From the NCBI GenBank assembly GCA_013288985.1, contig JABDAT010000001.1:92389-130166 (forward strand): a DNA stretch of 37,778 nt. The letters are read 5' to 3'. The notes beneath the pieces are model-generated. The model was not told where the DNA came from. It searched no databases and saw only the letters and a list, made by a program, of their open reading frames with translations. The position numbers and the translations under genes were made by a program. Position 1 is the stretch's first letter, and each line of letters starts with the position of its first letter. The stretch comes from Alphaproteobacteria bacterium. GTDB lineage: Bacteria; Pseudomonadota; Alphaproteobacteria; Rickettsiales; JABCZZ01. This document shows, piece after piece, positions 1 through 37,778 of the stretch.

Positions 1-84
1 GGCTTTAGATGTGGGATAGGTGATAAGCCCCACGCGATCAAACATGAAACTCACGCTCCCCGTTTCCCCCATATTGCCATTGAG
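1..84 (-). other. inverted central piece of yebC (junction near 82-86)
   Basis: Read on the minus strand, this stretch is open throughout and encodes a peptide containing [19 protein letters not shown], which is the well-conserved middle of YebC/PmpR-family proteins. In an intact gene it lies about ten codons upstream of the AGADN motif. Here AGADN follows on the plus strand from base 84, so the two adjacent parts of one gene face each other. The plus-strand frame of the C-terminal part has a stop at 81-83, so no continuous yebC can be read. This is either a true small inversion or a chimeric or fold-back join at the end of the cloned or assembled molecule. I think the artefact is more likely because it sits exactly at the window edge. 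Confidence 0.8.
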
Positions 85-359
85 CAGGTGCCGATAACTG
101 CGAATCCGATAAAGAGCGCCATCAAATCACCTGCTCACCGGAAAACTTCGCCCAAGTGCGCGAAGTATTGGAAAAGAAACTGGGCGAACCGCAATCAGCC
201 AAGCTCACATGGCTGCCCAAATCCGGCGCACCCATTGATGAAGAACAGGCGCGCGCCCTGTTTAAGATGATCGATATATTAGAGGATAACGATGACGTGC
301 AGGAAGTCTTCGCCAACTACGAAATTGCCGAAGATATCCTTGAACGGTTGAGTGCGTAA
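84..359 (+). CDS. yebC: YebC/PmpR-family regulator, C-terminal part only
   Basis: This is the C-terminal third of a YebC/PmpR-family protein, a group known as transcriptional regulators and, for some members, translation factors helping ribosomes at proline-rich stretches. Visible motifs are AGADNCESD at the start, [16 protein letters not shown], then [11 protein letters not shown] and the family-typical [16 protein letters not shown] near the end. The open frame can be followed up to base 84, where it meets the inverted yebC piece, so the true N-terminus is not present in this orientation; the GTG at 156 is internal, not a start. The stop codon overlaps the ruvC start by one base (TAATG). 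The yebC-ruvC-ruvA order is common in proteobacteria and supports the identification. Confidence 0.85.
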
Positions 360-853
360 TGCATGCCAATCTCATTCTCGGCATCGATCCCGGCCTGCAG
401 CGCACTGGTTATGGCATCATCAAGCAAAGCGGCAATACATTATCGCTTGTCACTTGCGGCGTCATAAAATCCGATGCGTCTGACGATCTTGCTTATCGTC
501 TTAAATTACTGAGCGATGGGGTGAATGAAGTCATAAAGCAGTTTGCTCCTCATGAAGCAGCAATTGAAGAAACATTTGTGAGCGTCAATGGCATGTCTAC
601 ACTGAAACTGGGGCAGGCGCGCGGTGCATTATTGCTGACGCTTGCAAGGGCGCAGTTGCCGATTGCTGAATATGCGGCGACGCTGGTCAAGAAAAGTATC
701 GTAGGTGCCGGACGTGCTGATAAGAATCAGGTTGCGCAGATGGTGCAGATGCTGCTGCCAGGATGCGGCAAACATGGCGCCGATGCCATGGATGCGTTGG
801 CGATTGCCATTTGCCACGCACATCACAGGAAGTTCAATAGGTTAGTTTCATAA
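359..853 (+). CDS. ruvC: Holliday junction endodeoxyribonuclease RuvC
   Basis: RuvC cuts Holliday junctions symmetrically during recombinational repair, as a dimer acting with the RuvAB branch-migration motor. The 164-residue length is normal. It opens with the RNase H-fold motif GIDPGLQRTGYGI. The four acidic catalytic positions can be matched to D10, E70 (in AAIEETFV), D142 and D145 (in GADAMDALAIA). The start ATG overlaps the yebC stop by one base, so the two are probably co-transcribed and translationally coupled. A second ATG lies four bases on but in another frame. Unusually, ruvA does not follow directly: a 553-codon unrelated gene lies in between, and ruvB is not found in the window. 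Confidence 0.95.
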   Translation: MHANLILGIDPGLQRTGYGIIKQSGNTLSLVTCGVIKSDASDDLAYRLKLLSDGVNEVIKQFAPHEAAIEETFVSVNGMSTLKLGQARGALLLTLARAQLPIAEYAATLVKKSIVGAGRADKNQVAQMVQMLLPGCGKHGADAMDALAIAICHAHHRKFNRLVS

Positions 854-881
854 CTCTAAGCAGTTATTCATCAAATATTAA

Positions 882-898
882 TATAATCCGGCTATAAT
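882..898 (+). promoter_or_regulatory. possible -10 boxes ahead of the 553-residue orphan
   Basis: The AT-rich gap between ruvC and the orphan has two perfect TATAAT hexamers, at 882-887 and 893-898. No convincing -35 hexamer stands at the usual 16-18 base spacing from either. A promoter here would let the orphan, and perhaps ruvA, be transcribed independently of yebC-ruvC. The call rests on the hexamers alone in an AT-rich stretch. Confidence 0.35.
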
Positions 899-926
899 AT
901 ATCTCTGTTTTGAAGCAAAAAGGGAT

Positions 927-2588
927 ATGTCCATGGATATTAAAATGGCAAAAGCGCTCATGGCTGCAACGGGCGCTGTCGCCGGTTTTAATAATGTAAC
1001 CGTGGCGCCTGTTAATGCTCAGGCAATACAAAATACCCAGGCTACACAGGCTGCCGACAGTACCCAGAATAATAACATCATACTAATACCCTTCCCGGCG
1101 CTGGATAATATTTATGATCCTACTGTTACCGGAGGGCAGACGCAAGGATATGTAGCGCAACTTGGCAGTCTTACAGGTCTTCAAGCAAGTTACTTTTCCG
1201 CACCCGTCAATGATCCAAAAACAGGCAAGGGGGATGCTTTTTATATAACTTTACCTGATAATTTTAGGAAGGGCGGAACAGTTATAGACCGATACTATGA
1301 TATTGCCTCCAACACTGATGATGCCAATATACGAATGACGGCAATCAGTCTCATTAAAGATTTGAAAGATCCAAAAGCGCTCTATGGCAATGTCGATACC
1401 GGGAATGTCTCCGATTCCGATAAAGATGCGTTAGGGCAACAAGTTTCGGAGGCATTGTATAATGATGTCATCAGATTTGGTAATCAGGGCGCGGTCGACC
1501 CGGTTATCAGACAGGCTCCTTCAATCATTTATAAGGAATTGCAAAGAGCCTGTGACGAATCAGGGATGCATATTACGCTCTATGGTATTGACAATTCTGC
1601 TGTCAACAATACGCTCAGAGAACAGACCAGCGTGCTTGGCATTAGTGCTGCACAGATAAAACAATATGATGATGCTCATCCGGACGGGCAAAAGTTTTTT
1701 GATGTGTTAAGTAAGAATACGGATATTCACGATATCATTGACCGGATAATTTATCCGCCCCGCTATGATTCACCTGACGCAAGACAGTCCTCAGCGGAAT
1801 TATGTGCGAATAAGCTGAATAAAGAAACATATCTTCCCATGAATGTGATGGATATGGGGCAAGGCAATATCATCTCGTGTCATACAGGTGATGAGAGGCT
1901 GGCGGAAAAAATCGCCGGTCAATTAAACGCAGCCATAAATTCTGCAGGATTTAGGGATATTACCGCGGCTGCATCGTGGGATGAAACTGCAGAAAAATAC
2001 CGCATTGCATTTGATCCGCAATCCACAAAAAATATTATGGCGGCTGGCGACAGATTTTTTAATGACGTTAAATTTCCTGCATTCCATGCCAACGGGGCGG
2101 GGGTTAATCCTTATGTAGAGGATTTGATTACTGCCAATGAGCATAATATACTCCGGGCGGAATTCTCACAGACACTGAAAATTCCCACTCGTTCTGTGGA
2201 GGAAAAAGACGCTACGCTTATCGCATTTGCATGTCCAGGAAAGGGCGATGATGTTAGTGATAAGCGCGCCCAAGCGCTGGTAACTCTATTAAATCAGGCA
2301 TTATCCGCTGGCGCGCCGCAAGCTTCCGTGGGAGATAACCCGCGATGGGAAGTGCGGTTTAATAGCGCTGATATTGAGAAATACGGGCAGGACAAGTTTT
2401 TTGCGGCACTCAGTCCGACGATGCGCGAACAGATACAAGAGGCAGGGCAGCAGAAAGACCAGCAGGCAAATGCAGTACCTTCTGCGCAGTTTCAATCGGA
2501 GCATGTATTTACGGCAACCTTACCTGCATCAGCGCGCACATGGACGCGGCCTGCTCCAGATTCAGGAAAGAGTCCTGCCATCGGTTAG
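927..2588 (+). CDS. unrecognised secreted-looking protein with internal repeat
   Basis: I do not recognise this 553-residue protein. Residues 1-33 look like a weak signal peptide: a lysine-containing start, an alanine-rich stretch LMAATGAVAG, and a possible AQA cleavage site at 31-33. A Gln/Thr/Asn-rich linker follows (34-50). Two segments, about 313-378 and 429-492, look like diverged copies. Each has a beta-strand and cysteine, a Gly-Asp, an amphipathic helix (QLNAAINSAG versus LLNQALSAG), a Trp, and a closing FF pair. The tail (505-553) is rich in Gln, Ala and Pro. An AGGG at 921-924 is too close to the ATG at 927 but well placed for the ATG at 933, so the real start may be 933. The gene looks more AT-rich than ruvC and ruvA on either side, which suggests it was inserted. 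Export is inference. Confidence 0.7.
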   Translation: MSMDIKMAKALMAATGAVAGFNNVTVAPVNAQAIQNTQATQAADSTQNNNIILIPFPALDNIYDPTVTGGQTQGYVAQLGSLTGLQASYFSAPVNDPKTGKGDAFYITLPDNFRKGGTVIDRYYDIASNTDDANIRMTAISLIKDLKDPKALYGNVDTGNVSDSDKDALGQQVSEALYNDVIRFGNQGAVDPVIRQAPSIIYKELQRACDESGMHITLYGIDNSAVNNTLREQTSVLGISAAQIKQYDDAHPDGQKFFDVLSKNTDIHDIIDRIIYPPRYDSPDARQSSAELCANKLNKETYLPMNVMDMGQGNIISCHTGDERLAEKIAGQLNAAINSAGFRDITAAASWDETAEKYRIAFDPQSTKNIMAAGDRFFNDVKFPAFHANGAGVNPYVEDLITANEHNILRAEFSQTLKIPTRSVEEKDATLIAFACPGKGDDVSDKRAQALVTLLNQALSAGAPQASVGDNPRWEVRFNSADIEKYGQDKFFAALSPTMREQIQEAGQQKDQQANAVPSAQFQSEHVFTATLPASARTWTRPAPDSGKSPAIG

Positions 2589-2641
2589 AAAATGGGCGAT
2601 TTATATTTACATCATGCCCGCACGTTCCTATCCTCATCTTC

Positions 2642-3259
2642 ATGATTGGCAAACTCAAAGGACGTATTGACAGCACAGACGAAGACTCCGTCATCATTGA
2701 CGTAGGCGGCGTCGGCTATCATGTCTTCTGCTCCGCGCGCACACTTGCGGCGCTTCCTGGCAAGGGTGAAGCGGCGGAGCTGATTACTGAAACCCATGTG
2801 CGCGAAGATCATATTCATCTTTTTGGCTTTCCCGATGCTAATGAGCGCGAATGGTTTCGCCTGCTTATGACCGTGCAGGGAGTCGGTGTCAAAATGGCGC
2901 TCGCGATTTTAAGCGTGTTCTCGCCGGAACAATTTGCTCATGCTATTGCTGCCAAAGATACCAAATCGCTCACGCACGTGAGCGGCGTTGGTGCAAAGCT
3001 TGCCGAGCGTCTGACCACCGAGCTTAAAAACAAAGTGGCCAAGCTGCCCACCGGCGCAACGGTGATTAATGCCAAAGGCGCAAAGGTGATGGCGCTGCCC
3101 CCGGCAACCACCAGTGAAGATGCCATATCAGCTTTGGTAAATCTGGGCTATACACGTTCGGATGCCTATAATGCAGTTGCCATGGCTGCAAGCAGGATCG
3201 GCGAAACTGAAAAAGTCGATGATCTCATTAAAGAGAGTTTGAAGCGGCTGGTGCGCTAA
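2642..3259 (+). CDS. ruvA: Holliday junction branch migration protein RuvA
   Basis: RuvA binds four-way DNA junctions as a tetramer and loads the RuvB ATPase. The 205-residue length fits the family. From N to C terminus there is an OB-fold starting MIGKLKGRI, two helix-hairpin-helix motifs (VQGVGVKMALAIL and VSGVGAKLAERL), and a small C-terminal UBA-like domain (TSEDAISALVNLGYTRSDAY) that contacts RuvB. I chose the ATG at 2642 because homologues begin MIGxLxG; the frame runs further upstream, to 2540, but that extension overlaps the preceding gene. No good ribosome-binding site is visible. The stop overlaps the last four bases of the convergent acyl-CoA ligase gene. RuvB, usually the next gene, is missing here and must be elsewhere. 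Confidence 0.95.
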   Translation: MIGKLKGRIDSTDEDSVIIDVGGVGYHVFCSARTLAALPGKGEAAELITETHVREDHIHLFGFPDANEREWFRLLMTVQGVGVKMALAILSVFSPEQFAHAIAAKDTKSLTHVSGVGAKLAERLTTELKNKVAKLPTGATVINAKGAKVMALPPATTSEDAISALVNLGYTRSDAYNAVAMAASRIGETEKVDDLIKESLKRLVR

Positions 3260-4935
3260 GATTTCTGTTCTTTTACTTTTTCTTCAGCAACCAGTTCTTT
3301 TTTCAGTATTTTACCGATGATGGATTTGGGGAGCGTTTCACGAAATTCAATGGCATGCGGCATAGCGTAAGCAGCGATATGCGCCTTTAAATGGGCTTTG
3401 ATATCGGTTTCGTTCACTTCTGCGCCTTCTTTTTTGACAATAAATACTTTAGGCACCTGCACGCGCTGCGGGTGAGGAATGCCGATAACGGCTGCTTCAG
3501 CCACACCTGGATGTTGATAAAGTATTTCTTCGATATTGCGTGGGTAAATATTATAGCCTCCTGAGATGATCATTTCCTTCAGGCGGTCAACGACAAAAAA
3601 GTAGCCTTCCTCGTCCATGGTGCCGATATCGCCGGTGTGCAGGCGGCCACCCCGAATCACGCGGTTGGTTTCTTCGAGCTGATGTATATAGCCGCGCATG
3701 ACCTGCGGCCCGCGTATGCAGATTTCACCGGTCTCGCCTATTCCCATTACTTTATTGGGATTCTCCAAATCAACAATCTCTATAATCGTTTGCGGCAACG
3801 GCAGGCCTATGGAGCCTGGTTTGTTAATCCCAAAAAGCGGATTGGCGGCGACCACAGGAGAGGCTTCTGTGAGGCCGTATCCTTCCACTAGTTTGCAGCC
3901 AGTGCGTTTTTCAAAGGCTGTTTTTACTTCCACCGGCAGCGGCCCGCCGCCGGATAAGCACATTTTGAGCGAAGTCAGATCGTATTTGCCGATGTCTTTG
4001 TAATTGTTGATGGCGGCGAACATAGTGGGTACGCCAGGCATGAGGGTGGGGCGCTTGAAATGAATGTCGTATAAAATGGCTTTCATATCGAACTTGGGGT
4101 GCAGCAGCATGGTGGAGCCGGTATGAATTGCCAGGTTCATTGCCACCGCCATGGCAAAGACATGGAACAAAGGAAGCGCCACCACGAACGTTTCCTCGCC
4201 GTGCTTTAAGCCGGTAAACCACATGCCGCATTGCACGGTGTTGGCGTAGAGATTGGCATGAGTGAGCACCGCGCCTTTGGGAACGCCGGTAGTGCCGCCG
4301 GTATATTGCAGCACTGCGATATCGCTTTTGGGGTGAATGACCGTGTGCAGTGGCGCATCGCTAGATTCGAGCAGGGTGGTAAAGCGTATATGCTTATTGT
4401 CGTCGGGAATGGCGGTAATATCGTTCTTTTTGGCGATCGGAAAAGCGAGCTTTTTGGCGAGTGGCAAGGCCTCCTGGAATTCGCTGACGATAATTTTCTT
4501 GAGTGTTGAATTGCCCAGGCATGCGGCCACTTTGGGGTAGAGCATTTTGAGCGCAAGCGTGATCATAATTTCGGTGGAGGAGTCTTCTATCTGGTGATGA
4601 ATCTCCGGCGGTGAATAGAGCGGATTGTAATTCACCACTGTGCCGCCGGCTTTCAAAATGGCGTAGTAACTCATCACGAATTGCGGACAGTTGGGCATAA
4701 ACAGCCCCACCTTTACGCCCTTAGTCACTCCCATTTTATGAAGGCCATTTGCCAAGCGCCGTACATTATCGGCAAGTTCCTTGTAGCTGTATTTGCGGCC
4801 CATGAAATCAATGGCAGTTTTATGTGGGTAGCGATCTTCGGCCTCATCAAGAAATACGAAAAGGGGATGCTCCTCAATACGGGCATCAAAACGCAGCGAT
4901 GGCGGATAGGATTTAAGCCAGGGATAATTCGGCAT
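3256..4935 (-). CDS. fadD: long-chain fatty acid--CoA ligase (FadD-like)
   Basis: This is an ANL-superfamily enzyme that activates a fatty acid with ATP and joins it to coenzyme A. All core motifs are present in 559 residues: the AMP/ATP loop YTGGTTGVPKG at 211-221, GYGLTEASP at 352-360, HTGDIG at 433-438, the hinge and linker region RLKEMIISGGYNIYPRNIEE at 451-470, and the C-terminal catalytic lysine K542 in PKSIIGKILKKEL. The order and length fit proteobacterial FadD. A medium-chain or other acyl substrate cannot be excluded from sequence. Its start overlaps the end of the upstream unknown gene by 23 bases, so they form a two-gene unit. Its stop overlaps the ruvA stop on the other strand. 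Confidence 0.9.
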   Translation of the reverse strand: MPNYPWLKSYPPSLRFDARIEEHPLFVFLDEAEDRYPHKTAIDFMGRKYSYKELADNVRRLANGLHKMGVTKGVKVGLFMPNCPQFVMSYYAILKAGGTVVNYNPLYSPPEIHHQIEDSSTEIMITLALKMLYPKVAACLGNSTLKKIIVSEFQEALPLAKKLAFPIAKKNDITAIPDDNKHIRFTTLLESSDAPLHTVIHPKSDIAVLQYTGGTTGVPKGAVLTHANLYANTVQCGMWFTGLKHGEETFVVALPLFHVFAMAVAMNLAIHTGSTMLLHPKFDMKAILYDIHFKRPTLMPGVPTMFAAINNYKDIGKYDLTSLKMCLSGGGPLPVEVKTAFEKRTGCKLVEGYGLTEASPVVAANPLFGINKPGSIGLPLPQTIIEIVDLENPNKVMGIGETGEICIRGPQVMRGYIHQLEETNRVIRGGRLHTGDIGTMDEEGYFFVVDRLKEMIISGGYNIYPRNIEEILYQHPGVAEAAVIGIPHPQRVQVPKVFIVKKEGAEVNETDIKAHLKAHIAAYAMPHAIEFRETLPKSIIGKILKKELVAEEKVKEQKS

Positions 4936-5629
4936 GAACAGATGCGGGGGTAAAGTGGGTCATGAAGCCGGTGGGTTTGTCGTCAAGCAGGAATAGATGG
5001 CTGATTCTTTCACACCAGCGGCTTTTAAAGCGTGACTGCAGGCGTGCTTCCAGATCGTCTGCATAGTCGTCGGAGAATTCCTGGAGGGCAAAATAGCTGA
5101 AGCGCGGATGCTGCATGTCAAACAGATCAACATACACCAGAAGATAATCCAGTGTCTTATAAAGCTGAAATTTGTGCTCGATGCGGGCTTCCACCTGTGT
5201 AAATGCCTGGCGTATGAAAACCTCGCGGTAATCCTCATAGGCATTGTGCTCATAGGGGGCAAGCGGCTCAAAAGGCATAAATCCGGCGTAGCGTTTGCCA
5301 AATACATTGCGCTTGCGGCCGGGATAAAGCGCCTGCGTCACCTCCACAGTCTGCACATGCTTTTCGCGGTAAATCTGCCCGTCCATAGACGGGTTATGGG
5401 TAACGCGCACCAGGCAGGGCTCCCCGTGATAGGCCATGGTAAGGGATTTGCCGGTGACCCAGCCTTCCAGGATTTTCTTGATTTCCATGCGTCCTACGTC
5501 GCGGCTGGCCAGTAATTCATCGCCCAGAAGGTTTTTAAGGGCGTTGCTGGTTTCCCAAAGAGAAAGAGGGGTTTGCCAGTGGAACAGGGCATTGTATAAG
5601 TCTTCAGCCTGTCCTAACTGGGTGAGCAT
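4913..5629 (-). CDS. unrecognised 238-residue protein, coupled to fadD
   Basis: I cannot assign a family. The protein is soluble-looking, rich in aromatic and charged residues, with no signal peptide or membrane span. A hydrophobic strand with acidic residues (LDYLLVYVDLFD) follows a charged helix (EARIEHKFQLYK); this vaguely recalls a nuclease-type core but is too weak to use. The gene overlaps the acyl-CoA ligase start by 23 bases, so it is probably co-transcribed and may be translated in coupling with it. That hints at a role near lipid metabolism, but only by position. It is divergent from the ferredoxin-NADP reductase gene, with 84 bases between the two starts that must hold both promoters. 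Confidence 0.7.
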   Translation of the reverse strand: MLTQLGQAEDLYNALFHWQTPLSLWETSNALKNLLGDELLASRDVGRMEIKKILEGWVTGKSLTMAYHGEPCLVRVTHNPSMDGQIYREKHVQTVEVTQALYPGRKRNVFGKRYAGFMPFEPLAPYEHNAYEDYREVFIRQAFTQVEARIEHKFQLYKTLDYLLVYVDLFDMQHPRFSYFALQEFSDDYADDLEARLQSRFKSRWCERISHLFLLDDKPTGFMTHFTPASVHAELSLA

Positions 5630-5713
5630 AGTTAATATGCCCTTTTCTTATATCGTTTTTGTTGCATAATTCCCTTGTGCCTCTTATCCATATTGTGAAA
5701 GAAACGCCTGCAA

Positions 5714-6730
5714 ATGTCAAAACAAACACACGCAACGGATATAGTTATTATTGGTGCCGGCCCGGTCGGACTCTTCGCCGTGTTCGAAGCGGGTATGCTC
5801 AAAATGTCCTGCCACGTCATTGACGCGCTTGATATGGCGGGCGGCCAGTGCGCTGCTCTATACCCTGAAAAACCTATTTATGACATTCCTGGCCATCCGG
5901 CGATTGATGCGTTGGATTTGATTAAAAAGCTGGAAGAGCAGGCGGCGCCTTTTGCTCCCTACTATCATTTAGGGCAGCGGGTAGAGAAGATTGAAAAGAT
6001 TGCCGGTGATATGTGGCAGGTGACGACCAGCAAAAGCACCATTATTACCTGCAAGGCCGTTCTCATTGCTGCCGGATGCGGCGCCTTTGGCCCCAACCGC
6101 CCGCCGCTTGAAGGCATTGAAGAATATGAGGGCAAAAGCGTATTTTATCTGGTGACGCGCCGCGAAGATTTCCGCGGCAAAACCGTGGTCATTGCCGGGG
6201 GTGGCGATTCTGCGGTGGACTGGGCGTTGTCGCTTTCCGAACTTGCCAGGAAAATTTATGTCATTCATCGCCGTCCCAAATTCCGCTGCGCACCTGAAAG
6301 CGCGGCCAAACTGGATGTTTTAGTGGCGAGCGGCAATGTCGAACTGGTGATTCCTTATCAACTCGACGCGTTAAAGGGCAATAACGGCATGCTGCAATCC
6401 GTCAGCGTCAAAACGCTCGACGGCCAGGTGCGCGAATTGGAAGCGGACGTATTGCTGCCCTTCTTTGGCCTGGCAATGGAGCTGGGGCCCATTGCCCATT
6501 GGGGGCTGGGGCTTTATGAGAACCACATCACGGTAGAGCCGTCGACAATGGCAACCAATGTAGCGGGTATTTTTGCCATAGGCGATATTGTCACCTATCC
6601 TGGCAAACTCAAGCTGATATTATGCGGTTTTGCCGAGGCTGCGCAGGCATGTTACGGAATCTATCCCCTAGTGCATCCGGGTGAAGCATTGCATTTTGAG
6701 TATTCGACGAACAAAGGAGTGCCAAAATAA
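5714..6730 (+). CDS. ferredoxin/flavodoxin--NADP reductase, thioredoxin-reductase type
   Basis: This flavoprotein passes electrons between NADPH and ferredoxin or flavodoxin. It belongs to the thioredoxin-reductase-like class of ferredoxin-NADP reductases (338 residues, normal). The N-terminal FAD-binding motif is [18 protein letters not shown]. The middle carries the NADPH-binding motif [14 protein letters not shown] followed by VHRR for the 2'-phosphate. The C-terminal FAD motif is GIFAIGDI. There is no CxxC redox pair, which separates it from true thioredoxin reductase. [19 protein letters not shown] near residue 45 is typical of this class. Its stop overlaps the folD start by one base (TAATG), suggesting one transcript with folD. 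Confidence 0.88.
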
Positions 6731-7674
6731 TGGCGACTATCATTGATGGAAAAGCCTATGCGGCCAAACTGCGCGAGCAGGTGGGCGCGGAAGTGGCTGA
6801 ATTAAAAACCAAGCATAAAATCACTCCCGGGCTTGCTGTGGTATTGGTGGGCGCTGATCCAGCCAGCGAAATTTATGTAAACAGCAAAGGCAAAATGTGC
6901 CGTGAGGCGGGCATGGAATCGTTTGATTTCCGCATGCCCGACACCACAACTGAAGCAGAGTTGCTTGCCAAAATCAAAGCGCTCAATGAAGATAAAAAAG
7001 TAAACGGAATATTGGTGCAGTTGCCGCTGCCTAAGCACATCAATGAATCCGCCGTGATTAATGCAATTGATCCGCTCAAAGATGTGGACGGTTTCCATGT
7101 TATTAACGCCGGCAAACTCGCAACCGGTCAGCAGGGCTTGGTTCCCTGCACGCCGTTTGGCTGCTTGCTGCTGATTAAAAGCGTGCTGGGCGATGATCTC
7201 TCCGGCAAGAACGCGGTGATTATAGGACGCTCCAATATTGTCGGCAAGCCCATGGCAAATCTGCTGCTTAACGCCAACTGCACGGTGACTATCACCCATT
7301 CACGCACCAAGAATCTGGCAGAACTATGTGCGCGCGCCCATATTGTGGTGGCGGCGGTGGGCAAGCCGGAAATGGTAAAAGGCGAATGGATTAAAAATGG
7401 CGCGGTGGTGATTGATGTTGGCATCAACCGCATCACTTTATCGGACGGCTCCAAAAAACTGGTGGGTGATGTCGCCTTTGCCGAAGCCGCAGAACGCGCT
7501 AAAGCCATTACGCCGGTGCCTGGCGGCGTGGGCCCAATGACAATCGCCTGCCTGCTTTCCAACACGGTAAAGGCAGCTTGTCTGCAGCATAACATCCAGC
7601 CGCAAGTTTTCTATCCACCTTATTCGAGTGATTGTTTCACGATATCTCCCAATTCATCTTCAAAGCCGAAATAA
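6730..7674 (+). CDS. folD: methylenetetrahydrofolate dehydrogenase/cyclohydrolase FolD
   Basis: FolD interconverts 5,10-methylene-, methenyl- and 10-formyl-tetrahydrofolate, using NADP, to supply one-carbon units. Conserved points are Y49, K53 and the catalytic K55 (in [12 protein letters not shown]), the [10 protein letters not shown] substrate loop, the NADP-binding [14 protein letters not shown] and the C-terminal [18 protein letters not shown]. At 314 residues it is longer than usual by about twenty. The extra tail is the part that overlaps the 3' end of def on the other strand (7620-7674). It reads like antisense of def rather than a conserved FolD end, so the ancestral stop was probably lost. 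The 10-formyl-THF it makes is the formyl donor for initiator tRNA, whose formyl group def later removes. Confidence 0.95.
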
Positions 7675-8150
7675 TGCATATCCTTGATACGCTCCGGATA
7701 TAATATTCCGTCCAGGTGATCACATTCATGCTGCACGACGCGGGCATGAAATCCGTGCACCGTATGATGTATGGGATTTTCATCCATATCATAGCCGCTA
7801 TAGGTGATATGCGTATAGCGGGGAACAAGCCCGCGCATACCGGGAACACTCAAACATCCCTCCCAGCCATCCCCCATTTCGTCGCCGATGATATGAATGA
7901 CAGGATTGATTAATACCGTAAATGGGATCGATTTTGCATTGGGATAGCGTTCGCTGCTATCAAATCCGAACAGGACAATGCGCTGATTGATTCCAATCTG
8001 CGGCGCGGCAATACCGATGCCGCCTTTTTCCTGCATCGTATCCTGCATATCCTGCACAATTGCGCGCAGTTCCGCTGCCGATCCTGCAAAAGGAACAGAT
8101 GGCGTCGCCAGCTGCGCATTCCCCATTTTTACTACGGATTGTATGGGCAT
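7620..8150 (-). CDS. def: peptide deformylase
   Basis: Peptide deformylase removes the N-formyl group from new proteins using a metal ion, usually iron. The 176-residue protein has all three motifs: GIGIAAPQ at 44-51, EGCLS with metal ligand C99, and HECDH with ligands H141 and H145 and catalytic E142. It ends soon after the last motif and has a short C-terminal helix. The start lies six bases after the mltG stop, so it is probably the last gene of the fabG-acpP-fabF-mltG transcript. That position is unusual, since def is often paired with fmt. Its last 55 bases are also coding for FolD on the opposite strand. Confidence 0.95.
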
Positions 8151-8156
8151 AATTGA

Positions 8157-9113
8157 CTAATGCTGCGTTTCACGGAATTTTCTGACATTGGCTTCATGCT
8201 CCTGCTCGGTGCGTGCGAAATTATGGCCGCCCACGCCGGTCGCAACAAAATAAAGCTCATCCGATTGCACGGGATGTAGCGTTGCAAGGATGGATGCCTT
8301 GCCAGGGTTGGCGATGGGGCCGGGGGGCAAGCCCGCTGAGCGATAGGTGTTATAAGGCGAGTTGCTTTCAAGATCATTATAGGTAAGCGGGCGCGGCAAT
8401 TTATATTTTCCGCCGGTGACACCGTAAGCCGTTGTCGGATCGGCCTGCAACAGCATGCCTTTGCGCAGGCGGTTAATATAGACGGCGGCTACGCGCGGGC
8501 GCTCGCTTGCCAGTCCGGTTTCTTTTTCGACAATCGAGGCCAGTGTCAAGGCTTGTGCAGGCGTGGTAAATGGCAATCCATCAGCGCGTCCTGTCCATGC
8601 TTCTTCCAGTGTTTTTTGCATGGCGTGGCGCATGCGGGTCAGGAGATCATTGCGCTTGTCGCCGCGAGAATAATTATAGGTCTCAGGCAACAGTTCGCCT
8701 TCTTTAATATCAAGCGTGATTTCGCCGTCCAGTTCCGGTATGGCTTTAACAATACTGATAATTTCCGAGGTCATTAATCCTTCAGGAATGGTAAGATGAT
8801 GGATAACGGTTTTGCCATTTGCCAGCATGCTGGCCACATCGCTTGCAGCAATATGGGCGGAGAAATTATATTCGCCAGCCTTGAATCTGCTCGATTCACC
8901 GCGCGCGAATGCCTGCAGCTTAAATAAGAACGGATGCGCTATGACATTTTTCTCTGCGAGCGTATCGGCAATCGCGGTAAAATGGGTGTTGGGCGGAAAT
9001 ACCAATATTGTGGATTCTGCAAGCGGGCCGGAAGCATTGAAATCAATCTCGCACCATAATGCGCCTGCTGCAAGCAGAACAAAAACAGAGAATATTAGAT
9101 ATATAAATTTCAC
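8157..9113 (-). CDS. mltG: endolytic peptidoglycan transglycosylase MltG
   Basis: MltG is an inner-membrane enzyme that cuts nascent glycan strands and so may set their final length. The 318-residue protein has one N-terminal membrane segment (about residues 3-21), then the LysM-like and YceG domains. The catalytic glutamate is E196 in ASIVEKETG. Other family signatures are LPETYNY, QADPTTAYGV, YNTYRSAGLPPGPIANPG and the C-terminal FARTEQEHEANVRKFRE. Position after fabF is the standard alphaproteobacterial arrangement. The gap to fabF is 41 bases, and the gap to def only six. Confidence 0.95.
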   Translation of the reverse strand: MKFIYLIFSVFVLLAAGALWCEIDFNASGPLAESTILVFPPNTHFTAIADTLAEKNVIAHPFLFKLQAFARGESSRFKAGEYNFSAHIAASDVASMLANGKTVIHHLTIPEGLMTSEIISIVKAIPELDGEITLDIKEGELLPETYNYSRGDKRNDLLTRMRHAMQKTLEEAWTGRADGLPFTTPAQALTLASIVEKETGLASERPRVAAVYINRLRKGMLLQADPTTAYGVTGGKYKLPRPLTYNDLESNSPYNTYRSAGLPPGPIANPGKASILATLHPVQSDELYFVATGVGGHNFARTEQEHEANVRKFRETQH

Positions 9114-9154
9114 TGCGGATACGTTTTTGTGATCTTAAGTAAGATCAGACTAGA

Positions 9155-10414
9155 TCAAACTTTTTTAAAGACAAGCGATGCGTTGGTGCCGCCAAAGCCA
9201 AACGAATTAGAGAGCACATTGTTTATAGTGCGCTTCTTTGCTTTGTTTGGCACGAGATCAATATCGCAGCTCTCAGAAGGATTTTCTAAATTCAGTGTCG
9301 GCGGCGCTATCTGATCGCGCATGGCGAGCACGGAGAAAATCGCTTCTACGCTGCCCGCTGCTCCCAGCAGATGGCCAATCGCCGATTTGGTCGAAGACAT
9401 GGAAAGTTTGTATGCATGATCGCCAAATAAACGCTTCACAGCACCCAGCTCAATTTCATCGCCCAGCGGCGTTGAAGTGCCGTGCGCGTTGATGTAATCG
9501 ATATCGGTGGTTTGCAGCCCGGCGCGTTTAAGCGCTGCCTGCATGGCGCGGTAGCCGCCATTGCCGTCGCTCGTTGGCGCGGTGATATGATATGCGTCGC
9601 CGGAGAGGCCGTAACCTGCCAGTTCCGCATAAATTTTTGCGCCGCGCTTTTTGGCATGTTCATATTCTTCGAGAACCACTACGCCGGCGCCTTCGCCCAT
9701 GACAAATCCATCGCGGCCTTTATCCCAGGGGCGTGAGGCTTTTTCGGGAGTGTCATTATAGGCGGTGGAAAGCGCGCGCGCTGCAGAGAACCCGGCAATA
9801 CCCACGCGACAGATAGCGGCTTCGGCGCCGCCTGCAACCATTACGTCCGCGTCACCTGCTTCGATAAGGCGTCCGGCGTCGCCAATGGCGTGTGCTCCGG
9901 TGGAGCAGGCGGTTACTACGGAATGATTGGGCCCTTTGAATCCGTACATAATAGAGACATGACCGGAAGCAAGGTTGATAAGGCAGGAAGGAATAAAGAA
10001 CGGACTCACGCGGCGGGGGCCTTTATCATGCATTTCAAGCACTGTGTGCTCGATCTGCCGCAATCCGCCGATGCCGGAGCCTATCATGACGCCGGTGCGT
10101 TCTTTGTCCTCTTCTGATTCCGGTTTCCAGCCTGAATCATTCACCGCCTGCGTTGCAGCTGCAATGGCAAACAGGATGAAATCATCCATTTTCTTTTGTT
10201 CTTTGGGTGCAACCCATTCGTCGGCGCGGAATGCATGTGCGCCTTCGCCCCGTGGCACCTGACCTGCAACACGCGCGGGCAAATCCGACGTATCAAAATG
10301 GGTGATCGGGCGCAAGCCGGATTCACTATTGATCAAACGTTGCCAGGTTGCATCCACGCCGCATGCAAGCGGTGTGACAAGACCCAACCCCGTAACGACA
10401 ACACGACGTGTCAT
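9155..10414 (-). CDS. fabF: beta-ketoacyl-ACP synthase II (FabF)
   Basis: FabF condenses malonyl-ACP with a growing acyl-ACP during fatty acid elongation. The 419-residue protein has the thiolase-fold catalytic triad C170 (VTACSTGAHAIG), H311 (NAHGTSTPLGD) and H348 (SAIGHLLGAAG), and ends with the glycine-rich NSFGFGGTNASLVF. It follows acpP by 31 bases in the classic fabG-acpP-fabF order, so the carrier protein, the ketoreductase and the condensing enzyme are made together. No insertion or unusual residue was noticed. Confidence 0.96.
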   Translation of the reverse strand: MTRRVVVTGLGLVTPLACGVDATWQRLINSESGLRPITHFDTSDLPARVAGQVPRGEGAHAFRADEWVAPKEQKKMDDFILFAIAAATQAVNDSGWKPESEEDKERTGVMIGSGIGGLRQIEHTVLEMHDKGPRRVSPFFIPSCLINLASGHVSIMYGFKGPNHSVVTACSTGAHAIGDAGRLIEAGDADVMVAGGAEAAICRVGIAGFSAARALSTAYNDTPEKASRPWDKGRDGFVMGEGAGVVVLEEYEHAKKRGAKIYAELAGYGLSGDAYHITAPTSDGNGGYRAMQAALKRAGLQTTDIDYINAHGTSTPLGDEIELGAVKRLFGDHAYKLSMSSTKSAIGHLLGAAGSVEAIFSVLAMRDQIAPPTLNLENPSESCDIDLVPNKAKKRTINNVLSNSFGFGGTNASLVFKKV

Positions 10415-10445
10415 GCAGGTACTTTACAAAAAATAAAGAAAAATC

Positions 10446-10688
10446 TTACGCGGCAGCAGCGTGCTGCTGGATGTAATTGATCGCATCCTGAATCGTCAGA
10501 ATCTTTTCTGCGGCTTCATCAGGGATTTCGCAGTTGAACTCTTCTTCGAATGCCATCACGAGTTCGACCGTATCCAGGCTGTCGGCGCCCAGGTCATCGA
10601 TGAAACTTGCTTCGGGGACAGCTTTCGCTTCGTCTACTCCAAGATGTTCCACCACGATTTTTTTTACGCGTGCAGCAATGTCGCTCAT
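10446..10688 (-). CDS. acpP: acyl carrier protein
   Basis: ACP carries acyl chains on a phosphopantetheine arm attached to serine. The 80-residue acidic protein has the attachment motif [13 protein letters not shown] with S37. The C-terminus ends in a short alanine run (HAAAA). A GAGG ribosome-binding site precedes the ATG at a suitable distance. The 132 bases between the fabG stop and acpP are longer than other gaps in the cluster, so acpP probably also has its own promoter, as expected for an abundant protein. I could not identify clear -35/-10 boxes there. Confidence 0.97.
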
Positions 10689-10820
10689 AGTTCTAAATCC
10701 TCGTTGTTACGATTAGTGTTGTGCTAACTAGCATAGTGAAAATGGTTTGGCTAGCGTCTTTTGTATCATTACTGTCTTGGCAGGTTTACTATTAATATTA
10801 ATCCAATACTTACATGCTTT

Positions 10821-11558
10821 TTAAACCATTAACAAGCCGCCGTTTACATGAATGGTTTGGCCGGTGATATAGCTCGCCGCATCGCTTGCAAGGAACATCA
10901 CGCTGCCTGCCACATCTTCAGGCAAGCCGAAGCGGGCTGCGGGAATATTATCGGTAATGCGTTTCTGCTGTTCTTCATTTAATGCGTCCGTCATGGCGGT
11001 TTTGATAAATCCCGGCGCGATGCAGTTAATAGTGACATTGCGCGAAGCCACTTCCTGGGCCATCGCTTTGCTCATGCCGACAATCCCTGCTTTAGACGCG
11101 CAGTAATTGGCTTGTCCGGGATTGCCCATCGTGCCCACCACGGAGGTGATGTTGATGATTCTGCCGCTGCGGCGTTTGAGCATGCCTTTCACGCCAGCGC
11201 GCATCAGTTTGAATGTAGCGGTGAGATTGATGTCAATCACCTGCTGCCATTCCTCATCTTTCATGCGCAAGCTTAAATTGTCGCGGGTAACACCGGCATT
11301 GCATACTAAAATGTCGATCTGCCCCAACGCTGCTTCGGCATTTTTAATAAGCGCCTCAATGGAAGCGCCGTCGGATAAATTGCAGGTGAGTGCCGTAGCG
11401 CTTCCACCCAACTCATTATTAAGTGCATCGAGCGCCTCTTGCCGCGTGCCGGAGATGACGAGTTTTGCGCCTTCAGCGTGCAGCGCTTTGGCGATGGCGC
11501 CGCCGATGCCGCCTGAAGCGCCGGTGACCAAAGCGGTTTTTCCCGTGAGTTGAGTCAT
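10821..11558 (-). CDS. fabG: 3-oxoacyl-ACP reductase FabG
   Basis: FabG is the NADPH-dependent short-chain reductase of fatty acid elongation. The cofactor motif TGASGGIGGAIA lies near the N-terminus, NAG at about 87-89, and the catalytic residues are N111, S139, Y152 and K156 (YCASK). I chose the ATG at 11558, giving 245 residues, because a GGGG ribosome-binding site lies about eight bases upstream and homologues start close to TGKxALVTG. A TTG five codons further upstream is less likely. It is first in the fabG-acpP-fabF-mltG-def group; fabD, often just upstream, is absent, and the neighbour on that side is the divergent thrB. Confidence 0.95.
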   Translation of the reverse strand: MTQLTGKTALVTGASGGIGGAIAKALHAEGAKLVISGTRQEALDALNNELGGSATALTCNLSDGASIEALIKNAEAALGQIDILVCNAGVTRDNLSLRMKDEEWQQVIDINLTATFKLMRAGVKGMLKRRSGRIINITSVVGTMGNPGQANYCASKAGIVGMSKAMAQEVASRNVTINCIAPGFIKTAMTDALNEEQQKRITDNIPAARFGLPEDVAGSVMFLASDAASYITGQTIHVNGGLLMV

Positions 11559-11631
11559 AACATATATCCCCAAAAATTTTTGCGAGATTAGGTAGTTGCG
11601 CTAAGGTCGTCAAGCACGATATAGGTTCGGT

Positions 11632-12597
11632 ATGGCTGTCTATACCGAATTATCGCAAGGGGAAATTCAGGCATTTCTCCATTCTTATAATCTGGCGCCG
11701 CTGCGGCTGGCCGAAGGCATACGCGCCGGCGTGCAAAACACCAATTATTGTATAACGCTGGAAGACAACACCAAACTTATTCTCACTGTGTTTGAAACGC
11801 GCGTTAATGAAACCGATTTGCCGTTTTTCATGGGACTCATGGAACATCTGGCGCTGCATAAAGTTTCCTGCCCGATGCCGTTGCGCGCGAAGAACGGGCA
11901 AATTATCCAGCAGGTGAAAAACAAGCCTGCGTCTCTTGTTACGTTTCTGGAAGGACGCAGCGTAACTTCTATCCAGAATCCGCATATGTCTGAGTTAGGC
12001 GCAGCGATGGCTAGGCTGCATTTGGCGGGTCAGAGTTATACGCTGACGCGCGCTAATACATTGTCGCTCGCCGGGTGGAAAGAACTATATGCCAAAATCG
12101 GCAGCCGTGCCGATGAAATAATTCCTGGTCTTGCGCAAGAAATTGATAGTGAGATAAAAGCGCTGGAAATGGCATGGCCGCGTGATTTGCCGCATGGTGT
12201 TATTCATGCCGATCTGTTTCCCGATAATGTATTTTATAATGATGACAATCAACTCACCGGCATCATTGATTTCTATTTCGCCTGTAATGATATTCTAAGT
12301 TATGAACTTGCCATCTGCCTTAATGCCTGGTGCTTTGAGAAACATTCGGAGTTTAATATTACCAAAGCCAAACTTATGCTGCGCGCCTATCATGATGTGC
12401 GTCCCATCTCGGAAGCCGAACTCGAAGCCTTGCCGGTTCTGGCCAGAGGCGCAGCATTGCGGTTTCTTTTAACGCGCGCGCATGATTGGCTATTCCCGGT
12501 AAAGGGAGCACTGGTGACACAAAAAGACCCGATGGAATATGTCAAAAAGCTGCGCTTCCATCGCTCCGTCACCCATCATTCGCAGTATGGTCTATGA
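11632..12597 (+). CDS. thrB: homoserine kinase, ThrB type II
   Basis: This enzyme phosphorylates homoserine in threonine synthesis. It belongs to the aminoglycoside-phosphotransferase-like fold used for ThrB in alpha- and some other proteobacteria, not the GHMP fold of E. coli. The 321-residue protein shows the N-terminal signature [10 protein letters not shown], the catalytic loop [11 protein letters not shown] (D194, N199) and the metal-binding IIDFYF (D213). The start MAVYTELS is the typical one for the family. The stop overlaps the rnhA start by four bases (ATGA), so the two genes are coupled; a thrB-rnhA pair is common in alphaproteobacteria. Confidence 0.93.
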
Positions 12598-13025
12598 GTA
12601 AAACCGTCACGATTTATACCGACGGTGCATGTTCGGGAAACCCAGGCCCGGGAGGGTGGGGCGCGGTGCTCATTTATGGGGACAAGGAAAAAGAACTCTC
12701 TGGCGGCGAAAAGGAAACTACCAATAACCGCATGGAGCTGATGGCGGCCATCAAAGCGCTCGAAGCGCTTAAAACGCCGTGCAAGGTGGATGTGTATACC
12801 GACAGCACCTATGTGCGCAGCGGCATCATGCAGTGGATTCATGACTGGAAAAAACGCGGCTGGAAAACGGCGGATAAAAAACCGGTAAAGAACGTCGATC
12901 TATGGCAGGCCCTTGACGAGGCGGCGGGCAAGCATGAAGTAAAATGGCACTGGGTCAAAGGCCATAGCGGCCACCCGATGAATGATCGCGTGGATGCGTT
13001 GGCGGTGGCGGCGATTGTCAGATGA
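12594..13025 (+). CDS. rnhA: ribonuclease HI
   Basis: RNase HI cuts the RNA strand of RNA-DNA hybrids. The 143-residue protein keeps the four catalytic acids at E. coli positions D10, E48, D70 and D134, plus H124 in [12 protein letters not shown]. The start at 12594 overlaps the thrB stop by four bases and gives the expected [19 protein letters not shown]-terminus; the frame is open further upstream, but that part lies inside thrB. The stop is directly followed, with no spacing, by the stop of the convergent carbonic-anhydrase-like gene, leaving no room for an ordinary terminator between them. Confidence 0.97.
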
Positions 13026-13964
13026 TTAGCGGCCGCGTTTTTGTCCCATATTCCTGATATCGGCAACTATTTCGCGAATGCCGATTTCTATTTTACTTTG
13101 CTCAAAGTCCACTTTGCTTAATTTGTGTCCATTGGTGCCTACCGGCAATGAGATAAAAGTATCTTTGCCCGTTAGCCCCGCTGCTGCGTAGGCTTTCTCG
13201 ATTCGCTTTGCAGAAGGCTTCTCATCATCCGGAAATGCCATATGGTATAAAACGTCTAGATTGCAAAACTGCTGTGTGCTTGGAATATAAGTCAGTAATT
13301 TATGTTGCTCCGGCATCCCTTTCCTCACATCATCATAATTGGTTATGATGTGCAGCCGGCCTTCATTGATAAGATTTTCTACGGACAACTCGACCGTACC
13401 ATCCCGTTTTATGATTTTATAATCATGTAAATTCTTCACCGATTGCATCATAATCAACATTTCCATTTTTCGCAGGATCGTTTCCTCATCAGCTCCTGCT
13501 TTCTTTGCGGCCTTTAAAATATTTCCCAGTTCACCCCTCTCGCGTATTGTAAACATATTTTTCATGGACATAGCGAAAGGATCGTATGCTGCCTCGGATC
13601 TCGGGCCTGCCACCAATGCTTCATAAAATTTTTTCACGGCAGCGCATTCGGTATGAGTGTTTATAATAAAACAGCCGGTCGTATCATCGTTTTTAAAATA
13701 TCCCTTAAGACGTCCTAAAACTTCCTGGCAATGAGCGTCATTCTTATCAAAAGTGCGAACGCCGCCGCTCAAGGGTTCCGATCCGAAATGAGTATCCCGA
13801 GTTGGCTTTTGGTGTTCACGGGGATCACCACATTCGTTTACGATGCCTTCATATCCCCTCTTAGTTAACCTACCGCCGAATTTATGGCGCAGGTCATAAA
13901 GTATCTTCAATAAACCGTTTGGGATAGGGGGGGTGATAGCAGATGCGTCCGGTGTTTCGGTCAT
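13026..13964 (-). CDS. divergent beta-carbonic-anhydrase-like protein
   Basis: This 312-residue protein is unfamiliar overall, but keeps the layout of a beta-carbonic anhydrase (interconversion of CO2 and bicarbonate). C45-G-D47-P-R49 matches the CxDxR motif that supplies a zinc cysteine and the Asp-Arg dyad. H104-T-E-C107 in IINTHTECAAVKKF matches the HxxC zinc pair, with nearly the usual spacing (59 residues from the first cysteine to the histidine). MQSVKNL near 173 and the INEGRLHIITNYDDVRKG stretch at 200-216 fit the C-terminal helix and last strand of that family. It lacks the usual strongly conserved RNAGN-type stretch and has an extra region after the HxxC motif and about 80 extra C-terminal residues. 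It may be inactive or have another substrate. It looks more AT-rich than its neighbours. There is no signal peptide. Confidence 0.5.
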   Translation of the reverse strand: MTETPDASAITPPIPNGLLKILYDLRHKFGGRLTKRGYEGIVNECGDPREHQKPTRDTHFGSEPLSGGVRTFDKNDAHCQEVLGRLKGYFKNDDTTGCFIINTHTECAAVKKFYEALVAGPRSEAAYDPFAMSMKNMFTIRERGELGNILKAAKKAGADEETILRKMEMLIMMQSVKNLHDYKIIKRDGTVELSVENLINEGRLHIITNYDDVRKGMPEQHKLLTYIPSTQQFCNLDVLYHMAFPDDEKPSAKRIEKAYAAAGLTGKDTFISLPVGTNGHKLSKVDFEQSKIEIGIREIVADIRNMGQKRGR

Positions 13965-14103
13965 AGTAACTTATTATTTTCATTAAATAATTTTATGCAA
14001 TATGGGTTATCCTCCCACAAAAACTTAAATAATTCGTTAATATTGCCTTCCCCCTGCCATTTCTTTATAACCATGGCTTCAAACTTCAAAAGCAGGATAA
14101 ATC

Positions 14104-14667
14104 ATGTCCATAATGCCCGATAGCTGGATTCGCGAAAAAGCCCAAAAAAGCGCTATGATTGAACCGTTTGTCGAGAATTTAAAGCGCGAAGGTGTAATAT
14201 CGTACGGGCTATCTTCCTACGGCTATGATGCCCGCGTCGCCGACGAATTTAAGATTTTTACCAATGTCGATTCTGCGATTGTTGACCCCAAAGCCTTTTC
14301 CGACAAGAGCTTTGTCGACCGCAAAACCGATGTCTGCGTGATTCCGCCCAATTCGTTCGTGCTTGCGCGCACCGTCGAATATTTCCGCATTCCACGCGAT
14401 GTGCTGGTTATCTGCCTGGGCAAGTCAACCTATGCGCGCTGCGGCATTATCGTCAATGTGACACCGCTGGAGCCGGAATGGGAAGGGCATGTGACGCTGG
14501 AATTTTCCAACACTACGCCGTTGCCTGCACGTATTTATGCCAATGAGGGTGCCTGTCAGTTTTTGTTTCTCAAAGGCGATAAAGTTTGCGACGTGTCCTA
14601 CGCCGACCGCAAAGGAAAATACCAGGGCCAGCAAGGCGTGACCTTGCCCAGAGTCGAGGCAAAATAA
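14104..14667 (+). CDS. dcd: dCTP deaminase
   Basis: Dcd converts dCTP to dUTP, the start of the main dTTP route in many bacteria. The 187-residue trimeric-type protein starts [10 protein letters not shown] and has SSYGYDARV, the substrate-binding GKSTYARCG and the catalytic glutamate E133 in [21 protein letters not shown]. It has the dCTP deaminase (Dcd) form rather than that of a dUTPase. An AGGA ribosome-binding site lies seven bases before the ATG. It is first in a long tightly packed plus-strand unit; its stop overlaps the murA start by one base. The 139 bases upstream, shared with the divergent carbonic-anhydrase-like gene, must contain the promoter. Confidence 0.96.
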
Positions 14668-15950
14668 TGGATAAGATACGTATTCGCGGGGGCAAAAGGC
14701 TTGAGGGCATTATCCCGGTAAGCGGCGCTAAAAATGCGGCGCTGCCGTTGATGGCGGCCTCTTTGCTTACGGACAGCAAGCTCACCCTTTCCAATATTCC
14801 GTATCTTGCTGATGTTATCACCATGGCTAATCTCCTTGTGCAGCATGGTGTGGCGCTGCATATGGATGAAAAATCGCTCGACCCTTCCGGCTTTGGCCGC
14901 ACGCTGACCTTGCAGGCCGCCAAGATTGAGAATTTCACCGCGCCTTATGAGCTGGTGCGCACCATGCGCGCCTCGGTGCTGGTGTTGGGGCCGCTGCTTG
15001 CGCGTTTTGCCCAGGCCAAAGTGTCCTTGCCCGGCGGCTGCGCCATCGGCACGCGTCCGATTGACCTGCATTTGAAAGCCCTTGAGCAGATGGGCGCGTT
15101 GATTGAACTCGCCGACGGCTATATTCATGCCTTTGTGAAGGGGCGTCTGCAGGGTGCCGATATCGCCTTTGACAAAGTCACGGTGACGGGCACGGAAAAT
15201 ATAATGATGGCGGCGGTGCTGGCGGAAGGCAAAACTACTATACGCAACGCAGCGCGCGAACCCGAAGTGGTGGATTTGGCCGAATGTTTGGTAAAAATGG
15301 GCGCCCATATCGAAGGCATCGGCAGCGACACGCTTACTATCGTTGGCGTGAAATCACTGCGTGATGCGTCACACCGCGTCATTGCCGACCGTATTGAGGC
15401 GGGCACTTATGCCGCCGCTGCTGCTATTACCGGCGGCGATATCGAGTTAAGCGGCATTGATCTTAAAGCCTTGAGTAATGTGATTGAGAAATTCGCTGAA
15501 GCCGGAGTGCTTATTGAAGCCTCTGCTAACGGTGTGCGCGTGAGCCGCAAGAACGGGCTGCACGGCGTCGATATCATGACACAGCCTTATCCAGGTTTTC
15601 CCACCGACATGCAGGCGCAGATGATGGGGCTGATGACGATTGCCGACGGCGCCTCCATGATCACGGAGACGATTTTTGAAAACCGTTTCATGCATGTGCC
15701 GGAATTGTCGCGTATGGGTGCAAAAATCAACGTCCACGGCTCTTCCGCTGTGGTGCGCGGCGTCGAGCGCTTAGCGGGCGCAGAAGTCATGGCCACCGAT
15801 CTGCGTGCGTCTGTTTCCCTGGTTATTGCGGCGCTTGCGGCCAAGGGCGATACGCTCATCAACCGCGTCTATCATCTTGATCGCGGCTATGAGAGACTGG
15901 AAGATAAGCTTGCTGCCTGCGGCGCTGAAATCGAACGGGTGAAAGCATGA
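14667..15950 (+). CDS. murA: UDP-N-acetylglucosamine 1-carboxyvinyltransferase MurA
   Basis: MurA transfers enolpyruvate from PEP to UDP-GlcNAc, the first committed step of peptidoglycan precursor synthesis. The 427-residue protein has K22 in [11 protein letters not shown] and C125 in [16 protein letters not shown]. The cysteine is the one attacked by fosfomycin. I chose the ATG at 14667, in the TAATG overlap with dcd, over the 27-codon longer frame because [14 protein letters not shown] is the family start. Its end overlaps hisG by four bases (ATGA). The link to histidine genes is positional only. Confidence 0.96.
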
Positions 15951-16603
15951 GCGAAACTATTACACTCGCCGTTCCCAAAGGGCGCATCTTAAAAGAATTG
16001 CAGCCACTCTTAGCACGCGCAGGCATTGTGCCCGAAGCCGATTTCTTTGACGATAACAGCCGCAAGCTCGAATTTGCCACCAACATACAAAATCTATCCA
16101 TTATCCGCGTGCGCAGTTTTGACGTGGCGACGTTTGTGGCGTTTGGTGCAGCGCAGTTAGGTGTTGCCGGCAGTGATGTATTGATGGAATTTAATTTCTC
16201 CGATATTTATGCGCCGCTTGATCTGGGCATCGGCAAATGCCGCATTTCCGTTGCCGAGCTTAAGGAGCATGCCGAGTCGGACGATCCCGCGCGGTGGAGC
16301 CACATCACTATCGCAACCAAATATCCACACATCACGCAGAGCCATTTTGCTGCGCGCGGGGTGCAGGCGGAATGCATCAAATTATCCGGCGCGATGGAGC
16401 TGGCGCCCAAGCTGGGCCTGTCCCGGCGCATTGTCGATCTGGTGAGCAGCGGTGCTACGCTCAAAGCCAACGGTCTTGTCGAAATAGAAAAAATTGCCGA
16501 TGTATCTTCGCGCCTCATTGTCAACCGCACTGCCTTTAAAACGCGCAGCGAAGAAATGAGCATGTGGATCGCCAAATTTAAGGAGGCGGCCGGTGGTGCA
16601 TAG
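15947..16603 (+). CDS. hisG: ATP phosphoribosyltransferase, short form (HisG-S)
   Basis: HisG joins ATP and PRPP in the first step of histidine synthesis. At 218 residues it is the short form, with the catalytic domain (start [19 protein letters not shown], and the PRPP loop near [10 protein letters not shown]) but no C-terminal regulatory domain. In other bacteria this form needs HisZ, a histidyl-tRNA-synthetase-like partner, for activity and feedback by histidine. No hisZ is in the window. The start overlaps murA by four bases and the end overlaps hisD by eleven, so it is translated from the murA-hisG-hisD transcript. Confidence 0.95.
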
Positions 16604-17879
16604 GCTGAATACCGCGGATGCATCCTTTGCCAAGCAATTTGACGCTTTCCTGCATTTGCGCGCCGAAGAGGAGCAGGATGTTGCCCGCGTTGTAAAAGAT
16701 ATCATCTCGCAGGTAAAACGCGATGACGATAAAGCCGTAATTGCGCTTACCCATAAATTTGACCGTGTGAAGCTTGCACCCAACACTTTGCGCGTAAGCC
16801 CACAGGAGATTGCCAAAGCGCGCAAGGCTTGCGGCAAGGATATTCTGGGGGCGCTTGAGCAGGCGGCAAAACGCATCCGCCTCTATCACCAGAAACAACT
16901 GCCGAAAAATCTGCAATATAAAGACAAGCAAGGCGTAACGCTTGGCTGGCGTTGGAACGCCATCGACGCCGCAGGGCTATATGTGCCAGGCGGCACTGCG
17001 TCTTATCCGAGTTCCGTGCTGATGAATGCCATCCCCGCGCAAGTGGCAGGCGTGAAGCGTCTCGTGATGGTAGTGCCGATGCCGGACGGGGTAGTCAACC
17101 CTGCGGTGCTTGCCGCTGCAGATATTGCAGGCGTCCATGAAATATACCGCATCGGTGGCGCGCAGGCGGTAGCGGCGCTTGCTTATGGCACCGAGTCGAT
17201 TCGCCCGGTCGACAAGATTGTGGGGCCCGGCAATGCCTATGTCGCCGAAGCCAAGCGCCAGGTATTTGGCAAAGTCGGCATTGATATGATTGCTGGGCCT
17301 TCGGAAATTCTCATAGTGGCCGATAATAAAAACAAACCGGAATGGATTGCGGCGGATTTATTGTCACAAGCCGAGCATGATAAAGTGGCGCAATCCATAC
17401 TCATTACCGATGATAAAAACTTTGCGGCTCGAGTGGAAAAAGCCATTGCCGCAACGCTCGCCACATTATCGCGCGCTGAAATAGCCCGCGCATCCTGGCA
17501 GGATTACGGCGCTATCATTATGGTGCGCGACCTAAAAGAGGCGGCTGAGCTTGTAAACACTATTGCCCCGGAGCATCTGGAGTTGGCAGTAGATAAGCCT
17601 GACGTATTGGCAGCCCGCATACGCCATGCCGGTGCTATATTCTTAGGTCGCCACACGCCCGAAGCCATTGGCGATTATATCGCTGGCCCCTCGCATGTAC
17701 TGCCGACTTCGCGCACGGCACGTTTCTCATCGGGGCTTTCGGTGTATGATTTCTTGAAGCGCACCTCGCTTATCGGCTGCAATGCGTCATCGGTCAAAGC
17801 CATCGGCAAAGACGCGGCAATACTGGCAGATGCTGAAGGATTGTCCGCGCATGCATTATCCCTGCGTTTGCGGCTATGA
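16593..17879 (+). CDS. hisD: histidinol dehydrogenase
   Basis: HisD oxidises histidinol to histidine in two NAD-dependent steps. The 428-residue zinc enzyme keeps the zinc ligands Q259, H262, D361 and H420 and the catalytic pair E327-H328 (APEHLEL), with the family signatures [11 protein letters not shown] and [14 protein letters not shown]. The start is GTG, inside the end of hisG (11-base overlap). No other start gives a full N-terminus. The stop overlaps the UPF0262 gene by four bases. Overlap on both sides implies coupled translation within the operon. Confidence 0.96.
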
Positions 17880-18343
17880 GCGCAACCCAGCATATCACCG
17901 CGATTACGCTTGATGAATCAAGCATTAAACCGCGCTCCGTGGAGATTGAGCATGAGCGCCATGTGGCGATGAACGATCTGATTGAATGGAATCATTTTGC
18001 CCTTAAAGATGCTGAAGGTCCTTACGAATTGCGCTTAAGCACCGCTGAGAACCGCTTTGCGTTCAGCGTAACTTCCAAAACCCTTACCAGGCCCTATAAT
18101 TTCTTTATCTCGCTTGCGCCCTTTAGGAGCCTCATTCGCGACTATTTTCTTATCTGCGAGAGCTATTTTGATGCCGTGAAAACTGGCAATCTGCCGCGCA
18201 TTGAGGCGATTGATATGAGCAGGCGAGGTCTGCATAATGAGGGATCTGAGTTGCTTAGCTCATTATTGACGGATAAAGTGGTGATTGATTCGGAGACTTC
18301 CCGCCGCCTGTTCACTCTTATTTGCGTTTTGCATTTAAAGTGA
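17876..18343 (+). CDS. UPF0262 family protein
   Basis: This 155-residue protein belongs to UPF0262, a family found almost only in alphaproteobacteria and of unknown function. Recognisable stretches are IEHERHVAMNDLIEWNHF, PYNFFISLAPFRSLIRDYF and the C-terminal IEAIDMSRRGLHNEGSELL followed by RRLFTLICVLH. It has no signal peptide or membrane span. Its place right after hisD, overlapping by four bases, is the arrangement known in many alphaproteobacteria, where it comes before infA and maf. It is one of the best lineage markers in the window. Confidence 0.93.
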   Translation: MSATQHITAITLDESSIKPRSVEIEHERHVAMNDLIEWNHFALKDAEGPYELRLSTAENRFAFSVTSKTLTRPYNFFISLAPFRSLIRDYFLICESYFDAVKTGNLPRIEAIDMSRRGLHNEGSELLSSLLTDKVVIDSETSRRLFTLICVLHLK

Positions 18344-18400
18344 TATAAGGGCGCCAATCTGCGTAAAGCGTAGCCAAAGATAATCACACAAAGGACTAGC

Positions 18401-18649
18401 ATGGCCAAAGAAGAACTACTTGAATTTACCGGCACCGTAATGGAACTCCTGCCCAATGCCATGTTCCGCGTAAAGCTGGAAAATGGTCATCTTCTTATTG
18501 CCGTAACGTCGGGTAAAATGCGTAAGAACCGCATCCGTATCCTGGTGGGCGATGTCGTGACTGTGGAAATGACGCCCTATGATTTAACCAAGGGCCGCAT
18601 TAAATTCCGCCATAAAGATGGTGCGCCGCCGCCAGCAGCAGCCGTTTAA
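18401..18649 (+). CDS. infA: translation initiation factor IF-1
   Basis: IF-1 binds the ribosomal A site on the 30S subunit and assists start selection. The 82-residue S1-fold protein begins [24 protein letters not shown] and contains [21 protein letters not shown] and [14 protein letters not shown]. The family core is about 72 residues; the last ten (GAPPPAAAV) are an extra proline/alanine tail, as in other alphaproteobacteria. An AAAGGA ribosome-binding site stands before the ATG. The 57-base gap after UPF0262 may carry its own promoter, but none is clear. Confidence 0.96.
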
Positions 18650-18671
18650 TTAAAAACGCACGGGGTTGATC

Positions 18672-19016
18672 ATGCGGTTTCTATGGCTCCTTATCGCAGG
18701 CCTCATACTCTGGCAAATCCTGCATAAGACAATCATCCGCAAAAATGGCAAGGTGGTATGCCGCAATTGCGGCACGGTGGAATTTCCCAAAACCGTGAGC
18801 CCGCGTAATGTCTGGGTTGAAGTGATTCTCTGGTTTTCCTATCTGATTCCCGGCGTGCTCTATACACTATGGTGCAATCACCAGACTTATGACGCCTGCA
18901 ATAAATGCAGCTCGCGCGATATTGTGCCGCTGGATTCACCCATTGGCCGCAAGCTGGCAGCGCAGCAATCACCCATTGATGTTACTCCCATCAGCGAACA
19001 TATGGGCCATAAATGA
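18672..19016 (+). CDS. small membrane protein with zinc-ribbon cysteines
   Basis: I do not recognise a named family. The 114-residue protein has two likely membrane segments, about 3-18 and 47-67. Two CxxC pairs, C30/C33 (VCRNCGTVEFPK) and C76/C79 (CNKCSSRDIVPLDSPIGRKL), sit on either side of the second segment and could form a zinc ribbon. Both pairs lie just outside the membrane, so a split site formed by a hairpin is possible. I chose the ATG at 18672 because GGGG at 18662-18665 is a good ribosome-binding site for it; a TTG two codons upstream is the alternative. The stop overlaps maf by four bases. In related bacteria a different zinc protein (YacG) is found near maf, but this is not it. 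Confidence 0.75.
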   Translation: MRFLWLLIAGLILWQILHKTIIRKNGKVVCRNCGTVEFPKTVSPRNVWVEVILWFSYLIPGVLYTLWCNHQTYDACNKCSSRDIVPLDSPIGRKLAAQQSPIDVTPISEHMGHK

Positions 19017-19594
19017 TGCAAACGCATCCTTTCATATTGGCTTCCGCTTCCCCGCGCAGATTGGCTTTGCTTGCCCAGATTGGCATTACGCCAGCCCGCG
19101 TTGAACCTGCTGATATTGATGAAGCGCCTTTTAAAGATGAGCTACCAACGCATTATGCCGTGCGCATGGCCAAGCAGAAAGCCGCCGCTTGCGCTCTGCG
19201 TTTTCCAAATGAAACCATACTCGCTGCCGATACGGTGGTGTATCTGGGGCGGCGCATTCTGCCCAAAGCAGAAGATGAAGCGGCCGCGCGCAAATGCCTT
19301 GCCAAGCTCTCCGGCCGCAGGCATCGTGTGATAACGGCGGTGGCAATTGCCAGAGGCGAGAACATCAAAATCAAATCGGTGATAACTTCAGTGCGGTTTA
19401 AACGTCTCAGCGCAAAAGAAATTGAATTTTATATCGCAAGCGGCGAATGGCAGGGCAAGGCCGGTGGCTATGCGATTCAAGTGTTCGCAAGCACCTTCAT
19501 CCCGGCGATTAATGGTTCCTATTCCAATGTGGTAGGGTTGCCTTTGGCAGAGACGAAAACGTTATTGGAATCATTCGGTATTACCACGGAATGA
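19013..19594 (+). CDS. maf: Maf-family nucleoside triphosphate pyrophosphatase
   Basis: Maf proteins hydrolyse non-canonical or particular nucleoside triphosphates (dTTP/UTP in the YhdE group, m7GTP in the YceF group). The 193-residue protein shows ILASASPRRLALL near the start, LAADTVV with the metal aspartate, GKAGGYAIQ and the C-terminal GSYSNVVGLPLAET. The GYAIQ and SNVVGLP pattern fits the dTTP/UTP type, but specificity is inferred. Two ATGs in tandem (19013 and 19016) are both possible starts; the first gives an ATGA overlap with the upstream gene. It is the last gene of the dcd-murA-his-infA unit. Confidence 0.93.
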   Translation: MMQTHPFILASASPRRLALLAQIGITPARVEPADIDEAPFKDELPTHYAVRMAKQKAAACALRFPNETILAADTVVYLGRRILPKAEDEAAARKCLAKLSGRRHRVITAVAIARGENIKIKSVITSVRFKRLSAKEIEFYIASGEWQGKAGGYAIQVFASTFIPAINGSYSNVVGLPLAETKTLLESFGITTE

Positions 19595-19628
19595 TAGGTC
19601 TCTGCGGGAGGTAGTAAATATACTAACC

Positions 19629-19720
19629 GTCGCCCGTGAGCGAACAATGTGAGCGCGGCAATCCAGCTTTGCAGCAAGCCCTGGATTGCTTCGTCGTCTC
19701 CGTCTCCTCGCAAAGACAGT
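19629..19720. repeat. dispersed palindromic repeat, copy 1
   Basis: An imperfect palindrome fills most of the gap between convergent maf and the HIT gene. Inner arms GCAATCCAG (19658-19666) and CTGGATTGC (19681-19689) pair around a 14-base loop. The right outer arm runs CTTCGTCG to CTCGCAAAGAC. A second copy is at 30146-30236; the two share an identical run of 27 bases ending in GGCAATCCAG. Palindromes with TTGCGAG/CTCGCAA ends are common intergenic repeats in many bacteria, so this is probably a small non-coding mobile element. It may also act as a two-way terminator here. Confidence 0.75.
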
Positions 19721-19728
19721 TTATTCGA

Positions 19729-20103
19729 TCACCGCTTATGCACATCTCCCGGCAATAATCCGCCCAGCGCTCTGCCGCCTAGTATATGCACATGGAAATG
19801 CGGCACGCTTTGCGAGGCGTCGGCGCCGTGATTGGTCACCAGCCGGTAGCCTGTTTCATGCACCTCTAATTGCCTGGCGATGCTTGCGATGGTTTTAAAA
19901 AAATGCGCGACCGTTTCAGGCGGTGCTTTCGTGGAAAAATCATCAAACGAAATATATTCACCCTTGGGCATCACTAACACATGCACCGGCGCCGCACCGG
20001 CAATGTCATGAATGGCCAATATCTGCTCGTCTTCATAAATTTTCTTGCCCGGGATTTCACCGCGCATGATTTTTGCAAAGACGTTAGCTTTATCGTAACT
20101 CAT
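19729..20103 (-). CDS. HIT-family nucleotide hydrolase (HinT-like)
   Basis: HIT proteins hydrolyse nucleoside phosphoramidates and related nucleotides. The 124-residue protein has the triad motif PHFHVHIL with H102, H104 and H106, an N-terminal [18 protein letters not shown] and the [10 protein letters not shown] strand, all typical of the HinT branch. A HIT gene at the end of the his operon, after hisE, is common in alphaproteobacteria; here a nitroreductase gene has come between them. Its start overlaps the nitroreductase stop by four bases. Confidence 0.93.
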
Positions 20104-20687
20104 GCGATTTTGCAGGCTTCATTAAAAGACAGGCGTGGTGAGCGGGGATAGAGTTTGCTCGGATCGCCGTAGCCAAGGTTACACAGGAAGTTGGATTTCA
20201 CTTTGGTGCCTTTGAAAAATTCCGCATCGACTTTGTCGTTGTTAAACCCCGACATTGGCCCGCAATCAAGCCCCAGCGCGCGCGCTGCGATAATGAAATA
20301 GGCGCCTTGCAGTGAGCCATTACGGAAAGCTGACGTCTTGATGAACTCGTCTTTACCGACAAACCAGGATTTGGCATCGGCATGGGGGAAGAGTTTGGGC
20401 AGCTGTTCATAAAATTCCATGTCATAGCCGATGATAGCGGTGGCTGGCGCCGCCATGGTCTTTGCCAGATTGCCTGCATCCATGGCTGGCTTCAGGCGTT
20501 CTTTGGCTTCCTTGGATTTAACAAACACAATACGCATGGGCGAGCAGTTGGCGCTCGTGGGAGCCCATTTGCACAAATCATACACCTGTTGGAGGAGAGC
20601 GTCTTCCACCGGTTTATCCTGCCAGCCGTTATGAGTGCGGGCGTTGCGGAAAATGATATCCAGTGCTGTGTTATCTGCCTGTGTCAT
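20100..20687 (-). CDS. RutE/HadB-like nitroreductase-family protein
   Basis: This is an FMN-dependent nitroreductase-fold enzyme of 195 residues. The start region ([20 protein letters not shown]), [15 protein letters not shown] and the [20 protein letters not shown] stretch are close to the RutE/HadB subgroup, which is associated with reduction of malonic semialdehyde to 3-hydroxypropanoate. No other rut (pyrimidine degradation) gene is nearby, so the substrate is uncertain and I leave the symbol blank. It sits 66 bases after hisE and overlaps the HIT gene by four bases. It is an unusual member of a his operon. Confidence 0.85.
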
Positions 20688-20753
20688 GTGAATCTCCTGT
20701 AAATGAATAAATGATAGAAAATGGCCTTAACCATATCAATTTGTAATAAGGAA

Positions 20754-21071
20754 TTATTTGCGCGAGTTTTTTTCCTCAATGCCCGATGTGCCTTCGCGCC
20801 TTTCAAATTCGACGCTGATTTCTTCCGGTGTGATATTATGCGCCGCCCACAACACCATCAGGTGAAACAGCAAATCGGCGCTTTCGGCGATAATCTCGCG
20901 TTTGTCGCCGCTTGCAGATGCAACGATGGTTTCCGTCGCCTCTTCGCCTACTTTCTGGGCAATTTTTTTGGTTCCCTTGGCAAATAAACTTGCCACATAC
21001 GAAGACGCAGGGTCGGCGTCGCGCCGTCTGCAGATAGTCTCATATAAACGGGTAAGAACGGAAAGTGACAT
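20754..21071 (-). CDS. hisE: phosphoribosyl-ATP pyrophosphatase HisE
   Basis: HisE removes pyrophosphate from phosphoribosyl-ATP, the second histidine step. The 105-residue all-helical protein has the MazG-like metal motif: KVGEEATETIVA and, later, ESADLLFHLMVLW, giving the E..E and E..D ligands. It is a stand-alone HisE, not fused to HisI; hisI is not in the window. It begins three bases after the hisF stop. A charged C-terminal tail (REGTSGIEEKNSRK) extends a little past the conserved core. Confidence 0.95.
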   Translation of the reverse strand: MSLSVLTRLYETICRRRDADPASSYVASLFAKGTKKIAQKVGEEATETIVASASGDKREIIAESADLLFHLMVLWAAHNITPEEISVEFERREGTSGIEEKNSRK

Positions 21072-21074
21072 GGG

Positions 21075-21893
21075 CTATATTCTTACAGGAATGCCGGCTT
21101 CTTGCAAAGCGGCTTTTGCCTCTGCAATCGTATAGGTGCCATAATGGAAAATAGACGCTGCGAGCACGGCGCTGGCATGCCCTTCTTCTATGCCTTCCAC
21201 CAGATGCTGCAACGTGCCCACGCCGCCTGAAGCAATCACCGGGATGGGCACGGCGTCGGCAATGGCACGGGTAAGCGGGATGTTAAAACCCTGCTTGGTG
21301 CCGTCACGGTCCATGGAGGTAAGCAGGATTTCCCCGGCGCCATATTCCGCCATGCGCTTGGCCCATTCCACCGCGTCGATACCGGTGGCATTGCGTCCGC
21401 CATGCGTAAAAATCTCGAATCGGAGGGCAGGGATCGGGGGGCGGGGATCAGATTTTCCTATTCTTTCTGATCCCTGATCCCTAGTCCCTAATCCCTGCTT
21501 AGCGTCAATGGCTACGACAATGCACTGTGATCCGAATTTCTGCGCAGCCTGACGCACGAATTCAGGATTGCGCACGGCTTCGGTGTTGATGGATACTTTG
21601 TCGGCACCGGCCAGGAGCAGTTTGCGGATATCTTCTAGTGTGCGCACGCCGCCGCCTACGGTAAGCGGCATGAAACATTGCTCAGCGACGCTTGCGACTA
21701 CGTCATATAAAATAGAGCGGTTATCGCTCGATGCGGAAATATCGAGGAAGCACAACTCATCCGCGCCTTGCGCGTCATATAATTTGGCCTGCTCTACGGG
21801 GTTGCCTGCGTCGCGCAGTTCCACAAAATTAACGCCTTTGACAACGCGGCCGTCTTTGACGTCAAGGCAGGGAATAATACGGTTTTTGAGCAT
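21075..21893 (-). CDS. hisF: imidazole glycerol phosphate synthase subunit HisF, with in-frame insert
   Basis: HisF is the cyclase half of imidazole glycerol phosphate synthase. It uses ammonia from HisH to turn PRFAR into IGP and AICAR. The (beta-alpha)8 barrel is intact: [10 protein letters not shown] with D11, [19 protein letters not shown] with D130, [16 protein letters not shown] and VIASGGVG. At 272 residues it is about 20 longer than usual. The excess lies at residues 133-157, between AIDAK and [10 protein letters not shown], where relatives have only a few residues. That loop after strand 5 is encoded by the heptamer palindrome at 21423-21497. The insert is in frame and free of stops, rich in Gly, Pro and charged residues, so the protein is probably functional. 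The gap to hisE is three bases. Confidence 0.95.
21430..21495. repeat. inverted pair of 7-base repeat arrays inside hisF
   Basis: On the plus strand the left arm is three heptamers, GGGATCG, GGGGGCG and GGGATCA (21430-21450). The right arm is four heptamers in opposite sense, TGATCCC twice, TAGTCCC and TAATCCC (21468-21495). The 17-base AT-rich middle (21451-21467) separates them. The arms can pair imperfectly to make a hairpin. The whole unit is read through in the hisF frame; at least the other two frames of the hisF strand contain TAG stops in the right arm, so the insertion phase has been selected. The layout is the same as that of the element in hisH. Confidence 0.85.
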
Positions 21894-21950
21894 GGTAAGA
21901 GAATATTAATAAATATACGGTATAATCTTGTATACAACAAGCATTGCCAA

Positions 21951-22412
21951 ATGAAACGATTTACTAGAGATACACCAAAACCAAGTGTCGATGCCATTGA
22001 AGTACGTCTTCAAAATGCGTTCGATAGTAGGGAAATTATATTTCCATCACAGGTGTTTGAGTTGGATATGACTGAAATATCTTCTAACGAGCTTGCTGGC
22101 AAACTCATAGACATTCCACATGCAGAAATAAATTATCTTACCTGTATGGTTGCACAGGAAATCTATGGAAAAAATACAAAAGGCTTATTTACACATTGGC
22201 ATTCTGAATCGGGACATGAAGAAAGTGATAAATATGAATTAACACCGGCCATTATGGTGCAGGCAACTAAAGAAGAGTTGCGCAGAGGCTATAAAGAACT
22301 GATTCAGTATAATGGCAATGAGCAACAATTTATTGGTAAGACTTTGGATAAGGCTGCTTATAAGATTGCCCTATCTCTTGATCCGTCCTTGAGGAGAGAA
22401 CGAGATCGGTAA
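21951..22412 (+). CDS. unrecognised 153-residue protein, against the his operon
   Basis: I do not recognise this protein. It is soluble-looking and polar, with no signal peptide or membrane segment. It contains a His/Trp/Glu-rich stretch (FTHWHSESGHEESDKYE) at about 84-100 that could bind a metal, but no known motif is complete. It lies on the plus strand between hisA and hisF, both on the minus strand, and appears more AT-rich than they are. A TATAAT stands at 21921-21926 about 25 bases before the ATG, without a clear -35 box; the ribosome-binding site is weak. It ends ten bases before the hisA stop. It looks like a late insertion that splits the his operon, so hisF must be reached by read-through or from its own promoter. 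Confidence 0.6.
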   Translation: MKRFTRDTPKPSVDAIEVRLQNAFDSREIIFPSQVFELDMTEISSNELAGKLIDIPHAEINYLTCMVAQEIYGKNTKGLFTHWHSESGHEESDKYELTPAIMVQATKEELRRGYKELIQYNGNEQQFIGKTLDKAAYKIALSLDPSLRRERDR

Positions 22413-22422
22413 TCAAACATGA

Positions 22423-23139
22423 TTAAAGTGCTAGTGCTTCTTCCGGCTTGATACTGCCGTCATATAATGCGCGGCCGATGATGATACCTTCAATGCCGGA
22501 AGCCTGATATTCTTTCACCGCCTGCAGATCGGCGAGCTTAGAAATGCCGCCGGAAAGAATCACCGGCGTGGTAAGGCGTTCAGCGAGCTTGGCGGTTTCC
22601 TCTATATTAGGGCCGCCCATGGCGCCGTCGCGGTTGATGTCGGTGTAGATGATTTTAGACACGCCCGCATCTTCAAATTTGAGTGCCAGATCAACGGCAG
22701 GAATTTTTGAGATCTTTGCCCAGCCGTCGGTTGCCACCATGCCGTCCATAGCGTCAATTCCCACCGCTATCTGATCGGGGAAAGCGCGGCAGGCTTCCAT
22801 GACAAGCTTGGGGTTTTTGAGTGCTACAGTGCCCAGTATCACGCGATTGATGCCAGCCTGCAGCCATGCGTCAATCGTTTCGATGTCGCGTATGCCGCCG
22901 CCCAGTTGGGTGAGCATGTTGACGTTCGCCAGAATCGCGCTCACGGCTTTTGCGTTGACCGGCTTGCCTTCAAAGGCACCATTTAAATCCACCAGATGCA
23001 GCCAGTGAAATCCGGCTTCTTCAAAACGTTTGGCCTGTTCGTAAGGATGCTCGGAAAAAACCGTCGCCTGATCCATTTCGCCGCGCAGCAGCCGCACGCA
23101 TTTGCCGTCTTTCAAATCAATCGCGGGATACAGTATCAT
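22423..23139 (-). CDS. hisA: ProFAR isomerase HisA
   Basis: HisA catalyses the Amadori isomerisation of ProFAR to PRFAR, the substrate of HisF/HisH. The 238-residue barrel protein has catalytic D8 (YPAIDLKDGKCVRL) and D129 (VGIDAMDG), plus LGGGIRDIETI, YTDINRDGAMGGPN and VILSGGIS. It is of normal length with no insertion, in contrast to its barrel homologue HisF. The start overlaps the stop of the inositol-phosphatase-family gene by four bases. The next gene downstream is the opposite-strand orphan, ten bases away. Confidence 0.95.
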   Translation of the reverse strand: MILYPAIDLKDGKCVRLLRGEMDQATVFSEHPYEQAKRFEEAGFHWLHLVDLNGAFEGKPVNAKAVSAILANVNMLTQLGGGIRDIETIDAWLQAGINRVILGTVALKNPKLVMEACRAFPDQIAVGIDAMDGMVATDGWAKISKIPAVDLALKFEDAGVSKIIYTDINRDGAMGGPNIEETAKLAERLTTPVILSGGISKLADLQAVKEYQASGIEGIIIGRALYDGSIKPEEALAL

Positions 23140-24014
23140 GTGCCGCTGCTCTTTTTGCGTAAGTTCGCGTCGGAAGGCGATCCCATGACGCCGTGAAGTC
23201 CGAATAGCTCCATTTTCTGCGGGATTTCGCGCGATGCGGCTGCCACATAGGCAGGAAGCCGCAGGCCCTTATTAAAGGTAAGCAATTCGCCGTCTTCTAA
23301 ATTATAGACGCCACCTCCTGCCGCTTTTAAAATGGCGGCAACCGGTGCGGTGTCCCAGATATAAAACCCTTCGCTTTCCACGCATAAGGCCACTTCACTT
23401 GTTGCAACCAGACAGGCGCGGCGCTGGCCGCGCGACGTGATGAAACGCAAAGGTTTGCCAAGGAAAAGTCCGAGCCCTGAAGGACGGTTTGGGTGTTGGG
23501 CCACTTTCATCATCTCGTCCCTGGCGGCGGCATGAAAAGGAATAACGCGAATTCTCTGTGCCGGGGCTTTTCCTTCTTGTTTATAGGCATGCCCATCGTC
23601 ACCAGTATAATAGAGTTCGCCGAGCTTCGGGAAAATCAGAATTCCCATTTTGGAGTATCCGCCTTTGCCGATGAGGGCTATATTAATACTAAAGTTGCTG
23701 CCGCCCAATAGGTAATCGCTGGTGTTGTCGAGGGAATCGACCAGCCAGAACTCCTCGTCATTGCCGAGAATGGTTTTATTGACGTCTGCAGGCTGTTCTT
23801 CAGCGACAATCGGCGTGCCCGGTGTGAGTGCTCGCAATCCTTTGGCAATGAACTGGAGCGATTTTACGTCGGCTTCCGTCACATAGGAGCCGTCGGGTTT
23901 TACCTGGCGCTTTCTCGGAGTGCGCATGATTTCGTCCTGCAGCCTAAGCACCAAAGCGCCGGCTTCACGGGCGATTTCCAAAATGGATTCTATGGGCGGG
24001 CGTTCTTTCATCAA
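23136..24014 (-). CDS. inositol monophosphatase/CysQ-family phosphatase with variant motif
   Basis: This 292-residue protein belongs to the lithium-sensitive, magnesium-dependent phosphatase superfamily, closest to the CysQ type (3'(2'),5'-bisphosphate nucleotidase). Metal-site features are TEADVKSLQFI, the AEEQ pair (E72, E73), and WLVDSLDNTSDYL with D93 and D96, where most relatives have DPLDGT. The last aspartate is in WDTAPVAAILKAAGG. The P-to-S and G-to-N changes leave the metal aspartates in place. A histidinol-phosphate phosphatase of this superfamily (HisN) exists in other bacteria, and no other such phosphatase is visible here, so HisN activity is an open possibility. It overlaps GNAT and hisA by four bases each, inside the his operon. 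Confidence 0.85.
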   Translation of the reverse strand: MMKERPPIESILEIAREAGALVLRLQDEIMRTPRKRQVKPDGSYVTEADVKSLQFIAKGLRALTPGTPIVAEEQPADVNKTILGNDEEFWLVDSLDNTSDYLLGGSNFSINIALIGKGGYSKMGILIFPKLGELYYTGDDGHAYKQEGKAPAQRIRVIPFHAAARDEMMKVAQHPNRPSGLGLFLGKPLRFITSRGQRRACLVATSEVALCVESEGFYIWDTAPVAAILKAAGGGVYNLEDGELLTFNKGLRLPAYVAAASREIPQKMELFGLHGVMGSPSDANLRKKSSGT

Positions 24015-24547
24015 GTGATCTTCATAATCGGTTTGATGTTTTTATAAAAATAATGTCCGGCGATCATACTTTCATTGACCATCTCATAATAAGGCATAAC
24101 ACCCCATCGTGTATAGCCCGATTCGTGATACAGTTTAAGCGCAGCCTCCTGAGTGGCGCGCACATTGAGCGTTATGACGGAGAATCCTTGCGCCAGAGCC
24201 TCTTTTTCCGCAGCTTGTAAAAGCGCTTTGGCAAGCCCGTGTCCGCGCGCCCAGGGAGCGACGAAATGATTACTGAGGCTGACGTTGAAAGAGGTTGTTT
24301 GCTTAGAGGGACCTGGCTTTAACAGCTGGATGGAAGCGGCGAGTGTGCCATCAATCCTGCCGCCGAACAGCACGCGTTCCGGTACCACCAGCACGCCGCG
24401 CCAGTATGATTCCAGAACATCCGTTGAGGGCGGCACCAGCCAGTTAAACCCAATGCCATCGCGTATGGCATCTTCGGTTGCCAGGCACAGATCGTCCAAA
24501 TCCGCAGTCTTGAATTCGGTAATCGGTTCAACTTTTATATTAGACAT
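24011..24547 (-). CDS. GNAT-family N-acetyltransferase
   Basis: The 178-residue protein has the GNAT acetyl-CoA fold. Strand 4 and the pyrophosphate loop are seen as SLSNHFVAPWARGHGLAKAL (the R-x-x-G-x-G/A loop, here RGHGLAKALL), followed by VITLNVRATQEAALKLYHESGYTRWG, the usual helix-beta end. The substrate is unknown. It overlaps hisH by eight bases and the phosphatase gene by four, so it is part of the his transcript. An N-acetyltransferase at this place in a his operon is not something I recognise as standard. Confidence 0.88.
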   Translation of the reverse strand: MSNIKVEPITEFKTADLDDLCLATEDAIRDGIGFNWLVPPSTDVLESYWRGVLVVPERVLFGGRIDGTLAASIQLLKPGPSKQTTSFNVSLSNHFVAPWARGHGLAKALLQAAEKEALAQGFSVITLNVRATQEAALKLYHESGYTRWGVMPYYEMVNESMIAGHYFYKNIKPIMKIT

Positions 24548-25226
24548 TACGTAATTTTAAGAAGTTTTCGATTAACTGCAACCCAGTTTGCTGGCTTTTC
24601 TCAGGATGGAATTGTACACCCATAATATTGTCTTTGGCAACAATCGCAGTGAGTGCTGTCCCGTATTGGGTCGTAGCAATTGCCTGCGTATTATTTTTGC
24701 AGACCGCATGGTAGCTGTGCACGAAATACGCATGATCACCCGATTGGATGTTTTTTAATAACGGATGCGCAGGTGCGATAAGATTAAGATCGTTCCAACC
24801 CATATGGGGAATTTTAAGAGGCATGAGGCATGAGACATTAGGCATCCTAGAAACTTCCGCCTGTTGCCTATTGCCTGTTGCCCCTATCTTCACCACTTCG
24901 CCTTCAATCCAGCCCAAACCCTTATGCTTTCCATGTTCATAACCTGTCTCAAATAACATCTGCATGCCGACACAGATTCCCAGGAAAGGTTTGCATTTTT
25001 GCAGCACTTGCGTCTCAAGCATCGCGCGCATGCCTGCAATGGCCTCAAGCCCGCTTATGCAATCGGCAAATGCTCCCACGCCCGGTAATACAATATGAGA
25101 AGCATCGGCAAGCACTGTCGGATCGTTCGTCACCACAATGCTTTGATCCATGCTGGCAACATGCTCAAACGCCTTGGCAGCGGAGCGTAAATTGCCAGAG
25201 CCGTAATCGATAATCGCGACAAGCAT
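24540..25226 (-). CDS. hisH: imidazole glycerol phosphate synthase subunit HisH, with in-frame insert
   Basis: HisH is the glutaminase half of imidazole glycerol phosphate synthase and passes ammonia to HisF. The class I amidotransferase triad is C85 (FLGICVGMQMLFE), H207 and E209 (GVQFHPEKS). The start IIDYGSGNLRS is typical. At 228 residues it is about 15 longer than usual. The extra part is at about residues 117-136, between the GEVVKI strand and LKIPHMGWN, and is encoded by a heptamer palindrome (24819-24882). It keeps the frame, has no stop, and leaves catalytic residues untouched. DUF2628 is two bases upstream and the GNAT gene overlaps by eight bases. Confidence 0.95.
   Translation of the reverse strand: MLVAIIDYGSGNLRSAAKAFEHVASMDQSIVVTNDPTVLADASHIVLPGVGAFADCISGLEAIAGMRAMLETQVLQKCKPFLGICVGMQMLFETGYEHGKHKGLGWIEGEVVKIGATGNRQQAEVSRMPNVSCLMPLKIPHMGWNDLNLIAPAHPLLKNIQSGDHAYFVHSYHAVCKNNTQAIATTQYGTALTAIVAKDNIMGVQFHPEKSQQTGLQLIENFLKLRNV
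24820..24882. repeat. inverted pair of 7-base repeat arrays inside hisH
   Basis: On the plus strand the left arm is GGCATGA twice, GACATTA and GGCATCC (24820-24847). The right arm is TGTTGCC, TATTGCC and TGTTGCC (24862-24882), with a 14-base middle. On the opposite strand the right arm reads GGCAACA, GGCAATA, GGCAACA, so both arms are arrays of GGC-starting heptamers facing each other, as in hisF, where they start with GGG. The arms pair only in part (GGC with GCC in each unit). It is translated in frame as part of HisH. Confidence 0.85.
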
Positions 25227-25228
25227 GT

Positions 25229-25630
25229 TTATGCAGGAATTGAATTAGAATGCGCAGCCAGATAATGATCAAAGAAACGCTGTTCCGCACGCAGCATTGA
25301 ATCGCCGCTGACAATGTCGGCCATCAGGTAGCCGCGTTTTTTAAGTTTCGCGCGCAGCCAGTCATTGGCATGAAAGCCGATAAGAATTTGTATTACCAAC
25401 TGGACAATGCCCACTCCTACATGACTCAGCGAATTGGAAATCAGCAGATGGCCCAGGATCATATTGTAAAGTATAATGCCAAGCGTAGCAGCCCACAGGC
25501 GATGATATAAGGTCCACAGCCCAGTGAAAAGAAACGCTTTCCAGTTGAATCCTTCATCGACAAACACGGCCGCTTCATAGGCTTGCGGCAGTGCAGGGTT
25601 TATATGGACGGTATATATATGCATGCTCAT
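25229..25630 (-). CDS. DUF2628-like membrane protein
   Basis: The 133-residue protein has the DUF2628 form: a short soluble start ([22 protein letters not shown]), then [21 protein letters not shown] leading into two or three hydrophobic segments (about residues 30-80), and a short polar tail. Its function is unknown. It sits between hisB (four-base overlap) and hisH (two-base gap), a position seen for this family in other alphaproteobacteria, which makes a link to histidine metabolism plausible but unproven. Either of two ATGs (codon 1 or 3) could be used. Confidence 0.85.
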
Positions 25631-26214
25631 AATACGCCCTTAGTTGATGGAATGTCATCGCTTTTACGCGCATCAATGGCAATGGCTTCACGCAGCGCGC
25701 GCGCCAGGCCCTTGAAACAGGATTCAACGATATGGTGATTGTTTTCGCCGTAAAGATTTTCAATATGCAAGGTGGCGCCGGAATTAAACGCAAATGCCTG
25801 GAACCATTCGCGGAATAATTCGGTGTCCATTTCGCCAAGCTTGGGTTTGGTGAAGTTTACTTTCCAGATGAAATAGGGGCGGCCTGAGAGATCAAGCGCG
25901 ATGCGCGACAATGTTTCATCCATGGGTGAAAGCGCCGAGCCGTAGCGCACGATGCCGCGGCGTTCGCCTAGCGCCTTGGCCACGGCTTCACCGAGTGTAA
26001 TCGCCACATCTTCGGTAGTGTGGTGATAATCGATATGGAGATCGCCTTTGGCTTCAATGGTAATGTCCATGAGGCTGTGGCGCGAGAGCTGCTCCATCAT
26101 GTGATCCAAAAATCCGATGCCGGTTGCGACGTTATATTTGCCCGATCCATCGAGATTGACGGTTGCTTTGACCTGCGTTTCTTTTGTTTTGCGTTCTACC
26201 GTTGCGGTGCGCAT
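25627..26214 (-). CDS. hisB: imidazoleglycerol-phosphate dehydratase HisB
   Basis: HisB removes water from IGP, the product of HisF/HisH. It is the monofunctional form (195 residues), without the phosphatase domain of the E. coli enzyme. The metal-binding histidine and acid clusters are LDHMMEQ (H38), [11 protein letters not shown] (H64, H65, E68) and [21 protein letters not shown] near the end. I chose the ATG at 26214, with GGGA six bases upstream, because [13 protein letters not shown] is the family start; in-frame ATGs four and eight codons upstream are less likely. It is first in the minus-strand his operon and is divergent from hslVU with 108 bases between starts. Confidence 0.95.
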
Positions 26215-26286
26215 ATTTAATCCCATAAAAAATCCCACGAAAACACTGCATTTGTGCCCATAAGCAGTACAATTGTCAATAAAACC

Positions 26287-26315
26287 CTTGAACTTCTGAA
26301 AAATCTGCCCACATT
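26287..26315 (+). promoter_or_regulatory. candidate heat-shock (RpoH-type) promoter for hslVU
   Basis: CTTGAAC at 26287-26293 and CCCACATT at 26308-26315, with 14 bases between, resemble the sigma-32 pattern CTTGAAA / CCCCATNT. hslVU is a well-known heat-shock operon. Transcription would start about seven bases after the -10 element, at or right next to the hslV ATG (26323), and no Shine-Dalgarno sequence precedes that ATG, so the message may be leaderless. The match is imperfect in the -10 half. Confidence 0.5.
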
Positions 26316-26322
26316 ACCCCTC

Positions 26323-26877
26323 ATGACAGAAACTCCCAATCCCCTATGGCACGGCACTACCATCCTTTCTATCCGCAAGGGCGGCACGGTGCTGGTGGCT
26401 GGTGACGGGCAGGTGACGCTTGGCTCAACCGTCATTAAAGCCACGGCCAAAAAAGTGCGCAGGCTTGCCGACGGTAAAATCATTGCTGGCTTTGCCGGCG
26501 CCACTGCCGATGCCTTCACTTTATTTGAGCGGCTGGAAAGCAAACTCGAAAAACATCCCGGCCAGTTGACCCGTGCTTGCGTGGAATTGGCGAAAGACTG
26601 GCGCACCGATCGTTATCTGCGCCGCTTAGAAGCCATGATGGCGGTGGCTGATGCAACGACTTCGCTCATCATTACCGGCACTGGTGATGTATTGGAACCG
26701 GAAGACGGCATTATCGGCATTGGCTCCGGCGGCAATTACGCCTTATGCGCGGCGCGCGCGCTTATTGACACCAAACTCGATGCCGAAGCGATCGCCAAAA
26801 AAGCCATGAAAATCGCCGCCGATATCTGCGTCTATACCAATGAAAATGTGACGATTGAAACCCTTAAAACTGCTTAA
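26323..26877 (+). CDS. hslV: ATP-dependent protease peptidase subunit HslV
   Basis: HslV is the threonine-protease double ring that works with the HslU ATPase on misfolded and regulatory proteins. I chose the ATG at 26323 (184 residues), because [20 protein letters not shown] is the alphaproteobacterial type of start; the frame continues upstream without conservation. The active-site threonine after removal of a short leader is T12 (HG/TTIL). Other signatures are [24 protein letters not shown] and [15 protein letters not shown]. It precedes hslU by 15 bases and is divergent from hisB. Confidence 0.95.
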
Positions 26878-26892
26878 GCCTTTAATATCTTT

Positions 26893-28221
26893 ATGATCTC
26901 CTCCGTCGCTACCGAACTTACGCCTGCTGAAATTGTCACCGAGCTGGATCGCTTTATTGTCGGCCAGCAGGATGCTAAGCGCTCTGTTGCCATCGCGCTT
27001 CGTAACCGCTGGCGCCGCCAACAAATTCAGGAAGAACATTTACGCGACGAAATCCTGCCCAAGAATATTCTTATGATTGGGCCCACCGGCGTGGGTAAAA
27101 CCGAAATTGCCCGCCGCCTGGCCAAGCTCGCCAAAGCGCCGTTTATCAAAGTGGAAGCGACCAAATTCACCGAAGTGGGATATGTCGGGCGCGATGTCGA
27201 TTCCATCGTGCGCGATTTGATGGAAGTGGCGATGGGCATGGTGCGCGAGCGTCACCACAATGAAGTGCGCGTCAAAGCCGAAGCCAGCACCGAAGAACGG
27301 CTCCTCAACGCCTTGGTGGGGGAAACAGCGAGCGAAGAGACGCGCCGCAAATTCCGTGAAAAACTGCGCGCCGGAGAATTGCAGGACAAGGAAATCGACA
27401 TTGAAGTTGCCGATACTGGCAATTCGCTGTTCCCAAGTTTTGATATTCCCGGCATGCCCGGCGGTCAGATGGGCGTGGTGAATTTGAACGACATCATCGG
27501 CAAGGCCATGGGCGGACGCACCAAAACGCGGCGCTTAAGTGTTGCTGACAGCGCTAAGATTCTGATTGCTGAAGAAAGCGAGAAGCTTCTCGATCAGGAA
27601 AAAGTGACTAAGGAAGCCCTCGACGCAGTCGAAAATCACGGCATCGTGTTCTTAGATGAAATTGACAAAGTTGCGGCGCGTGGTGAATTCCGCGGTGCCG
27701 AAGTCAGCCGCGAAGGCGTGCAGCGCGATCTGCTGCCGCTGCTTGAAGGCACCACGGTCAGCACGAAATACGGTTCAGTCAAAACCGATCACATTCTGTT
27801 CATTGCATCGGGCGCATTCCATATGGCCAAGCCATCCGACTTACTGCCCGAACTGCAGGGGCGCTTGCCGATTCGCGTCGAGCTCAAACCCCTCAGCGAA
27901 GACGATATGGTGCGCATTCTTGTGGAGCCTGAAGCCAGCCTCATCAAGCAATATACTGCGCTTATGACGACTGACGGCGTCACGCTTGAGTTTGCCAAAG
28001 ACGGTATCAAAGAACTCGCTGCGCTTGCGACCAAGGTTAACCGCGAAATTGAAAATATTGGCGCGCGCCGCCTGCACACCATCATGGAAAAACTGCTGGA
28101 AGAAATCAGTTTTGACGCGCCCGACAAGCAAGGCACGAAAGTGAAGATCACCGCTGCTTATGTGCAAAAGCACATCGGCGATTTGGCCAAGAACACCGAT
28201 TTGAGCAAGTTCATCTTATAG
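26893..28221 (+). CDS. hslU: HslU ATPase, unfoldase of the HslVU protease
   Basis: HslU is an AAA+ ring that unfolds proteins and feeds them to HslV. The 442-residue protein has a Walker A motif GPTGVGKT at 63-70, the pore motif GYVGRD at 96-101, the intermediate I-domain (about 110-230), Walker [10 protein letters not shown] at 251-259 with D255 and E256, and the C-terminal end [13 protein letters not shown], whose tail docks on HslV. The start [25 protein letters not shown] is normal. It follows hslV in the standard order. The stop is three bases before the heptamer array at 28224. Confidence 0.97.
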
Positions 28222-28223
28222 GC

Positions 28224-28251
28224 GTTTTCCGTTTTCCGTTTTCCGTTTTCC
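28224..28251. repeat. four tandem copies of GTTTTCC
   Basis: Four perfect 7-base units lie two bases after the hslU stop. On the minus strand they read GGAAAAC, so they begin with GG like the heptamers in hisF and hisH. Only one array is present, without a facing partner. A short hairpin (CATGC/GCATG around 28259-28271) follows, inside a longer ATTTCAT...ATGAAAT symmetry. The unit lies between hslU and the glycosyltransferase gene and encodes nothing. Confidence 0.85.
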
Positions 28252-28296
28252 CAATTTCATGCTACGCATGAATGAAATGGAGTATAAACGAGGCCT

Positions 28297-29223
28297 ATGG
28301 TTGAACTTTCTATTGTTATCCCGATGCATAATGAAGAAGCGGTGCTTCCCCTGCTGTTTGAACGGCTCAAACTATGCCTGGAGAAAATCACCTCCGATTA
28401 TGAAATCGTCTGCATCGACGATGGCAGCCGCGACAATACTTATAACCGGCTCAAGCAATACCACCAAAACGACCCGCGCATAAAAGCCGTGCATCTGGCG
28501 CGCAATTTCGGCAAGGAGGCTGCGCTTACGGCGGGCATTGAATGCGCTGTGGGCAATGCGGTGATACCTATTGATGCCGATTTGCAGGATCCGCCTGAAC
28601 TCATTGCCGAGCTGGTTGAAAAATGGAAAGCAGGCTATAAGGTGGTGCTGGCCACGCGCAGGAACCGTCCCGGTGATTCCTGGATGAAACGCACATCGGC
28701 CAATTGGTTTTATACTTCCATCAACCGTGTTTCCACAGTGAAGATTCCTCCTAATACGGGTGATTTCCGCCTTATGGATAAGATGGTGGTGGAAGCGGTG
28801 AAACGCTTGCCGGAACGCACCCGTTTTATGAAGGGCATTTTCGCTTGGGTAGGGTTTTCAACTACGGTGGTGTATTTCGACCGCGATGCCCGCGCGGCGG
28901 GTGCAACAAACTGGAATTACTGGAAATTGTGGAAATTTGCTCTGGATGGCATCTTTTCCTTCACTTCAGTTCCGCTGCGCGTGTGGACCTATATCGGCGC
29001 GTTTATCTCGCTTGTCTCTTTCCTTTGGGCCATTTTTATCATCATACGCACCTCTTTCCTGGGCATTACGGTACCGGGTTATGCATCACTTATGGTCGCC
29101 GTATTGTTTATGGGAGGAATGCAGCTGTTAAGTGTGGGTATTATTGGTGAGTATATCGGTCGTATCTACCGCGAGACCAAGCAAAGGCCTCTTTATTTAG
29201 TGGAAGAGACGGTCGGAATCTAA
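28297..29223 (+). CDS. GT2 glycosyltransferase, GtrB/DPM1-like
   Basis: This membrane enzyme probably moves a sugar from a nucleotide to undecaprenyl phosphate at the inner membrane, like GtrB, ArnC or polyprenyl-phosphate-glucose/mannose synthases. The 308-residue protein has the GT-A start SIVIPMHNEEAVL, DDGSRDNT, the metal motif IDADLQDP (D93, D95), TGDFRLMDK, and two C-terminal membrane segments (about 228-250 and 263-288) ending EYIGRIYRETKQRPLY. The sugar is not predictable. The ATG has GAGG only three bases upstream. No partner flippase or polymer genes are nearby. A terminator-like hairpin follows at 29290. Confidence 0.9.
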   Translation: MVELSIVIPMHNEEAVLPLLFERLKLCLEKITSDYEIVCIDDGSRDNTYNRLKQYHQNDPRIKAVHLARNFGKEAALTAGIECAVGNAVIPIDADLQDPPELIAELVEKWKAGYKVVLATRRNRPGDSWMKRTSANWFYTSINRVSTVKIPPNTGDFRLMDKMVVEAVKRLPERTRFMKGIFAWVGFSTTVVYFDRDARAAGATNWNYWKLWKFALDGIFSFTSVPLRVWTYIGAFISLVSFLWAIFIIIRTSFLGITVPGYASLMVAVLFMGGMQLLSVGIIGEYIGRIYRETKQRPLYLVEETVGI

Positions 29224-29289
29224 AAATACTCACATTTTCTCGATTCAACATTCTGTTATTTAATATTAAATACTAATCGTGACATACGG

Positions 29290-29331
29290 GCCACCGCCTG
29301 CTGTATATTTGCAACAGGTGGCGTAATCTTT
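29290..29331 (+). terminator. imperfect hairpin after the glycosyltransferase gene
   Basis: GCCACCGCCTGCTG (29290-29303) and CAACAGGTGGC (29312-29322) pair with one bulge and mismatches around an 8-base loop. TAATCTTTTAT follows. It is a plausible intrinsic terminator for the hslVU-glycosyltransferase group, though its T-run is interrupted. Confidence 0.45.
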
Positions 29332-29450
29332 TATAAAACAGTGAAATACTCATTGCTTATAACGCCAGATAATTGTTTTTTGTGGCCTATATTGATTTTC
29401 AGAATACGCAAAAAATATTAACTAGCAAAATATCAATCAGGAGTAACTGT

Positions 29451-30005
29451 ATGACTAAACGTATTTCCCTTCTTTCGGCCCTCGCTCTTATGGCGGCTGT
29501 TGCCGTACCTGTACTTTCTTCCGCTGAAGAAGCATTCAAAGCTGTTGTTCACGACACACGTGGTAACGCAGTAACCGATGCACGTGGAAATTGCGTGCGC
29601 ACGGAATGGGAAACTGCCAGCGAAGAATGCGGCGTGATGAAAAACCACACCCGTCTGGCTTCTGTGTACTTTGATTTCAACAAATCAACGCTCAACAAAA
29701 AAGCCCGCGCTACTTTGAATCAGCTGCTCGCAACGTTGAAGGACAAGAAGATTCACGCTGTAACCATTGCTGGTTATGCAGATGCAATCGGTTCTGATAC
29801 TTACAACCTCCGTCTTTCTGAAAAACGCGCTCATGCCGTTCAGCATTACCTGAAAGCACACGGTTTCAGCCATGCTAACACCGACATCCGCGCTCTGGGC
29901 AAAAGCACTGCAGAAGCAAAATGCAAAGGCCTGAAAGATGGCAAGCTTCATGCCTGCATGCAGGAAGACCGCCGTGTAGACATCGAACTGAGCGTAAGCA
30001 AATAA
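29451..30005 (+). CDS. small OmpA-like peptidoglycan-binding protein
   Basis: The 184-residue protein has a clear signal peptide (MTKRISLLSALALMAAVAVP, probable cleavage after SSA at 25). A short region with Cys 48 and 60 comes next, and an OmpA C-terminal domain from about 70. In that domain the peptidoglycan-binding D111 (GYADAIGSDTYN) and R126 (LSEKRAHAV) are conserved. There is no beta-barrel domain and no lipobox cysteine, so it is a free periplasmic or loosely anchored protein, not full OmpA or Pal. Cys 158 and 169 may form a disulfide. The ATG at 29451 has CAGGAG at a good distance, whereas the longer frame from 29373 would place 26 residues before the signal peptide. A strong terminator and simple, regular codon choice suggest high expression. 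Confidence 0.9.
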   Translation: MTKRISLLSALALMAAVAVPVLSSAEEAFKAVVHDTRGNAVTDARGNCVRTEWETASEECGVMKNHTRLASVYFDFNKSTLNKKARATLNQLLATLKDKKIHAVTIAGYADAIGSDTYNLRLSEKRAHAVQHYLKAHGFSHANTDIRALGKSTAEAKCKGLKDGKLHACMQEDRRVDIELSVSK

Positions 30006-30028
30006 GCTTGGCTTAGTTCTCACGAAAC

Positions 30029-30056
30029 GAAAGGGGCCCTCCGGGGCCCCTTTTTT
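30029..30056 (+). terminator. strong intrinsic terminator after the OmpA-like gene
   Basis: GGGGCCC (30033-30039) and GGGCCCC (30044-30050) form a perfect stem with a four-base loop, extended by AA/TT pairs and followed by six T. It stands 27 bases after the stop and is the clearest intrinsic terminator in the window. Confidence 0.95.
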
Positions 30057-30061
30057 GCATG

Positions 30062-30095
30062 CCCCCGGAATTTCAGGAGAAATTCTATGAGGGGG
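30062..30095. repeat. hairpin-forming palindrome
   Basis: CCCCC (30062-30066) with GGGGG (30091-30095) encloses GAATTTC (30068-30074) and GAAATTC (30079-30085) around an AGGA loop. It is non-coding, right after the OmpA-like terminator. Its role is unknown. Confidence 0.6.
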
Positions 30096-30145
30096 TCGTT
30101 CAGTCTGCTGACTACGCTTCTTGTTCCCTGATATCTTCTCTTTAA

Positions 30146-30236
30146 TGTCATTGCGGGCGAACAATGTGAGCGCGGCAATCCAGCCAAGCCACACGTTCTG
30201 AGTTGCTTCGTCGTCCTACTCCTCGCAAAGACGGAG
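30146..30236. repeat. dispersed palindromic repeat, copy 2
   Basis: This is the second copy of the element at 19629-19720. The outer arms are better kept here: GTCATTGCGGG (30147-30157) facing CCTCGCAAAGAC (30221-30232). The 27-base identical block ending GGCAATCCAG lies at 30156-30182, and TTGCTTCGTCGTC on the right is also shared. The inner arms differ, as CTGGATTGC of copy 1 has become CTGAGTTGC. It sits in the 358-base gap between the convergent OmpA-like and ppdK genes, so it touches no coding sequence. Confidence 0.75.
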
Positions 30237-30364
30237 ATAATGGAACAAGAAACGTAGGCAGGAATCTAACATGTTACGCGGAGGAGCACTTGCGACGACC
30301 CCGCGAAGCGAGGGGGAGCGGTAGTGGAGGCGAGAACTATACTCGCCCCCTCCTAATATATCAT
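30237..30364. other. rest of the OmpA-like/ppdK gap: GC-rich hairpins, no gene
   Basis: No coding sequence is supported here. A hairpin with arms GGCGAG (30329-30334) and CTCGCC (30342-30347), extended by GGAG/CTCC on a slipped register, lies just downstream of the ppdK stop. It could slow or end ppdK transcription, but no T-run follows it on the minus strand. A second short GC-rich symmetry is near 30297-30316. Confidence 0.5.
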
Positions 30365-33049
30365 CTAAGCCGCCTTGGCTTTGCTGGCTTTGGCTTTAAT
30401 GGCGGCCTGGGCTGCTGCTAAGCGGGCGATGGGAACGCGGTAAGGCGAGCAGGAGACATAGTTAAGCCCGGCTTTCTGGCAGAAGGCGATAGAAGCGGGG
30501 TCGCCGCCATGCTCGCCGCAAATGCCGAGCTTGATATCACTGCGGGTTTTGCGTCCGCGTTCAGCGGCGATGAGCACGAGTTCGCCCACACCTTCCTGGT
30601 CGAGTGTCACGAAAGGATCGCTTTCGAGCACATTTTTCTGTTTGTAGATTTCAATGAATGATGCTGCGTCGTCGCGCGAAAGGCCGAGCGTGGTTTGCGT
30701 CAGGTCATTGGTGCCGAAGCTGAAAAACTGTGCGTGTTTGGCGATATCACCGGCGCGAAGAGCTGCGCGCGGCAACTCAATCATCGTGCCTACGAGATAG
30801 TCAATCTGCACGCCGGTTTCTTTGGCTACGGCGGCGGCTGTATCATCAATCACTTTTTTAAGCATTTCCAGCTCTTTGGGGTTCATGACGAGGGGAATCA
30901 TGATTTCGGGAATCACTTTTTCCTTACTGTCTTTGACCACAATGCTTGCGGCTTCAAAGATGGCGCGCGCCTGCATTTCGTAAATTTCGGGGTAGGTAAT
31001 GCCAAGACGGCAGCCGCGGTGGCCAAGCATTGGGTTGGTTTCGTGCAGGAGATGGGCGCGCGCTTTTACGTATTCCACGGTCACACCGGCGGCTTTGGCT
31101 ACTTCTTTAATCTCAGCATCGGTATGGGGCAGGAATTCGTGCAAGGGCGGGTCAAGCAGACGGATAGTGACGGGAAGTCCGGCCATGATGCGAAAAATCT
31201 CAGCAAAATCCTTGCGCTGCATCGGCAGTAATTTCGCCAGTGCCGCTTTACGTTTTTCAACAGTTTCCGAGACGATCATTTCGCGCATGGGCGTGATGCG
31301 ATCGGTGTCGAAGAACATATGTTCGGTGCGGCAAAGACCAATGCCCTCGGCGCCGAATTTGCGCGCGGTGGCGGCGTCTAACGGGGTTTCAGCGTTGGTG
31401 CGCACCTGCAAGGTCCGCAGTTCATCCGCCCAGCCCATAAGCATGGCGAAATCGCCGGAGAGTTGTGGCTGGATAGTGGCTACGGCGCCGGAAAATACTT
31501 CGCCGCTCGAGCCGTTGATGGTGACGAAATCACCTTCTTTAATAATCTGATTGCCAGCTTTAAAGGTTTTGGCCGCGTAATCGATTTTGACTTCGCCGGC
31601 GCCTGATACGCAAGGTTTGCCCATGCCGCGCGCTACAACGGCTGCGTGTGAGGTCATGCCGCCGCGCGCGGTCAGGATGCCCTGGGCGGCATGCATGCCG
31701 TGAATGTCTTCGGGCGAGGTTTCAATACGCACCAATATTACTTTTTCTTTGTTGTGCGCGCGTTTTTCGGCTTCTTCAGCGGAAAACACCACCAATCCTG
31801 CAGCAGCACCCGGTGAGGCGGGCAGGCCACGGGCGAGTACGGTTTTCTTGGCGTTAGGGTCAAGGGTGGGGTGGAGCAATTGGTCAAGCGCCGCCGGGTC
31901 TACGCGCTCAATGGCCTGCTCTTTGCTGATAAGTTTTTCCGCCACCATATCGACGGCAATTTTGATGCTCGCCGCTGCTGTGCGTTTGCCGGAGCGGGTT
32001 TGCAACATCCAGAGCTTGCGGTTCTGCACGGTGAATTCAATATCCTGCATGTCGCGGTAATGTGATTCCAGCTTCTGGTAAATCTTCACCAGATCGGCAA
32101 ACACATCCGGCATGACTTCTTCCATGCTGGGCAAATCTGCACCGCTGGTGGCTTTGCCTTTGATGGTAAGGGCTTGCGGCGTGCGGATGCCTGCGACCAC
32201 GTCTTCGCCCTGAGCGTTGACCAGGAATTCGCCGTAAAAAGCATTCTCGCCGGTGGAAGGATTGCGCGTAAACGCTACGCCCGTAGCGCAGTCATCACCC
32301 ATATTGCCAAACACCATGGATTGCACATTGACCGCGGTACCCCAGCTTTCGGGGATATCATGAAGGCGGCGGTAAGTGATGGCGCGCGCATTCATCCAGG
32401 AATCAAACACCGCCTGAATGGCGCCCCAGAGCTGTTCTTCGACATTCTGCGGAAAGGGTTTGCCCCATTCTTCCTGCACCTTGTCTTTATATTGCGCCAC
32501 CAGAGATTTGAGATCGTCGGCGTTTAAGTCAGTATCGAGTTCCACGCGGCGGTCATTCTTTTTGGCTTCAAGCAATTCCTCAAAATGATAGTGATCGACG
32601 CCCAGCACCACGTCCGAATACATCTGGATGAAGCGGCGGTAAGAGTCATAGGCAAAGCGCGGATTGCCGGTTTTGGCAGCCAGGCCTTCGACGGTGATAT
32701 CGTTGAGTCCGAGATTGAGAACGGTGTCCATCATGCCGGGCATAGAAGCTCGCGCACCGGAGCGCACCGAAACCAATAATGGGTTTTTCGCTTCGCCAAA
32801 ATTGGCTCCCACGGCTTTTTCTATGGCGGTCAGGGCTTTTTTGACTTCTGCGTCCAATCCTTTGGGAAGGGTTTTGCCACCGGCATAATAGCCCATGCAG
32901 ACTTCGGTGGTGATGGTAAATCCCGGAGGAACGGGAAGCCCCAGCGAACACATTTCCGCGAGGTTGGCTCCCTTACCGCCGAGCAGGTTTTTCATATCTA
33001 CTTTGCCTTCGGCAAAGCCGTCACCAAAACTGTAAACATATTTCGTCAT
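30365..33049 (-). CDS. ppdK: pyruvate, phosphate dikinase
   Basis: PPDK interconverts pyruvate, ATP and phosphate with PEP, AMP and pyrophosphate, for gluconeogenesis or pyrophosphate-dependent glycolysis. The 894-residue protein has the three expected parts: an ATP-grasp domain (start VYSFGDGF, KNLLGGKGANLAEM; SVRSGARASMPGMMDT at 94-109), the phosphohistidine swivel domain GGMTSHAAVVARGMG with H468 and the neighbouring regulatory T466, and the C-terminal PEP/pyruvate barrel with IGLCRTEHMFF and GICGEHGGDP. The C-terminal tail is alanine/lysine-rich. It starts three bases after the glyS stop, so it is transcribed with the glycyl-tRNA synthetase genes, as in other alphaproteobacteria. A phosphorylation-regulating PDRP gene is not in the window. 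Confidence 0.96.
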   Translation of the reverse strand: MTKYVYSFGDGFAEGKVDMKNLLGGKGANLAEMCSLGLPVPPGFTITTEVCMGYYAGGKTLPKGLDAEVKKALTAIEKAVGANFGEAKNPLLVSVRSGARASMPGMMDTVLNLGLNDITVEGLAAKTGNPRFAYDSYRRFIQMYSDVVLGVDHYHFEELLEAKKNDRRVELDTDLNADDLKSLVAQYKDKVQEEWGKPFPQNVEEQLWGAIQAVFDSWMNARAITYRRLHDIPESWGTAVNVQSMVFGNMGDDCATGVAFTRNPSTGENAFYGEFLVNAQGEDVVAGIRTPQALTIKGKATSGADLPSMEEVMPDVFADLVKIYQKLESHYRDMQDIEFTVQNRKLWMLQTRSGKRTAAASIKIAVDMVAEKLISKEQAIERVDPAALDQLLHPTLDPNAKKTVLARGLPASPGAAAGLVVFSAEEAEKRAHNKEKVILVRIETSPEDIHGMHAAQGILTARGGMTSHAAVVARGMGKPCVSGAGEVKIDYAAKTFKAGNQIIKEGDFVTINGSSGEVFSGAVATIQPQLSGDFAMLMGWADELRTLQVRTNAETPLDAATARKFGAEGIGLCRTEHMFFDTDRITPMREMIVSETVEKRKAALAKLLPMQRKDFAEIFRIMAGLPVTIRLLDPPLHEFLPHTDAEIKEVAKAAGVTVEYVKARAHLLHETNPMLGHRGCRLGITYPEIYEMQARAIFEAASIVVKDSKEKVIPEIMIPLVMNPKELEMLKKVIDDTAAAVAKETGVQIDYLVGTMIELPRAALRAGDIAKHAQFFSFGTNDLTQTTLGLSRDDAASFIEIYKQKNVLESDPFVTLDQEGVGELVLIAAERGRKTRSDIKLGICGEHGGDPASIAFCQKAGLNYVSCSPYRVPIARLAAAQAAIKAKASKAKAA

Positions 33050-33052
33050 GTC

Positions 33053-35065
33053 TTATCCCTCAATCAGCGCGAAGTTCGCTATAGCGTCAAGCGTGGTACG
33101 AATACGGGCTAGCAGATTCAACCGGTTTTTGCGTAGTTCCTTATCATCAGCATTCACCATAACCTGATCAAAAAACGCATCTACCGGTGCTCGCAACCCC
33201 GCAAGCGTTGTCATCGCTTCCCCAAATTGTTCTTTTTCCAGCGCCTTGGTAACATGCGGGCCAATTTTTTCAAGCGCTTCGAGCAGATTTTTTTCTTCTG
33301 CCTGTTCAAGGACTTTGGCCGTTATATCGCCAGAATAGGTCTGTTTATCCTTTTTTTCCTCGATTCCCACGATATTGCCGGCCCTTTTATAGGCTGCAAG
33401 CAGGTTTGCGCCATCTTCGGCGGCAAGGAAATCTTGCAATGCCCTGGCACACGCTACGACGCGCACTAAATCGTCATCGCCGTTAACCATAACCGCATTT
33501 ACTACATCATGGCGTATGCCTAGGTCTTTAAGTTGTACTTTGAGGCGATCAGCAAAGAAAGCGAGCAATTCGTCGCCCAGTAATGTCTTAAGCGGCAGCC
33601 GCAGATTATTTTCCAAAATAATGCGGATAATACCAAGCGCAGAGCGGCGCAGGGCAAACGGATCTTTGGAGCCGGTGGGTTTTTCGCCGGCAGCGAACAT
33701 CGAAATCAGCGTATCGAGCTTATCAGCCAGTGCTATGCATATGGAAACGGGTTGTGTAGGTACGGGTGAATCAGGACCCAGCGGCAAGTAATGATCGCGA
33801 ATGGCGTCGGCAACGGCCGGATCTTCTTTCTGGTGTAGGGCATAATAACGTCCCATTACGCCCTGAAGTTCAGGGAATTCGCCGACCATGCCGGTTACGA
33901 GATCGGCTTTGCAGAGATTGGCTGCGCGTTCCACAAGTTTTTTATCTGTGCCTGGCACAAACTCAGCCAATTGGGCAGCCAGTTTCTGGATACGCTGCAC
34001 CTTTTCAGCGATGGTTCCGATTTTAGCATGGAAGGTAACACCGCTTAGTCCTTTCGTCCAATCACTCAGGCTTTTCTTGCGATCCTGGTCGAAAAAGAAA
34101 CGCCCATCGGAAAGGCGCGCGCGCAGCACACGCTCATTGCCGGCAATAACTTCTTTGCCGCCGTCGCTGGTTATCATATTGGAGGTAATAAGGAATTTGT
34201 CCGACATGCTGCCGTCTTTATTCAGCAGGGCGAAATATTTCTGATGCGCGCGCATTTCCGAAGTCAGCACTTCCGACGGCAAATCCATAAACTGCTTGTC
34301 GATAGTGCCAAGAAGAACAGTAGGCCATTCGACGAGTCCGGTGACCTCGCTGAGCAATCCCTGATCATCTTTGAGCGTCAGGCCTTTGCTTGCCGCTGCC
34401 GTGCCTGCCTGTTTAAGAATCTCGGCTTTGCGTTCTTTACTATCAGCCAGCACTTTAGCATCTTTGAGCCTGGAAACATATTCATCTGCATTCGCGATGG
34501 TAATGGCTTGCGGCGCAAGAAAACGATGACCATAGGTAATGTCGCCGGATTTAATGCCAGCAAATTCTATGGGAACGATTTTGCCATCAAACAGGCAGAG
34601 GATGGAATGCAGCGGACGCACCCAGCTTTTATCACGGCTGCCCCAGCGCATGGATTTGGGCCAGGGGAATTCGTTCAGGATTTTCTCGATAATGGTGGAT
34701 AGTATCGCAGCGGTAGACTGGCCTTTTTTCTGGGTGACAGCAAAATAGGTTTCGTCTTTGCCGACCATGCGTTTTTCAAGGTCACCCAGCGTCAGGCCGG
34801 AGGATTTAAGGAATCCGTCAATGGCGGGTTGCGGGGCTGATGTTTTGGGCCCTTTTTTCTCTATCATTGCATCTGCTTGCGCAGCAGGCAGGTCTTTAAC
34901 GATAACTGCTAAACGGCGAGGCGTAACATAAGAATGGCTGATGGTGGAGGGTAGGTTTTCCTCTGCAAGCGCTTTGCTCAGGCGCGAAGCTAGTTCTGCC
35001 GATGCTGTCTCTTGCATGCGCGCGGGAATCTCTTCGGAAAAAAGCTCAAGGAGTAAAGAAGGCAT
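33053..35065 (-). CDS. glyS: glycine--tRNA ligase beta subunit
   Basis: This is the beta chain of the bacterial alpha2-beta2 glycyl-tRNA synthetase; it binds tRNA, while GlyQ holds the active site. The 670-residue protein begins MPSLLLELFSEEIPARMQ and contains the family blocks FPKSMRW-type (here EFPWPKSMRWGSRD), VRPLHSILCLFDG, and AHQKYFAL, with DRLKVQLKD and a DALR-like anticodon-binding end (MVNADDKELRKNRLNLL). No internal oddities were found. GlyS is separated from glyQ by panD and a membrane protein gene, which is unusual because the two chains work together one to one. Confidence 0.96.
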   Translation of the reverse strand: MPSLLLELFSEEIPARMQETASAELASRLSKALAEENLPSTISHSYVTPRRLAVIVKDLPAAQADAMIEKKGPKTSAPQPAIDGFLKSSGLTLGDLEKRMVGKDETYFAVTQKKGQSTAAILSTIIEKILNEFPWPKSMRWGSRDKSWVRPLHSILCLFDGKIVPIEFAGIKSGDITYGHRFLAPQAITIANADEYVSRLKDAKVLADSKERKAEILKQAGTAAASKGLTLKDDQGLLSEVTGLVEWPTVLLGTIDKQFMDLPSEVLTSEMRAHQKYFALLNKDGSMSDKFLITSNMITSDGGKEVIAGNERVLRARLSDGRFFFDQDRKKSLSDWTKGLSGVTFHAKIGTIAEKVQRIQKLAAQLAEFVPGTDKKLVERAANLCKADLVTGMVGEFPELQGVMGRYYALHQKEDPAVADAIRDHYLPLGPDSPVPTQPVSICIALADKLDTLISMFAAGEKPTGSKDPFALRRSALGIIRIILENNLRLPLKTLLGDELLAFFADRLKVQLKDLGIRHDVVNAVMVNGDDDLVRVVACARALQDFLAAEDGANLLAAYKRAGNIVGIEEKKDKQTYSGDITAKVLEQAEEKNLLEALEKIGPHVTKALEKEQFGEAMTTLAGLRAPVDAFFDQVMVNADDKELRKNRLNLLARIRTTLDAIANFALIEG

Positions 35066-35074
35066 GGTCTGTCG

Positions 35075-36247
35075 CTATCTCTTTTCAGGTTGTTTTGCCG
35101 ATGCCACCGCCGCCAGGAAAGCGGTAAAAACCGCTATAACGCTATAGGGGATGTGCATAGGCTGGGTTTTTATAGCAACAATCGGAAGAAATGCCAGCAA
35201 TACCAGCGTGATGCGTTCAAGAGATGTAGCGCTATTCTCTGAAACGTGGGCAAGCAGGGCTATGCAAGGCAAAGCCAGGATGACGCTATCGTAAATATAG
35301 GAATAGGGCGAAACCAGGAATGTTGCGCTGACAAGCAGAAGCATAATATTGCGTTCTTCCAGTGGTTTTTTCAATAGGCGCCAGATAATAATGACTATGG
35401 TAATGGATAAAATTTCCTGGAATAATAATGCGATATCGCTATTTAACCCCAGCATACGCATGCCCATATAAGGACTGGCCGATACGGTCATGTATTTATC
35501 CGGCGCGCGCATTACCACCTGCCAGGAGAGCGCCATTATCTGTTGATAATCATGCCAGGGGCCGAGTCCCCAGATTAGTATTGATAATAGGATCATTGCG
35601 CCCGTCGCTAGGCCTGCAAAAAAGAGCGATTTCCAGTTTTTCTCAGCAAGTAAAAGTAATGGAAGCAGAAAACCCAGCTGGGGCTTAAAGGAAAATAGTG
35701 CAAGCATGAGTCCGGCAAGAACGGGAGAAGATTTGCGATGCGCCATCACGCCTGCAAAAAGAACCGCCCATAATAACCCCACTTGTCCGGCCAATAGGCT
35801 TATCACGATAAAAGGGGAAAATATCACCAGGCTTGCGAAGGTAAATGAAGGAATATTGTGTAACAATGCCTGAATATAGGATGAACGGATGCTGACAACT
35901 ACTAGTCCAATTTGCACGCTGTACCAAAAGATAAAGGCGCAGGCAGGCGCTGCAAGCCCCAATATAAACAGCAGAAGCAGGCTATGGGGAGGATAGAGAA
36001 ATGGGTGAAAAACGGATACGCTTGATTGCAGCCAGCCCTGCACAAGTTCTGCGTTATATAAGGCAGTGAGTGATCCTGAAACCGCCAGCTGTCCGGCATT
36101 ATAAAACAGCCCGAAATCTTCCGCAAAAATGCAATCACTACAGCGGGAAAATTGCACAATAATATAGACGGTGCAGACAAGTATGGCTGCGAGGATAAGC
36201 AGTATAAAACGAGGCAGCGTAGCGCTATGGGACTGCATCACACGCAT
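35075..36247 (-). CDS. GT87/DUF2029-like polytopic membrane protein
   Basis: This 390-residue protein has about nine to eleven membrane segments. Near the N-terminus, DFGLFYNAGQLAVSGSLTALYN fits the catalytic-loop pattern of the GT87 (DUF2029) family, membrane mannosyltransferases using polyprenyl-phosphate sugars. The later FLYPPHSLLL, LLAGQVGLLWAVLFAGVMAH and LFSFKPQLGFLLPLLLL agree. The acidic D at position 45 is the likely catalytic residue, by family analogy. The substrate is unknown. It lies between panD (18 bases) and glyS (9 bases) in the same direction, so it shares their transcript. The window also has one GT2 enzyme that could supply a lipid-linked sugar, but the genes are 6 kb apart. 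Confidence 0.8.
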   Translation of the reverse strand: MRVMQSHSATLPRFILLILAAILVCTVYIIVQFSRCSDCIFAEDFGLFYNAGQLAVSGSLTALYNAELVQGWLQSSVSVFHPFLYPPHSLLLLFILGLAAPACAFIFWYSVQIGLVVVSIRSSYIQALLHNIPSFTFASLVIFSPFIVISLLAGQVGLLWAVLFAGVMAHRKSSPVLAGLMLALFSFKPQLGFLLPLLLLAEKNWKSLFFAGLATGAMILLSILIWGLGPWHDYQQIMALSWQVVMRAPDKYMTVSASPYMGMRMLGLNSDIALLFQEILSITIVIIIWRLLKKPLEERNIMLLLVSATFLVSPYSYIYDSVILALPCIALLAHVSENSATSLERITLVLLAFLPIVAIKTQPMHIPYSVIAVFTAFLAAVASAKQPEKR

Positions 36248-36265
36248 GCTTTAATTACCCTGGAT

Positions 36266-36619
36266 TTATTTGCTTATCTTGTTTCTGGCATCGACAAGCA
36301 CAACGGTGGGTTTGTATTTTTTGGCTTCGGCTTCATTCATCTGGGCATAAGCGCAGACAATCACCATATCGCCTTTTTGCACCAAACGCGCAGCGGCGCC
36401 GTTGATGATCATGTCGCCATTGCCACGTTTTTTGCCTTTAATGGTATAAGTGGTGAAACGCGCGCCGGTCGTAATGTTAAGCACGTCCACCTGCTCATAT
36501 TCGAGCATTCCGGCAGCGTCCAGCAACGCCGGGTCAATCGTGATAGAACCTTCATAAGCAATGTCGCAGCCGGTGACGGTCGCGCGGTGGATTTTGGTTT
36601 TAAGCAGCGTTAAAATCAT
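36266..36619 (-). CDS. panD: aspartate 1-decarboxylase PanD (proenzyme)
   Basis: PanD makes beta-alanine from aspartate for pantothenate and CoA. The 117-residue proenzyme cuts itself between G24 and S25 (YEGSITID) to create the pyruvoyl cofactor. Other family parts are [12 protein letters not shown] at the start, [23 protein letters not shown] and [14 protein letters not shown]. The start overlaps the glyQ stop by four bases (ATGA), so the two are coupled. Having panD in the glycyl-tRNA synthetase operon is not an arrangement I know; panB and panC are not in the window. Confidence 0.96.
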
Positions 36620-37488
36620 AAAGCATTTTCCTTTGTAACATAAGCTTCGCAGCAGGCTTTGGCGAGCGCGCGCACTCGCGCAATGTAGGCAGCGCGTTCG
36701 GTGACACCTATGACGCCACGCGCATCGAGCAGGTTAAAGCGGTGCGACGCTTTAATGCATTGATCATAAGCGGGCAATGGTAATTCTTTGGCCAGCAGTG
36801 CCTGACATTCTTTTTCAGCGTCGGTGAAATGGCGCAGCAACTGTTCGGTGTCGGCATATTCAAGATTATAAGCAGAGAACTGACGCTCATTTTCCAAGAA
36901 AACATCGCCGTAAGTAACACCTTTTCCGTTAAAATCCAGGTCATAGACATTTTCTTTGCCCTGAATATACATGGCTAAACGCTCTAGGCCGTAAGTGAGT
37001 TCACCGGAAACCGGCTTGCATTCAATGCCGCCCACTTGCTGGAAATAAGTGAATTGGGTCACTTCCATGCCATCGCACCAGACTTCCCATCCCAGTCCCC
37101 ATGCGCCGAGCGTTGGGCTTTCCCAATCATCCTCAACAAAGCGTATATCGTGCAGTTTGGGGTCTATACCAAGCTCATAAAGGCTTTGAAGGTAAAGCTC
37201 CTGAAGATTGTCAGGGGAGGGTTTCAAAATGACCTGAAATTGATAGTAATGCTGCAGGCGATTGGGATTTTCGCCGTAACGGCCGTCTTTGGGACGGCGC
37301 GAGGGTTGCACATAAGCGCAGTTCCAGGGCTTGGGGCCAAGGGCGCGCAATGTGGTGGCAGGGTGGAACGTACCTGCGCCCACTTCCATATCGTAAGGCT
37401 GCAAAATTACGCAGCCTTGGGCCGCCCAGTAATGCTGGAGCGTAAGGATGATGTCCTGAAAACTAGGTGCTGCCTTTGTCATGCCCAT
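36616..37488 (-). CDS. glyQ: glycine--tRNA ligase alpha subunit
   Basis: GlyQ is the catalytic class II chain of the heterotetrameric glycyl-tRNA synthetase. The 290-residue protein starts [18 protein letters not shown] and has [35 protein letters not shown] and [20 protein letters not shown], all signature blocks. The start could be codon 1 or 3 (37488 or 37482). It is first in the minus-strand group glyQ-panD-GT87-glyS-ppdK; its promoter must be in the 290 bases to the right. Confidence 0.96.
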
Positions 37489-37778
37489 GTTTTTAGCGGT
37501 TTTTTCGCGGTAATCAATTGTTAAATTGCTCCTGCTCCGGCCTACTCCGCAATGAGCCTGACGCCTCCGGCGACTAAAGGGCGTGGTCTCCTGACCACGT
37601 TTCTTTGTTTACTAATTATGTATGGAAGCATCGTAAAACACTCTTTGTATGCTATAATTAAATCATTGAAAATAATGTTAAATTACAGATTTCTGTAAAT
37701 CTTCATGAAACCTTCATACGCATTTGATTAATTTTTGTTACTTTGCATTAAGACTATTCTAAAAATATTCAAGGGATC
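37489..37778. other. non-coding end region upstream of glyQ
   Basis: No gene is supported in these 290 bases. The part near glyQ has two small hairpins: CGCC/GGCG at 37562-37572 and the perfect CGTGGTC/GACCACG at 37582-37599, followed on the plus strand by TTTCTTTGTTT. As glyQ is read the other way, the second hairpin would lie in its 5' leader if transcription starts further right. The right half is AT-rich, with a TATAAT at 37653-37658 on the plus strand that may serve a gene beyond the window. Near 37540-37553, CCTACTCCGCAATGA recalls the right arm of the dispersed repeat and may be a decayed copy. Confidence 0.5.

Follow-up and report, generated by a model that had tools for sequence, protein, structure and literature searches.

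Heptamer hairpins with changing sequence in hisH and other genes of a Rickettsiales genome

The in-frame insert of hisH is, in the reading that we prefer and to which we give about half of our confidence, a member of a dispersed class of heptamer hairpins in which slippage and template switching keep the units alike and motifs spread between loci. The window analysed here (a stretch of 37,778 nucleotides) belongs to a draft genome (G000; 62 contigs that total 1.31 Mb, completeness 61%), in which about two dozen such elements were found when weaker and one-armed cases are counted. They are hairpins of 60–90 bases made of two facing arrays of some three to four degenerate heptamers each.

The hisH gene (positions 24540–25226, reverse strand, 228 amino acids, recognised from its open reading frame and by homology) carries the insert in frame at 24814–24884 (reverse strand), where about 22 residues (GATGNRQQAEVSRMPNVSCLMP) are flanked by VVKI and LKIPHMGWN. 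In an alignment with about 110 homologues, nearly all alphaproteobacterial and some 30 of them from the same order, the spacing between these motifs is 22 residues here against about 5–6 in the homologues. The preliminary description of this DNA had rightly noticed extra residues before PHMGWN, although the net gain over nearly all homologues, 16–17 residues, is slightly larger than the 15 or so proposed. The only intermediate linker, of about 14 residues, was that of the same-family genome G001, in whose linker DNA no heptamers were visible by eye. An insert of equal length lacking the seven-base periodicity, named beforehand as contrary evidence, was found in none of the relatives, as none has an insert of equal length. 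The palindrome described earlier was borne out as a hairpin of 65 bases (24818–24882), in which four heptamers of the GAGGCAT type face three and a half of the GCCTGTT type. On the forward strand the first array reads GAGGCAT GAGGCAT GAGACAT TAGGCAT in NAG phase (24818–24845) and the facing one GCCTGTT GCCTATT GCCTGTT GCC (24859–24882), with a middle, or hairpin loop, of 13 bases between them (24846–24858, forward strand). The predicted RNA fold of the insert consists of four 5-bp helices (the outermost longer) separated by 2x2 loops at an exact pitch of seven bases (−30.7 kcal/mol, z = −3.5). In the AlphaFold model of HisH the insert forms a low-confidence surface loop between strands (block pLDDT about 50–72), the core being otherwise confident (mean 91.5). 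Judging from this model, HisH would need no benefit from the insert, which would be tolerated as a disordered surface loop.

Scanning the genome for a seven-base period instead of a fixed sequence, as had been suggested, is what uncovered these elements. The detector used no motif and combined complementarity between two arms with seven-base self-similarity within each arm; it was applied to 1.09 Mb of G000 (83% of the assembly). Facing arrays scoring at least 40 numbered 18 at period 7, compared with 0, 3, 0, 6 and 0 at periods 5, 6, 8, 9 and 10. The hisH arrays themselves scored 49 and the maximum of the control periods in the same sequence was 42–43, which excludes chance for hisH. The class was revealed only once arm complementarity was added, since lag-7 autocorrelation alone, run on 410 kb, retrieved just the window's own arrays. 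A census of AGG/CCT trinucleotides allowing two mismatches was set aside as not discriminating (36 at period 7 versus 16–35 at other periods); it discriminates only with zero or one mismatch. Two candidates (L139:13641 and L214:17059) were rejected as members, the first being ordinary coding sequence and the second, judging from its translation, a DUF559-type repeat. Predicted folding of the elements was strong, with a median z of −4.4 and values below −2 in 32 of 35.

About a third of the elements are in frame in enzymes, where they occupy surface loops or linkers of housekeeping proteins (hisH, hisF, uvrA, priA with two elements, and purL in G000), and the remainder lie in operon gaps, named from what the DNA on either side encodes (rplS-leuC, rpsP-rimM, rpsL-rpsG, tuf-rpsJ, upstream of rplN, tatB-tatC, ahpC-trxB and others). 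Probable one-armed arrays, with no facing arm, are also in frame in a uracil-DNA glycosylase gene (about eight AGG units, L159:9630–9690) and in tilS and pheT (three units each, L226:4485–4520 and L228:620–650). Genes were named by PDB homology (uvrA, priA, hisH, hisF, purL, pheT) or by reading the translation (uracil-DNA glycosylase, tilS). In one region, L220 on contig G000:C23, a stretch of 10 kb contains three elements, each of them in a gap between genes of the ribosomal-protein/tuf cluster. Within the window, the sister element of hisF (21424–21499, reverse strand) is in frame, with AGGGATC / TGATCCC heptamers around a loop of about 15 bases, and its RNA folds as well as that of hisH (z −3.5). 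A perfect (CGTTTTC)4.1 array at 28223–28251, between hslU and a glycosyltransferase gene, has at most a decayed facing arm and shares its unit with the CGGAAAA of a CT-first element upstream of rimM (L160:10728); it is probably a one-armed member of the class. HisF matches extend over 275–282 codons in G076:C14, G160:C30, G068:C42, G084:C114 and G086:C3, and over about 251–255 in most genomes; by match length only, these five long proteins likely have inserts at or near the site of the window's hisF element.

The class also occurs in the same-family genomes G002 and G003, while a 400-kb sample of G001, of the same family, contained no element. In G002 an AGTGGTC / TGTGATC heptamer palindrome lies in frame in mnmE (L206:3870). 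The genomes of genus g2 (G001–G003) harbour, in addition, a second palindromic repeat of about 85 bases that is sequence-conserved and resembles the Rickettsia palindromic elements, or RPEs (TACGCGGAGGAG...ACGACGACCCCGCGGGGGA...GATGGGGGAAGCGTTCCCCC). It was located at L229, L230 (priA), L259 (uvrA), L171:2050–2200, L264:19560–19700 and L204, and in priA and uvrA it sits in frame in the same linkers as the heptamer elements of G000.

What the units have in common was derived from 225 units of 39 elements, giving the consensus N-A(81%)-G(95%)-K-N-N-Y, in which the A and G percentages are inflated because the phase was chosen on AG. When all sixteen dinucleotides were treated alike, AG still came first (0.74, against 0.25 for its complement CT). 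The AG arm comes first in 35 of the 39 elements, so that the G-rich strands converge and the general layout can be written 5'-(NAGKNNY)n-loop-(RNNMCTN)n-3'. The heptamers are homogenised within an element, above all among the units of one arm and less so from arm to arm: units of the same arm agree at 5.1 of 7 positions, units of the two arms at 4.65 (p=0.0005) and units of different elements at only 3.2. These values, together with the number of elements, agree with the earlier view that hisH and hisF share one layout with different heptamers and thus belong to a structural class rather than being duplicates of a single sequence. Elements at different loci of one genome were more alike (0.674) than those of different genomes (0.628, p=0.0008), and between genomes the same site (0.637) was hardly above different sites (0.619). 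Similarity among copies is mainly confined to the arms, over 15–35 bases, and two loci of G003 have near-identical arm motifs. Pairing of the arms is nearly as good out of register (0.67–0.72 at shifts of ±7 and ±14) as in register (0.72), so it is the homogeneity of the units, and not pair-by-pair compensation, that keeps the arms matched; this register-shift control rules out pair-by-pair covariation.

In the comparison with relatives that had been called for, the orthologous sites of purL and uvrA show the same layout with different heptamers. Of 30 genomes surveyed in the order, 13 bear arrays in the purL linker (12 by score and G117 by eye), a proportion taken from best-matching genomes that is not an unbiased carrier frequency. 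Scores of this linker are bimodal, 12 genomes falling at 34–45 and 15 at 18–23, with none between. G003, with a PurL 87% identical to that of G000, has an array of equal length that reads AGGTTCC AGGTGAC AGGTTCC AGGTTTC ... AAACCTG AAACCCG AAACCTG, compared with AGGCAAA units in G000. Nearly every carrier species has its own heptamers, e.g. GGAGTGT/ACACTCC (G076), CGGTCAG/GGCCGCT (G116), CAGGTAT/GATACCC (G149), CAGTTGT/GGAACTG (G044) and CAGAGTT/ACTCTGA (G086); they differ among all four congeners examined (G025, G044, G094 and G102), and G076 and G102 have a motif in common. Arms of the same purL element match one another at 0.72 and those of other species' elements at 0.54 (p<=5e-5). The linker of element-free relatives is ordinary and of nearly equal length, which implies that the array took over a linker that was already there and hardly lengthened it, if at all. 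On a PurL tree built with the linker left out, presence of the array requires at least 8 changes, and shuffled labels do not require significantly more (p 0.14). Carriers fall in families f1, f5 and f23 and include the 100% complete genome G025 (7 contigs). In uvrA, the linkers of G000, G149 and G124 have arrays, and those of G002, G067 and perhaps G076 have arrays that are more decayed or reduced to one arm. From species to species the heptamers at an orthologous site give way to others, whereas the architecture is retained or arises again, clearly in purL and partly in uvrA.

Under the reading that we prefer, replication slippage by seven bases would homogenise and expand the arms one by one, a switch of template across the hairpin would move the motif from arm to arm, and heptamer motifs would also spread between loci of one genome. 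Template switching has been reported both to give rise to hairpins and to preserve them (PMC8794818), and to homogenise the arms of inverted repeats in coding sequence (PMC8604942). Slippage and template switching are local and alone explain neither the motifs common to several loci of one genome nor the gains and losses, at least 8, on the purL tree. The conserved AG and the AG-first orientation (35/39) suggest, furthermore, some constraint that would not be expected from slippage. Nor was a clean pair of sites before and after insertion seen in the genomes compared, none of which is of the same genus. A bolder reading, which we regard as unlikely, is that these are self-re-creating hairpins found order-wide at fixed sites in essential genes, the word being rewritten in nearly every species and the NAGKNNY phase, the AG-first order and the layout of about 4+4 units remaining fixed; this would imply a dedicated copying or repair activity that works in seven-base steps.

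A non-autonomous mobile element, of which some enzyme copies the whole hairpin into sites that tolerate it, older copies being overwritten time and again so that a genome shows its current motif set, is possible but to our mind doubtful. It would account for the resemblance between loci of one genome, as in the two G003 loci, and for the patchy presence in purL, with its many changes on the tree and a linker struck in three families; yet the copies resemble each other mainly in the short arms, agree in only 3.2 of 7 letters of their heptamers and differ systematically between arms, and no target duplication has been shown. As to the enzyme, a Y1 transposase (Y1_Tnp, RAYT) was detected in 2 of 28 genomes only, and not in G000 (61% complete), and an RVT_1 reverse transcriptase likewise in 2 of 28; G025 and G044, which are complete and carry elements, lack both. 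RAYT and reverse transcriptase are therefore unsupported as generators, being absent from most carriers, which argues against those two enzyme families only.

Selection for a nucleic-acid structure (an RNA stem or a DNA cruciform acting, e.g., in mRNA stability, translation pausing or transcription coupling), kept while its sequence drifts, would fit the strong folding, the complementarity maintained across species in purL and the many copies between operon genes. We consider it improbable, however, given that the purL element is missing, without any sign of a replacement, from every second genome sampled in the order, that pairing is not register-specific and that the host genes have nothing in common. 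Repeats like the GGGNATC of Xanthomonas and Nostoc, retained because their four G-tracts would form a quadruplex, are a much remoter explanation: arrays of about four units, the GGGATC in some hisF units and the convergent pairs formed by the published repeats (PMC4692102) recall them, but most units have only AG or AGG, G occupies position 4 in 53%, and members such as AGTGTGG, CAGAGTT and AGTGCT would, from their sequence, be unable to form three-tetrad quadruplexes. Chance low complexity or an assembly artefact might be feared in a draft of 62 contigs; the excess of period 7 over the control periods, the fact that the elements recur independently in genomes that are complete or nearly so (G025, for example) and the preserved open reading frames leave this a negligible probability.

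Rickettsia palindromic elements are in-frame palindromes that form sequence families and reside in conserved alphaproteobacterial genes as tolerated surface loops. The elements described here are likewise palindromic inserts in frame in conserved genes (hisH, hisF, uvrA, priA twice, purL), but unlike RPEs (mentioned in PMC10969869) they have no conserved sequence beyond the heptamer phase, with 3.2/7 identity between elements. The REP/RAYT system does not match either, as Y1_Tnp is missing from 26 of the 28 genomes, including the carriers G025 and G044. Heptamers have been called the commonest long simple repeats in bacteria, a prevalence that has no accepted reason (cited in PMC4692102 and PMC4679880). 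The nearest known counterparts of the class are the heptamer repeats of Xanthomonas, the P6b hairpin of Nostoc and the four-unit elements of Geobacter metallireducens. The GGGNATC / GGGGA(C/T)T repeats found in Xanthomonas and in Nostoc (Rehm et al. 2015, PMC4692102) prefer four units, are dispersed, unlinked to known mobile elements and discussed as quadruplexes; in Xanthomonas the repeats are 89–93% intergenic, and 70–75 pairs of them are convergent in close proximity. Ours resemble them in being tandem arrays of about four heptamers in convergent pairs; however, they do not have a GGG-tract in every unit (NAGKNNY, many units without GG), vary by element and species where GGGNATC has one consensus per organism, and are in frame in enzymes in about a third of cases. 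The P6b stem-loop of the Nostoc trnL intron is built of class I (TDNGATT) or class II (NNTGAGT) heptamers, one class having repeatedly been replaced by the other in separate lineages (PMC4476775). It shares with our elements a two-sided stem of degenerate heptamers at a fixed site whose motif is replaced between lineages (purL, 13/30), and class II (GAGTNNT) even fits the NAGKNNY phase; but P6b is a single site with two classes in a group I intron, while the present elements are coding or intergenic (no Rfam match was obtained within the window), with many sites and motifs and presence/absence variation. The tandem heptanucleotide elements of Geobacter metallireducens (GGACCGG x4, 49 copies, proposed to be regulatory) are also four-unit arrays, but have one conserved heptamer, and facing arms are not described for them in the excerpt of PMC2700814. 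The TAACTGA repeats of marine Beggiatoaceae (PMC4679880) are dispersed heptamer arrays too, and their reverse complement TCAGTTA contains the CAGTTA phase; in contrast to the present class the heptamer is fixed, and the repeats are direct and nearly all intergenic, upstream of start codons. The class thus stands apart from known heptamer repeats by its motif diversity, its in-frame sites in core enzymes and its turnover at many sites across the order.

Beyond the preliminary description go the NAGKNNY phase, the species-by-species turnover and the published precedents. The purL and uvrA sites form a natural series: the protein around them is conserved, dozens of species can be compared, and some of these have the array and others do not. 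This makes slippage with template switching testable against an enzyme that works in seven-base steps. Structures in DNA that outlast the rewriting of their own sequence can seldom be observed in this way, and the elements also show how non-coding structural repeats add new residues to core enzymes.
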